Origin: Bacteroidota bacterium
Lineage (GTDB): Bacteria; Bacteroidota; Bacteroidia; SXHM01
Direction: 5' to 3'
Assembly (NCBI GenBank): GCA_947479755.1
Contig: CANKAM010000025.1
Coordinates: forward strand, 1 to 52,441
DNA: 52,441 nt
The notes under the pieces are model-generated. The model did not search any database. It was not told the origin of the DNA and saw only the letters and a program-made list of their open reading frames with translations. Shown here one piece after another: positions 1 to 52,441 of this stretch. Within the stretch, counting starts at the first letter, position 1; each line of letters opens with the position of its first letter. The position numbers and the translations under genes were made by a program.

Positions 1-2
1 AC

Positions 3-506
3 AATGTACAGTTTGAAGTTGCTGACCTTACTAAATTTGTAAAACCCGATAGTTATGATTTGGTTTTGTCAGTGGATGTGATGGAACATATTCTGGAAGA
101 TGTGCTGGTGTTTAAAAACTTTGTTGCTTCCATGAAAAAGGGAGGAATGCTTCTGATATCAACGCCTTCAGACCAGGGCGGCTCTGATGTTCACGAAGAT
201 GATGATTCATCTTTTATTGAAGAGCACGTTCGTGACGGATACAATATCAAAGAGATTGAAAACAAACTGAAAGAAGCAGGTTTCAGCAAAGTAGAAGCGC
301 GTTATTCGTACGGTGCTCCCGGAAAAATTTCGTGGAGGCTGTCTATGAAATATCCGATTCTGATGCTGGGTGCAAGCAAATTATTTTTCATCATTATTCC
401 GTTTTACTATTTGGTTACTTATCCAATTTCATTTGTGCTCAATTATTTTGACACAACAATGAAACACCCCACAGGAACTGGATTGATAGTGAAAGCCTGG
501 AAGTAA
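3..506 (+). CDS. Class I SAM-dependent methyltransferase, C-terminal part
   Basis: The frame is open from base 3, so the 5' end lies outside the window. The visible part has a class I methyltransferase layout: an acidic 'VADLTKF' loop, then 'YDLVLSVDVMEHI' (motif IV/post-II region, with the 'D-ME-H' signature common in methyltransferase 11/25 families), then 'MKKGGMLLISTPS' (strand 5). The last ~60 residues are hydrophobic (around 'KLFFIIIPFYYLVTYPISF'), suggesting membrane association. The substrate cannot be read from the sequence. The gene ends 55 bp before the permease and may share its transcript. Confidence 0.8.
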   Translation, partial: NVQFEVADLTKFVKPDSYDLVLSVDVMEHILEDVLVFKNFVASMKKGGMLLISTPSDQGGSDVHEDDDSSFIEEHVRDGYNIKEIENKLKEAGFSKVEARYSYGAPGKISWRLSMKYPILMLGASKLFFIIIPFYYLVTYPISFVLNYFDTTMKHPTGTGLIVKAWK

Positions 507-561
507 AGACTACTACCCTTTCACAATTAACTGAGAGGGGAATGATTATTTTTGAAACGAA

Positions 562-1773
562 ATGAATCTTTCTCTCTTCATTGCCAAACGGTATTTATTC
601 TCCAAAAAATCCTACAACGCGATTAATATTATTTCGTTGGTTTCGGTTTGCGGTGTTACCTTGGTTACTGCGGCACTGGTAGTTATTCTTTCTGTTTTTA
701 ATGGGTTGGAAGAAGTAGTAGTTTCGCTTTACAATGCTTTTGAACCCGATATCCGCATTATGCCTGCCGAAGGCAAAACCATTGACACCAATACATTTCC
801 TAAAGATGCAGTTGTAAAGATTCCGGGAGTTATAAACTACTGCGAAGTAATTGAAGAAAATGCACTACTGAAATACAAGGACAAACAATACATCGCTCGT
901 ATAAAAGGAGTTGACAGTTCATTTATAAAAATGACAGGCATTGATACCATGATGAGGCGTGGTGAACTTTTGCTGGAACAAGGTGAAAACAATTTTGCTG
1001 TGCTTGGCTTGGGTGTTGAATATTATTTGTCAGCAAACATCAAGGATTACCTTAATCCGATTGAAATCTATGTGCCGAAACGCGGTAAAAAAGGCTCCTT
1101 GAATCCTGCGGAAGCATTTAATATCAAAAGCATTTTCCCGACAGGAACATTTTCCATACAAATGGAATACGACCAAAAATATGTACTCGTTCCGAAACGT
1201 TTTGCAGCATACTTATTAGACTACGAAAACAAAGTCAGCAGTATTGAACTGGCGCTGAAACCCACAACAGACCTGGAAGATACAAAAGATGAGCTGAAGG
1301 AGATTTTAGGAAATTCGTTCACCGTGAAAGACCGTTTTGAACAACACGAACTCTTTTACAAAATCCTGAAATCCGAAAAATGGGCGGTGTATCTTATCCT
1401 TACTTTTATTCTGATGATAGCCATTTTCAACATTACCGGCTCTCTGATGATGTTGATTCTGGACAAGAAAAAAGACATCAATATTCTCAGAAACATGGGA
1501 GCAGAAACATCCTTGCTCCGAAGAATTTTTATCAATGAGGGAATGATGATTTCCATGTCAGGAGCTTTAATCGGGCTGTTACTGGGTTTTATTATTTGTG
1601 CGGCACAGCAGTATTTCGGATTGATAAAACTGGAAGGCAGTGGCTCATTTGTGGTGGAAGCCTACCCTGTGAGAATGCAGACAACTGATTTTCTTTATAT
1701 TTTTCTAACGGTATTTGGAATTGGTTTGTTGGCTTCGTGGTTTCCGGTTGCAAAGGTTTTGAAGAAAGAATGA
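562..1773 (+). CDS. ABC transporter permease, LolC/LolE (FtsX) type
   Basis: The 403-residue inner-membrane protein has the MacB/FtsX topology: an N-terminal membrane segment (about residues 20-45, 'NIISLVSVCGVTLVTAALV'), a long periplasmic domain, and three C-terminal segments (about 270-300, 320-350, 370-395). Its opening 'LFIAKRYLFSKKSYNAINIIS' matches LolC/E-type lipoprotein-release permeases, which with the ATPase LolD lift lipoproteins out of the inner membrane. No ATPase lies beside it, so the partner must be elsewhere. Length and start are typical. The stop overlaps the next ATG as ATGA, so the two genes are probably translationally coupled. Lol function is inferred from family resemblance. 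Confidence 0.85.
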   Translation: MNLSLFIAKRYLFSKKSYNAINIISLVSVCGVTLVTAALVVILSVFNGLEEVVVSLYNAFEPDIRIMPAEGKTIDTNTFPKDAVVKIPGVINYCEVIEENALLKYKDKQYIARIKGVDSSFIKMTGIDTMMRRGELLLEQGENNFAVLGLGVEYYLSANIKDYLNPIEIYVPKRGKKGSLNPAEAFNIKSIFPTGTFSIQMEYDQKYVLVPKRFAAYLLDYENKVSSIELALKPTTDLEDTKDELKEILGNSFTVKDRFEQHELFYKILKSEKWAVYLILTFILMIAIFNITGSLMMLILDKKKDINILRNMGAETSLLRRIFINEGMMISMSGALIGLLLGFIICAAQQYFGLIKLEGSGSFVVEAYPVRMQTTDFLYIFLTVFGIGLLASWFPVAKVLKKE

Positions 1774-2645
1774 GAGCAAAAGAATTTACCACTAAGGCAC
1801 TAATACCACTAAGGTTCACTAAGGATAATTTCTCTGTGAAACTCTGTGTTTCTTTGTGCTCTCTGTGTTTGTGTTTTTCACCTGCTTCAGCCCAACAACA
1901 AGATTGGGATTTTTATTTCACCAACATTGATGACAAACCTGCTTCAGTAGGTGTAAACCTTGCATTAAGTGATACTGCACCTCTGCCCGACAAGGCCTAT
2001 TGTTTCTGGATTATTCTTCCGCTTCAGCAAAGCGATTCGCTTGGGTTCCCATTGGAAAAAGAAAATGAAACGTTAAACATATTAGAAGACGAACTGGAAG
2101 TTTTTCTGCAAACAAAATCACAAACCATTTATGCAGGAAGAACAACAGGAAAGGGTGAACGCTATTTTTATTTTTATTCCAAAGGCATTGACAGCGTTGA
2201 TATATTCATTGAAGACTTTTTCAAAAACTATTCACAATACAAATACAAACTTGGTCAGCGTTACGATGAAAACTGGACGCTTTATTTTGAATTTTTATAC
2301 CCCTCTCCATTAGATTTACAATTGATTTACAATCACCGCATCGTTGAAGCATTAGCTAAAAATGGTGACAATAGGGAACTTTCACATCACATTGACCATT
2401 GGCTGAACTTTGAAAAGAAAAAGGATTTTGCTGATTTTATCAAAGCATTGGAAGGGGGAAATTTTACCGTTGAAAAGTATGAAACGGATAAAGCGCACAA
2501 AACACATCCTTATATTTTGCAGGTTTCGGAAGAAAACAAAACCGACCTTGAAACGATTGATAATTCAGTTCTTCAGCTTTTTGAACTTGCCAAAAAACAC
2601 AACGGAATTTATGGCGGTTGGGAAACTTTTGTGGTTACGGAATAA
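1770..2645 (+). CDS. Secreted DUF695-like protein (possible C-terminal RraB-like part)
   Basis: The start chosen is the ATG at 1770, which overlaps the permease stop as ATGA; a GTG at 1836 is the alternative and gives a more normal signal peptide. The mature part starts near 'QQQDWDFYFTNIDDKPASV', which resembles the DUF695 family ('W.FY....D.KPAS'). The C-terminal ~100 residues ('HHIDHWLNFEKKKDFADFI', 'GGWETFVV') resemble RraB-like regulators of RNase E, often fused to DUF695. A signal peptide would make a cytosolic RNase role unlikely, so function is open. The signal-peptide region (1787-1870) is built from intergenic-type repeats ('CACTAAGG' and 'TCTGTGTTTCTTTGTG' words); see findings. Confidence 0.65.
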   Translation: MRAKEFTTKALIPLRFTKDNFSVKLCVSLCSLCLCFSPASAQQQDWDFYFTNIDDKPASVGVNLALSDTAPLPDKAYCFWIILPLQQSDSLGFPLEKENETLNILEDELEVFLQTKSQTIYAGRTTGKGERYFYFYSKGIDSVDIFIEDFFKNYSQYKYKLGQRYDENWTLYFEFLYPSPLDLQLIYNHRIVEALAKNGDNRELSHHIDHWLNFEKKKDFADFIKALEGGNFTVEKYETDKAHKTHPYILQVSEENKTDLETIDNSVLQLFELAKKHNGIYGGWETFVVTE

Positions 2646-2683
2646 TATTTTTCGCATCACATCATAGCGAATTCAAAATAATA

Positions 2684-2691
2684 TACTTTTG
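2684..2691 (+). promoter_or_regulatory. Putative -7 promoter box for gcvH
   Basis: TACTTTTG fits the Bacteroidota -7 consensus TAnnTTTG and lies 18 bp before the gcvH ATG. No good TTTG -33 element sits 19-21 bp upstream, so this is a half-supported call. Confidence 0.4.
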
Positions 2692-2708
2692 GCAAAAATT
2701 AATTTACA

Positions 2709-3089
2709 ATGAACGTTCCGGCAAATCTTAAATATACCAAAGACCACGAGTGGGTTTTAGTAGAAGGCGACATCGCTACAATTGGCATCACTGATTTCGC
2801 GCAAAGCGAATTGGGTGACATCGTTTTTGTTGACATCAACACTGTAGGCGATAACGTTGACAAAGAAGCTGTTTTCGGAACAGTGGAAGCGGTGAAAACT
2901 GTTTCAGATTTATTTATGCCACTTTCAGGAGAGGTTTTAGAAATGAACTCAGGTGTTGAAACAAACCCTGAAACCGTAAACAAAGATCCTTACGGTGCAG
3001 GTTGGATGATAAAAGTAAAATTATCCAACACTGCTGAAGTTGCTTCGCTGCTTTCTGCTGACGATTACAAAAAACTTATCGGAGCTTAA
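2709..3089 (+). CDS. gcvH: Glycine cleavage system H protein
   Basis: The 126-residue protein is the lipoyl carrier of the glycine cleavage system. It shuttles the aminomethyl group between the P, T and L proteins in the cytosol. It has the family start 'KYTKDHEWV', the '[16 protein letters not shown]' strand region, and the lipoylation loop '[11 protein letters not shown]' with the lipoyl lysine at Lys63. The length is standard. The P, T and L genes are not in the window, and gcvH is followed 5 bp later by a VanZ-like gene, an operon layout seen in this phylum. Confidence 0.97.
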
Positions 3090-3094
3090 TTCAA

Positions 3095-3469
3095 TTGAAG
3101 TATCTGGCACCTGCATTTTTATGGGCGCTGGTGATACTTTGGCTGTGCGCTATTCCCGGACAGGATATTCCAAACTGGAAGTTGTTGAGTTTTGATAAAG
3201 CAGGTCACGCTTTTATCTTTTTTACACTAACTATTCTGTTGTCTTGGGGATTCTTTAAACAGAAACAGGATAGTTTTTTTCAACGATATTTTCTGCCTGC
3301 GTCCATTCTTATTGCTGTTATTTATGGCGGAGCAACCGAACTAATGCAGCAATACTGGTTTGAAAACCGCAAAGCCGACATATTAGATTTTTTTGCCAAC
3401 TCAATTGGTGCATTCGCTGCTCTTGCTGTTTATTTCTTTTTGCTGAAGAAAAAACTCTTCGGACATTAA
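3095..3469 (+). CDS. VanZ-like integral membrane protein
   Basis: This is a 124-residue protein with about four membrane helices. It has the VanZ-family hallmarks: an early 'PGQDIPNW' loop, 'DKAGHAFIFF' after helix 1, then 'YGGATELMQQYW' and 'RKADILDFFANSIGA'. VanZ is named for teicoplanin resistance, but most small homologues have no proven role. The start is TTG at 3095, five bases after the gcvH stop; no ATG is available nearby. Translation is likely coupled to gcvH. Confidence 0.85.
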   Translation: MKYLAPAFLWALVILWLCAIPGQDIPNWKLLSFDKAGHAFIFFTLTILLSWGFFKQKQDSFFQRYFLPASILIAVIYGGATELMQQYWFENRKADILDFFANSIGAFAALAVYFFLLKKKLFGH

Positions 3470-3516
3470 CACAATTTTCATTTTCAATTAGGGTTTTTGA
3501 ACTAATTTAGCCGTCC

Positions 3517-4272
3517 ATGTCCGACAGCATTGTCATCATACCAACTTACAACGAAAAGGAAAACATTGAAGCGATGATTCGCAAAGTGTTTTCATTGGCA
3601 AAAGATTTTCATTTGCTGATTGTTGACGATGGCTCACCCGATGGAACCGCGGCAATTGTAAAAACTTTGCAAAAAGAATTTTTAGACAAATTATTTCTGG
3701 AAGAGCGCAGCGGAAAACTAGGGCTGGGAACTGCTTACATACATGGTTTCAAATGGGGGTTACAACGGCAATACCAATACTTTTTTGAAATGGATGCCGA
3801 CTTTTCTCATAATCCTGAAGACCTGATAAAACTCTACAATGCTTGTGAAAAAGGCACTGCTGATTTAGCCATCGGTTCACGCTATATCACGGGAGTGAAT
3901 GTGGTGAACTGGCCAATGGGCAGAGTGTTGATGTCTTACTACGCATCTGCTTATGTGCGTTTTATTACTGGCATGAAAATACGTGACACTACTGCCGGTT
4001 TTAAATGTTACAAACGCGAAGTGCTGGAAACAATTCCCTTAGATAAAATCAAATTTTTCGGTTACGCTTTTCAGATTGAAATGAAGTTCACTGCATGGAA
4101 ATTCGGTTTCAATATTATTGAAGTTCCTATCATTTTCACCGACCGCACACACGGTGAATCCAAGATGAGCAGCGGCATTTTCAGAGAAGCATTTTTTGGT
4201 GTGCTGGAGATAAAATGGAAAAGTTTATTTCGCAGTTACAATAGGATAAAACACAGAACTACAGAAAAGTGA
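3517..4272 (+). CDS. Polyprenol-phosphate mannosyltransferase-like GT2 (Dpm1-type)
   Basis: This 251-residue family 2 glycosyltransferase has no membrane domain. It starts with the nucleotide-binding 'VIIPTYNEKENI', has 'LIVDDGSPDG' at 35-43 and the metal-binding 'DAD' at 93-95. The block 'FEMDADFSHNPEDL' and the later 'FKCYKREVLETIPLD' and 'DRTHGESKMS' are typical of Dpm1/polyprenol monophosphomannose synthases, which move mannose from GDP-mannose to a lipid phosphate at the inner leaflet. The donor and acceptor are inferred. Its stop overlaps the dihydroorotase GTG start (4269-4272). Confidence 0.9.
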   Translation: MSDSIVIIPTYNEKENIEAMIRKVFSLAKDFHLLIVDDGSPDGTAAIVKTLQKEFLDKLFLEERSGKLGLGTAYIHGFKWGLQRQYQYFFEMDADFSHNPEDLIKLYNACEKGTADLAIGSRYITGVNVVNWPMGRVLMSYYASAYVRFITGMKIRDTTAGFKCYKREVLETIPLDKIKFFGYAFQIEMKFTAWKFGFNIIEVPIIFTDRTHGESKMSSGIFREAFFGVLEIKWKSLFRSYNRIKHRTTEK

Positions 4273-5600
4273 ACTACATCATCCGTAACGCAAAGATTGT
4301 AAACGAAGGGAAGATTATCTCTTCGGATGTATTGCTTGAAAACGGAATTATTTCCAAAATTGGTACCGGAATAAAAGCAGAAAATGCAACAGAAATAAAT
4401 GCAGAAGGAAAATATCTTTTGCCTGGAGTAATTGACGACCAGGTACATTTTCGTGAGCCGGGATTAACGCACAAAGGAGAGATTTATACCGAAGCAAAAG
4501 CGGCTGTAGCAGGCGGAATTACTTCCTACATGGAAATGCCCAACACGGTTCCCAACACACTGACACAGGAGTTACTCGAGCAAAAATATAAACGCGCTGC
4601 AGAATGTTCTTTGGCAAATTATTCCTTCTTCATGGGTGCATCCAACGACAACATTGAAGAAGTGCTGAAGACCGATGAAAAAAATGTTTGCGGGGTGAAA
4701 ATATTCATGGGTGCATCCACCGGAAATATGTTGGTGGACAATGAAAAAACACTGGAAGGAATTTTCTCTCGCTCGCCTATGTTGATTGCAACGCACTGTG
4801 AAGATGAGGCAGCCATAAGACACAACACCGAACTTTATAAACAGAAATACGGAGAAGATATTCCAATTGAAGCGCATCCGTTAATCAGAGATGTGGAAGC
4901 CTGTTACAAAAGTTCTTCGCTGGCGTTTTCGTTGGCAAAAAAACACAATACACGTTTACACATTTTGCATATTTCAACAGCAAAAGAATGCGGCTTGTTT
5001 GACAACCAAACACCGCTGAAACAAAAACGTATAACTGCAGAGGCCTGCATTCATCACCTTTGGTTTGACGATAGTTACTACAAAACAAAAGGCAATTTGT
5101 TGAAATGGAATCCTGCAGTTAAATCTGCTGCTGACAGAGATGAAATTCTGAGAGCTGTTTTGGACAACCGCATTGATATTATTGCCACCGACCATGCACC
5201 GCATACCTGGGAAGAAAAACAAAACAAGTATCTGAAAACATCTTCGGGCGGACCATTGGTGCAACATGCGTTGCCTGCTATGCTTGAATTTTACAAGCAA
5301 GGTAAAATCTCGCTTGAAAAAATTGCAGAGAAAATGAGTCATGCGGTAGCCGATTGTTTTCAGATTGAAAACAGAGGATATATCCGTGAAGGATACTTTG
5401 CAGATTTGGTTTTAGTTGACTTGGAAAAGCCGTGGACAGTGACGAAAGAAAATATTTTATATAAATGCGGATGGAGCATTTTTGAAGGACAACCATTCTC
5501 TTCAAGCATTACACACACCTTTGTAAGCGGTCATTTGGCATATCAAAACGGAAAATTTGATGAAAGCCAAAAAGGCAAACGAATGACATTTAACAGATGA
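4269..5600 (+). CDS. pyrC: Dihydroorotase
   Basis: This enzyme interconverts carbamoyl-aspartate and dihydroorotate in pyrimidine synthesis. The 443-residue protein is an amidohydrolase: metal-site start 'DDQVHFREPG' (56-65), 'VKIFMGAS' with the lysine expected to be carboxylated, 'THCEDE', 'LHILHIST', and 'TDHAPH' with the catalytic aspartate. The usual first metal histidine of the HxH motif is Gln58 here. My recollection is that related Bacteroidota enzymes share this, but it should be checked. The start is GTG at 4269, overlapping the glycosyltransferase stop, and the end overlaps the next ATG. pyrF lies at 46650-47474. Confidence 0.95.
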   Translation: MNYIIRNAKIVNEGKIISSDVLLENGIISKIGTGIKAENATEINAEGKYLLPGVIDDQVHFREPGLTHKGEIYTEAKAAVAGGITSYMEMPNTVPNTLTQELLEQKYKRAAECSLANYSFFMGASNDNIEEVLKTDEKNVCGVKIFMGASTGNMLVDNEKTLEGIFSRSPMLIATHCEDEAAIRHNTELYKQKYGEDIPIEAHPLIRDVEACYKSSSLAFSLAKKHNTRLHILHISTAKECGLFDNQTPLKQKRITAEACIHHLWFDDSYYKTKGNLLKWNPAVKSAADRDEILRAVLDNRIDIIATDHAPHTWEEKQNKYLKTSSGGPLVQHALPAMLEFYKQGKISLEKIAEKMSHAVADCFQIENRGYIREGYFADLVLVDLEKPWTVTKENILYKCGWSIFEGQPFSSSITHTFVSGHLAYQNGKFDESQKGKRMTFNR

Positions 5601-5950
5601 AGAAACTTATTTTAATTGCGTTTGTATTTCTTGTCTTTTCATGCAAACAAAAAGGAGTTGAAACTCCTGGACATATTCTTAAGAAAAAAGAGCTGGTTAA
5701 TGTGCAGGTTGATTTATATTTAGTTGAAGCTGCGCACAACATGAATGTATTAAAGCCTGACAGTGCTGATACCGAATACAAAGTGCTGTTTGAAACGGTG
5801 ATGAAAAAACACAACATCACTAAAGAAGATTACGAAAGTTCACTGCGTTACTATGCGATTGACAATGAATCACTGAACGAGATTTATGATAGCGTGTTAG
5901 TGAAACTGACGCATCTGGAAAATACTGTCACTTACTCTAAAGAGCAATAA
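5597..5950 (+). CDS. DUF4296 lipoprotein
   Basis: This is a 117-residue putative lipoprotein: an N-terminal hydrophobic stretch ends at a lipobox 'LVFSC' (Cys16). The remainder is helical and charged, with 'ELVNVQVDLYLVEAA' and 'KHNITKEDYESSLRYY' typical of DUF4296, a family confined to Bacteroidota. The function is unknown. ATG overlaps the dihydroorotase stop by four bases, so it is part of the glycosyltransferase-pyrC-DUF4296 operon. It is convergent with the SDR gene, with two bases between stops. Confidence 0.85.
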   Translation: MKKLILIAFVFLVFSCKQKGVETPGHILKKKELVNVQVDLYLVEAAHNMNVLKPDSADTEYKVLFETVMKKHNITKEDYESSLRYYAIDNESLNEIYDSVLVKLTHLENTVTYSKEQ

Positions 5951-5952
5951 AC

Positions 5953-6939
5953 TCAGGAGAACTTACACGCATTCTCCACCGCCTCTTTCACCGGAATAAA
6001 ATTCCAATTCAGTTTTTCTTTTACTTTTTTATTGCTGTAAACATTGCGTTGCTGCCCTGTCATTGCTGTTTCGCGGGTGATAAAAGGATTTGTGTTAGTG
6101 AACAATTCTGCGAACCAGGCTGCTCTCCATGCTAAGGCAGACATTAGTGCTGTGGCGCGGATGGAAGGTGCGGGTTTATTCAATGCAGCAGCAATCAGGT
6201 CAAATACATTTTTGTAATCAAGATTTTCAGCGGCAAGAATAAAACGCTCGTTTTTGATTTCGCTTTGCATTAAGGCAATCATCAATTTTGCCACATCGCG
6301 CACATCAATAAAAGCGTTGGCTCCACCGGTATAAAACTTCAAACCATTGCGAACACTTTGTATCATTCTGCCGCTGCTTTTGGTTAAATCTCCGGGGCCG
6401 ATAATAATGCAGGGATTTACAATCACCGCATCCAGTCCTTCTTCCGTTGCGCGCCATACTTCGCGCTCGGCAGCATATTTACTAATTGCGTAAGCCGAAT
6501 TTTTATCAGAGATTTTCCAAACCGTTTCTTCCGAAATTATTTTGTCGTTGTCGGCACGGCCTAATGCTGCGGTGGAACTTACATGACATACTTTTTTCAC
6601 TCCTTTTTCCATTGCAGCATTCACCACATTGGCTGTGCCCTCTGCATTTACTTTCAACAATTGCTCTTCCGCACTTCCAGCAAACGAAACCATGGCAGCG
6701 CAATGATAAACCTGCTCCACTCCTTCCATGGCATCCAACAACGAAAAGTAATCAGTTATATCACCTTCCACCCAAATTGATTTGTCGGGAGCAGCAACAT
6801 TATAATGAGCAAAAATTTTGTCAACGCTTAAAGTCTCAGAGCCTGCGCGCTTCAGCGCACGCACCTGCTTTCCGTTTCGGAGCAACTCCAGCAAAAGATG
6901 TGAACCCACTAATCCTGTTGCGCCTGTTATTAATATCAT
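5953..6939 (-). CDS. NAD-dependent epimerase/dehydratase (extended SDR)
   Basis: The 328-residue extended short-chain dehydrogenase has the N-terminal nucleotide motif 'GATGLVGSH' (6-14), a catalytic Ser in 'HVSSTAALG' and the 'YAISK' catalytic Tyr-Lys pair around residue 150. The block 'GVEQVYHCAAMVSF' is typical of dihydroflavonol-4-reductase-like and NDP-sugar epimerase-like SDRs. The substrate cannot be assigned. It sits convergent to the pyrC/DUF4296 operon. Confidence 0.9.
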   Translation of the reverse strand: MILITGATGLVGSHLLLELLRNGKQVRALKRAGSETLSVDKIFAHYNVAAPDKSIWVEGDITDYFSLLDAMEGVEQVYHCAAMVSFAGSAEEQLLKVNAEGTANVVNAAMEKGVKKVCHVSSTAALGRADNDKIISEETVWKISDKNSAYAISKYAAEREVWRATEEGLDAVIVNPCIIIGPGDLTKSSGRMIQSVRNGLKFYTGGANAFIDVRDVAKLMIALMQSEIKNERFILAAENLDYKNVFDLIAAALNKPAPSIRATALMSALAWRAAWFAELFTNTNPFITRETAMTGQQRNVYSNKKVKEKLNWNFIPVKEAVENACKFS

Positions 6940-6993
6940 GGCTTAAAAGTATTGAATTGAACTTTAATGCTGATGTTTGCGTATCACTTAATC

Positions 6994-8802
6994 ATGAAAA
7001 AACGCTACTACTCCATTCTGCTGATGTGTTTGAGCTTAAGTTCAAACGCACAAATAATTCCTGAAGCCAACCTTGTTGACTGGTCAGATGCAGGTTATTC
7101 GGGAAATTTTCCTGACCCCGCAACTGTTGTCAGCGTTATGGATCATGGTGCTGTTGGAGATGGTGTTGCGGATGACAGAGCAGCAGTTCTTGCAGCCATT
7201 GCTGCATTGAGCAGCCAACCCGGTGTAGTTTATTTTCCTACCGGCAGCTATAAACTTTCTTCCACCGTAAGCCTTCCTTCCGGAGTTATTTTGCGTGGCG
7301 AAGGAGTAACAGCTACCTTCATCAAACTAAATATGGGCGGCTCTGCCATCAATGGCTTCCAAACTTCGGGGAGCATAACCGCAACGGAAGTTCCTGTTGT
7401 TTCGGGCTACACAAAAGGTTCAACGCAATTAGTAATTGATGGTGCTTACGAAAACTTTTTTGCAGAAGGCGATTACGTGGAACTACGCGAAACCAACGGA
7501 ACCTGGGACACCAATCCCGCAACGTGGGCAACCTACTCGGTAGGACAAGTTGCAAAAATTACAACCGTTTCAGGAACAACACTTACGCTCAACCAACAAC
7601 TACGCATTGATTATGATGCATTGTTAAATCCGCACGTACGGAAAATGACTCCAACTGTAAATGTGGGAATTGAGTGCATGAATATTCAGCGCGTTGACGA
7701 ACCGGTGAGCGGTGCGGGCTACAACATTCTATTCAGCAATTCGGCCAACTGCTGGGTAAAAGGAATTGAAAGCAACAAAAGCGTAGGCAGTCACGTGATG
7801 ATTGAAAACAGCACCAACATTGAAGTGCGCAGCAGTTATTTCCACGATGCATTTACTTACGATGGCAGCGGAACCCGTGGCTACGGTGTTACCATCAACA
7901 ACCACAGCGGATTGTGCCTGATTGAAAACAACGCCTTCAAACACCTGCGCCACGCCATGATGGTGAAACACGGAGCCAACGGAAATGTGTTCGGCTACAA
8001 TTATTCGCTTGACCCTTTCCGCAGCGAAACACCCGCCAATGCAGGGGGTGATATTTCAGTGCACGGACATTTTGCTTACGCCAATTTATTTGAAGGCAAC
8101 ATCATTCAAAACTATATGATTGACCACTACTGGGGGCCTGCCGGACCATACAATACTTTTTTCCGCAACCGCACCGAGCTTTACGGAATTGTGATGACCA
8201 ACTCCAACGGCTACGACAGCAACCTGCAAAATTTTGTGGGCAACGATGCACCCAACACCGGTTTGTTTATGGGCAATTATGTAATTACCGGAACCGGACA
8301 TATTCAACACGGAAACAATATCCGCGGAACGGTTACGCCATCGGGAACCGGAACGGTGAATGATGTTTCTTTCTACCTCAGCTCTGCTCCCGAATTCTGG
8401 ACAAACTCCGGAAACTGGCCAACAATAGGCTACCCAAATTCAGGAAACACAGGAAGCATTCCCGCAAAAGTTCGCTACGATGCAGGTGGTGATATAACGC
8501 TTTGCACTGATGATTTTGTAACGGGTGTTGCCGGAAATTCTTCTTCCGAAAAAATTATCATTGCCTTTCCAAATCCGTTTTCAGATGGATTATCACTTTC
8601 CTATTTCTCTGAAAGAGCGGAAACCATTTTTATTTCGTTGCAAGATGTTTCGGGGAAAACTGTTTTTGAAAAGAATGCGACTATCGTAAAAGGTGAAAAC
8701 ACAATTCGCATTTTTGAAAACACCACACTAAGCAGCGGTATTTATTTTCTCAGGCTGCAAACAGGTGAAAACACCTTCAACCTGAAGGTTGCAAAGCGGT
8801 AA
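6994..8802 (+). CDS. Secreted beta-helix (pectate lyase superfamily) protein with T9SS type A sorting domain
   Basis: The start chosen is the ATG at 6994 ('MKKRYYSILLMCLSLSSNAQ'), which gives a clean signal peptide; an upstream ATG in frame at 6967 is less likely. Residues ~35-110 carry the GH55/pectate-lyase-3 start ('DHGAVGDGVADDRAAV', 'VYFPTGSYKLSSTV'), followed by parallel beta-helix repeats. The last ~80 residues ('FPNPFSDGLSL', 'SGIYFLRLQTGEN', 'LKVAKR') are a type A T9SS C-terminal domain, so the 602-residue protein should be exported and surface-attached or released. The substrate is probably a plant or algal polysaccharide, by inference. It stands upstream of the tryptophan dioxygenase gene, 129 bp away. 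Confidence 0.85.
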   Translation: MKKRYYSILLMCLSLSSNAQIIPEANLVDWSDAGYSGNFPDPATVVSVMDHGAVGDGVADDRAAVLAAIAALSSQPGVVYFPTGSYKLSSTVSLPSGVILRGEGVTATFIKLNMGGSAINGFQTSGSITATEVPVVSGYTKGSTQLVIDGAYENFFAEGDYVELRETNGTWDTNPATWATYSVGQVAKITTVSGTTLTLNQQLRIDYDALLNPHVRKMTPTVNVGIECMNIQRVDEPVSGAGYNILFSNSANCWVKGIESNKSVGSHVMIENSTNIEVRSSYFHDAFTYDGSGTRGYGVTINNHSGLCLIENNAFKHLRHAMMVKHGANGNVFGYNYSLDPFRSETPANAGGDISVHGHFAYANLFEGNIIQNYMIDHYWGPAGPYNTFFRNRTELYGIVMTNSNGYDSNLQNFVGNDAPNTGLFMGNYVITGTGHIQHGNNIRGTVTPSGTGTVNDVSFYLSSAPEFWTNSGNWPTIGYPNSGNTGSIPAKVRYDAGGDITLCTDDFVTGVAGNSSSEKIIIAFPNPFSDGLSLSYFSERAETIFISLQDVSGKTVFEKNATIVKGENTIRIFENTTLSSGIYFLRLQTGENTFNLKVAKR

Positions 8803-8931
8803 ACCACAAGCTATAACTGTCTCGTATCGAAATAGTTTTAGAACAGAATTAACACCCCCCTGTTTACAGTTTACACCCAACCCTGAAAATCTCCCTTTCT
8901 TTTTGCTCTAATTTTCCCACAAAATAAGAAG

Positions 8932-9936
8932 ATGAAGCTAAGACCGGAATTTGTTGAGCGCGTAAATAAACTCGAAGAAAAATACGCCACAATCGGGCAG
9001 GACATGAACTCCTACCTCGATGGCTTGCTCTATTCCAACGTTACCAACTATTGGGATTACGTTAATGTAGATACCCTGCTTTCCCTGCAACACCCCAAAA
9101 CCGATTACCCCGATGAATTAATTTTCATCATGTACCATCAGGTTACGGAATTGTATTTCCGTTTGGCGCTTCACGAACTCGAGCAGATTGCCAACAATGG
9201 CCGCGACATAGTAATGGAAACAGGTGAAGACAAAGGCTGGAATAAAAAATTAGACCCGAAATATTTTGCAGAACGCGTAAACCGCATCAACAATTATTTT
9301 GAAGCGCTCACCAAATCATTCGACATCATGGGTAGCGGAATGGAAAAGCAACAGTTCCTCCGTTTCCGCATGGCCTTGTTGCCTGCAAGCGGTTTCCAGT
9401 CGGCACAATACCGCATGATAGAAATATGCGCTACCGATTTTATTCGTCTCGTAGATAAAGACGACCGCAAAAAATTTGAAGGCAAAAAAGCGTCAATGGA
9501 AAAGATGTTTGAAAACATCTATTGGAAAAAAGGCGCTACCGAACTTGAAACAGGACAAAAAACACTGACCTTAAAACATTTCGAGAAAAAGTATTCCGAA
9601 AAATTAATTGCGCTCGCAAATGATTACAAAGACAAAAACCTTTGGGCTAAATACAAATCACTCAGCAAAGTAGATCAGAAAAACACTGCCCTTATCAATG
9701 CACTCAAACAATTAGATGTGAATGTAAATGTAAATTGGCCGCTGGTTCATTATCGCTCTGCCGCAAAGTATCTGGAGAGAGGAAAGAACGAAAATATCGC
9801 AGCAACAGGCGGAACCAACTGGCAGAAATATCTTCCTCCCCGTTTCCAAAAAAGAATGTTCTATCCCGAATTATGGAGTGAACAGGAAAAAGAAAACTGG
9901 GGTAAATCCTGGGTCGAATCAATAATTAAAAAATAA
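8932..9936 (+). CDS. kynA: Tryptophan 2,3-dioxygenase
   Basis: This cytosolic heme enzyme opens the indole ring of L-tryptophan to N-formylkynurenine, the first step of the kynurenine route. The 334-residue protein shows the family signature 'MYHQVTELYFRLALHE' (distal heme pocket), 'RFRMALLPASGFQSAQYRMIE', and a C-terminal 'VHYRSAAKYL' that probably carries the axial heme histidine. The length fits TDO. Kynurenine 3-monooxygenase is 3 kb downstream on the same strand; kynureninase and 3-hydroxyanthranilate dioxygenase are not in the window. The likely use is NAD synthesis or tryptophan breakdown. Confidence 0.95.
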   Translation: MKLRPEFVERVNKLEEKYATIGQDMNSYLDGLLYSNVTNYWDYVNVDTLLSLQHPKTDYPDELIFIMYHQVTELYFRLALHELEQIANNGRDIVMETGEDKGWNKKLDPKYFAERVNRINNYFEALTKSFDIMGSGMEKQQFLRFRMALLPASGFQSAQYRMIEICATDFIRLVDKDDRKKFEGKKASMEKMFENIYWKKGATELETGQKTLTLKHFEKKYSEKLIALANDYKDKNLWAKYKSLSKVDQKNTALINALKQLDVNVNVNWPLVHYRSAAKYLERGKNENIAATGGTNWQKYLPPRFQKRMFYPELWSEQEKENWGKSWVESIIKK

Positions 9937-9938
9937 AC

Positions 9939-11597
9939 ATGAAAAGAGTAATCACGTTTTCCATCTTCTATCTTCTATCTTCTATTTTCTATTCGTTCTC
10001 CCAAACCTATCAGGTAAATGGCAACGCCTCTCAGCTAAGTTGTAATTGCTATTTGCTTACACCTGATTTAAATACGCAGGGCGGCTCGGTATGGAATATA
10101 AATCAGATTAGTCTTGCCAATTCCTTTGATTTTACTTTCGATGTGTTTCTTGGTTATAATGATGTAGGAGCCGATGGAATTGCTTTTGTGTTGCAACCAA
10201 TCAGCACTATTGTTGGAACTTCGGGTGGTGGAATCGGATACCTTGGAATTTCACCTTCTGTAGCAATTGAAATTGACACCTATCAAAACTCAGGCTATGG
10301 CGACCCTACAACCGACCATATCGGTATTCAAACAAATGGCGATGTTGATCACAACACCGCAAACAATTTAGCAGGACCTGTTGCAGCCCTCGCTTCCAGC
10401 GGAAACATCGAAGATGGACAAAACCACTTGCTTCGTGTGAGCTGGGATGCAACCGCACAAATATTACAAGCTTATTTTGATGGAGTGTTACGTGTAACTT
10501 ACACTGGAAATATTGTTTCAAATATTTTCAGCAACAATCCAAATGTTTATTGGGGTTTTACCGGAAGTACAGGAGGACAGCGCAACGAGCAACGTTTCTG
10601 CCTTTCAATTATTCCTGATTTTAGTCTGAGTGTTCCAATCGTTTGCGAAGGTGAAACACTTCAGTTAACTGATAGTTCATACAGCGGATTAGGAAGTATT
10701 GCTTCATGGAACTGGGATTTCGGAAACGGAACTGCTTCCACAGATACAAATCCTTCAGTAACTTATAATGCAGCCGGAATTTATCAAATCACTCAAGTCG
10801 TTGTTGACCAGGCAGGCTGCAGCGACAGCAACACAACCAACATCACTGTTCTTCCTTTGCCCGATGTTGGTTTTACAGTAGAAAATAATTGCTCCGGCAA
10901 TCCTGTTCTTTTTACAGATACTACAAACGGTACGCCCGGCATATGGAACTGGAGTTTTGGTGATGGCGAAAACTCAACCGAACAAAATCCTATACATAAT
11001 TATGCTGATGCCGGAACGTACATTGTAAGCCTTGAAGTTGAATCAACAGATGGCTGCACTGCAACACAAATTGAAAACGTTGTTGTCAATGCCTCGCCCA
11101 CGGCATCAGCGGATATGGAAACTTCACTTCTTACAGTAAATTTTACCAACACCAGCACAGGTGCGGAAAGCTATGAATGGATTTTTCCTGACACAACTAT
11201 AACAACTACAAGCCCGTCTTACACCTTTGCCGATACAGGTCATTATCCGGTAATATTGGTTGCAACAAGTGCAAACGGCTGCACCGATACAATAGTATTT
11301 GATGTTTATGTTGACAATACCATTCAGGTTGAAGTGCCAAATATATTTACACCTAACGGAGACTCTTATAATGATGTTTGGATACCGACTTTGAAAGGTG
11401 TTGAAAGAGCAATTGGCAGAATTTACAATCGTTGGGGAATGTTGATGGCAGATTTTTCTGAAGTCATAAATACCTGGGATGGTAAAACAAAAGGCGGAAA
11501 CGATGTGCCGGAAGGAACTTATTTTTATGTGCTTGACTACACCACCATTGACGGAAAATCCGACAAAGCAGGTGGCACAATAACTTTGGTACGCTGA
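9939..11597 (+). CDS. Secreted lectin-PKD protein with T9SS type B (CHU_C) domain
   Basis: The 552-residue product starts two bases after kynA. Layout: signal peptide (1-22), an L-type lectin fold (~25-225; 'GADGIAFVLQ', 'AIEIDTYQNSGYGD', 'HLLRVSWD'), three PKD domains (~230-470; 'WNWDFGNG', 'WNWSFGDGENSTEQNP', 'YEWIFPDT'), then the gliding-motility C-terminal domain from 'VPNIFTPNGDSYNDVW' with 'IYNRWGMLM' and 'WDGKTKGGNDVPEGTYFY'. This is a type B T9SS signal, so the protein is surface-displayed. The carbohydrate ligand is unknown. The signal peptide is encoded by a 'TCTTCTATCTTCTAT' word repeat (see findings). Confidence 0.9.
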   Translation: MKRVITFSIFYLLSSIFYSFSQTYQVNGNASQLSCNCYLLTPDLNTQGGSVWNINQISLANSFDFTFDVFLGYNDVGADGIAFVLQPISTIVGTSGGGIGYLGISPSVAIEIDTYQNSGYGDPTTDHIGIQTNGDVDHNTANNLAGPVAALASSGNIEDGQNHLLRVSWDATAQILQAYFDGVLRVTYTGNIVSNIFSNNPNVYWGFTGSTGGQRNEQRFCLSIIPDFSLSVPIVCEGETLQLTDSSYSGLGSIASWNWDFGNGTASTDTNPSVTYNAAGIYQITQVVVDQAGCSDSNTTNITVLPLPDVGFTVENNCSGNPVLFTDTTNGTPGIWNWSFGDGENSTEQNPIHNYADAGTYIVSLEVESTDGCTATQIENVVVNASPTASADMETSLLTVNFTNTSTGAESYEWIFPDTTITTTSPSYTFADTGHYPVILVATSANGCTDTIVFDVYVDNTIQVEVPNIFTPNGDSYNDVWIPTLKGVERAIGRIYNRWGMLMADFSEVINTWDGKTKGGNDVPEGTYFYVLDYTTIDGKSDKAGGTITLVR

Positions 11598-12862
11598 TGG
11601 AATTAGACAAAAAAAAGGTAATCCTCTTTTCGGCAACAGGTTTTTTGTTGCTTGCGTTTTCTTTGCTGCTCGTTCAACTTGTAACGTTCAATGCTGATTA
11701 CAGCAAAGCCGAAGAAGTGGAAAATGCAGTTGACGCTGGTGAAGAATATGGCTTTGATGTCGACTCATTTTATTTGGTGAAAGGCAAAGTGCAGCGCAAC
11801 GAAAATTTGAGCACTATTTTACAGAAGCATAAAATTTCGCTGGGCATGATTGACAAAATGAGCAAGAGCTCACGAGAATTATTTGACACACGCAAAATTG
11901 CTGCGGGCAATGAATACACAGTTTTCTGCACCAAAGACTCAAACCAGATTGCACAGTGTTTTGTCTATGAAATAAACGCCAGCGATTACATTGTTTTTGA
12001 TTTCCGTGACACGCTGAACATCTACCGTGGCGAAAAACCGGTGGAAACAAAAATGGTAACCGTTAGCGGAAAAATCTATTCATCGCTTTATGCTACTATG
12101 GAAGCCAACAATATCAATCTGGGCTTGGCAATGGAACTTTCTACCATCTACGCATGGACAGTTGACTTTTACAAGATACAAAAGGGCGATTATTTCAAAG
12201 TTATTTACGAAGAAAAATTTGTGGACGGACACTCTATTGGTGTCGGTCGTATTCACGCATCATTGTTTAATAATGACGGAAAAGATTTCTATTCCTTTTG
12301 GAGCGAAATAAAAGGAGCAACAGGCTATTACGATGAAAACGGTGAGAGCCTGAAAAAACTATTTCTGAAAGCACCGTTGAAATTTTCACGCATCAGTTCT
12401 TCCTTTTCAGCAAAACGTTTGCATCCTGTTTTAAAAGTAAATCGTCCGCATTTAGGAACTGATTATGCAGCGCCTACCGGAACACCAATCATGGCAACTG
12501 CCGATGGAAAAGTAATTGCAGCAGCTTATACAGCAGGCAATGGAAATTATGTGAAAATAAAACACAACGGAACTTACACTACGCAATACCTGCACATGAG
12601 TAAAATTGCAAAAGGTATTAAAGATGGTTCACGGGTAAGACAGGGTGATGTAATTGGTTATGTAGGCAGCACAGGACTAGCAACCGGCCCTCACGTTTGC
12701 TATCGCTTCTGGAAAAACGGAAAACAGGTTGACCCTAAAAAAGATGTGGTTTCACAACCTGCCGATCCTATTAATAAAGCCCATCTTGGCCAATACAAAA
12801 ACCGCGTAAAAGAACTGCGCGGGAAATTAGACACCGAAAAGGTTTCTGCACGCGAAAGCTGA
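11597..12862 (+). CDS. M23 family metallopeptidase
   Basis: The 421-residue peptidoglycan peptidase has an N-terminal membrane anchor (10-30), an OapA/LysM-like middle region ('VQRNENLSTILQKHKIS') and a C-terminal LytM domain. The zinc ligands are visible: His285 and Asp289 in 'RPHLGTDY', and His333 in 'TQYLHMS'. 'GPHVCYRFWKNGKQVDP' closes the domain. It probably acts in the periplasm on cross-bridges during growth or division. The ATG overlaps the stop of the PKD gene by one base, which couples them. Confidence 0.93.
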   Translation: MELDKKKVILFSATGFLLLAFSLLLVQLVTFNADYSKAEEVENAVDAGEEYGFDVDSFYLVKGKVQRNENLSTILQKHKISLGMIDKMSKSSRELFDTRKIAAGNEYTVFCTKDSNQIAQCFVYEINASDYIVFDFRDTLNIYRGEKPVETKMVTVSGKIYSSLYATMEANNINLGLAMELSTIYAWTVDFYKIQKGDYFKVIYEEKFVDGHSIGVGRIHASLFNNDGKDFYSFWSEIKGATGYYDENGESLKKLFLKAPLKFSRISSSFSAKRLHPVLKVNRPHLGTDYAAPTGTPIMATADGKVIAAAYTAGNGNYVKIKHNGTYTTQYLHMSKIAKGIKDGSRVRQGDVIGYVGSTGLATGPHVCYRFWKNGKQVDPKKDVVSQPADPINKAHLGQYKNRVKELRGKLDTEKVSARES

Positions 12863-12908
12863 TTAAATTTCAGCAAAGTATTACTTTCGCTTGTTCAGAA
12901 TAAATCCC

Positions 12909-14243
12909 ATGAAAAATATTGCCGTTATAGGAGCGGGTCTTGTTGGCTCACTTCTTTCAATATACCTCGCAAAACGCGGGCATAAAGTTCAAATATTTGA
13001 ACGGAGACCTGATATGCGCAAAGAAAAAATTGTTGCCGGACGAAGCATCAACCTTGCTCTCAGCGACCGTGGATGGAAAGGTCTGGAAGGTGTTGGTATT
13101 GCAGATGAAATCCGCAAGATTGCAATTCCCATGCATGGTCGAATCATTCACGATTCACAAGGCAAAACCAATTTTCAACCTTATGGAAAAGAAGGGCAGG
13201 CAATTTATTCTGTTTCGCGTGGTGATCTGAATAAAAAGCTGATGGATTTAGCGGAAGAGCAAAATGGCACGCAGATTTTTTTCAGCCAGCGTTGCGTAGA
13301 TGTTGATCTTGAAAAAGCAACATCAACTTTTGTAGATGAAAATGGCAAAGCGACAAAAAATACTGCCGACATGATTTTCGGAACCGATGGTGCTTATTCT
13401 GAATTGCGCCACCGTATGATGTTCACCGACCGCTTTGATTACTCGCAGGATTATCTGAAAGAAGGCTATAAAGAATTGAACATTCCTCCTGCTGCAAACG
13501 GAGACTGGAGAATGGAGAAAAATGCTTTGCACATCTGGCCCCGCGGAAAGTTTATGCTGATTGCACTTCCCAATTTTGACGGCAGTTTTACTTGTACTTT
13601 GTTTTTTCCGTTTGAAGGCGAGTATTCTTTTACATCACTCGACACGAAAGAAAAAATGTTGGATTTCTTCAACAAAACTTTTCCGGATGCAGTGCAGTTG
13701 ATGCCAACATTGGAACACGATTATTTTAATAATCCAACTTCATCATTGGCAATCATGCGTTGCTTTCCTTGGAGCTATAAAGACAAAGCAATGTTATTGG
13801 GCGATGCTGCTCATGCTATTGTTCCGTTTTACGGACAAGGCATGAATTGCGGCTTTGAAGATTGTACTGTGTTAGAACAAATTATGCAGGAAGAAAATGA
13901 TTGGGAAACCATTTTCAAAAAATTAGAGAGCTCGCGTAAGCCCAACAGCGATGCCATTGCTGAGCTTGCTTTGCAGAATTTTATTGAAATGAGAGATTTG
14001 GTTGCAGACGAAAAATTTGTGCTGCGAAAAAAAATCGAAGCAAAATTGTCCTCTGAGTTTCCTGATAAATGGTTGCCGCTTTACAGCATGGTAACCTTCA
14101 GTGATATTCCGTATTCAACTGCATGGAATGAAGGAAAACGCCAAGAGGCTCTTATGCAACAGGTGATGAAAATTCCCGGAATTGAAAATAGCTGGAATAC
14201 AGCAGAAGGGTTTCAGAAAATTGTAAAAACAGTTTTACAATGA
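12909..14243 (+). CDS. kmo: Kynurenine 3-monooxygenase
   Basis: This FAD enzyme hydroxylates L-kynurenine to 3-hydroxykynurenine with NADPH and O2. The 444-residue protein starts at the ATG 12909 (a TTG at 12891 is open but not needed). It shows the FAD Rossmann 'IGAGLVGSLLSIYLAKRG', the KMO signature 'AGRSINLALSDRG', and the 'LLGDAAHAIVPFYGQGMNCG' FAD/ribityl motif. The C-terminal hydrophobic tail of eukaryotic KMO is absent, as in bacterial forms. With kynA it gives a two-step branch; the next enzymes are not in the window. A near-consensus TACTTTCG box lies at 12882-12889. The stop overlaps the TlpA-like gene as ATGA. Confidence 0.95.
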   Translation: MKNIAVIGAGLVGSLLSIYLAKRGHKVQIFERRPDMRKEKIVAGRSINLALSDRGWKGLEGVGIADEIRKIAIPMHGRIIHDSQGKTNFQPYGKEGQAIYSVSRGDLNKKLMDLAEEQNGTQIFFSQRCVDVDLEKATSTFVDENGKATKNTADMIFGTDGAYSELRHRMMFTDRFDYSQDYLKEGYKELNIPPAANGDWRMEKNALHIWPRGKFMLIALPNFDGSFTCTLFFPFEGEYSFTSLDTKEKMLDFFNKTFPDAVQLMPTLEHDYFNNPTSSLAIMRCFPWSYKDKAMLLGDAAHAIVPFYGQGMNCGFEDCTVLEQIMQEENDWETIFKKLESSRKPNSDAIAELALQNFIEMRDLVADEKFVLRKKIEAKLSSEFPDKWLPLYSMVTFSDIPYSTAWNEGKRQEALMQQVMKIPGIENSWNTAEGFQKIVKTVLQ

Positions 14244-15709
14244 AAAAATTCTTAGTGTTTCTTAGTGTTCTCAGTGCCTTAGTGGTTAAAATATCCGCTC
14301 AGGAAACAGCTAAAATCTCCGGCATTGTAAAAGGTGTGCCACCTCAAAGCATCATGTTCAAACAAGACCTGCATTATTTGAACATAAAACCTGATTTAAA
14401 AGAAGTGTTGTTAGATGGCAGTGATTTCGTTTCCGAAATAAAAATTGCTCAAGCCGGTCCGGTTGAATTTCAATGCAATGATGAAGCGCTTCAGCTTTTT
14501 GTTGAACCCGGAGATGATTTTTCGATTGAGTTCATTGTCGGCAGTATCAACAAAGGCACAACGTTTAAAGGCAAAGGCTCACAGCACAATCAATTTCTCT
14601 ATGAGTTTTACAACACTTTTAAAATCGAATACGATACGGCAGAGACGAAAGCAAAAATTCTTGGAGTAACAAGTATTGATGAGTTTGAAATTGCTCTTTA
14701 TAACAGTCGCAAAAAGCAAAATGATTTTTATAAGAACTACAAGGAGAAGGAAAATTTTTCTCCTGCTTTTAAATTCTTTGTTGAAAATCTCATTCGTTAC
14801 AATTATCTGGGCAGCCTTGTTTCGTTTCCTATTATGCGAGGGAATAACAGCGCGAATACAGTAGTTGGTGCTTTGCCCGAAATTATGTTGAGTGAAGTTA
14901 CTGCTGAAGATGGTAAAAATCCAACCGCCATGCAGGGCAGGTATTACCGTCTTTTTGTTTACTACTACACCATTTATTCCGCATCTAAAAACAACGGCTT
15001 TAATAAATTCACTGATCAGGGAACTTCGCTGGAAGCAAAGTATAAAGCAGCTCGTGATTTTTTTGAGACCAAAGCATTCACTTATTTTCTTGCAAAATTT
15101 CTTTTAGAGAACTGTGGGAAAATTCCACAAGCCCCTTTAAAAAGAGTTTACAATGTACTTGTCACCGAAGACAAAGAAGGTTTTTACGCTTCGTTGATCA
15201 ATGAACGATGTGGAGATGCATTGAATGCAGAAGTAAAAAAAGAAGACAAACAGACTGCACCGATTATGGTTGGACAAAAACCTGCACCAACTGGTTTCAC
15301 TGTAAAAACATTGGAAGGCAAAACCATTTCGCTGGATGATTTTAAAGGCAAAGTTGTTTACATTGATTTTTGGGCAAGCTGGTGCGGACCATGTCGCCAG
15401 CAATTTCCGTTTGCAAAAACTTTGCAGGAAAAATTTACAGCTAAAGAAAAGAAGAAAATAGTTTTTCTCTACATCTCAATTGATGAGAATGAAGAATCGT
15501 GGAGAAGCGCAATAGAGAAAATGGAGATTCATGGCTATCACACTATTTCCCCAGGTAATTGGAGCTCCGAAGCCTGCAAATTTTTTAAGATTAGCAGTAT
15601 TCCCCGTTATATGTTGATTGACAAGTCTGGAAAAATTGCGAATGAAAATGCGCCACGCCCCGGAGATGAAATCATTTATGATGACATCATTCAATTGCTG
15701 AACCAATAA
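14240..15709 (+). CDS. Secreted TlpA-like thioredoxin-fold protein
   Basis: The 489-residue protein has a signal peptide (1-20, 'SALVVKISAQ'), an N-terminal DUF4369-like beta domain ('ISGIVKGVPP', 'LFVEPGDDFSIEF'), a helical middle and a C-terminal AhpC/TlpA redoxin domain from ~345. The redox motif 'WASWCGPC' has Cys382 and Cys385, and 'SSIPRYMLIDKSG' supplies the cis-proline. It probably acts as a periplasmic thiol-disulfide reductase, with unknown partners. It is coupled to kmo by a four-base overlap. The signal peptide is encoded by a 'CTTAGTGTTTCTTAGTGTT' repeat (see findings). Confidence 0.9.
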   Translation: MKKFLVFLSVLSALVVKISAQETAKISGIVKGVPPQSIMFKQDLHYLNIKPDLKEVLLDGSDFVSEIKIAQAGPVEFQCNDEALQLFVEPGDDFSIEFIVGSINKGTTFKGKGSQHNQFLYEFYNTFKIEYDTAETKAKILGVTSIDEFEIALYNSRKKQNDFYKNYKEKENFSPAFKFFVENLIRYNYLGSLVSFPIMRGNNSANTVVGALPEIMLSEVTAEDGKNPTAMQGRYYRLFVYYYTIYSASKNNGFNKFTDQGTSLEAKYKAARDFFETKAFTYFLAKFLLENCGKIPQAPLKRVYNVLVTEDKEGFYASLINERCGDALNAEVKKEDKQTAPIMVGQKPAPTGFTVKTLEGKTISLDDFKGKVVYIDFWASWCGPCRQQFPFAKTLQEKFTAKEKKKIVFLYISIDENEESWRSAIEKMEIHGYHTISPGNWSSEACKFFKISSIPRYMLIDKSGKIANENAPRPGDEIIYDDIIQLLNQ

Positions 15710-15714
15710 TGGCT

Positions 15715-15738
15715 TACCCTCTCCTTTTGGAGAGGGTA
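15715..15738. repeat. Short palindromic hairpin (TACCCTCTCC family)
   Basis: TACCCTCTCC and GGAGAGGGTA pair perfectly around a TTTT loop, right after the TlpA-like stop. The trailing 'GGGTGAGG' is typical of dispersed intergenic repeats. It could slow or end transcription, but no U-tract follows. Confidence 0.7.
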
Positions 15739-15746
15739 GGGTGAGG

Positions 15747-15896
15747 TCATTTCAGTTGAATTCCTCTTATTTCCACCATCATCAGCTCCTCAAGTGTCAT
15801 ACTCATAAGAACTTTAATCTCCCGTATGGTTTTCCAATCGGCTGCGGAAAGTCCTGCAATTGTATTTGGCTTCATGTTTTTGTCTTTTGTTTTCAT
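15747..15896 (-). CDS. Possible 49-residue small protein
   Basis: This short open frame starts at ATG 15896 and ends at TGA 15747. The product begins 'MKTKDKNMKPNTIAGLSAAD' and has a helical C-terminal half with 'LMSMTLEELMMVEIRGIQ'. It has a lysine-rich start and an amphipathic helix but no recognised family. It fills most of the 310 bp gap between the TlpA-like and GH92 genes, on the opposite strand. A second frame over the same DNA (15814-15999) is less protein-like. The gene is uncertain. Confidence 0.4.
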   Translation of the reverse strand: MKTKDKNMKPNTIAGLSAADWKTIREIKVLMSMTLEELMMVEIRGIQLK

Positions 15897-16019
15897 TAGT
15901 AATTGAATTAATTATCCATCTTAACGGGTGCATGAAATATAGTGTTCCAAAACTTCGATTAACGACAGAAAAAATGAATTTCCATAGATTTAAATACATT
16001 TACCCCATATAAGTACTGT

Positions 16020-18188
16020 ATGAAAACTATTATTAATAAAACCCTTGCCCTGCTTCTCTTTGCTTCAGCTGTAGTAGCTCAACCAACAGATTATTCAACC
16101 TTTGTTGACCCTTTTATCGGAACCGGAGGACATGGGCATACTTTTCCGGGCGTTACGGTTCCATTTGGCATGATGCAGCTTAGTCCGGATACCCGTCTTA
16201 GCGGATGGGATGGTTGCTCTGGCTACCATAATTCCGACAACAGGATTTACGGGTTTTCGCACACGCATCTGAGCGGAACGGGTGCATCGGATTACTGTGA
16301 TATTTTATTGATGCCTACAACTGGTAAACCTCAATTAACTAATAAAAAGTATTCATCGCTCTTCAGAAAAGAAAATGAAAAAGCAAGTGCCGGATATTAT
16401 TCAGTTGTGCTTGATAAGAGCAATATAAAAGTTGAACTTGCTAGCACAATTCGCACCGGTTTACATAAATACACCTTTCCTAAATCATCTTCAGCAAATG
16501 TAATTCTTGACCTTACACATCGCGATCGTTTAAAAGAAAGTGATATCGCTATTAACGGAAATACTGAGATTACAGGAAAACGGGTTAGTGCTAATTGGGC
16601 AAACAACCAGATATTGTATTTCGTGATTCAGTTTTCAAAACCATTTGTGCGCTCACAAAAAATGGGTTCACTTAAAGCATCTGTAAGTTTTGAAACCGAA
16701 GAAGGTGAAGTTATTTATGCAAAGATTGGAATGTCGGCAGTTAGTGTTGAGGGCGCACGTAAAAATTTAGAAGCCGAACAAAAAGGATTTGACTTAGAGA
16801 AATTAAAGAATGATGCAAAAGCTGCATGGAACAAGGAACTCAGCAAAATTGAAATTGAATCGAAAGATGAGCATATAATGCGTACTTTTTATTCTGCGCT
16901 TTACCATTGCATGATTGCACCCAATGTTTATCAGGATGTTGATGGTAAATACCACGGCCGCGATTTTGAAATTCATGAAACAAAAGACTTCACGTATTAC
17001 ACTGTTTTCTCACTTTGGGATACTTATCGTGCACTGCATCCATTGCTAACGCTTATTGATAAAAAGCGAACATCTGATTTTGTAAATACATTTAATAAAG
17101 AGTTTGAAGAAGGAGGACGTTTACCCGTGTGGGAACTTTCAAGTTGCGAAACATGGTGTATGATTGGATATCATGCTGTGCCCGTAATCTGGGAAGCTTA
17201 TTCAAAAGGAGTAACCGGTTTTGATGCAAACAAAGCGTATGAAGCCATGAAGTTTTCTGCCATGGAAGACAAGAATGCGTTGAAAAGTTATAAGGCAAAC
17301 GGTTATATCAAATACATGGACGATGGACAAAGTGTTTCGCGCACACTGGAATATGCCTATGATGATTGGTGTATTGCACAAATGGCAAATAAATTAGGAA
17401 AGGAAGAGGACTATAAATACTTTATTGAGCGTGCACAGTATTATAAAAATGTGTACGATGTTACAACCGGATTTATGCGTCCGCGCAATGATGGTTTTCT
17501 TTCACCATTTGACCCGTTTGAAGTAAACCATCATTACACCGAGGGAAATTCTTGGCAATATTCCTTTTATGTTCCGCAGGATTTATCAGGACAAATGAAA
17601 CTGCTGGGAGGCAAAGAAAAACTGGCTGCCTTTTTAGATTCATTATTTAGCGCTTCTACTAAACTTACAGGTCATAAACAACCGGATATAACAGGATTGA
17701 TTGGACAATATGTTCATGGGAATGAACCGAGTCATCAAATCGCTTATGAATACAATTATGCCGGACAGCCCTGGAAAACACAGGCGATGGTGCGCAGAAT
17801 TATGAATGAAATGTATCGTGACCAACCTGATGGTTTGGCAGGTAATGAAGATTGCGGACAAATGAGTGCATGGTATATTTTCAGTGCGTTAGGTTTTTAT
17901 CCTGTTTGTCCGGGAAGCCCGCACTATGCAATTGGTTCACCTGTAGTTGACAATGCGGTTATTAAACTTGAAAACGGGAAATCATTTACCATCAAGACGA
18001 AAAATAACAATGCTCAGAATGTTTATATCGCCTCAGCAAAACTAAATGGAAAAGAGTACACGAAGAGTTATATTTCCTATGAGGATATTTCTGCAGGTGG
18101 AATTTTAGAACTGGAAATGAGTAACTCGCCCAATATCAAGTGGGGGAGTGGAGAACAAGATGTTCCTGTTACAAAAATTGAAAATTAA
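16020..18188 (+). CDS. GH92 alpha-mannosidase, secreted
   Basis: The 722-residue exo-alpha-mannosidase has a signal peptide (1-20) and the GH92 start 'VDPFIGTGGHGHTFPGVTVPFGMMQLSPDT' in two adjoining blocks, then 'GCSGYHNSDNRIYGFSHTHLSGTG'. Later landmarks are 'FSLWDTYRALHPL', 'EGNSWQYSFYVPQD', 'GNEPSHQIAYEYNYAGQPW' and 'LAGNEDCGQMSAWYIF', including conserved acidic and calcium-site residues. GH92 enzymes trim alpha-mannosides, often from N-glycans. No T9SS tag is visible, so it is probably periplasmic. It is a lone gene, not part of a SusC/D locus. The last four bases overlap the convergent thiolase stop. Confidence 0.95.
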   Translation: MKTIINKTLALLLFASAVVAQPTDYSTFVDPFIGTGGHGHTFPGVTVPFGMMQLSPDTRLSGWDGCSGYHNSDNRIYGFSHTHLSGTGASDYCDILLMPTTGKPQLTNKKYSSLFRKENEKASAGYYSVVLDKSNIKVELASTIRTGLHKYTFPKSSSANVILDLTHRDRLKESDIAINGNTEITGKRVSANWANNQILYFVIQFSKPFVRSQKMGSLKASVSFETEEGEVIYAKIGMSAVSVEGARKNLEAEQKGFDLEKLKNDAKAAWNKELSKIEIESKDEHIMRTFYSALYHCMIAPNVYQDVDGKYHGRDFEIHETKDFTYYTVFSLWDTYRALHPLLTLIDKKRTSDFVNTFNKEFEEGGRLPVWELSSCETWCMIGYHAVPVIWEAYSKGVTGFDANKAYEAMKFSAMEDKNALKSYKANGYIKYMDDGQSVSRTLEYAYDDWCIAQMANKLGKEEDYKYFIERAQYYKNVYDVTTGFMRPRNDGFLSPFDPFEVNHHYTEGNSWQYSFYVPQDLSGQMKLLGGKEKLAAFLDSLFSASTKLTGHKQPDITGLIGQYVHGNEPSHQIAYEYNYAGQPWKTQAMVRRIMNEMYRDQPDGLAGNEDCGQMSAWYIFSALGFYPVCPGSPHYAIGSPVVDNAVIKLENGKSFTIKTKNNNAQNVYIASAKLNGKEYTKSYISYEDISAGGILELEMSNSPNIKWGSGEQDVPVTKIEN

Positions 18189-19390
18189 AGGCGCTCAATT
18201 ACTGTTGCAATCCCCATTCCACCGCCAACACAAAGTGTAACAACACCTGTTTGTTTTCCGCTGCGTTCCAGTTCGTCCACCAAAGTTCCAACAAGCATGG
18301 CTCCTGTTGCGCCCAGCGGATGCCCCATAGCAATGGCTCCACCGTTTACATTTACTTTATCAGCAGAAACATTTAGTTCTTCCATAAAACGCATGGGAAC
18401 TGCGGCAAAAGCCTCATTCACTTCAAATAAGTCAATGTCTGAAACATTCATTCCTGCTTTTTTCAAAGCTTTTAATGTAGCGGGAACAGGACCTAGCAAC
18501 ATGATAGTTGGCTCTGCGCCAACCACTGCAAACGAACGGATTTTTGCTCTCGGTTTTAAACCTAATTGTTCACCCATTGCTTTGCTGCCGATTAATACCA
18601 AAGCAGCACCATCAACAATAGCAGAAGAATTCCCTGCATGGTGAACATGGCGCATTGTTTCTACTTCAGGATAACGTTGTATAGCTAATGCATCAAAACC
18701 TCCATATTGTCCCATTTGCTCAAACGAAGGATTTAGTTTTGCCAATGTATCAATGGTTGTGTCGGGACGAATCATTTCATCTTTATCAGTAACCGTTAAA
18801 CCATTCACATCTTTCACAGCAACTACCGAACGGCTGAAACGATTTTCTTCCCATGATTTTGCTGCTCTGCGATGCGATACACTTGCAAATTCATCCAGAC
18901 TTTTTCTGTCGTAGCCATATTTTGTTGCAATTAAATCAGCAGAAATTCCCTGCGGAACTATTTTGTATTTTGTAATAACATCAGGATTGGTAAACAAAGC
19001 ACCTCCATCTGAACCCATCGGAACGCGTGACATTGATTCAACACCACCGGCAACAAGCATATCCACTTGTCCGCTCATCACATAAGCCGCAGCCTGATTT
19101 ACTGCTTCCAGGCCTGATGCGCAAAAACGGTTCAATGTTACACCTGCGGTATTATTATCATACCCCGAAGCTATGGCAGCAGTTTTAGCAATGTCAGCAC
19201 CTTGCTCACCAACGGGAGTTACACAACCAATGATGGCATCTTCCACATATTTTGTGTCAAGGTTATTGCGCTCGCGAATGGCTTTAAAAACAGTTGTCAA
19301 CAATTCAAGTGGCTGAACATCATAAAGGCTTCCGTCTTTTTTCCCTTTTCCGCGTGGTGTGCGCACTGCATCGTATATATAAGCTTCCAT
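18185..19390 (-). CDS. Acetyl-CoA C-acyltransferase (thiolase)
   Basis: The 401-residue thiolase has the acyl-enzyme cysteine in 'LNRFCASGLEAV' (Cys90), the 'VESMSRVPMG' block, the His motif 'GGAIAMGHPLGATGA' and the second Cys in 'TLCVGGGMG'. It either condenses two acetyl-CoA or cleaves 3-ketoacyl-CoA. The extended 'TPRGKGKKDGSLYDVQPLEL' N-terminus resembles FadA/FadI-type degradative thiolases. No 3-hydroxyacyl-CoA dehydrogenase lies beside it. A 'TGATAATTGATAATG' word repeat lies just upstream (19395-19430). Confidence 0.93.
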   Translation of the reverse strand: MEAYIYDAVRTPRGKGKKDGSLYDVQPLELLTTVFKAIRERNNLDTKYVEDAIIGCVTPVGEQGADIAKTAAIASGYDNNTAGVTLNRFCASGLEAVNQAAAYVMSGQVDMLVAGGVESMSRVPMGSDGGALFTNPDVITKYKIVPQGISADLIATKYGYDRKSLDEFASVSHRRAAKSWEENRFSRSVVAVKDVNGLTVTDKDEMIRPDTTIDTLAKLNPSFEQMGQYGGFDALAIQRYPEVETMRHVHHAGNSSAIVDGAALVLIGSKAMGEQLGLKPRAKIRSFAVVGAEPTIMLLGPVPATLKALKKAGMNVSDIDLFEVNEAFAAVPMRFMEELNVSADKVNVNGGAIAMGHPLGATGAMLVGTLVDELERSGKQTGVVTLCVGGGMGIATVIERL

Positions 19391-19394
19391 TTAA

Positions 19395-19430
19395 ATTGAT
19401 AATTGATAATGATTAATTGATAATTGAAGG
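19395..19430. repeat. TTGATAAT word repeat upstream of thiolase
   Basis: Five near-copies of (A/T)TTGATAAT follow one another in the 74 bp between thiolase and acyltransferase genes. This is a low-complexity intergenic repeat of the same style as those at 33901-33950 and 49737-49769. Confidence 0.6.
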
Positions 19431-19464
19431 AGTAAAAGTAGTTTATGTTTTTTAAATTGTTTTC

Positions 19465-20355
19465 TTACTGAATGAGTTCATGATGATCTTCACGCTTCAG
19501 TTTCCAACGGTTGTGCGACCACAGCCAGTTTGCAGGGTTTGCACGGATAATGCTTTCCAGTTTTTGTGCATAGGCTTTTGTAAGGCTGCCGGGCTTGTCA
19601 GAATTGGCTTCAAGCAATGAAAGGTAAACAACATAATATCCTCTTTTCACGCGTTGTATGTCCAGATAAATAACAGGAAATTTATTTACGGTTGCATACT
19701 TTTCCATGCCGTGTAAAAAGGCAGTATCTTGATTCAAAAACCGAATCCAGAAACTTTTATCTGCATCTTTTCGCGAAGGACTTTGGTCTGAAATTAATAT
19801 GTAAGCACAAGGAATATCTCTGTTCTCAGCAAATGCTTTTGCTGTTTCAAAAATGGAGATCAGGTGCATTCCCCAGGCAGCCCGCGACTTTTTAAAATAT
19901 TCATCAATCGGTTTATTGGTAAGTGGTTTGTAAAACCCCAGTGTTTTATGCTGCACCTGTAAGCTTGACGAAAGCACACCCCATTCCCAATTTGTATAGT
20001 GGCTGCCAACAGTTATTATGCTTTGATTGGCATTAAAGTAATGTGTTAAAATTTCAAGATTTTGAAGGCGGTATCGTTTCACCAGTTCCTCTTTATTCAT
20101 TGAAAGTCCTTTCAATCCTTCCAGAAAAATATCGCAGAAATTGCGGTAAAAATCTTTGGTAATTTGTTTGATTTCCTTTTCTGTTTTTTCAGGAAAAGAA
20201 TTTCTCAGATTTTTTTCAATCACTTTTTTCCGATAGCCAATCACATAATAAAACAGGTAGAATAATCCATCTGAAATAACATAGAGCACAGGAAACGGAA
20301 TCAGCGAGAATAAAGCCTCGGTTGCTCTAAAAATGTAGTAGATAAGTTGCTGCAT
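19465..20355 (-). CDS. Lysophospholipid/lipid A acyltransferase (LpxL/HtrB type)
   Basis: The 296-residue inner-membrane acyltransferase has an N-terminal hydrophobic anchor (~1-40), '[17 protein letters not shown]' and the HxxxxD/E catalytic motif in '[11 protein letters not shown]' (His followed by Glu). '[20 protein letters not shown]' and '[16 protein letters not shown]' match bacterial lipid A secondary acyltransferases. The protein probably adds a secondary acyl chain to lipid A or an aminolipid. The start ATG is divergent from ruvB, 66 bp away. Confidence 0.9.
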
Positions 20356-20405
20356 TGCAGCAAAGCTAATATAAATCAGGAAGAAGATTTAAGCCTTAAT
20401 TTTTC

Positions 20406-20413
20406 TACTTTTG
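20406..20413 (+). promoter_or_regulatory. Putative -7 box for ruvB
   Basis: TACTTTTG matches TAnnTTTG 8 bp before the chosen ruvB ATG at 20422. It supports the later start, because the open frame continues upstream only by a TTG. No clear -33 element was found. Confidence 0.45.
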
Positions 20414-20421
20414 TCCAATAC

Positions 20422-21453
20422 ATGAATCAGAATTTAGATCCCAGCAGCGAAAGCCAGTTACCTATTGACAAGGAAATAGAAAGAGCCTTGCGCCCTGTTG
20501 ATTTTGGTGAGTTTGCAGGACAGGAAAGCGTTGTTGAAAATCTGAAAATATTTGTAAAAGCTGCCCGCCAGCGTGGAGAATCGCTTGACCATGTTCTTTT
20601 GCACGGTCCTCCGGGATTAGGAAAAACAACATTGGCTCACATCATCGCAAATGATTTGGGAGTAAACATTAGAATCACATCCGGTCCTGTTCTTGACAAG
20701 CCGGGCGACCTTGCAGGCTTGCTTACCAACTTACAACCGAATGATGTGTTGTTCATTGATGAGATACATCGCTTAAGCCCGATAGTGGAAGAATATCTGT
20801 ATTCAGCAATGGAAGATTACCGCATTGATATTATGATTGAAAGCGGTCCTAATGCACGTTCTGTGCAGATTAAACTAAACCCTTTTACCCTGGTGGGAGC
20901 AACCACACGTTCGGGTTTACTTACCGCACCATTGCGCGCCCGTTTCGGAATTAATTCGCGCTTACAATATTATGATGCAAAAGTTCTGAAGGGAATTCTT
21001 ATCCGCTCTTCTGATATTCTGGAAGTTAAAATTGAAGACAAGGCTGCAGATGAAATTGCACGGAGAAGTCGCGGCACACCGCGTATTGCAAATGCATTAT
21101 TGCGCAGGGTTCGCGACTTTGCACAAATAAAAGGCAATGGAAATATTGACCTTGAAATTGCTAAGTATTCTCTCAATGCATTAAATGTTGATGCGCATGG
21201 GTTGGATGAAATGGACAACAAAATCCTCAGCACCATTATTGATAAATTCAAAGGAGGGCCTGTAGGAATAACTACCATTTCAACTGCAGTTGGAGAAGAA
21301 GCGGGAACCATTGAAGAAGTGTATGAACCGTTTTTGATTATGCAAGGCTACCTGCACCGTACGCCAAGGGGAAGACAGGCCACAGAGCTTGCTTACAAGC
21401 ACCTCGGAAAAATATTTTCGCCGAATTCGGGAACATTATTTGAAGGCGAATAA
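20422..21453 (+). CDS. ruvB: Holliday junction branch migration helicase RuvB
   Basis: This AAA+ motor works with RuvA and RuvC to move Holliday junctions during recombination repair. The 343-residue protein has '[15 protein letters not shown]', Walker A 'GPPGLGKT' (62-69), Walker B 'LFIDEIHRL', sensor 1 'VGATTRSG', the arginine-finger region 'PLRARFG', and a C-terminal winged-helix domain with '[17 protein letters not shown]'. The start is ATG 20422; 25 extra residues of open frame upstream do not look like RuvB. The 3' end overlaps the proposed queG start. Confidence 0.98.
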
Positions 21454-22408
21454 TCATACCCAACTTATAAAAACCGAAGCCACACGCCTCGGTTTTTTTC
21501 ATTGCGGAGTTTCAAAAGCAGATTTTTTAGAAGAGGAAGCACCTTTGCTGGAGCAATGGCTCAAGGACAATCGCCACGGACAAATGAAGTACATGGAGAA
21601 TTATTTTGACAAACGCCTTGATCCGCGTTTGTTGGTTCCCGGTGCTAAGACGGTTGTGTCGCTGTTGCTGAATTATTTTCCGGAGGAAGAACATTTCGAC
21701 AAGCTCAATGTGACATCCGATACTGTCAGGCTGAGCCTGTCGAAGCCTCAGGGTGACAAACCCAAAATCTCCAAATACGCCTACGGTAAAGATTACCATT
21801 TTGTCATTAAAGAAAAGTTGAAAGAGTTGGTAGAGTTTATCCGAACCAATATTGGTGATGTAAACGGAAGAGTATTTGTTGATTCTGCTCCCGTTATGGA
21901 TAAAGCCTGGGCAAAGAAAAGTGGTTTGGGATGGGTTGGCAAAAATTCCAACATCATCAATAAACAGCAAGGTTCGTTCTTCTTTATTGCAGAATTGATT
22001 ATTGATTTGGATTTGGAATATGATTCTCCTGTTGCCGACCATTGCGGAACCTGCACACGCTGTATTGATGCCTGTCCAACTGATGCGATTGTGCAACCCT
22101 ACTTGGTTGACGGAAGCAAGTGCATTTCGTATTTCACCATTGAGTTAAAGGAGAACACACCACCCGAAATGAAAAACAAATTTCAGGATTGGGCTTTTGG
22201 TTGTGACATCTGTCAGGATGTTTGTCCATGGAACCGATTTTCAAAGCCGCACAATGAGCCACACTTTGTGCCGAAACCGGAAGCATTAAATCTTACTCGC
22301 AAAGACTGGGAAGAAATGACCGAAGAAGTCTTTCGGAAGTTATTTAAAGACTCGCCATTGAAGAGGGCAGGGTTTGAGAAGATGATTGATAACATAAAAG
22401 CCCTTTAA
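21440..22408 (+). CDS. queG: Epoxyqueuosine reductase
   Basis: This cobalamin and iron-sulfur enzyme makes the last step of the tRNA modification queuosine. Both 4Fe-4S clusters are visible in '[15 protein letters not shown]' and '[11 protein letters not shown]', plus '[12 protein letters not shown]' with the general acid Asp and '[10 protein letters not shown]'. The start is probably TTG at 21440, 14 bp inside ruvB; no ATG is near, and the open frame back to 21389 is less likely. Residues ~86-107 are encoded by a palindromic repeat insertion (21695-21757), giving an extra loop (see findings). Its stop lies inside a terminator shared with typA. Confidence 0.95.
21695..21757. repeat. Palindromic element inside queG coding sequence
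   Basis: The left half TTCGACAAGCTCA pairs with the right TGAGCCTGTCGAA; across 21 nt arms (21695-21715 and 21724-21744) about 17 positions pair. The sequence belongs to the same dispersed family as the intergenic elements at 24336 and 31157 ('CTGAGC-TTGTCGAAG'). It stays in frame. Confidence 0.85.
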
Positions 22409-22422
22409 AAAGGGCTTTTATG
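22393..22422. terminator. Bidirectional terminator between queG and typA
   Basis: CATAAAAGCCCTTT and AAAGGGCTTTTATG form a perfect 14 bp stem with a two-base loop. Flanking A and T runs serve both converging genes. The left arm includes the queG stop codon. Confidence 0.9.
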
Positions 22423-22433
22423 TTTTATAGTCT

Positions 22434-24230
22434 TTATTTACTTTTGCGCTTGCGCTCGTTCTCGTCAAGATAAATCTTACGCAAACGAATAGATTTAGGA
22501 GTTACTTCCACATACTCATCTTCCTGGATGTATTCCATTGCTTCTTCCAAAGAAAACTTACGTGCAGGTGCAATTCTCACTTTTGCATCAGTGCCCGAAG
22601 CACGCATGTTGGTCAATTTTTTCTCGGTCATGATATTGATAACGAGGTCATCCATACGGTTGTTTTCACCGATGATTCTTCCGCCATACACTTCATCGCC
22701 CGGATCAACAAAGAAGAAACCTCTGTCTTGCAGTTTATCAATAGAATAAGATGTTGAAACACCATGTCCCATTGAAATCAATACTCCGTTAATTCTACCC
22801 GGAATATCTCCTTTCCAAGGCTCGTAACTTTTGAAACGGTGTGCCATGATGGCTTCACCCGCAGTTGCTGTAAGAATGTTGTTACGCAATCCGATTAAAC
22901 CTCTTGAAGGGATTTGAAATTCCATGTGAATCAAATCTCCTTTTGGTTCCATCACTAATAAGTCGCCTTTTTTCTGACTTACTAATTCAATAACTTTTCC
23001 GGTTGTGTTTTCGGGAGTGTCAATTGTTAATGTCTCAACAGGCTCATGCTTTCTTCCATCAATTTCTTTGATGATAACCTGTGGCTGTCCTACTTGTAAC
23101 TCGTAACCTTCACGTCTCATTGTTTCAATAAGAATAGACAAGTGCAGAATACCGCGACCATATACAATATGTGTATCAGGCGAACCTGTTTCTTCCACTT
23201 TCAGGGCAAGGTTTTTTTCTATTTCCTTGTAAAGTCTTTCTTTGATGTGGCGCGATGTTACAAACTTGCCTTCTTTACCATAAAAAGGTGAGTTGTTGAT
23301 GGTAAACAACATGCTCATGGTTGGCTCATCAACGCTGATAGGCTTTAAACCTTCCGGATTTTCAAAGTCGGCAATGGTATCACCGATTTCAAAGCCTTCA
23401 ATTCCGCTTACAGCACAAATATCACCGGCTTCCACTTCGCTTACTTTCAGTTTACCGAGACCATCAAAAATGTAAAGCTCTTTTATTCTGGTTTTTACAA
23501 TTTTTCCGTCACGTTTCACTAACGAAATTTGCATGTTTTCTTTCACAACTCCGCGCAAAATACGCCCGATGGCAATCCTTCCTACGAAAGAAGAATAGTC
23601 CAGTGAAGTGATCATCAATTGCAAACTGCCTTCCAGAGTTTTTGGCTCGGGAATATGTTGAACAATACAATCCAGCAGGGGAATAATGTTCTCCGTCTGC
23701 TCTTTGTAAGTTGTATTCATCCAGCCCTGTTTTGAAGAGCCGTAAATGGTTGGGAAATTCAATTGGTCGTCACTTGCTTCCAGGTTAAAGAACAACTCAT
23801 AAACCGAGTCATGCACTTCATCAGGACGGCAGTTGGGTTTATCCACCTTATTGATAACCACAATAGCTTTAAGGCCCAATGAAATTGCTTTTTGCAACAC
23901 AAAACGGGTTTGCGGCATAGGTCCCTCAAAGGCATCAACCAGCAACAGCACACCATCTGCCATGTTCAATACACGTTCTACCTCACCACCAAAGTCAGCG
24001 TGGCCGGGGGTGTCAATGATATTAATCTTGGTTCCGTTATATTGAACCGAAACGTTTTTGGCAAGAATGGTAATTCCTCTTTCGCGCTCTAAATCGTTGT
24101 TGTCAAGGATCAATTCACCGCTTTCCTGATTATCGCGGAACAGTTTGCATTGATGTAAAATCTTATCAACTAGGGTCGTTTTTCCATGGTCAACGTGGGC
24201 AATAATGGCAATATTTCTGATGTTCTTCAT
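22434..24230 (-). CDS. typA: Ribosome-associated GTPase TypA/BipA
   Basis: This 598-residue translational GTPase acts in ribosome assembly and stress adaptation. It has G1 'AHVDHGKTT' (11-19), switch II '[12 protein letters not shown]', G4 'NKVDKP', EF-G-like domains II, III and V, and the BipA-specific C-terminal domain ('[15 protein letters not shown]', '[19 protein letters not shown]'). The length is normal. A possible -7 box (TACTTTTG on this strand) lies at 24278-24285. It is convergent with queG and shares its terminator. Confidence 0.97.
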
Positions 24231-24277
24231 GTAGGGGTTTGAACTATAAACAGCTTCTTTTTAAAAATTTGAGGGTG

Positions 24278-24285
24278 CAAAAGTA
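24278..24285 (-). promoter_or_regulatory. Putative -7 box for typA
   Basis: Read on the minus strand, the sequence is TACTTTTG, matching TAnnTTTG, 48 bp before the typA ATG. No convincing -33 element was found at the expected spacing. Confidence 0.4.
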
Positions 24286-24335
24286 GTCTTTAAAAGGACT
24301 TTATAGCTATAAAGGATGTAACTAAATTATTATGT

Positions 24336-24392
24336 GTCACCCTGAGCATAGTCGAAGGGCTCTCACATCAAGCGTAGTCGAGATGCCCAAGG
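24336..24392. repeat. Dispersed GTCACCCTGAGC palindromic repeat
   Basis: 'GTCACCCTGAGCATAGTCGA' and a second TAGTCGAGATGCCC motif form an imperfect palindrome. It is related to 31157-31215 and to the insertion inside queG. The rest of 24393-24487 shows no gene that I can support. Confidence 0.75.
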
Positions 24393-24487
24393 CCATATTC
24401 TTCTGCTCCAATAATGCGGGTACTACGCTCTCTAAGGATTTTCTTTACCCAGTGACTGTGTGGTTCTAATGAGCAGTGAAAATAGAG

Positions 24488-24712
24488 TTAATTTTTGATG
24501 CTCCTATCCAATTCCTGCATCATATCATCCCACGTAAGAAGATTTTCGGGATGCGCCTTTGCATCTGCCAATCGTTTACGCACAATAGATTTATGCCATT
24601 CAGGAACAATACTATTTTCTTCCTCTACAATGGTAACATCAGGAATATGTTTAAACAACTCAATTAACGAAGCATATAAATTGTTTGGAATACTAATAGT
24701 TAACTGTTTCAT
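24488..24712 (-). CDS. Antitoxin-like protein (orphan), addiction-module type
   Basis: The 74-residue product starts at ATG 24712 (an upstream GTG at 24742 is open). It has an N-terminal strand-helix 'MKQLTISIPNNLYASLIELF' and a C-terminal acidic tail ('VPEWHKSIVRKRLADAKAHP', 'TWDDMMQELD') like small RelB-type antitoxins in which the tail wraps the toxin. No toxin gene follows in the 250 bp downstream, so it may be a solitary remnant or act on a toxin elsewhere. Family assignment rests on the tail pattern only. Confidence 0.55.
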   Translation of the reverse strand: MKQLTISIPNNLYASLIELFKHIPDVTIVEEENSIVPEWHKSIVRKRLADAKAHPENLLTWDDMMQELDRSIKN

Positions 24713-24740
24713 TCTGTTTTGTCGTCTTTTAAGCTTACAC

Positions 24741-24870
24741 ATAACGGTTTGCGGCTTTGCGTTCGGGCGGGATTTTTAGCACTATACTCGATACGAAGAA
24801 CCGAAGTTCAAATATAGCAAAAAGCGTCAAACGGAGAACTGAACCCCGCCTGACGCAAAACCGCTGTTAG
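24741..24870. repeat. ~130 bp inverted-repeat element at one edge of the OYE cassette
   Basis: Arms at 24751-24771 (GCGGCTTTGCGTTCGGGCGG...) and 24845-24864 (CCCGCCTGACGCAAAACCGC) pair imperfectly over ~20 bp. The outer TAAC (24742-24745) and GTTA (24866-24869) also pair. The middle is AT-rich and holds 'GAACCGAAGTTC'. A smaller related motif lies at 26801-26833. There is no gene inside. Confidence 0.75.
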
Positions 24871-24902
24871 CGGTAGTACATTTTTGTCTGTCAGTTTGTT
24901 TT

Positions 24903-25262
24903 TTAGAACTGTTGTATTAAGTTCAAGTATTCTACGCTTTTTTTAAGTTTGTACAAAGGAAGTGTCGACATTAACTCTTTCGCTTTTTCTTCGTCAATAC
25001 CTTTAAAAATTAAAACTGCTCCGTTTTTGGTTTCACGTAAAAACAAGTGCTCTAAAAACCCTTCTGCTTTCCATTGTGCAACAACTTCTTGTTCTTGTTT
25101 TATTATTTCTTGAAAATTACTTGGGATACTATCCATATCTAAAGTTAAAATTGCTTGTATTCTATTTTGTTCCATTTTATTTGAATTTGATTGTGAATAA
25201 ATTTTGTTTGAAAGGATAAACATTACTAATAGTAATGAGATTTTGAAATATTTTTTTGTCAT
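24903..25262 (-). CDS. Small secreted protein, YciI/muconolactone-isomerase-like fold
   Basis: The 119-residue protein has a signal peptide (1-23, 'ILSNKIYSQ') and a mature part with ferredoxin-like alpha-beta pattern: 'IQAILTLDMDSIPSNFQEI', 'EQEVVAQWKAEGFLEHLFL', 'GAVLIFKGIDEEKAKELMST', 'LYKLKKSVEYLNL'. This order resembles muconolactone isomerase/YciI-like dimeric barrels, which bind small aromatic acids; a fold guess, not a proven activity. It follows the OYE gene by 12 bp and is probably in the same operon. Codons are AT-rich compared with neighbours such as typA. Confidence 0.6.
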   Translation of the reverse strand: MTKKYFKISLLLVMFILSNKIYSQSNSNKMEQNRIQAILTLDMDSIPSNFQEIIKQEQEVVAQWKAEGFLEHLFLRETKNGAVLIFKGIDEEKAKELMSTLPLYKLKKSVEYLNLIQQF

Positions 25263-25274
25263 TATTTTGAAAAG

Positions 25275-26354
25275 TTATTGCTTTAAAAATGGATAATCAA
25301 TGTAGCCTTGGTCTTGACCACCGTACATCGTAGCTCTGTCGGGTTGGTTAAGTTCCGCATTTAGCTCAAAACGTTTTGGCAAGTCAGGATTAGCTAAAAA
25401 TAATGCACCATAAGAAATCAGATTTGCAATTCCTTTTTCTAATTCTGCTTCACCTGTTTCTTTTGTGTAACCACAATTTGCAATAACAGTATGTTGCGTT
25501 AGTTTGCCAAAAGTTTCGACAGAATTTGTCGGATATTGAGGGAATTTTTCGGCAGGAAATGGAACATTCATTATGTGAATATAAGCCAATGGCATTTTAT
25601 TCAGTTCGTTTATAAGTAGCGTAAATTGTTCTACTGGATTTTGGTGTATAATGGTGTTGTAAGTGCTTGTTGGCGATATTCTGACAGCTACCTTGTCGCT
25701 ACCGATGGCAGTAACCATTTCTTGCATTATTTCTAAAACAAAACGATTTCGATTTTCGTTGCTTCCTCCATATTCATCAGTTCGTTGATTAGCACTTTCG
25801 GCTAAAAATTGATTTGGCAAATAGCCAAATGCTGAATGAAGTTCCACTCCGTCAAAACCAGCATCCATAGCATTTATTGCGGCTTGTTTATATTCTTGAA
25901 CAATATTTATTACTTCTTCCGTGCTTAATGCTCTTGGTGTTTCATAATCTTTCATACCTTCCATTGTGAAATGCTGTTGTCCTTCAATTGCTAATGCTGA
26001 AGCAGATACAGGTTGTTCTCCGTTTTTTACAAGTGAATGTCCAACTCGTCCTGTGTGCCAAAGTTGAGCATAAATTACACCTCCTTTTTCATGAACATCT
26101 TGTGTAACTTTTTTCCAAGCAGTAATTTGTTCCTGTGTGTAAATGCCTGGTGTAAGCGGACTTCCGATGGCTTGTTTAGAAATATTTATGGCTTCGCTAA
26201 TTATTAAACCTGCACTTACTCGCTGACAATAGTACAATACGGTGCTGTCGCCAACAATTCCATCAAAATTGGCACGGCTTCGTGTCATTGGGGCCATAAC
26301 CATACTATTTTTAAGTATGTTGTTCCCCAATTTTATTGGCTCTAATAATTTCAT
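25275..26354 (-). CDS. Old Yellow Enzyme family NADH:flavin oxidoreductase (ene-reductase)
   Basis: This 359-residue FMN enzyme reduces activated C=C bonds or nitro groups with NAD(P)H. Landmarks: 'SMVMAPMTRSRAN', 'VIYAQLWHTGRVGH', 'GFDGVELHSAFGYLPNQFL', 'NRTDEYGG'-like 'QRTDEYGGSNENR', 'VAVRISP', and 'VIANCGYT'. The substrate-binding pair is normally His-x-x-Asn or His-x-x-His; here it is His173-x-x-Phe176, a clear change (see findings). The divergent HxlR regulator shares the 117 bp promoter region. AT-rich codons suggest recent acquisition of the cassette. Confidence 0.95.
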   Translation of the reverse strand: MKLLEPIKLGNNILKNSMVMAPMTRSRANFDGIVGDSTVLYYCQRVSAGLIISEAINISKQAIGSPLTPGIYTQEQITAWKKVTQDVHEKGGVIYAQLWHTGRVGHSLVKNGEQPVSASALAIEGQQHFTMEGMKDYETPRALSTEEVINIVQEYKQAAINAMDAGFDGVELHSAFGYLPNQFLAESANQRTDEYGGSNENRNRFVLEIMQEMVTAIGSDKVAVRISPTSTYNTIIHQNPVEQFTLLINELNKMPLAYIHIMNVPFPAEKFPQYPTNSVETFGKLTQHTVIANCGYTKETGEAELEKGIANLISYGALFLANPDLPKRFELNAELNQPDRATMYGGQDQGYIDYPFLKQ

Positions 26355-26377
26355 TTTTTATTTTTTTTAATATTAAG

Positions 26378-26449
26378 TTGCAAACCTACTTCCATTACTT
26401 TACTTTTGCAAGTAGTTACACGAATGTACAGTAGTAACCTAAAGTAAAG
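26378..26449. promoter_or_regulatory. Overlapping divergent promoters and operator candidate for OYE and hxlR
   Basis: The plus strand has TACTTTTG at 26401-26408 for hxlR. The minus strand has TAGGTTTG at 26381-26388 for the OYE gene, with TTGC-like -33 motifs 19-20 bp away in both cases. CTTTACTTT (26398-26406) and its exact complement AAAGTAAAG (26441-26449) form an inverted repeat over the promoters and are a good operator candidate for the HxlR protein. Confidence 0.5.
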
Positions 26450-26471
26450 CTATATTCAAAATCAATAGGTT

Positions 26472-26798
26472 ATGGAAAATAAAAAAATAAAAATTTCTGA
26501 AAAATCTTGTTCTTTAAGAGAAGTGCTAGATATTATTGGTGGAAAATGGGCAATGCCAATAATTTATATTTTGTCAAAAGGCAAGATGCGTTTTAAAGAA
26601 TTAGAGAGAACAGTTGAAGGAATTAATACAAGAATGTTGGTTAAGGAATTAAAAAATATGGAAGCTAATGGAATTGTTACAAGAGAAGTCTTTGCTACTG
26701 TTCCGCCAACTGTTGAATATACTTTGACGAGTAAAGGTGAAAAATTATTACCAAGCATTGTGTCTTTACATACTTGGGGTCAAGAATTTACTGTCTGA
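26472..26798 (+). CDS. HxlR-family transcriptional regulator
   Basis: The 108-residue winged-helix protein has the HxlR pattern: 'CSLREVLDIIGGKWAMPIIY' (with the single early Cys14 typical of redox- or electrophile-sensing members), 'MRFKELERTVEGINTRMLVK', 'ELKNMEANGIVTREVF' and 'PTVEYTLTSKGEKLLP'. It is divergent from the OYE gene and probably controls it in response to electrophiles or quinones. That role is inferred from arrangement and Cys placement. Confidence 0.93.
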   Translation: MENKKIKISEKSCSLREVLDIIGGKWAMPIIYILSKGKMRFKELERTVEGINTRMLVKELKNMEANGIVTREVFATVPPTVEYTLTSKGEKLLPSIVSLHTWGQEFTV

Positions 26799-26800
26799 TT

Positions 26801-26833
26801 GTTTGCGGTTTCGGTTTTTATATTACCGCTAAC
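26801..26833. repeat. Short inverted repeat at the other edge of the OYE cassette
   Basis: GTTTGCGGT (26801-26809) and ACCGCTAAC (26825-26833) pair with one mismatch. GTTTGCGG followed by TTTCG echoes the 24746-24760 edge of the 130 bp element. Confidence 0.5.
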
Positions 26834-26862
26834 TTGTTTATACCTAAGTAAATTTAGCACTC

Positions 26863-26904
26863 TTACGCAGTTTACCATCCAAATCAGGGGGGATAACTGC
26901 GTAA
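26863..26904. repeat. Hairpin with 10 bp arms and G-run spacer
   Basis: TTACGCAGTT and AACTGCGTAA pair perfectly around a 22-base spacer that ends GGGGGGAT. A similar layout is at 52225-52262. The rest of 26834-27076 is AT-rich and shows no credible gene. Confidence 0.7.
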
Positions 26905-27076
26905 TTATAGTTTTTCAATACGCCTGTATTTTTTTCAAATCTAATATTTTATATTTCCAAATTATCAAAATGGCTTATTATATTTTGAAGGCTTTTTGTG
27001 CTTACATGCGCGTAATATTTCAGTTGTTTTAGTGCCCTTATCTCTCAATTTTTCCTGAAAAGATTTCTATTTTTTC

Positions 27077-27107
27077 TTTGCCATTTAACCAAATACATTT
27101 ATTTTTG
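27077..27107 (+). promoter_or_regulatory. Bacteroidota-type promoter ahead of FN3 locus 1
   Basis: TTTG (27077-27080), then 19 bp, then TATTTTTG (27100-27107) fits TTTG-N19-TAnnTTTG. Transcription from it would give a ~475 nt leader that includes the whole repeat array. Confidence 0.55.
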
Positions 27108-27274
27108 CACTGGTTACAAACTGATCAACTTAAATCACTTAACCCTCCGGCATAGCGCAACACCTTTACTCTGTAAATCTTTAAACCGGTTTCTGTTAGT
27201 ATAAAGCTTACGTTTTAGTTGTTAGCTTTTGTTGTTCATCAAAAGCAGCTTGCTATCAGTTTGCAGATAAATGG

Positions 27275-27564
27275 GAATATCCTGAAGGAAATTAGGAATT
27301 TCTTTCAGGAAAATTGGAAAGTCCTGAAGGAAAAGAAGAATATCCTATAGGTAAGGAAGAAATTCTCATGGGAAAAGCGGAAAATCCCACAGGAAATTCA
27401 AAAAAAACCGAGGGGAAGGGAGAAAAACCCACAGGAAATTCGGAATTTCCCATGGGAAAAGACGAATGTCTCACGGGAAAAGCGGAATAACCTGAGGGTT
27501 TGTATAACAAACCCTCAGGAAAAGAAGAAAAGACAGGAAGAAATGGACAAAAGACAGGAAGAAA
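27275..27564. repeat. 21 bp degenerate tandem array of FN3 locus 1
   Basis: Eleven consecutive 21 bp units run from 27275 to 27505. Most follow GAA-(3)-TCC-(3-4)-GGAAA. The core of most units is a small dyad: TCCTGAAGGA, TTCCCATGGGAA, AACCTGAGGGTT. The central 4 bases vary. Two further copies of AAAAGACAGGAAGAAA, also 21 bp apart (27528 and 27549), keep the phase to 27564, 27 bp before the gene. 21 bp is two helical turns and also seven codons. Stops in the first and eleventh units argue against translation on the plus strand. Confidence 0.9.
27491..27519 (+). promoter_or_regulatory. Strong stem-loop closing array 1
   Basis: CCTGAGGGTTTGT and ACAAACCCTCAGG form a perfect 13 bp stem with an ATA loop. 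The left arm overlaps the last regular unit. It lies 72 bp before the FN3 gene start, inside the expected leader RNA, and lacks a U-tract. Confidence 0.85.
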
Positions 27565-27591
27565 ATTCATTCATTAAAAAAACAAAAAGTA

Positions 27592-28227
27592 ATGAAAAAG
27601 AAATGGGTAGTAACACAGAAATTAAAGACAAAAACACCAATTGCTTTAAAAGAATACAGTAGTCAGGTATTGTCAATGCTGGCTGCCAGCATTTATTTTA
27701 ATCCTCCTAACCCTGTTCCTTTTGCTCCTTCGCTGGCAACGGCAATATCCAATAATGATGCGCTGCATGATGCGCTTTCGTCAGTTAATGGCGGCATTAT
27801 TAAAACTGATGCCGTGCGCCTGGCAAAAGAAACCGTTGAAAACGACCTTGACCTCTTAGGCATGTTTGTACAGATCATCGCTAACCAGCCTGCCAATAAA
27901 ACAATTGGTGATGTTATTATCCATGATGCAGGTATGGATTTCAAAAAAACAGTGCAGACAAAGCCGCGCGTGTTTTCAGTGGTCAATAACCCTGTGCAGC
28001 AAAACAGTGTTATTGCCCGCGCGGAAAATGCAGGTAAGCGCAGCGCGTATGAATGGCATTATAAGAAAGCAAACGAGTCTGCCTATACCATTGCGCAGAT
28101 AACAATTCAGGCTTCTTTCACTTTCCGTAAATTGGTTAGCGGAACACGCTATCATTTTCGTGTAAAAACCATTACCTCGCAGGGAACTGTTAATATAAGC
28201 AATGAGTTAGAGCTGGTGGTGCTGTAA
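27592..28227 (+). CDS. Array-associated protein with helical N-domain and FN3-like C-domain (copy 1)
   Basis: The 211-residue product has no signal peptide or membrane segment. Residues ~20-115 are helical, with 'FNPPNPVPFAPSLATAI', 'KTDAVRLAKETVENDLDLLG' and 'MFVQIIANQP'. Residues ~120-211 look like one fibronectin type III domain ('AYEWHYKK', 'FTFRKLVSGTRYHFRVKTIT', 'VNISNELELVVL'). The same order is found in the 49774-50487 product ('FNNNPPFIAPTT', 'EVDEARDLLMAELDTLREYV', 'VANG', 'FSNLQVGVTYYVYF', 'GVSPLSNAV'). Both genes lie directly after a tandem array. The function is unknown. It starts at ATG after an A-rich leader and stands alone. Confidence 0.8.
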   Translation: MKKKWVVTQKLKTKTPIALKEYSSQVLSMLAASIYFNPPNPVPFAPSLATAISNNDALHDALSSVNGGIIKTDAVRLAKETVENDLDLLGMFVQIIANQPANKTIGDVIIHDAGMDFKKTVQTKPRVFSVVNNPVQQNSVIARAENAGKRSAYEWHYKKANESAYTIAQITIQASFTFRKLVSGTRYHFRVKTITSQGTVNISNELELVVL

Positions 28228-28309
28228 ATTCAGTCATGTTTATTTTTACGGGCGGGCATTAAATGTGTAAAAGGTTAATTTCACGCCCCTAAAAACACTC
28301 TGATATACC

Positions 28310-28897
28310 ATGAACAAAACCCGCCTCGAGGCTTTCAGCGATGGAGTAATATCCATTATTATTACCATCATGGTATTGGAAATAAAAATACCACATGAGG
28401 CAACTATGCAAGCCTTGCTTGCGCGTACTCCCGTTTTCATCAGCTATGTGCTGAGCTTTCTGATGGTAGCTATTTACTGGGGTAATCATCATCATCTGTT
28501 GCATACGGTGCGTCATGTTACCCCAAAAATTATCTGGGCCAATATGGGCTTGCTGTTCTCCCTTTCGCTGGTTCCCTTCACTACCGGCTGGATGGGCGAA
28601 AACCATTTTGCCGAACTTACCGTTGCCCTCTATGCCGTCAACCATTTGTTCTGCGGCTTTATGGCTTTTCTTCTGCAAAATGCCATTCTCGACCACCTAA
28701 CCGAAAAAAACAAATTGATGGAAGCAATTCTCAAAACCAAAAAGAAATCAATGATAACAGTGGCGTTCTATTTAGTTGCCATTCCTGTTGCATTTTATTA
28801 TCCCATTGTATCAGTTGCGCTAATTGGTGTCTCTGCTGTTATGTGGGCTATCCCCGATAAAGATGTGGAGCGTGCATTGATGGAAGCGGAAGAGTAA
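28310..28897 (+). CDS. TMEM175-family potassium channel
   Basis: The 195-residue, six-helix membrane protein starts 'RLEAFSDGVISIIITIMVLE', the hallmark of DUF1211/TMEM175: the FSD motif in helix 1 lines the pore of this non-canonical K+ channel. Further helices follow ('FISYVLSFLMVAIYWGNHHH', 'LVPFTTGWMGENH'). Bacterial members work as tetramers. Length fits. It stands between FN3 gene 1 and an M20 peptidase without clear functional link. Confidence 0.93.
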   Translation: MNKTRLEAFSDGVISIIITIMVLEIKIPHEATMQALLARTPVFISYVLSFLMVAIYWGNHHHLLHTVRHVTPKIIWANMGLLFSLSLVPFTTGWMGENHFAELTVALYAVNHLFCGFMAFLLQNAILDHLTEKNKLMEAILKTKKKSMITVAFYLVAIPVAFYYPIVSVALIGVSAVMWAIPDKDVERALMEAEE

Positions 28898-28906
28898 CGT
28901 TTTCTG

Positions 28907-28935
28907 CTCCCCCTCCTTTTTTTAAGGAGGGGGTC
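28907..28935. repeat. CCCCCTCCTT palindromic repeat
   Basis: CCCCCTCCTT and AAGGAGGGGG pair around a TTTTT loop and are followed by TCAGGGGGGTGG. This is a dispersed intergenic repeat type; it may also act as a terminator for the TMEM175 gene. Confidence 0.7.
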
Positions 28936-28977
28936 AGGGGGGTGGTCAAAAAAACTATTTTTACCCAACCAAACCCG

Positions 28978-30459
28978 ATGAAAAAAGCACTCCTCATCCT
29001 TCTTGCCATTCTCCTGCTGCTTGCAGCCGTTCTGCTGTTCAACACTTTCTCCTTTCATTCAAAACAAATAAAAGTAGAAGCCGTTCCTCTTTACAAAACA
29101 GATGATGCAGTTATTCAGCGCCTTAGTCAGGCCATACAATTCAAAACCGTTTCGTATCAGGATTCAGGAAAAATGGATACCAGTGCTTTCAATGGTCTGC
29201 ATCGTTTTCTTAAACAATCTTTTCCCTTAATTGATTCGCTCTTAACACTTGAAAAAATAAACACCTACAGTTTGTTATACAAATGGCAGGGAAGCAATCC
29301 TGAGCTGAAACCGATATTGCTCATGGCGCATCAGGATGTGGTGCCTGTTGACCCGCTTACACTTCCCGGTTGGGAGCATCCTCCTTTTGAGGGTGTGGTG
29401 AAAGATGCCCGCCTGCCGGACGGGCAGGGTTTTGTTTTTGGTCGCGGTGCATTGGATATTAAGAGCGGCATCATGGGCGAAATGGAAGCGGTAGAATATC
29501 TGTTGCGCGAAGGATTTAAACCCAAGCGCACCGTTTACCTGGCCTACGGACACGATGAAGAAATAGGTGGGAGGCAGGGCGCACTTCAGATTGCAAATCA
29601 TCTGCAACAACAAAATGTGGAACTGGAATATGTGCTGGATGAAGGTGGTTCCATCATCAGCGGAATTGTTCCCGGAATTGAAAAACCCGTTGCCATCATC
29701 GGCATTGCCGAGAAAGGATATGTAAGTCTGGAACTGAGTGTAGAAGAAGAAGGCGGGCATAGTTCTATGCCTCCAAAACAAAGCGCAATCGGTATATTAA
29801 CTGCAGCCATTACAAAACTGGAAACGCATCCTTTCCCCACTAAAATGGATGGCCCCGGTGCTGTTATGTTTGATTACGTAGGCCCTGAAATGGCTTTCGG
29901 AATGCGTTTGGTTTTTGCCAACCGCTGGTTGTTTGGTCCTGTTATTGAAAGTCAGTTAGACAAGAAAAATTCTACACGCGCTACCATGCACACCACTACC
30001 GCAGCTACTATTTTCAATAGCGGTGAAAAAGAAAACGTACTGCCCATTAAAGCAAAAGCCGTGGTCAATTTCCGCATTATGCCGGGCGATAGTGCGCAGG
30101 GTGTTATAGATTACGTAAAAAGAGTTATCAATGATGAACGTATTAAACTTACAACCACCAGTCAGGAACCCGATGAACCATCAGGTGTCTCAGATCTCAG
30201 TTCCTCAGCTTTTGGTGTTATACATAAAACAACAGCAGAAATTTTTCCGGATGTATTGGTAGCACCTTACTTAGTATTGGGCGCAACTGATTCAAAACAT
30301 TACAAGAACATTACCAAAAATATTTTCCGCTTTGAACCAACGCGTTTAGATGATGCCGATCTTAAACGCATTCACGGAACAGACGAACGTATTTCTGTTG
30401 AGAGTTACAAAGAAACCATCAGCTTTTATATACAATTAATTAAAAATTCAAACCCATAA
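28978..30459 (+). CDS. M20 family peptidase (PM20D1/CPS-like)
   Basis: The 493-residue zinc peptidase starts at ATG 28978 with an N-terminal membrane anchor (~3-25). Zinc and catalytic motifs are present: 'LLMAHQDVVPVD', 'GRGALDIKSG', 'GHDEEIGGRQGA', 'YVLDEGGSI', and C-terminal 'LGATDSKHY'. The order and 'HPPF' loop match the PM20D1/carboxypeptidase S group, which cleave or form N-acyl amino acids or dipeptides. A short palindrome in the gene (29407-29429) encodes 'ARLPDGQG' between 'GVVKD' and 'FVFGRGALD', a loop next to the zinc site (see findings). Confidence 0.93.
   Translation: MKKALLILLAILLLLAAVLLFNTFSFHSKQIKVEAVPLYKTDDAVIQRLSQAIQFKTVSYQDSGKMDTSAFNGLHRFLKQSFPLIDSLLTLEKINTYSLLYKWQGSNPELKPILLMAHQDVVPVDPLTLPGWEHPPFEGVVKDARLPDGQGFVFGRGALDIKSGIMGEMEAVEYLLREGFKPKRTVYLAYGHDEEIGGRQGALQIANHLQQQNVELEYVLDEGGSIISGIVPGIEKPVAIIGIAEKGYVSLELSVEEEGGHSSMPPKQSAIGILTAAITKLETHPFPTKMDGPGAVMFDYVGPEMAFGMRLVFANRWLFGPVIESQLDKKNSTRATMHTTTAATIFNSGEKENVLPIKAKAVVNFRIMPGDSAQGVIDYVKRVINDERIKLTTTSQEPDEPSGVSDLSSSAFGVIHKTTAEIFPDVLVAPYLVLGATDSKHYKNITKNIFRFEPTRLDDADLKRIHGTDERISVESYKETISFYIQLIKNSNP
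29407..29429. repeat. GC-rich palindrome inside M20 gene
   Basis: CCTGCC and GGCAGG pair around GGACG, extended by CCCG/CGGG; the block is far more GC-rich than its surroundings and keeps the frame. Confidence 0.7.
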
Positions 30460-30466
30460 ACCCGAA

Positions 30467-30563
30467 CGTCACCCTGAACTTGTTTCAGGGTCTTATCATC
30501 AGCACAGGCTGGCTCAATGTCCCCCAGACATTGCCCAGATGCTGAAACAAGTTCAGCATGACG
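30467..30563. repeat. 97 bp palindromic element, copy 1
   Basis: CGTCA...TGACG ends enclose CTGAACTTGTTTCAG and its exact complement CTGAAACAAGTTCAG, with an inner CAATGTC-CCCCA-GACATTG hairpin. It differs from the copy at 32175-32271 at two positions only. It sits just before the 30585 gene; an apparent upstream ATG of that gene comes from the element's end. Confidence 0.92.
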
Positions 30564-30584
30564 AAAACTAAAAAACCAATTACC

Positions 30585-31154
30585 ATGAAAAACCTACTCC
30601 TTTTTTTACCGCTTGCACTTCTCCTCTCGTGCAAAGAACAAGCTAAACAACCCGAAACAACTGCACCTGCAACAAAAGAAGCAGGCTGGACAAAGCCAAT
30701 GATTTATATTGTAGATGGCGCAACTACATATTATGACAATATTGAAGACGAAGATTTTTCAGATTACTCAAATCTTGTCTATGAAGTTTACAAAGAAATT
30801 TATGCCGGGAAATTACAAGCTTATAAATTTGATGATGGCAAACTGCTAACTGTTGACGAGGTAAAAAAAATGTCGCAACGTGTTGATACGATGTATGCTG
30901 AAAATCCTGCTACAAAAGAACAGGAAATGAAAATTGTTGTCAGTATGATGGAACAAGGAATTTATTCAGTGAAAATAAAAGAAACATGGCGTTTCAATAA
31001 AGAAACAGACCAATTGGAAAAGAAAGTAATTGCGCTTGCCCCACGCATGCCTGTTGTTTCGGAAGATGGCGAGTTAAAAGGCTACACTCCTTTGTTCTGG
31101 GTGTTCTTTGATAAGCAAGCCGAAGAACAATTTAAAAAGCAGTTTAATTCGTAA
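30585..31154 (+). CDS. Putative lipoprotein, weakly GldN-like
   Basis: The start chosen is ATG 30585, giving a lipoprotein signal 'LFLPLALLLSC' (189 residues). The in-frame ATG at 30558 lies in a palindromic repeat and is rejected. 'VYKEIYAGKLQAYKFDDGKL', 'LTVDEVKKM' and 'IKETWRFNKETDQLEKKVI' recall the GldN domain of the T9SS/gliding machinery, but the match is weak and no other gld gene is near. Alternative: an unrelated outer-membrane lipoprotein. Palindromic elements lie on both sides. Confidence 0.55.
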   Translation: MKNLLLFLPLALLLSCKEQAKQPETTAPATKEAGWTKPMIYIVDGATTYYDNIEDEDFSDYSNLVYEVYKEIYAGKLQAYKFDDGKLLTVDEVKKMSQRVDTMYAENPATKEQEMKIVVSMMEQGIYSVKIKETWRFNKETDQLEKKVIALAPRMPVVSEDGELKGYTPLFWVFFDKQAEEQFKKQFNS

Positions 31155-31156
31155 TC

Positions 31157-31215
31157 GTCACCCTGAGCTTGTCGAAGGGCTTTATAATTGATGCTTCGAC
31201 TATGCTCAGCATGAC
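31157..31215. repeat. 59 bp GTCACCCTGAGC palindromic element
   Basis: 'GTCACCCTGAGCTTGTCGAA' pairs imperfectly with 'TTCGACTATGCTCAGCATGAC'. It fills the gap between two genes and belongs to the same family as 24336-24392 and the insertion in queG. Confidence 0.88.
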
Positions 31216-31224
31216 AAAACTACT

Positions 31225-32166
31225 ATGAAATATCTTATCTCTTGCCTCTTACTTCTTGTTTCCTGTTTCTGCGTAGCTCAGAATTCATTCAAAGTAATTC
31301 CCCTCGGTGTAAAAGGCGGACTGGACGAAAGTAACCTCTCTGCTTACCTTGTAGCGCCTGAAGGTTCCGACACTTATGTTTGTCTGGATGCCGGAACAAT
31401 TTACAGCGGAGTTGAAAAAGCAATTGCTGCTAAATCAGTTAAAGGCGATGTGCAATCGTTTATAAAAAACAACATCAAAGCCTACCTGATTTCTCACGCG
31501 CACTTGGATCATGTTTCAGGACTTGTTTTAAATTCAGTTGATGATACCACCAAAAATATTTACGGGCTTCCCTTCACACTCGACTATCTGCAGAAGCATT
31601 ATTTCAACTGGAAAAGCTGGCCAAACTTCGGCAGCGATGGTGACAGTCCTGCACTTAAAAAATATCAGTACAAATTTTTAGCACCCGGTGCTGAAACAAA
31701 AATTGAGAACACTGCGCTTTCTGCTAAAACGTTTCCGCTAAGTCATTCAACACCTTATCAGAGTTCAGCATTTTTACTGCGTAATAACGATAACTACATT
31801 TTATATTTTGGTGATACCGGAGCAGATGAATTAGAAAAATCCAACCGCATGGAAAGCGTCTGGAAAGAGATTGCTCCTATTATGAAAGAGAAAAAACTAA
31901 AAGCAATTTTCCTCGAAGTTTCTTATCCTGACGAGCAGCCCGACAATAAACTTTACGGACATCTTACTCCCAAATGGCTAATGCACGAAATGGAAGCACT
32001 TGCAAAACTTGCAGGAAAAGATGCGCTGAAAGAATTGAATGTGATTATTACCCACATGAAACCTACAGGCAATAATGAAGAAATCATTAAGAAACAGTTA
32101 AGCGAGCAGAATAAATACAAACTGAATTTTATTTTCGCAGAGCAAGGGGTGTTGTATAATTTTTAA
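31225..32166 (+). CDS. Class II cyclic-nucleotide phosphodiesterase (MBL fold), secreted
   Basis: The 313-residue metallo-beta-lactamase-fold protein has a signal peptide (1-18), then 'SAYLVAPEGSDTYVCLDAGT', the zinc motif 'ISHAHLDHVSGLVL', 'FPLSHSTPYQSSAFLL', 'LYFGDTGADELE', 'IFLEVSYPDEQPD' and 'LYGHLTPKWL'. This order is that of class II cAMP phosphodiesterases (CpdP/yeast PDE1 type). It should hydrolyse 3',5'-cyclic AMP in the periplasm, which may serve nutrient use rather than signalling. The start ATG is 10 bp after a palindromic element. Confidence 0.9.
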   Translation: MKYLISCLLLLVSCFCVAQNSFKVIPLGVKGGLDESNLSAYLVAPEGSDTYVCLDAGTIYSGVEKAIAAKSVKGDVQSFIKNNIKAYLISHAHLDHVSGLVLNSVDDTTKNIYGLPFTLDYLQKHYFNWKSWPNFGSDGDSPALKKYQYKFLAPGAETKIENTALSAKTFPLSHSTPYQSSAFLLRNNDNYILYFGDTGADELEKSNRMESVWKEIAPIMKEKKLKAIFLEVSYPDEQPDNKLYGHLTPKWLMHEMEALAKLAGKDALKELNVIITHMKPTGNNEEIIKKQLSEQNKYKLNFIFAEQGVLYNF

Positions 32167-32174
32167 AAATGAAA

Positions 32175-32271
32175 CGTCACCCTGAACTTGTTTCAGGGTC
32201 TTGTCATCAGCACAAGCTGGCTCAATGTCCCCCAGACATTGCCCAGATGCTGAAACAAGTTCAGCATGACG
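32175..32271. repeat. 97 bp palindromic element, copy 2
   Basis: Copy of 30467-30563 with two differences, same orientation, 16 bp before the GH28 gene. See that entry for structure. Confidence 0.92.
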
Positions 32272-32287
32272 ATAACAAATAACGACC

Positions 32288-33898
32288 ATGAAGAAACTAC
32301 TACTTACTTTCTGCCTACTGCCCACTGCCTGCTGCTTACTTTCCCAAGCGCAGGTCTCCCTCAGCATCACCGACTTTGGCGCAGTGAATGACGGAACAAC
32401 ACTCAACACCACATTTATTCAGGCAGCAATTGACAGTTGTTACAATGCAGGCGGAGGTGAAGTGCATGTTCCCGCAGGAGGAACTTTTTTGAGCGGAACA
32501 ATTTTTCTGAAAAGCAATGTATTGTTAAACCTTGCTGATGGAGCAATATTAAAAGGCAGTGGCGACCCTACACAGTATCCCGAAATTGAATCACAGGTGC
32601 ACGGTATGGCAGATGATTACCGCAAGCGTTCATTGATTTATGCAGAGAATGAAAATCATATCGGCATCATTGGTGAAGGGACATTGGACGGAAACAGTTT
32701 TGCCTCTTCCTTTATTCTTAATTCCTCTTCACGGCCTTTTGGTGTGCGTTTTATTTCATGTGTGAATGTGCGCTACGAAAACATCAAGATGAAAAATTCG
32801 CCTTTTTGGATGATGCATAATCTGAATTGCGATACATTGTTAATCTCAGGCTTAACAATAAACAATTCCGGAGTTGGAAACAACGATGGAATTAATGCAG
32901 ATGGTTGTCGCTACGTGCGTATTCACGATTGCACCGTTGAAAGTTTTGATGATGCAATGGTTTTGAAAACTACAAGTATGAGTGGGCTGCATGATGTAGA
33001 AATCTGGAATTGTTCGTTCTCAAGTCTGGCACGTGTTATAAAAATCGGAACAGAAACAATCGGAGACATCAGTAATGTTCACATCCACGATTGCATTGTT
33101 ACAGAAGGAGGATTGGGACAGCCGGGTGAAATAGGAATCAATATTGCCAGCATTGATGGCTCGCATGTTGACAGTGTGGTGATTGAAAACATTACAGTTT
33201 CGGGTGTGCAGGTTCCTATTGTTGTTCGTTTGGGAAACAGCAACCGACAATACATAGACACGCTTCCACCGCTACCTGCAGGAAGTTTTGAAAACATCTG
33301 GCTCAGAAATATTTCGGGCGAAGGATTAAATAACTTGCCGTGTCACATCACCGGAATTCCTGATCACAGTTTAGAAAATATTCATCTCGAAAATATTTCG
33401 TTTACTGTGCCCGGTGGTTCAGCAGCAGTGGATTCTAATTATGTTGTTCCTGAAAATATTGCTGACCGTCCTGAATTTGATTTATTTGGAAATACATTGC
33501 CCGCTTACGGAATTTATTTCCGTCACGTAAATGGACTAACATTAGACAGTGTTTGTTTCACCCCACTGCAAAGCGATGCACGCGCCATGATCTGGATTGA
33601 CGATGTTCAGAATATGACATTCAATGATGTTTGCCAGCCGCCTGTTTTCGGAGCAATTGAAGACAATAGCTTGCAGAATGTTTTACACTTGATTTATGAT
33701 TCACAAAATTCATTGTTGGAAATAAAAATTCCGGAGCGAGGACAACTGAGTATTTATGGGATTGATGGCAAATTGATTTACTTAAAAAATACAGACACAG
33801 AAAATTCTCTTTTCAATACTTCCATTCTCCCATTTGCTTGGAAGTTTGAATCGGTGAAAGGAAAATTGGTTACCGGAAAAGTCTGGATGAAGCAATAA
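32288..33898 (+). CDS. Secreted GH28 polygalacturonase-like protein
   Basis: The 536-residue product has a signal peptide (1-21, 'ACCLLSQAQ'), then GH28 start 'ITDFGAVNDGTTLNTTFIQA', a parallel beta-helix and the catalytic region 'NNDGINADGCRYVRIHDC' and 'SFDDAMVLKT' with the expected Asp residues. The last ~60 residues ('LLEIKIPERGQLSIYGIDGK', 'KLVTGKVWMKQ') are beta-rich and look like a short type A T9SS domain. It probably acts on pectin-like galacturonides. The signal peptide region is word-repeat-like ('CTGCCTACTGCCCACTGCC'; see findings). Confidence 0.88.
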   Translation: MKKLLLTFCLLPTACCLLSQAQVSLSITDFGAVNDGTTLNTTFIQAAIDSCYNAGGGEVHVPAGGTFLSGTIFLKSNVLLNLADGAILKGSGDPTQYPEIESQVHGMADDYRKRSLIYAENENHIGIIGEGTLDGNSFASSFILNSSSRPFGVRFISCVNVRYENIKMKNSPFWMMHNLNCDTLLISGLTINNSGVGNNDGINADGCRYVRIHDCTVESFDDAMVLKTTSMSGLHDVEIWNCSFSSLARVIKIGTETIGDISNVHIHDCIVTEGGLGQPGEIGINIASIDGSHVDSVVIENITVSGVQVPIVVRLGNSNRQYIDTLPPLPAGSFENIWLRNISGEGLNNLPCHITGIPDHSLENIHLENISFTVPGGSAAVDSNYVVPENIADRPEFDLFGNTLPAYGIYFRHVNGLTLDSVCFTPLQSDARAMIWIDDVQNMTFNDVCQPPVFGAIEDNSLQNVLHLIYDSQNSLLEIKIPERGQLSIYGIDGKLIYLKNTDTENSLFNTSILPFAWKFESVKGKLVTGKVWMKQ

Positions 33899-33900
33899 AC

Positions 33901-33950
33901 CTCTCTGCGAACTTTGCGCAAACTTTGCGTTCTTTGCGGTTAAATCTTAA
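33901..33950. repeat. AACTTTGCG word repeat
   Basis: Successive 'CTGCGAACTTTGCGCAAAC' and TTTGCGTTCTTTGCGG words fill the 63 bp between GH28 and kbl. Intergenic low-complexity repeat. Confidence 0.6.
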
Positions 33951-33961
33951 AGCATAAAACT

Positions 33962-35149
33962 ATGTACGGAGAACTGAAAAATCATCTTGAAGCAGAACTG
34001 GAGAATATCCGCCAATCAGGATTATTTAAAAAAGAAAGAATTATCGAATCACCACAGGGAGCTCAAATCAGCGTGGGCGGGAAAACGGTAATTAATTTCT
34101 GCGCTAACAACTACCTCGGGCTTTCAAGTCATGCGAAAGTTATCCAGGCAGCAAAAGATACTTTGGTCACACGCGGTTACGGAATGTCATCCGTGCGTTT
34201 TATCTGCGGCACGCAGGATATTCATAAAACATTAGAAAAGAAAATCTCTGATTTCCTGGGAACTGAAGACACTATATTATATGCAGCAGCCTTTGATGCC
34301 AACGGTGGCGTGTTTGAACCGTTGTTCGGTGAAGAAGATGCCATCATTTCTGATGAGCTGAATCATGCTTCTATTATTGATGGCGTGCGTTTGTGCAAGG
34401 CGCAACGTTACCGTTACAAGAATAACGACATGAATGATCTGGAAGCGCAATTGAAACAGTCACAGGCACAACGTTTCCGAATCATTGTTACGGATGGTGC
34501 TTTCTCCATGGATGGATTTCTCGCAAAACTGGATGAGGTGTGTGCTCTTGCCGAAAAGTACAATGCGTTGGTGATGGTAGATGACAGTCACTGCACCGGC
34601 TTTGTAGGAAAAACGGGAAGAGGTACACACGAACATTGCGGTGTTATTGGAAAAATTGACATCATCACCGGAACATTGGGAAAAGCATTAGGTGGTGCTA
34701 TGGGAGGTTTTACTTCAGGCAGAAAAGAAATTATTGAAATGCTTCGTCAGCGTTCGCGTCCGTATTTGTTCTCCAATTCATTAGCACCTTCTATAGTTGG
34801 AGCTGCCACAGCAGTTTTTGATTTGCTGAGTGAGACAACTACTCTCCGCGACAAGTTGATGGACAACACTGCTTACTTCCGCAAAGCTATAACAGCAGCA
34901 GGTTTTGATATTCGCGAAGGCATTCACCCGATTGTTCCCATCATGTTGTATGATGCAAAAATTGCGCAGGTATTTGCCGATAAATTATTAGCGGAAGGAA
35001 TTTATGTCATTGGTTTTTTCTTTCCGGTTGTACCGAAAGAGAAAGCACGTATCCGTGTTCAGATTTCTGCGGGGCACGAGAGAGCGCATTTAGATAAAGC
35101 GATTGCTGCGTTTACTAAAGTGGGGAAAGAATTAGGCGTGTTGAAGTAA
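33962..35149 (+). CDS. kbl: Glycine C-acetyltransferase (2-amino-3-ketobutyrate CoA ligase)
   Basis: This PLP enzyme cleaves 2-amino-3-ketobutyrate with CoA to glycine and acetyl-CoA in threonine breakdown. The 395-residue protein is an alpha-oxoamine synthase: '[13 protein letters not shown]', '[16 protein letters not shown]' (Kbl-specific), '[11 protein letters not shown]', '[13 protein letters not shown]', and the PLP lysine in '[11 protein letters not shown]' (Lys241). Length and start are typical. The threonine dehydrogenase partner is not in the window. It converges with aspS, three bases apart. Confidence 0.96.
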
Positions 35150-35151
35150 TC

Positions 35152-36906
35152 CTACTTAGAAACAGGATTTAATTTTATTCCAAGCTCTTTCAACTGCGCT
35201 TCACTAATCGTTGAAGGCGAATCAATCATCATATCGCGTCCTGAATTATTTTTCGGGAAGGCAATAAAATCACGGATTGAATCAGAGCCGCCAAAGAGTG
35301 AGCAAAGCCTGTCGAAACCAAAGGCAATACCACCATGCGGAGGTGCGCCAAATTCAAATGCATTCATCAGAAAACCAAATTGATATTGTGCATCTTCTTT
35401 TGTGAACCCAAGAACTTCAAACATTTTTGCTTGTAAATCTTTATTGTGAATGCGGATAGAGCCACCACCCACTTCAACACCGTTTATCACCATATCATAA
35501 GCATTCGCACGGATTTTTCCGGGGTCAGAATTAAGGAGCGAAATATCTTCAGGTTTAGGGGAAGTAAACGGATGGTGCATCGCATGCCAGCGATTTGTTT
35601 CGTCATTAAACTCAAGCAAAGGAAAATCAACCACCCATAGCGGAGAAAAAACATCTTTATTGCGGAAGCCAAGTCTGCTGCCCATTTCCAAACGCAATTC
35701 ACTCAGAGCTTTTCTTGTTTTTGAATCTGCACCGCCAAGAACTAAAATCAAATCTCCGGGTTGTGCGTTAAATGCAGCAGCCCATTTATTCAATTCTTCT
35801 TCATTGTAAAATTTATCAACGGAAGATTTTAATGTTCCGTCAGCATTATACCGCAGGTAAATCAATCCACCTGCGCCAAGCTGTGGGCGTTTTACAAATT
35901 CTGTCAGTTCATCCAATTGCTTGCGTGTGTATTCTGCGCAACCTTTGGCACAAATACCTAACACTGTTTCGGCATCATCAAATATTTTGAAGCTTTTTCC
36001 TTTTACTAATTCTGTCAGTTCAACAAACTTCATTTCAAAACGGGTATCAGGCTTGTCGTTCCCGTAATATTTCATGGCATCAGCATAGGTCATGCGCGGT
36101 AATGAAACGATGTCAACACCTTTCACTTTTTTGAAAAGATTTTTCACCAATCCTTCAAACGTATTCAGAATATCTTCCTGTTCCACAAAGCTCATTTCGC
36201 AGTCTATCTGCGTAAATTCCGGTTGGCGGTCAGCACGCAAATCTTCATCACGGAAACATTTTACAATCTGGTAGTATTTGTCAAAACCACCCACCATCAA
36301 TATCTGCTTGAAGGTTTGCGGTGATTGCGGCAAGGCGTAAAATTCGCCTTGGTTCATGCGTGAAGGCACCACAAAATCGCGCGCACCTTCCGGTGTAGAT
36401 TTAATCAATACAGGAGTTTCCACTTCAAGGAAACCTTGTAAATCAAGGTAATTGCGTGTTTCAATTGCCATGCGGTGGCGCAATTCTAAATTCTTTCTTA
36501 CAGCAGTTCTGCGCAAATCAAGGTAACGGTATTTCATGCGCAACTCCTCTCCGCCATCGGTATTATCTTCAATGGTAAAAGGTGGAGTGATTGCGGCATT
36601 CAGCACTTCAATTTTGTCCACCACAATTTCAACTTCACCGGTTGGCATTTTCAGGTTCTTGCTGCTGCGCTCAGCAACTTTTCCTGTAATTTTTATTACA
36701 AATTCCCTTCCCAGTTTGCGTGCTTCAAGGCAAAGCGTTGAATTGGTTTCCATATTGAAAGCCAATTGCGTTAATCCATAACGGTCGCGCAAATCAATAA
36801 AAGTCATTCCGCCCAAATCGCGTGAGCGCTGAACCCAGCCGGCAAGTGTTACTGTTTTTCCTGTATCAGCTATGTTTAATTCTCCGCAAGTATGTGTTCT
36901 GTGCAT
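35152..36906 (-). CDS. aspS: Aspartate--tRNA ligase
   Basis: This class II synthetase (584 residues) has the N-terminal OB-fold ('[19 protein letters not shown]'), motif 2 '[18 protein letters not shown]', a bacterial GAD insertion (~290-420), and motif 3 'GIAFGFDRL'. It charges tRNA-Asp. The size is normal for the bacterial form. The C-terminal half includes 'HHPFTSP', typical of AspRS. Upstream lies a 77 bp palindromic repeat. Confidence 0.98.
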
Positions 36907-36962
36907 GTTCTGTTTTTAAAGAGGCAGCGAAATTAAGAAATCATCGGAAACATTAATAATTC

Positions 36963-37039
36963 CGTCATTGCGTGCGACAGCGAAGCAATCTCTTTATTAT
37001 TTATGAGATTGCTTCGGGTGAAAAACCCTCGCAATGACG
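36963..37039. repeat. 77 bp CGTCATTGCG palindromic element
   Basis: Outer arms CGTCATTGCG/CGCAATGACG and inner arms GAAGCAATCTC/GAGATTGCTTC are perfect. It lies between divergent aspS and the dioxygenase gene, followed by a 'CTTAGCGTATCTTAGTGCTC' word repeat (37046-37070). Confidence 0.9.
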
Positions 37040-37079
37040 AAAAACTTAGCGTATCTTAGTGCTCTAAGCGAAAAATACG

Positions 37080-38129
37080 ATGAAAACATATTTTATTGAC
37101 GAGCAACAACAACTTCCTTTAGTAATTGAGCCGGATGGTGATAAGTCTGCACAAGGCTTAAAAGATTACATCAGTAAAAATCAAAAAGAGTTAGTGGACA
37201 AAATGTATAAACACGGAGCAATTTTGTTCCGGGGTTTTGATATCAATTCGCCCAAACTATTTGAAGAAATTTCAGCACTTATTGACCCGAATTTAAAAAA
37301 CGATTATCTGGGAACTTCTCCACGTGATAAGGTTGCAGGAACAGATTATGTTTTTTCTGCAAGCGAACTTCCGGGGTTTTATCCCATTCCGCAGCATTGC
37401 GAAATGAGCTATATGAAAAACAAACCAATCAAGTTGTTTTTCTACTGCAATGTAGAACCCGAATATGGAGGTGAAACTCCTGTCTGCAATTTCCGCAAAG
37501 TTTATAATGAACTCGATTCAGAAGTTAAAAGCGAGTTTGAAAAACGCGGAGTAAAATTGATACGTAATTACAGCGCACCCGGCAAACGCAGTAAGTTTAA
37601 TCTTTGGGAACTAAAAAGCTGGACAGATATTTTTCACACAACAGATAAAGAAGAAGTAGAGAAACAATTCCGCAAATATCAAGTTGATTTTGCCTGGAAG
37701 GATAAAGGTGATTTATGTTTGACGCACATTAACGATGCAGTGGTAGAACATCCTGTTACCAAAGAAAAAGTTTGGTTCAATCACACCCAGGTTTTTAATA
37801 TTGATGCTGCGCCAATAGAATATGAATTCATTCATCAACGGCAGAAACGCATGAAAACACTGATGATGAAATTGTTTTTAAATGTTGCAACTAATCTAAA
37901 AAAGAGAGGAACCCCTCCTGAGGAACAAAGCATGAATATGTTGTTTGCAGACGGAACAGGAATACCCGAACGTTATATCCGCAACATTGAAGAAACAATC
38001 TGGAAAAACATGGTGATTTTCCCGTGGAAGAAAAACGATTTACTGGCAATTGATAATCTTGGAACTTCACACGGAAGACTACCCTACGAAGGCAAACGAC
38101 AGATTATGGTTTGCTGGAGTGAGGAATAG
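37080..38129 (+). CDS. TauD/TfdA-like Fe(II)/2-oxoglutarate dioxygenase
   Basis: The 349-residue protein has the iron facial triad: His and Glu in 'PQHCEMSYM', and a distal His in 'LGTSHGRLPYEGKRQI', where the following Arg binds 2-oxoglutarate. 'GAILFRGFDINS' near the N-terminus and 'EPEYGGETPVCNFRKVY' are typical of TauD-like (SyrP/TfdA superfamily) members. The substrate is unknown. It is a single gene, convergent with the MORN gene. Confidence 0.9.
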   Translation: MKTYFIDEQQQLPLVIEPDGDKSAQGLKDYISKNQKELVDKMYKHGAILFRGFDINSPKLFEEISALIDPNLKNDYLGTSPRDKVAGTDYVFSASELPGFYPIPQHCEMSYMKNKPIKLFFYCNVEPEYGGETPVCNFRKVYNELDSEVKSEFEKRGVKLIRNYSAPGKRSKFNLWELKSWTDIFHTTDKEEVEKQFRKYQVDFAWKDKGDLCLTHINDAVVEHPVTKEKVWFNHTQVFNIDAAPIEYEFIHQRQKRMKTLMMKLFLNVATNLKKRGTPPEEQSMNMLFADGTGIPERYIRNIEETIWKNMVIFPWKKNDLLAIDNLGTSHGRLPYEGKRQIMVCWSEE

Positions 38130-38135
38130 TTAGCC

Positions 38136-39656
38136 TTACCAACTATATGGAAGTTGACGAGGAATTATTGTAAAGAAATCGTATTGTACAGTTAGCAAAA
38201 CCTGGTAATTTTTTTCTTCACCTACGCCCAGATTTATTCTTACTACAGGGGCATGATCATTATGAATGTCGCTGAAGGAAGCAAATAAGATTTCAGACGA
38301 AAACTTATCGGCATCAATCAATTCGGTATATACATAGGTTTGATCGAGAGCGTTTTTTACCTGTGTTATTAATTGATGGAATATTTTTTTTGCTTCTTTC
38401 TCAGTAGCTGCCTCTAAATAGCCTGAAACTCCTTTATTACTTTCATCTGTATGAACTGGGAAATACCTCAGTTTCCCCAAGCCGGGTAATTCAATGTTAA
38501 GATTATAACAAGCTAGAGAATCCATTCCTGCCATGCAAATATGAGTGCTATCATTATCAGTTAAATTTCGAAATGAATTACCTGCATCATTCAGCAAAAG
38601 CAGTAAATTTCGGGCAAATAATGTGTCTTTTTTTTCAGGCTGTGGTATAACTTTCTTAACTTTTCCTGCACCAAAACCACAACCCAGTTCAAGAAAATAT
38701 TTCTGATCTTTTTTCCATTCGTAAATACTCAGGTACATCCAGTCCTGAGAATAATAATCGCCCTCATCTTTTAAGAAGAGATAGCGCTTGATGCATGGAG
38801 GTTCAAGTGAACTGACATCATTTACTATAATGAAATTTTTATCCGCAGCAGAGATTTGAGCATATACTTCAGCAAATTTGTTTACTACACTTTCAAGTGA
38901 TGAAAATTCGCCATAGTTGGCCAGATAGGTATCTGCAATAATGTAACAGTTCCCCGCTCCCGGAATCTTTATCTTACCTTCATAGGTGACTTGCCCTTTT
39001 ATACTTTCAGAAACTACTTCGCCTCTTACAGATTGATAATTATCTGCACGTGCATTTTTCAGAACATTATATGTCCGTGAAAAACCGGAAATAAAAGGAA
39101 ACTCATTGATGTTATATTGCTGAAGCAGCCTGTTTATCTTATAGGTTTCAAGGTAGTAAGTTCCTCCATTTTTAAAAATTCCTCCCTGAATATATTCACC
39201 GTCTTCAAAAAAGCCATCAGCAATAATGTTGTCGTTCGCATCGTAATAGACTCCTCTGCCATTTGGTTTATTATTTCTGAATTGTCCGATGTGTTTTTTG
39301 CCATCAGGATAAAACAATGTTCCATCACCCTGCATTTCATCTTTTACCCACTCACCTTCATACTTTAGACCATTGGAATAGGTCATCATTCCCCATCCCT
39401 GTTTTAAGTTTGAAACATAGAAGCCGGTATAAATATCGCCATTGGAGCAAGCCATCTTTGCATAGCCGTTGTACAAACCATCTTTAAAATTTCCGGTATA
39501 TAAATCTCCGTTTTGATTAATCATGGAGCCATAACCGTTAAGACAATCGCCACTGCAACATTGCGAAAATACTGACGAAACAGAAAAAAGAAAAAGCAAG
39601 CACAATAAACCTGTACTTGCTTTTTCTTTAAAATTAATATAGCTAATGTATAACAC
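38136..39656 (-). CDS. Secreted MORN-repeat protein
   Basis: The 506-residue protein has an N-terminal signal segment (~15-31) and at least five MORN repeats from ~38 to 165 ('GDLYTGNFKDGLYNG', 'GDIYTGFYVSNLKQGWG', 'GLKYEGEWVKDEMQGDG'). The remaining ~340 residues are a unique domain. A Cys-rich start of the mature part ('QCCSGDC') could be disulfide-bonded. MORN repeats often bind lipids or form scaffolds; here they are outside the cytosol. The function is unknown. Confidence 0.85.
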   Translation of the reverse strand: MLYISYINFKEKASTGLLCLLFLFSVSSVFSQCCSGDCLNGYGSMINQNGDLYTGNFKDGLYNGYAKMACSNGDIYTGFYVSNLKQGWGMMTYSNGLKYEGEWVKDEMQGDGTLFYPDGKKHIGQFRNNKPNGRGVYYDANDNIIADGFFEDGEYIQGGIFKNGGTYYLETYKINRLLQQYNINEFPFISGFSRTYNVLKNARADNYQSVRGEVVSESIKGQVTYEGKIKIPGAGNCYIIADTYLANYGEFSSLESVVNKFAEVYAQISAADKNFIIVNDVSSLEPPCIKRYLFLKDEGDYYSQDWMYLSIYEWKKDQKYFLELGCGFGAGKVKKVIPQPEKKDTLFARNLLLLLNDAGNSFRNLTDNDSTHICMAGMDSLACYNLNIELPGLGKLRYFPVHTDESNKGVSGYLEAATEKEAKKIFHQLITQVKNALDQTYVYTELIDADKFSSEILFASFSDIHNDHAPVVRINLGVGEEKNYQVLLTVQYDFFTIIPRQLPYSW

Positions 39657-39712
39657 GAAACAGAAGTGTTTTCATTGTAAATAAAACCTTCAGTCAGTGA
39701 GGCAAACCTGAT

Positions 39713-40051
39713 TTATTTTTTCTCTTTCTTTTCTTTTTTAGTTTCGCCTCTTGTAGATTCAACTTCCGTTACTGTCCCCGATCCTTTGCTTTGCTCGGTT
39801 TTTGTTTGCTTGATTTTTCTGTTTCTTTTATTCACATTATAGCGTGGCTCTTCTGACCATTTTTGTGATTTATCCTGGTTATCGGCAGGATGTGATGCCG
39901 GAGCCGTTTGCGTGTTGGTGATTTGAGGATAATCAGATTGTTTTGATTTTTCAGGGTTGCTTTGAGAAAAAGCAAACAGAGGAAAGAAAGCAACTCCAAA
40001 AAATAAAACCTGAAACTTTCTGGATATTGTAGTTGATAAGTGCGTTTTCAT
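39713..40051 (-). CDS. Small secreted lysine-rich disordered protein
   Basis: The 112-residue product has a signal peptide (to ~29, 'FGVAFFPLFAFSQ') and a low-complexity, Lys/Glu/Thr-rich mature part ending 'ETKKEKKEKK'. No family is recognised. It is probably disordered and very basic at the end, perhaps binding nucleic acid, lipopolysaccharide or wall polymers. A palindromic FNR-like site (40141-40154) is 90 bp upstream of the start. Confidence 0.65.
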   Translation of the reverse strand: MKTHLSTTISRKFQVLFFGVAFFPLFAFSQSNPEKSKQSDYPQITNTQTAPASHPADNQDKSQKWSEEPRYNVNKRNRKIKQTKTEQSKGSGTVTEVESTRGETKKEKKEKK

Positions 40052-40140
40052 TGATATTTAGATTTATTATATTAGTCATCTATTGGCACAAAAGTATGCT
40101 GTCTGTTTCAGTTTGCTGCTGCAATTAGTCATATAAAATG

Positions 40141-40154
40141 ATGATATGTATCAT
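40141..40154 (-). promoter_or_regulatory. FNR/CRP-type site upstream of small secreted protein
   Basis: ATGATATGTATCAT contains TGAT-N4-ATCA, the core of FNR-family operators, within a longer perfect dyad GATGATA-TG-TATCATC (40140-40155). It lies 90 bp before the 40051 start. A similar site is near the universal stress gene (42511-42524). Confidence 0.45.
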
Positions 40155-40179
40155 CTGTTAATGATGTTTAAAGAATTCT

Positions 40180-41586
40180 TTATTTAAGTTTCGCAACAAA
40201 AATATCACCCTGACCTGCATTTTTTAATAGTGTCTCTGTAAATCGCATTTCAAGGCCATCATAAACTCCTGCAAGATATACACCTCCATATATGTCAGTT
40301 GTAATGCAGCGGGCCATAGCGCTTCCATAAATACTTTTAGCCCACAATACTTTCCCCTCTGAATTATATTTGGAAATGAAAATATCATTACTGGTGGCAT
40401 TTTTCAATTTCACCTGACCTGATGATGAAAAATTGCTTTCAAAAATACCGGTCAGAAAAACATCGCCAACTGTATTAGTTGTAATACCAAAACCATAATC
40501 CTTAGCGATTCCACCTGCACGTTTTGCCCAAACCGGCTCTCCATAAGAATCGTATTTTGCAATAAACACATCTCCATAATCAACTCCGTGTGCACGAGTT
40601 AGGATAGTGCATTCCATCAGCGTATCACATCCGAATACGATAGTGTCGCTTTTAAACCAACCGGTGAGATATACATTATTTAATTTATCGGTTGTTATGC
40701 TATAGACTTCATCATAATAACTTCCTCCCAGGCTTTTTGCCCAAATCAGTTTTCCTGATGTGTTATATTTTGTCATAAATATATCACCGTAATTACCGTC
40801 TTTACCGGCATTTGTCAATGACTTTTCGCCCAAGTCAACTGTGGCACTTCTGAATTTTCCGGACAGATAGATATTACCATCGCCATCATTTGTTACTGTG
40901 CTTCCATTATCATCATTTTTTCCGCCAATATTTTTTGTCCACAATAATTGTCCTGATTGATTATACCCGACCAGAAAAATATCATGCTTTCCTGCAGTTG
41001 TTATCGTAGAACTGCCAAAACTGATAGAGTTGCTTTCATACATTCCGGTTACAAATATATTGCCATCAGGGTCGCAGCTAATGCTGTTGCCTTCGTCATC
41101 TGCAGCTCCTCCAATACTTTTTGCCCACACAACTGTACCATCCTCATCAAATCGTGCAATCAGTATATCACTGCCACCTGCATTATTTAGTGCTGTGCTT
41201 CCTATAGATAGCGCAGGACTTTTAAACCATCCGGTAAGAACAAAAACTCCTTTGCTGTTTGTTCTGATACTGATACTTCTGTCATCTCCAGCTCCTCCAA
41301 AATTTTTAACCCATACCAAAACCCCTGTAGAGTTATATTTTGCAATAAAAATATCACTTGTTCCTTCAATCCCATTATTGGTAAGCACAGTGCTTCCAAA
41401 AGAAATAGTAGAACTGTTGAACCATCCTGTAAGATATAAATTACGGTTTTCATCCACTGATATACTGGTTCCATAATCAAGAGAACTTCCACCTGCACCA
41501 TTTGCCCATGCCCATTCCGGAATTTGACCAAATAATGAAGCATTGCCAAGCGCTAATAACAAAAGTGTATTATAAATAATTTTCAT
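40180..41586 (-). CDS. Secreted SBBP-repeat beta-propeller protein
   Basis: The 468-residue protein has a signal peptide (1-20) and seven or eight SBBP repeats of ~55-60 residues: each runs 'W-AK..GG...DYG..I..D..GN.YLTG.F.S.T..FG...L...G..DIFIAKY...G'. They are expected to form a beta-propeller. No T9SS tag or anchor is seen at the C-terminus, unlike many such proteins, so it may be periplasmic or carried by another route. The function is unknown. Confidence 0.88.
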   Translation of the reverse strand: MKIIYNTLLLLALGNASLFGQIPEWAWANGAGGSSLDYGTSISVDENRNLYLTGWFNSSTISFGSTVLTNNGIEGTSDIFIAKYNSTGVLVWVKNFGGAGDDRSISIRTNSKGVFVLTGWFKSPALSIGSTALNNAGGSDILIARFDEDGTVVWAKSIGGAADDEGNSISCDPDGNIFVTGMYESNSISFGSSTITTAGKHDIFLVGYNQSGQLLWTKNIGGKNDDNGSTVTNDGDGNIYLSGKFRSATVDLGEKSLTNAGKDGNYGDIFMTKYNTSGKLIWAKSLGGSYYDEVYSITTDKLNNVYLTGWFKSDTIVFGCDTLMECTILTRAHGVDYGDVFIAKYDSYGEPVWAKRAGGIAKDYGFGITTNTVGDVFLTGIFESNFSSSGQVKLKNATSNDIFISKYNSEGKVLWAKSIYGSAMARCITTDIYGGVYLAGVYDGLEMRFTETLLKNAGQGDIFVAKLK

Positions 41587-41613
41587 CTTCTTTAAATCTA
41601 TATCCTGTTAGTA

Positions 41614-42432
41614 TTAGTCTTTAGGAATTTGAATACTGAGGATTGGAATATTGGAATGGTTGACGATGTTTTCAGCCTTGCTTCCTATTAGGAGCATATC
41701 CCAACCCGTTCTTCCGTGCGCACCAATTGATATAAGACCGGCTTTAATTGAATTACTGAATTTAACTATTCCCGATTCAATGTGTTTTGCATTGTAAACA
41801 TTTACTGTATAATTTTTCAAATGTGCTTTTTGGGCAAATTCTTCCATCCTGTTTATTGCATTGTCAGTAAGCTCAAAATCAGAAGTTGTGCAAACTCTCA
41901 GTAAATGAATTTTACTATCATAAATCTTTGCCAATTCAGCAATTTTCCAAAAAACCTTTTCTGTATCGACACCAAAATCAGAGGCAAAAACAATATTGCT
42001 GAAATCAAATTTTTCAGGTTTGCCTTTAACTGTAAGAACAGGACACTCAGCCATTCTTACTACTTTTTGTGTATTTGAACCCAGAAACATATCTGATATG
42101 CCACTAATTCCATGTGTACCCATTACAATCAAATCAATATCATGCTGTTTTGCATGTTTCCAGATCTGCTCATAAATCAATTCAAATTGTAATGCAATTA
42201 CAACGTTCACTCCTTCAAAAAATGGTTGCGCTATTAATGCATCCATCTTTTTTTTCACGAGTTTCATTACAAACAATTTTTTTGAAACCTCATCCTCATC
42301 TCCGTATTCAAGAAGATTTACAACGTGAAGCAAATAAATAGTAGCGTTAGTTTTCTTAGCGATAATTGCCGCCATCTCGGCAGCCGAGTTTGCCGTTTCT
42401 GAAAAATCAGTTGGAAGTAAAATATTTTTCAT
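41614..42432 (-). CDS. Universal stress protein, tandem UspA domains
   Basis: The 272-residue protein has two Usp domains (1-145, 150-272). The first has the ATP motif G-2x-G-9x-GS in 'GTHGISGISDMFLGS'; the second has 'GAHGRTGWDMLLIGS', also complete. 'MKNILLPTDFSETANSAAEM' is a classical start. UspA proteins bind ATP and support survival in starvation or low oxygen. The FNR-like site upstream (42511-42524) fits such control. Confidence 0.95.
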   Translation of the reverse strand: MKNILLPTDFSETANSAAEMAAIIAKKTNATIYLLHVVNLLEYGDEDEVSKKLFVMKLVKKKMDALIAQPFFEGVNVVIALQFELIYEQIWKHAKQHDIDLIVMGTHGISGISDMFLGSNTQKVVRMAECPVLTVKGKPEKFDFSNIVFASDFGVDTEKVFWKIAELAKIYDSKIHLLRVCTTSDFELTDNAINRMEEFAQKAHLKNYTVNVYNAKHIESGIVKFSNSIKAGLISIGAHGRTGWDMLLIGSKAENIVNHSNIPILSIQIPKD

Positions 42433-42510
42433 CTGAATGTAGGGTTATATTTCAAAGGCAAATGTGAAAAATTGTTGAAACGAAGGATATGACAGGAGTC
42501 AGTATTCTCT

Positions 42511-42524
42511 ATGACATAAATCAT
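42511..42524 (-). promoter_or_regulatory. FNR/CRP-type site upstream of usp gene
   Basis: ATGACATAAATCAT (ATGA-N6-TCAT) lies 79 bp before the usp start, within the longer dyad TATGA-CATAAA-TCATA. A weaker TGAC-AGGA-GTCA palindrome is near 42489-42500. The rest of the 248 bp gap shows nothing I can name. Confidence 0.45.
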
Positions 42525-42680
42525 AACCAGCCCCTTAACACCACTCCCAGATAATAAATTAGTTATAGTGTTTATACTAGTAGTTGTTAAAAGAAAATTA
42601 TTCGCTGATATTATTTAACATCTTGCATATCCCTTGAATTCCTGTTACTTTTAACCTCAGAATTTTAATCCCCGCATTTT

Positions 42681-44453
42681 ATGTTTGAAGTAGGAACCGG
42701 TAAAGCTGATATTACCGTTGATAAAAAAGGTGTAGGCATGATGGGTTACGGAATGTTCCGCAACATTGTGCTTGGCGTGGAAACTCCCATTTATGCTCGT
42801 GCATTGGTATTTCGTGATTCTAAAACAGGAAAAAAAATTGCGTACGTAAATGCTGAAATATGCTTTATCACTATTGCTATAAAAAGCGGTGTTGTAAAAC
42901 GTTTTGCCCGAAACCATGAAGAGTTAGGTTATACTGAAAGCAATCTCTTCCTTACTGCTCAGCACACACATAGCGCACCGGGAGGTTATTCAAACTACGG
43001 TTTGTACAATATGAGCATTCCGGGTTTTGTCCCTGAAGTATATACTAAGATAGTTGACGGAATTGTAGATGCAATTCTGGAAGCAGAAAAAAATTTACAA
43101 CCTGCTGAGTTAAAAATTGCAACAGGAACTTTTGAGCCTGACCTGGAAGTTGCATTCAACCGTTCAGTATTTGCTTACAACCTGAATCCTGAAGTTGAAA
43201 TTAAACGCACTGAAAAAGATAAACATCTTGCGGTTGACCGAGAGATGACCTTAATGCGGATTGATTCGCCTGAAGGCAAGCCCATTGCATCTGTAAATTG
43301 GTTTGGAACACATACAACCAGTCTTAGTAATGACAACCATCTTATTTGCAGCGATAATAAAGGCTATGCAGCGCATTACCATGAAGAGGAAATGAAGAAA
43401 CATGGAAGAGAAAAATTCATTTCCATTTTTGCTCAGCATGTTTCGGGTGATGTAACGCCAAACTTTATCTGGGATAAGAAAAAGAAATGGACGCGTGGGA
43501 AATTTGAAAACGATTTTGACAGCGCAAAGTTCAACGGTAATCTTCAGTTTGAAAAAGCAAGAGAGATTTCTGAAAAAGCAAAAACAGCATCACCACTTTT
43601 GCCTGAGATAGATTACGTGAAAATGAATTTCGATTTCCGCAATATTGTGTGTGACCCTGAATTTGCAAACGGGAAAACAGATGCACGCACAGGACCATCG
43701 TGTCACGGCATAGCCTTTTTTGCCGGAACCGTGGAAGGGCCGGGAATGGCTCCACCTATAACCTTTGCAGCAAAAATGCTTTCAAAATTTATCAGGTTTT
43801 GGGAGCATGTAAAAATGCCTTTTATGAAACCGGAACGCAGAAAAAGTGTGAAAGAAAAATACCTTGTACAGGGGAATAAGGACATTTTAATAGAAACATG
43901 CGACCGTAAAATACTGGGCACATCGGATATTAAAAATTTGTTTATCCCGGGTTGGGCAGATAGAAATATTGCAGTTTTTAAAGAATACCACCGCAACGGA
44001 AGTCTTGATAATAAACCTTGGATTCCGCAAGTATTGCCTTTTCATATTGCCATACTAGGTAATACGGCTTTGGTTGGAATTCCTTGTGAAATTACCACCA
44101 TTGCAGGACAACGTTTAAGAAAAACAGTTGCTGATGTATTGAAAAAACGTGGAGTAGAACGTGTGATTATTTCTTCTTACACCAATGCGTATTGCGGTTA
44201 TGTGACTACTTACGAAGAATATCAAATGCAATGTTATGAAGGCGGGCACACCGTTTTTGGCGAGTATACATTAGCTGCTTTTCAAACTAAATTTAAGTTA
44301 CTGGCAGAAGAGCTTTTGAAAAACTCGGAAGAAAGACAAACTGCTGAAAAGGTGGAACCTGCAAAATTCACAGAAGACGAAATTGCAAAACGAACTTTTA
44401 AATCTGAACGTCAGAAGAGATTGATTAAACTGGCTACAGCTGGTAAGATATAA
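42681..44453 (+). CDS. Neutral ceramidase-like hydrolase, no signal peptide
   Basis: The 590-residue protein matches the alkaline/neutral ceramidase family: '[10 protein letters not shown]', '[20 protein letters not shown]', zinc-type '[16 protein letters not shown]' (His95, His97), '[11 protein letters not shown]', and late '[20 protein letters not shown]'. Two oddities: no N-terminal signal peptide is present, although the family is usually exported; and the nucleophile motif GDVSPN reads GDVTPN (Thr259). Bacteroidota make sphingolipids, so a cytosolic ceramide-related role is possible. Activity is not certain. Confidence 0.88.
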
Positions 44454-44499
44454 TGTTTCCGTAACAAAGGGCTCTTACACCCCGGCATATTATTTTTCC

Positions 44500-44507
44500 T
44501 ACTTTTG
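44500..44507 (+). promoter_or_regulatory. Putative -7 box for gmhA-like gene
   Basis: TACTTTTG matches TAnnTTTG 16 bp before the ATG at 44524. No clear -33 was found. Confidence 0.4.
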
Positions 44508-44523
44508 GAACAAAGCAATAATT

Positions 44524-45096
44524 ATGAGCAACAGTATTCGCAAGCATTTTGAAGAAGCAAAAATCATTCTTGACAAGTTCTTGTCTGATGAAAAAAATAT
44601 TCTTGCAATTGAAAAAGCAGGTGAAATGTTAGTTGCCGCTATAAAAAAAGGAAATAAAGTTATTTCGTGTGGTAATGGAGGCTCCATGAGTGATGCTATG
44701 CACTTTGCAGAAGAAATGACCGGACGCTTTCGTGATGACCGTAAACCTTTTGCTGCTATTGCTATTTCTGACCCTTCTTATATTACTTGCACTGCCAACG
44801 ATTATGGATTTGAATCTATTTTTTCGCGCTTTATTGAAGCACATGGGAAAAGTGGTGATGTATTGTTAGCCATCAGCACCAGTGGCAACTCAAAAAATAT
44901 TCTGAAAGCTGCTGAGCTTGCAAAAGCAAACGGAGTTTTAGTAATCGGTTTGACTGGCAAAGACGGAGGGAAACTTGCTTCGCTTTGTGATGTTGAAATA
45001 CGTGCACCGCACTCGGAGTATGCAGACAGGGCTCAGGAAATTCATATTAAAGTCATTCACTCATTGATTGATTTTGTAGAACAGAAAATGAAATAA
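44524..45096 (+). CDS. gmhA: Sedoheptulose-7-phosphate (phosphoheptose) isomerase
   Basis: The 190-residue SIS-domain protein converts sedoheptulose 7-phosphate to D-glycero-D-manno-heptose 7-phosphate for heptose in lipopolysaccharide. It has '[20 protein letters not shown]' (phosphate loop and zinc-site His/Glu) and '[19 protein letters not shown]'. The length fits GmhA. DiaA is a possible but less likely alternative because '[19 protein letters not shown]' is GmhA-like. It stands alone without hldE/gmhB. Confidence 0.92.
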
Positions 45097-45098
45097 TA

Positions 45099-46076
45099 TT
45101 ATTGATTTTCGTAATATTCGAAGGCGTCAATAATATCTAAATACACTCCGTCAAAACCTGTATCCAGTATCTTTTTCAGATAAGAGGAATCATTTCCGTA
45201 GATAACATTTTTCCAGTCCTGTTCCCAGTAGCGGACCTTGTAATTGCCTGCCCAATTTGGATTTTCATCATCCAACCATGCCGGCTTATCATTGTTCCAT
45301 GATGACTGCCAGTAGTAGCGATAATCTTCCGCTTCGCCAATGCTCATGTAGCAAATTAATAATCGTGTTCCGCCATTTGCTTTTTCTTTCAATGCAGTAA
45401 TTTCACTCGATGAAAACTCTTCATCGTTAAAGTATAAATCCATTACCAGTGCATCGTAATTGGTTGCAGTTACTGCATTGATAAAATCCTGTTTGGTTGA
45501 AAACGTTGCAGGATTAATGAGGTAAAGAAAATTCTTTGCCTCTGCTAAAGTGATGATAGCATTGGTATTCACTTCATAGGGCTGAGCAGGGAAAGAGGGA
45601 ATATTGTCCAGCTCGCGATGGTCAGCAGCAAATGAGATATAGCCCTTTGCATTATTCTGGGTGTATGAATTATCCATGAATAAAGGAGTGCTGCAATAAT
45701 CAATAGCAAGAATTTGTTTGCCATTATTTTTTGCCAGATCAAGAAATCCTGTAATATACTCTCTGTCATCTGTGGGCGTTGCTTCATTGTCATTGTTGTA
45801 ACCATAAAATAAATCTTCGCGACCTAATCCATCAATTGCAGAGAGGTAGTCGCTTGCCGGTGCACCATTACTTTCTTCGGTTGAAGAGACCAATTCCTGT
45901 CCGTTTTGAGGGATGATAATAAATCCGGAATGAATAGACCTTCCATATTCACTTATTCCTTTTACAAATTCGCGCATCTCCTGCCTAAAGTCTAAATCAG
46001 GAATATCGTTCTCCTTTTTACAGCCGGCAAGAAACAGAATAGGTACAGATAATATAAGGAATAGAATCTTTTTCAT
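45099..46076 (-). CDS. Lipoprotein with TM1410/GH114-like TIM barrel
   Basis: The 325-residue protein has a lipobox 'LFLAGC' (Cys19) and a TIM-barrel region with 'LICYMSIGEAEDYRYYWQSS', 'WEQDWKNVIYG', 'YLKKILDTGFDGVYLDIIDA', all typical of the TM1410 / endo-alpha-1,4-polygalactosaminidase (GH114) group. It may cleave galactosaminogalactan-like polymers or be an inactive barrel. It sits on the outer membrane side. It is convergent with the gmhA gene, two bases apart. Confidence 0.85.
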   Translation of the reverse strand: MKKILFLILSVPILFLAGCKKENDIPDLDFRQEMREFVKGISEYGRSIHSGFIIIPQNGQELVSSTEESNGAPASDYLSAIDGLGREDLFYGYNNDNEATPTDDREYITGFLDLAKNNGKQILAIDYCSTPLFMDNSYTQNNAKGYISFAADHRELDNIPSFPAQPYEVNTNAIITLAEAKNFLYLINPATFSTKQDFINAVTATNYDALVMDLYFNDEEFSSSEITALKEKANGGTRLLICYMSIGEAEDYRYYWQSSWNNDKPAWLDDENPNWAGNYKVRYWEQDWKNVIYGNDSSYLKKILDTGFDGVYLDIIDAFEYYENQ

Positions 46077-46136
46077 TTGGTTTTATTTTAGTTTTGCAGG
46101 CTTAACTTAATCAAAGATAAATTATAAAATTCATTT

Positions 46137-46649
46137 ATGACAACCGTAACATTAAAAGGAAAAGAAGTTCAACTGAAAGGGACTTTACCAAAAGTAGGAG
46201 CAAAGGCTGAAGATTTTACAGCAGTAAAAACCGACCTGAGCGAGATAAGTTTGTATGACTTTGAAGACAAAGTAAAAGTTATAATTGGTGTTCCGAGTCT
46301 TGATACCGGTGTTTGCGCTTTGGAAACACGGACCTTTAACCAAAAACTGGCAAAAAAAGAAGGCGTTATTGGAATAGTGGTTTCAAAAGACTTGCCTTTT
46401 GCACAACGCAGATTTTGCGAAACCGAGGGAATAAAAAATGTAGTGGCTCTTTCTGATTACCGCTACAATGATTTTTGCAATGAATACAAAACCGAAATTG
46501 TTACAGGCGGAATGAAAGGTCTTAGCGCCCGTGCAGTTTTTGTAGTAGATAAAGCAAACGTTATCCGTTATGTGCAATTAGTTCCTGAAATTTCAACTGA
46601 GCCTAACTATGATGAAGTTCTGGCGGCTGTTGATGAGTTACTGAAATAA
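46137..46649 (+). CDS. tpx: Thiol peroxidase (atypical 2-Cys peroxiredoxin)
   Basis: The 170-residue enzyme reduces H2O2 and lipid peroxides using thioredoxin. The peroxidatic Cys60 lies in 'PSLDTGVCALETRTFN' and the resolving Cys94 in 'AQRRFCETEG'. The usual family text is 'DTPVC'; Gly for Pro is a small variation. Cytosolic. The stop abuts the pyrF stop (46649/46650). Confidence 0.95.
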   Translation: MTTVTLKGKEVQLKGTLPKVGAKAEDFTAVKTDLSEISLYDFEDKVKVIIGVPSLDTGVCALETRTFNQKLAKKEGVIGIVVSKDLPFAQRRFCETEGIKNVVALSDYRYNDFCNEYKTEIVTGGMKGLSARAVFVVDKANVIRYVQLVPEISTEPNYDEVLAAVDELLK

Positions 46650-47474
46650 TCAGATAAGTTCAGCACGTTCAAGCAGCACTTTCATTTCTTTCTGTATTTT
46701 CTTTGCTTCTTCGCGTGCTGCTTCGGCAAAATCAGGTCCACTGGATGCATAGATAATGCCTCGCGAGGAGTTGACAAGCAATCCGCAGTGGTCATTGAAA
46801 CCATATTTGGCAACTTCTTCAAGGTTTCCGCCTTGTGCGCCAACACCGGGAACCAACAGAAAGTGATCGGGAATAATTTCGCGTATATGCACCAGCATAT
46901 TGGCTTTGGTAGCGCCTACCACATACATCATGTTATCGGTAGTGCCCCAGTTGCGTGAGGTGGTGATAATTTTTTCGTAAACTTTTTCGTTTGTATCGGC
47001 AATGGGCAGAAACTGAAAATCAAAAGCGCCCATGTTGGAAGTAACTGCCAAAACAATTACCCAACGGTTTTTATAATCCAGATATGGCTTAACTGAATCT
47101 TCGCCCATGTAAGGCGAAACGGTGATGGAGTCAAAATCCAGTTGGTCAAAGAAAGCCCGGGCATACATTTGGGTGGTGTTGCCAATATCACCGCGTTTAG
47201 CATCAGCTATTTTAAAAATTCCCGGAGGAATTTCATTCATTGTTTTTTCCAGGCTCAGCCAACTTTCAGAGCCACGCGATTCATAAAATGCGATGTTGGG
47301 TTTATAGGCCACACATAGATCCTGCGTAGCTTTTATAATCTGCTTATTAAATTCATAAACCGGATCGTGAAAATCCAGCAGATGCAGCGGAATTTTAGCA
47401 ATATCGGTATCCAGTCCTACGCATAGAAAGGACTTCTTTTGCTTGATATGGTAAAATAAATCTTCGCGATTCAT
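46650..47474 (-). CDS. pyrF: Orotidine 5'-phosphate decarboxylase
   Basis: This 274-residue enzyme makes UMP from OMP, the last step of pyrimidine synthesis. It belongs to the longer type 2 class: '[19 protein letters not shown]', '[15 protein letters not shown]', the catalytic '[15 protein letters not shown]', and '[15 protein letters not shown]' phosphate loop. It stands 41 kb from pyrC in the same window. Confidence 0.97.
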
Positions 47475-47570
47475 GGTTGTTGGTCTTATCCGAAGGGGCT
47501 TTAACAGTGTTTGGCTGTTGAATGTTTCATCTTGTTTATTTACGAGCAGATTTTTTTCACCTTTGGGGCA

Positions 47571-48557
47571 ATGTTAAAATTCTTTATCTCTCTCTTTTCG
47601 GCACTTATTTTTTCGGCTTGTTCCTTTGCTCTTGACATTACTGAAATTGAAAACTTCGGGTCTAACCCCGGCAACCTGAAGCTGTATTATTACAAGCCCA
47701 AAAATCTTGTGGACAGCCTGAAAGCACCTGTTGTTTTTGTGTTGCACGGTTGCCTGCAAAATGCCGAGAGTGTTTCGGAACTTGCAGGCTGGAATAAGCT
47801 GGCCGATATCAATGGCTTTATAGTAGTGTATCCGCAACAGAAACACACTAACAATACTTCGGGCTGTTTTAATTGGTTTAAGAAAAAGGACATTACCCGT
47901 GGCAGCGGTGAGGTGCATTCCATCAAGGAAATGATTGATTACATGAACGGGAATTTTAACACAGATTCGTCACGGGTTTTTGTGGCGGGTTTGTCGGCAG
48001 GGGCAGCTATGGCAGTGGCTTTAATGGCTTGCTATCCTGAGGATGTTAATGCAGGAGCTATTTTTGCGGGAGCGCCTTACAAGGTAGCACGTAATCCTTT
48101 TGAGGCCATGTTTGCTTTCTGGTTGCCACCCAATAAATCGCCTGAGAAATGGGCTAAGCGTGTGTTTAAACAAAATCCTGATTATGCGGGTAAGTATCCG
48201 CGTATGATTGTAGTGCATGGCAGAAAGGACTTTGTGGTTTATATCCGCAACGGTTATGAGCTGGTGCAGCAATGGGCCGGTGTACATAAAACGGATGTAA
48301 AGCCCGAGAAGAAAGAACGTCCCTTTAATAAAAACCCGGGTATAACACGCCTTTCTTATAATGATGCTGAAAACAAGGAGGTAGTTGTTATGTATATTTT
48401 AAAAGATATAGGTCACGCACTCGCGCTTAATCCAGGTGATAAAGAGGATGAAGGTGGAAAGCCGGGTATGTTTGGCAAGGATGTGAATTTTCATTCTACC
48501 TGGTGGGTAGCAAAGGATTTTGGGTTAATAAAACAGCCCGATATTCCTAATCCCTGA
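47571..48557 (+). CDS. Secreted PHB-depolymerase-family esterase
   Basis: The start is ATG 47571, giving a signal peptide '[20 protein letters not shown]' (the Cys may also make it a lipoprotein); the TTG at 47511 would bury it. The 328-residue alpha/beta hydrolase has '[20 protein letters not shown]', the nucleophile elbow '[11 protein letters not shown]', and '[20 protein letters not shown]' with a likely His later at 'DIGHALAL'. This matches the Esterase_phd/LpqC group that cleaves feruloyl esters or polyesters. Confidence 0.9.
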
Positions 48558-48565
48558 AAGATTTT

Positions 48566-48573
48566 TACTTTTG
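48566..48573 (+). promoter_or_regulatory. Putative -7 box for tRNA-Ala
   Basis: TACTTTTG matches TAnnTTTG 10 bp before the tRNA 5' end, so transcription would start at or next to the mature end. Confidence 0.5.
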
Positions 48574-48583
48574 CCGCCCTCAT

Positions 48584-48657
48584 GGGGGATTAGCTCAGCT
48601 GGCTAGAGCGTTTGCATGGCATGCAAGAGGTCATCGGTTCGACTCCGATATTCTCCA
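48584..48657 (+). tRNA. tRNA-Ala (anticodon GGC)
   Basis: The full cloverleaf folds: acceptor GGGGGAT/ATTCTCC, D-arm GCTC-AGCTGGCTA-GAGC, anticodon stem TTTGC/GCAAG with loop ATGGCAT (anticodon GGC), T-arm ATCGG-TTCGACT-CCGAT. The G3-U70 pair, the alanine identity element, is present. CCA is not encoded. Confidence 0.97.
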
Positions 48658-48660
48658 CAC

Positions 48661-48693
48661 AAAATAAGCCATTGAATTTCAATGGCTTATTTT
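48661..48693 (+). terminator. Terminator after tRNA-Ala
   Basis: AAAATAAGCCATTG and CAATGGCTTATTTT form a perfect 14 bp stem with loop AATTT, then TGTTG. It serves the tRNA and perhaps the converging Fic gene. Confidence 0.9.
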
Positions 48694-48730
48694 GTTGATA
48701 GTTCAGAGGAGTAGAACTATCTCAACGCTT

Positions 48731-49522
48731 TTAATACTTGTCTTCCACTCCTGCCTTTAGCGCCCAGGGAAGCATTAACAAAAAAGGAACCGCGTTTTCA
48801 TAATCAAGTTCATTGTAATTTTTGCCTACTATTAAAAGGTTATCATAATACTTTTGCAAACGAAACTTGTAATATTTTTCGGAACGTATAAACCACGCCT
48901 TAGCTCCCAAATGTTGTGCAAGAAACCATTTTTCCAAAAGACGTGCAGTGCGACCATTACCATCAACAAAGGGATGAATTTTTACATATGCTAAATGCAA
49001 TAATGAAGCATAGTAAAATGTTTCATTAATTGTCAATTCCTTTTTAGCAAGCTCTTCCGCTTCCTTCATTAATACTTCAAATTCATCTTTTACAACTTCA
49101 GGAGCAGGACAAAAATAAACGGTGCGATGCAGACTCCCCACACGAACATTCTGGGTTCGCAACTTTCCCCTTTCATCAGGATTGTTTTTTAAAATAGTAG
49201 CAGAAGAAATTTTGTGGACTTTAAGCAAATTTTTTTTTGTAAGATTATTTTGCTTTGCAAACTTGTAAGCATTCTCCAAATCCTGCACCTCATTTATTCT
49301 ATCTGTCCCTTTCCCAACTCCATGTTCTTTATATCGTATATAATCAGTTTCGGTAACAGTGCTGCCTTCAATCTGTGAACTGTAAACAGATGATTCACCC
49401 GAAAATAATTCAAACGATTGATGAGCATATTTCAACTTGTCAAGCTTGTTCAAGTACTTGATAAGTGTGAATTTTTGTTTCCGCTTATAGTCATCTAACG
49501 CTATTGGAGTGAGTAATTTCAT
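48731..49522 (-). CDS. Fic family protein, probable AMPylase
   Basis: The 263-residue protein has the complete Fic motif HPFVDGNGR (183-191), so it should transfer AMP or another phosphoryl group to a target. It carries its own inhibitory helix motif SSQIEG (48-53, S-x-x-x-E-G), placing it among self-inhibited class II Fic proteins. 'VGSLHRTVYFCPAPEVV' is the flap region. Target unknown. It lies next to a tRNA gene and a short tRNA 3' end duplicate (49677-49687), which hints at insertion. Confidence 0.93.
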   Translation of the reverse strand: MKLLTPIALDDYKRKQKFTLIKYLNKLDKLKYAHQSFELFSGESSVYSSQIEGSTVTETDYIRYKEHGVGKGTDRINEVQDLENAYKFAKQNNLTKKNLLKVHKISSATILKNNPDERGKLRTQNVRVGSLHRTVYFCPAPEVVKDEFEVLMKEAEELAKKELTINETFYYASLLHLAYVKIHPFVDGNGRTARLLEKWFLAQHLGAKAWFIRSEKYYKFRLQKYYDNLLIVGKNYNELDYENAVPFLLMLPWALKAGVEDKY

Positions 49523-49676
49523 ACTTCAAAAGTAAGGTTATTTTTATTCTTGCTTATGAAGGAAAACAGGTTGTTTAATTGAATAGCCACTTGTAGAAAT
49601 AAATTAACAAGATGAGTGAGCGTTCACAAATAATTCCAAATCTTCCATCAGCAATTTCAGGTTCGGCTTTCGTCCT

Positions 49677-49687
49677 ATATTCTCCAC
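49677..49687. repeat. 11 bp duplicate of tRNA-Ala 3' end
   Basis: ATATTCTCCAC repeats the last bases of the tRNA (48648-48658), preceded by a degenerate T-arm-like GGTTCGGCTTTCGTCC. It may be an attachment-site remnant. The gap 49523-49676 holds nothing else that I can support. Confidence 0.4.
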
Positions 49688-49708
49688 CGGATATCCATAT
49701 TAATTGAC

Positions 49709-49737
49709 AACGAGCCCCGCCATTGGCGGGGCTCGTT
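49709..49737 (-). terminator. Terminator of FN3 gene 2
   Basis: AACGAGCCCCGCC and GGCGGGGCTCGTT form a perfect 13 bp stem with an ATT loop, 36 bp beyond the FN3 gene stop. Upstream of it (49738-49769) lies a 'ATGGACTATCAACTATGG' word repeat. Confidence 0.85.
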
Positions 49738-49773
49738 ACTATGGACTATCAACTATGGTCTATGGCCTTTCCC

Positions 49774-50487
49774 CTACAACTCAATCACCTTCTTACTCAC
49801 CGCATTACTTAGCGGACTTACCCCGGCTGCATTCATGGCCCAGAAATAAACGTAGTAAGTAACACCTACCTGCAGGTTGCTGAATTTCTTTTTGCGGCCT
49901 TTGGTAAGGTCAAGTATTCCGCCAATGCTGCCGGGTGATGGTGCTGCCGGAGGTATAGGACCCGGAGTAGCACCCTGTTCTATAACAACCTGTCCAAATC
50001 CATCAATAACAAACCATACCGGTAGCGGCTCGCTGGTTAATACTGCCCCGTAGCTGTCGGCATCTGTTATGGCTGCACACTCTGCTACCAACTCACCCTG
50101 AATACCGCGCACAAGAGTAATGCCTGAAGGCTGCACCGGTGCTACTACACTGCTCGTGCTGCCTTTGGTAGGCACAAAACCACCAAGTGCTATAGTAGTT
50201 GCATTACCATTAGCCACTGTATCAACATATTCTCTTAACGTATCAAGCTCTGCCATCAGCAAATCACGTGCTTCATCCACTTCTGATTGTGAGGCCGTGT
50301 GTAGTTTAAAAGCATCGTATTTGCCCGAATATGCATCTATCAGCAATTGCAAGGCAGCAAGTGTTGTAGTTGGAGCTATAAAGGGCGGGTTGTTATTAAA
50401 AACACCATCGCGCACACCAACTGCAAAAACTTTTATTGGGTTGGTTCTTAAACTGTGATAACTTAATTTACATCTTATTTTTACCAT
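49774..50487 (-). CDS. Array-associated protein with helical N-domain and FN3-like C-domain (copy 2)
   Basis: The 237-residue product lacks a signal peptide. Residues ~15-115 have 'FNNNPPFIAPTTTLAALQLL', 'EVDEARDLLMAELDTLREYV' and 'ATTIALGGFVPTKG'. Residues ~118-237 are beta-rich and end like an FN3 domain ('FSNLQVGVTYYVYFWAMNAA', 'GVSPLSNAVSKKVIEL'), with a proline-rich linker ('GATPGPIPPAAPSPGS'). It matches the order of the 27592-28227 product but with low identity, so the two are diverged family members, not a recent duplicate. Array 2 and two hairpins lie just upstream. Confidence 0.8.
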   Translation of the reverse strand: MVKIRCKLSYHSLRTNPIKVFAVGVRDGVFNNNPPFIAPTTTLAALQLLIDAYSGKYDAFKLHTASQSEVDEARDLLMAELDTLREYVDTVANGNATTIALGGFVPTKGSTSSVVAPVQPSGITLVRGIQGELVAECAAITDADSYGAVLTSEPLPVWFVIDGFGQVVIEQGATPGPIPPAAPSPGSIGGILDLTKGRKKKFSNLQVGVTYYVYFWAMNAAGVSPLSNAVSKKVIEL

Positions 50488-50531
50488 TTTGTTTTTTTGA
50501 TTTAGTTAGTTGTTTTTAATTGTATCAAAGA

Positions 50532-50573
50532 GAGCGCTTCGCTCAGTTGTTTTTAAAGGCGAAAAATTTCGCC
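50532..50573 (-). promoter_or_regulatory. Two leader stem-loops before FN3 gene 2
   Basis: GAGCG-CTT-CGCTC (50532-50544) and GGCGAAA-AA-TTTCGCC (50558-50573) are perfect short stems between array 2 and the start codon, 45-86 bp upstream of the ATG, followed by an A-rich stretch. Their placement matches the single 13 bp stem of locus 1. Confidence 0.7.
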
Positions 50574-50639
50574 CGGGTTTATTATTAATTAATTAGTTGT
50601 TGAATAAATTCTTTGTTCGGCTTGGTTTTGTCACCGGTT

Positions 50640-51115
50640 GATTAATAGTTAGTCTGCATTTGATTAATAGTTGCTAACGCTTAACTCATAGTTGTCCGCC
50701 ATTTGATTAATAGTTGGTCAGCATTTGGTTAATAACTGCTAGCACGTAATCAATAGTTGGTCAGCATTTGATTAATAACTGCTAACACTTAACTCATAGT
50801 TACCCACCATTTGATTAATAGTTGGTGAGCATTCGGTTAATAACTGCTAACACTTAACTAATAATTGGTCAGCATTTGATTAAATGCTCTCAACGCTTAA
50901 CTCATAGTTGTCCGCCATTTGATTAATAGTTGGTCAGCATTTGGTTAATAACTGCTAACACGTAATCAATAGTTGGTCAGCATTTGATTAATAACTGCTA
51001 ACACTTAACTCATAGTTACCCACCATTAGATTAATAGTTAATCAGCATTCGGTTAATAGCTGTCAACACTTAATCAATAGCCGGTCAGCTATTGATTAAT
51101 AAGGCTGAACAATTA
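50640..51115. repeat. ~21.6 bp degenerate tandem array of FN3 locus 2
   Basis: Twenty-two units (14 of 22 bp, 8 of 21 bp) run without gaps. Unit types alternate, for example 'GATTAATAGTTGGTCAGCAT', 'GGTTAATAACTGCTAACAC' and 'ACTCATAGTTGTCCGCC'. Short dyads recur (AACTCATAGTT, GTTAATAAC). A 216 bp block of ten units is repeated once in tandem (compare 50679 with 50895). The array is noncoding in all frames. The flanks 50574-50639 and 51116-51263 hold no gene that I can see. Confidence 0.92.
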
Positions 51116-51263
51116 ACCGAAATGCACTTTTCATTGATTGCTTTTTGTTTCTGATATGTCAAAGAACGTTTGCCTGTGGGCTTGTCATTAAAACGACACA
51201 AATGTGTGGCAATAAAATAAGTACAAGGGTTCCTGAAACTCATTCAAGGCTCCTCAACAGACA

Positions 51264-52067
51264 TCATTTATTTCTTTCCCTGTATTCATGCGGAGTACAG
51301 TGATACATTTTTTTAAACTCTTTGCTCATGCTTTTATAGGTTGCAAAGCGGCAGCGCTCTCTTACTTCATCCATATCTATGATGCCTTGTCTTAAAAGTT
51401 GAGCCGCATAGCGCACCTTCATATTACTATGCAACGTGCGATAGTTGTAGCCATAGTGCTCTATTATGCACCGTGTTAATTGTCGCGTGCTTATACCTGC
51501 CATAGCGGCAATGTCTGCAAAGTCATACACAAGAAAATCACCTGATGCCGTCAGCTGATTAAAAAAATCGCTCCAGCGCTTGCTGCTATTGCTTAGCTGC
51601 TGTTGCTGCCTCACCAACTCTTTCAATAGTTTTATAAACGCTTCCTGAACATCTAAATGCGTAGAAGCATTATCAGCTTCAAATGCATCATACAACTCCG
51701 TAATCAAGGTATGAACAGCGCTGCCTTTTATAAACTCCTGCGAAACCGGTTCAGGAATAATTGCCGAAAAATGTTCGCACGCTTCGGCACTCAGTTCAAA
51801 AGCAAACAGATGAGTGCCGTATTTTGCAAGCTCAGTAACCGGCTGTGCATTACCCTTTATCAGCAGCAACTGATTGCGCCTGCATGCAAACGGTTTGCCC
51901 TGCACATTTATACGGTATTCACCTTTCAGCACCAGATAAATAACAGGATGTGTGCCGCTGTAATAAGGCAGATGGTGCTCATCACGGTAATGCAATTTGG
52001 TAAAGCGCAGCTGCTTTATTACCAGTTCCCAAATAGTATAGCTGTCTGTCTTGCGCTCGGTTCTCAT
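51264..52067 (-). CDS. AraC-family transcriptional regulator
   Basis: The 267-residue regulator has an N-terminal cupin-type sensor ('GTHPVIYLVLKGEYRINVQG', 'RRNQLLLIKGNAQPV') and a C-terminal double helix-turn-helix ('FADIAAMAGISTRQLTRCII', 'MDEVRERCRFATYKSMSKEF', 'CTPHEYRER'). The ligand is unknown. It is on the same strand as FN3 gene 2, 777 bp upstream and before array 2, so it could regulate that gene, but nothing direct shows this. Confidence 0.9.
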   Translation of the reverse strand: MRTERKTDSYTIWELVIKQLRFTKLHYRDEHHLPYYSGTHPVIYLVLKGEYRINVQGKPFACRRNQLLLIKGNAQPVTELAKYGTHLFAFELSAEACEHFSAIIPEPVSQEFIKGSAVHTLITELYDAFEADNASTHLDVQEAFIKLLKELVRQQQQLSNSSKRWSDFFNQLTASGDFLVYDFADIAAMAGISTRQLTRCIIEHYGYNYRTLHSNMKVRYAAQLLRQGIIDMDEVRERCRFATYKSMSKEFKKMYHCTPHEYRERNK

Positions 52068-52211
52068 TTGCGGGGTTAAGGCATTTGAAAAAAGGTTTTT
52101 TAATAGAAACGGAGAGGCGGGGGAATTATTGTGTGGGAGGAAAAATTATTTTTTTTGGCGATGTTAATCGGATATATAGTATAGATTTATAGTTAACATA
52201 ATATAAATATT

Positions 52212-52262
52212 CCGCAACTCTTAGTTGCGGCAATTCCTATTAATAAGGGGGGATTGTCGCAA
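52212..52262. repeat. Nested hairpin element
   Basis: CCGCAACT-CTT-AGTTGCGG overlaps a second inverted repeat TTGCGGCAAT/ATTGTCGCAA (52225-52262) whose spacer ends in GGGGGG. The layout is like 26863-26904. The gap 52068-52211 is AT-rich without a gene. Confidence 0.75.
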
Positions 52263-52312
52263 GTTTTTGTAATTTAGTAGCGCATAATAAATGTTATGTG
52301 AAATAAAAATTG

Positions 52313-52441
52313 CTACCTTCCGTAGTAACGATTAAATATCCACACATAAAGCCATTTTGGTTTTCTATAATAAAAATCTTTGCCTATTTTACCGTTTCTA
52401 TAACTCCAATGGTAGCCAACACATTTTTCAAACAACCATTG
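52313..52441 (-). CDS. 3' end of an unknown gene (partial)
   Basis: The frame is open from the window edge to the TAG at 52313, giving 42 residues rich in aromatics and basic residues ('VGYHWSYRNGKIGKDFYYRK', 'PKWLYVWIFNRYYGR'). No family is recognised. The coding start lies beyond the window. Confidence 0.5.
   Translation of the reverse strand, partial: QWLFEKCVGYHWSYRNGKIGKDFYYRKPKWLYVWIFNRYYGR

Follow-up and report, generated by a model that had tools for sequence, protein, structure and literature searches.

A 21-bp tandem array paired with an FN3-family gene: an apparently undescribed two-part genetic element of at least four bacterial phyla

The locus considered here raises the question of whether a short tandem array and a small gene can belong together. 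It lies in a stretch of 52,441 nucleotides (hereafter, the window, meaning this whole stretch at its full length) from a Bacteroidota bacterium of the class Bacteroidia (GenBank assembly GCA_947479755.1, contig CANKAM010000025.1), in which an array of short repeats precedes a gene for an FN3-containing protein not once but at two unlinked positions. The first-pass annotation considered chance unlikely for two such loci in 52 kb and suggested a protein family that travels with, or maintains, its own fast-changing repeat array. We asked whether the pairing holds beyond the window and, if so, in which form the repeats might act. The features of the two loci are as follows.

49709..49737, minus strand: inverted repeat with a GCCCCGCCANTGGCGGGGC core, 3' of the locus 2 gene
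49774..50487, minus strand: FN3-family gene of locus 2 (237 aa; three-helix N-terminal domain and C-terminal FN3 domain; family homology by profile)
50532..50544, minus strand: leader stem GAGCGAAGCGCTC, then TCTTT
50558..50573, minus strand: leader stem GGCGAAATTTTTCGCC (a related one occurs in L043, but not across the family)
50626..51116, minus strand: tandem array of locus 2 (about 22.8 units of 21.55 bp; higher-order periods 43/65/108/216)
51155..51167, minus strand: boxA-like motif GTTCTTTGACATA, containing one of six exact genome copies of GYTCTTTGACATA and matching the 16S rRNA leaders of relatives
51199..51206, minus strand: possible -7 promoter element CACATTTG (5/6 to TAnnTTTG, with comparable sites at other loci; weak, and not significantly better than in shuffled sequence)
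27263..27496, plus strand: array 1 (locus 1), 21-bp units with TCCTGAAGGA-type dyads
27592..28227, plus strand: locus 1 gene (211 aa; same family as the locus 2 gene)

At locus 2, the 22 units of 21–22 bp (mean 21.6) originally counted agree with the fitted period of 21.55 bp, which gives the unit number listed above; TRF placed the array at 50638–51117, with nested periods of 22/43/65/108/216 and scores up to 758. This period is atypical, most family loci having one of 21.0 bp. The initially proposed extent was 49709–51115, but the feature runs further, to the boxA-like motif and the promoter-like site at about 51199–51206. The order array, stems, leader, gene and terminator stands for locus 2, where stems, gene and inverted repeat are all present, but the stems are not general to the family: among the leaders read, they were found in window locus 2, L043 and L045, and most leaders are devoid of them. 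The inverted repeat likely marks the end of the locus 2 transcript. Its hairpin core recurs close to other family loci, at L044:8683-8701, L052:5288-5306 and L054:8463-8481, and perhaps represents a terminator-like repeat spread through the genus. A tRNA gene (48584–48657) and a Fic/DOC-family gene (48731–49522) follow immediately downstream of locus 2.

The proteins of the two loci yield no BLASTP alignment (E = 0.14). By profile, via intermediate members, they nevertheless align over their full length (A4 versus A2, E = 1.2e-17; A4 versus A1, E = 1.5e-16; both at ~99% probability), which bears out the view of the locus 2 gene as a diverged relative of the locus 1 gene. The unit sequences of the two arrays are, as first noted, unrelated. 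The site of locus 1 is directly before a TMEM175 channel gene (window 28310–28897), where a sister species (L056, G004:C51) has a different family member with an unrelated array.

The pairing proved to be general. In the window genome, the locus 2 gene has about 10 relatives and the locus 1 gene has one further relative, and nearly every copy has an upstream array with a 21- or 42-bp period, each built from a different unit; at one copy the periodicity is apparent by autocorrelation only, and a broken family gene (L009/L010) still has its array. Where the upstream sequence sufficed for the test, 74/79 family genes were preceded by a 21-type lag at ≥46% self-match, versus 0/195 other genes of the same stretches at the same threshold. 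Family members generally have arrays, and chance is excluded. The association was replicated on independently chosen loci, about 38 of the 79 having been picked by protein profile alone, mostly from other genera and families. The array lies upstream of the gene in 69 of the 72 testable loci and downstream in two, in the same orientation as the single small gene; typically, it comprises 9–25 units (median 15) and ends ~94 bp before the gene. No recurrent partner gene was found near family loci beyond secreted surface proteins common in Bacteroidia. The locus is thus a stand-alone two-part element, consisting of a 21-bp tandem array and an FN3-family gene directly downstream of it in fixed orientation.

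The two parts can also occur separately. In a third locus set, arrays were present at 13 of 20 loci, and four of the seven array-less loci (L205-L208, G189) fall, with L118, in one divergent subfamily, to which L081/L082 (G023) probably belong as well. This subfamily, with an N-terminus of MHCT or similar, indicates that the protein can exist without an array, and provides a natural contrast for what the array adds. Conversely, an orphan array in the window genome (L204:5568-6010; G000:C13:54569-54984) is 67% identical to array 2, shares its 43-bp period and its 5' junction TGCATTTCGGTTAA, and is followed by no family gene; hence, the gene can be lost and the array kept. At L080 (G058:C29), a CRISPR-like array (repeat AAGTATTTCAAAGATCGCTTATCAATCAAACCACAAC, 66-bp period) extends from ~1200 to 440 bp upstream of the family gene, directly upstream of its 21-bp array.

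Outside Bacteroidota, a scan of named genomes uncovered members in Schlesneria (Planctomycetes), a Pyrinomonadaceae bacterium (Acidobacteriota), and Pedosphaera and Chthoniobacter (Verrucomicrobiota), all with upstream 21-bp arrays. The occurrence is patchy: 47/295 genomes of the window genome's own class, 5/241 genomes of the phylum of Pedosphaera and 2/199 genomes of the phylum of the Pyrinomonadaceae genome, the last count including one FN3-only match. A cultured organism, Limnovirga soli strain KCS-6, also has a member (L158). One genome of the Pedosphaera phylum carries at least 10 copies, of which several readable ones have 21- or 22-bp arrays and others have none. A viral origin of the protein was rejected, since searches yielded no relatives in viral contigs or, by tblastn, in phage records. 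In a weak test of virus targeting, three unit patterns had no exact match in viral contigs.

The C-terminal half of the family protein is FN3; the N-terminal ~105 residues produced no convincing match in Pfam, NCBIfam, PHROG or PADLOC. AlphaFold2 models of eight sequences predict a three-helix bundle N-terminal to FN3, with mean pLDDT values of 87.5 (Schlesneria member) and 69.5 (locus 2). In Foldseek searches with the predicted structures, the best hits matched FN3 only, and neither the family libraries nor Foldseek pointed to a recognised nucleic-acid-binding or toxin fold in the N-terminal domain. The protein has no signal-peptide-like N-terminus, a median pI of 8.6 and a charge of about +3 in its first 28 residues, and is probably cytoplasmic. 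The third-position bias of substitutions between orthologues shows the gene to be under purifying selection. Where the array differs, protein changes are concentrated in residues 1–50 in the L047 group but not in the trio formed by the window locus, L043 and L052.

Several signals suggest that the arrays belong to transcripts. The sequence GYTCTTTGACATA occurs in six exact copies in the 3.9-Mb genome, all of which are just upstream of arrays of this family, and half of the own-genus loci (18/36) have a looser boxA-like motif. In relatives, this motif recurs in the 16S rRNA leaders, 100–170 bp before the gene, as AACGTTCTTTGAAAATATTGAAG within the genus (the 16S gene of the window genome is unassembled). 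There, it has the position and sequence of boxA, which is described as recruiting the Nus antitermination complex (PMC4807359); a boxA of CRISPR arrays, GTTCTTTAAAA, confers ~tenfold more transcription through a synthetic array (PMC7862264). We infer that the arrays are likely transcribed and protected from termination. The motif is missing from half of the own-genus loci and from nearly all loci of other genera, and boxA therefore cannot be the core of the system.

The best explanation, which we advance tentatively and rate at slightly less than an even chance, is a promoter–boxA–array–gene transcript whose repeats act with the encoded protein, by a logic resembling that of type III toxin-antitoxin systems or of another repeat-RNA/protein complex. 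Transcription would start upstream of the array and, in the window genome's own genus, the boxA site would recruit the Nus complex, allowing the polymerase to read through 200–500 nt of untranslated repeats into the gene. The protein, with a monomer or dimer on each unit, might then assemble along the repeat stretch of the transcript that encodes it, and the repeats, in turn, would hold or control the protein encoded after them. Under such an arrangement, the protein would constrain the length and dyad form of the unit and leave its sequence free, so that each locus would keep a private array. It is the location of the arrays 5' of the gene, together with boxA, that favours this RNA form.

The geometry of the units bears on the choice between RNA and DNA. 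Over 91 arrays, unit length is 20.99 ± 0.25 bp, with 88% of the arrays within 20.75–21.25 bp. Deviating lengths are common to related proteins with unrelated array sequences (22 bp in L137/L215/L216; 20–20.65 bp in L147/L222), and unit length tracks the protein subfamily (p = 0.0016, permutation), whereas unit sequence does not. This correspondence is the best hint in our comparisons of a coupling between protein and array. The units display dyad symmetry (mean z of 2.5 in each of two independent sets; 43/73 arrays at p < 0.05), which is restricted to Watson–Crick pairs, the sense strand not being enriched in G-U pairs (G-T observed/null 0.88). Array RNA folds better than unit-permuted controls, and the antisense RNA often folds better than the sense RNA, the antisense strand being compared with sense-strand permutations only. 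Accordingly, there is no RNA-specific signature, and sense-RNA hairpins were rejected, the folding not being strand-specific. Inside the units of the arrays of 67 loci, A/T content follows a 7-bp pattern, with peaks at 7 and 14, a trough at 9–12 and negative values at 10–11; a purine/pyrimidine alternation with the same 7 and 14 spacing is also present, a pattern that short complementary arms placed 7 bp apart might give.

Because the mean unit, at 21.0 bp, spans two B-DNA turns, the data fit DNA binding as well. The arrays could constitute a DNA-level element, with helically phased dyad sites two turns apart being bound by a dimer of the FN3 protein or by a host factor, and the resulting nucleoprotein controlling the gene or acting like a partition or silencing site whose specificity co-diverges at each locus. 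It is the exactness of the period (20.99 bp, i.e. 2 × 10.5) and the strand-neutral, significant Watson–Crick dyads that favour the DNA form, and both the dependence of the period on the protein subfamily and the changes of array length by whole units (see below) speak for it as well. Yet the A/T autocorrelation, with its peaks near 7 and 14, excludes helical half-phasing at 10.5 bp within the unit, the arrays are strictly 5' of the gene, behind boxA and in an apparent transcribed leader, and the protein has no recognised DNA-binding fold. On balance, we regard this possibility as rather unlikely, albeit a serious one.

The mode of array change speaks to a further alternative. Arrays of close orthologues are 86–96% identical, have substitution rates close to neutral and, apart from one 1-bp gap, differ in length by exactly 42 or 63 bp. 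Substantial sharing of array 9-mers is confined to loci with at least 92% protein identity and is weak (0.11–0.12) in one group at 72%. Identity at 4-fold sites is 0.82 for a pair with a 90% identical array (L047/L053) versus 0.80 for a pair with no array similarity (L047/L070); such arrays are thus replaced in jumps, the flanking leader and boxA region remaining recognisable, and neutral drift as the source of the unrelated arrays was rejected for L047/L070 by the equal synonymous divergence. Consequently, the description of the array as fast-changing needs amending: complete replacement is possible, but close orthologues retain most of their array sequence, and both outcomes are seen at the same synonymous divergence. 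L047, L053, L057, L060, L067 and L070 have in common a conserved first unit, ATGATTACGTCTGCAGCAAAC or close variants, with the remaining array being of several unrelated kinds.

Near-neutral substitution, gains of whole units and the lack of array conservation between paralogues are what one would expect if the arrays were satellite-like by-products arising within a long 5' leader by slippage and unequal exchange, and tolerated or selected for length only, for example, as a translational spacer. Slippage, however, would not hold the period to 21 across four or more phyla, and it would explain neither the lack of arrays at all 195 neighbouring genes nor the recurrent dyads, making this scenario improbable. 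Least plausible, and rejected given the absent codon-position bias and the permutation test, is that the arrays encode heptad-repeat peptides (21 bp being seven codons) as the second protein of an operon: 42/73 arrays have one frame open over ≥90% of their length, and the six related loci of the L047 group begin the array with ATG and the conserved first unit and end it shortly before the gene, but orthologous arrays display none of the codon-position bias that is strong in the gene, stop counts are mid-rank among column-permuted arrays and show no consistent deficit relative to the antisense strand, every frame is interrupted by stops in several orthologue groups, and periods of 20, 21.55 and 22 bp break the frame.

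We return to the transcript-based reading, in which repeats and protein act together. More broadly, the chances appear evenly balanced that these loci represent a new class of two-part element, each member of which works with a private self-complementary 21-nt array of fixed repeat length and free sequence. If so, entire arrays could be rewritten, and cross-reaction among the many loci within a genome would be prevented. There is good support for a protein family travelling with a repeat array of its own, but not for its maintaining that array. What sets the element apart is a repeat that is locked in length yet independent of sequence and that goes with a single protein family across at least four phyla, often in several to many copies per genome, with a protein domain undescribed in Pfam and NCBIfam and a testable prediction on what reads the 21-bp ruler. 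Literature searches of open-licence PMC papers retrieved no published description of it. Other systems that pair a small protein with a repeat array, among them CRISPR and type III toxin-antitoxin, have mattered for both biology and technology.

Among known repeats, REP elements and their RAYT proteins offer a precedent for a protein family travelling with its own palindromic repeats, but protein family searches detected no Y1 transposase domain here, and the arrays are tandem and direct rather than dispersed hairpins. The BrickBuilt minisatellite MITE of Porphyromonas gingivalis, also from Bacteroidota, similarly consists of intergenic tandem units (23 nt) without spacers, is transcribed and is predicted to form long stem-loops; unlike the present arrays, it uses a single unit sequence at its 19 sites within one genome, is bounded by inverted repeats and has no companion gene (PMC4596501). 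Bacterial satellites are likewise tandem repeats of prokaryotes (PMC6749651), and a term search of the text of that survey turned up neither a 21-bp class nor Bacteroidetes. CRISPR loci with a boxA leader share the untranslated repeat array behind an rRNA-type boxA motif (PMC7862264), but the units described here measure 21 bp, are arranged head-to-tail without spacers and are private to each locus, with a protein gene directly downstream and no recurrent cas genes. The likeness to boxA-antiterminated RNA leaders, namely, a boxA-like motif common to rRNA leaders and placed upstream of the arrays, extends to the own genus only (6/6 exact sites, 18/36 loci).

The closest parallel in layout is with type III toxin-antitoxin systems (ToxIN, CptIN, TenpIN, AbiQ), which combine a promoter, a tandem array, sometimes a short hairpin and one small gene, and which are also stand-alone and patchily distributed, with broken copies. 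In these systems, ToxI-type repeats measure ~35 nt and number ~3–6, whereas the family loci have shorter, 21-nt units, 9–25 per array, and their unit contains no conserved pseudoknot or hairpin. A ToxI-type repeat has been described as a 25-nt core plus overhangs (PMC8860590). The short terminator hairpin between array and gene is absent from most family loci, and the family protein, a predicted three-helix bundle with FN3, does not have the endoribonuclease fold of ToxN, CptN and TenpN, nor any toxin match in Pfam, NCBIfam or PADLOC. The element thus has the layout of a type III toxin-antitoxin system, but its protein fold and unit size fall outside the definition of that type, and we therefore place the family beside these systems rather than among them.
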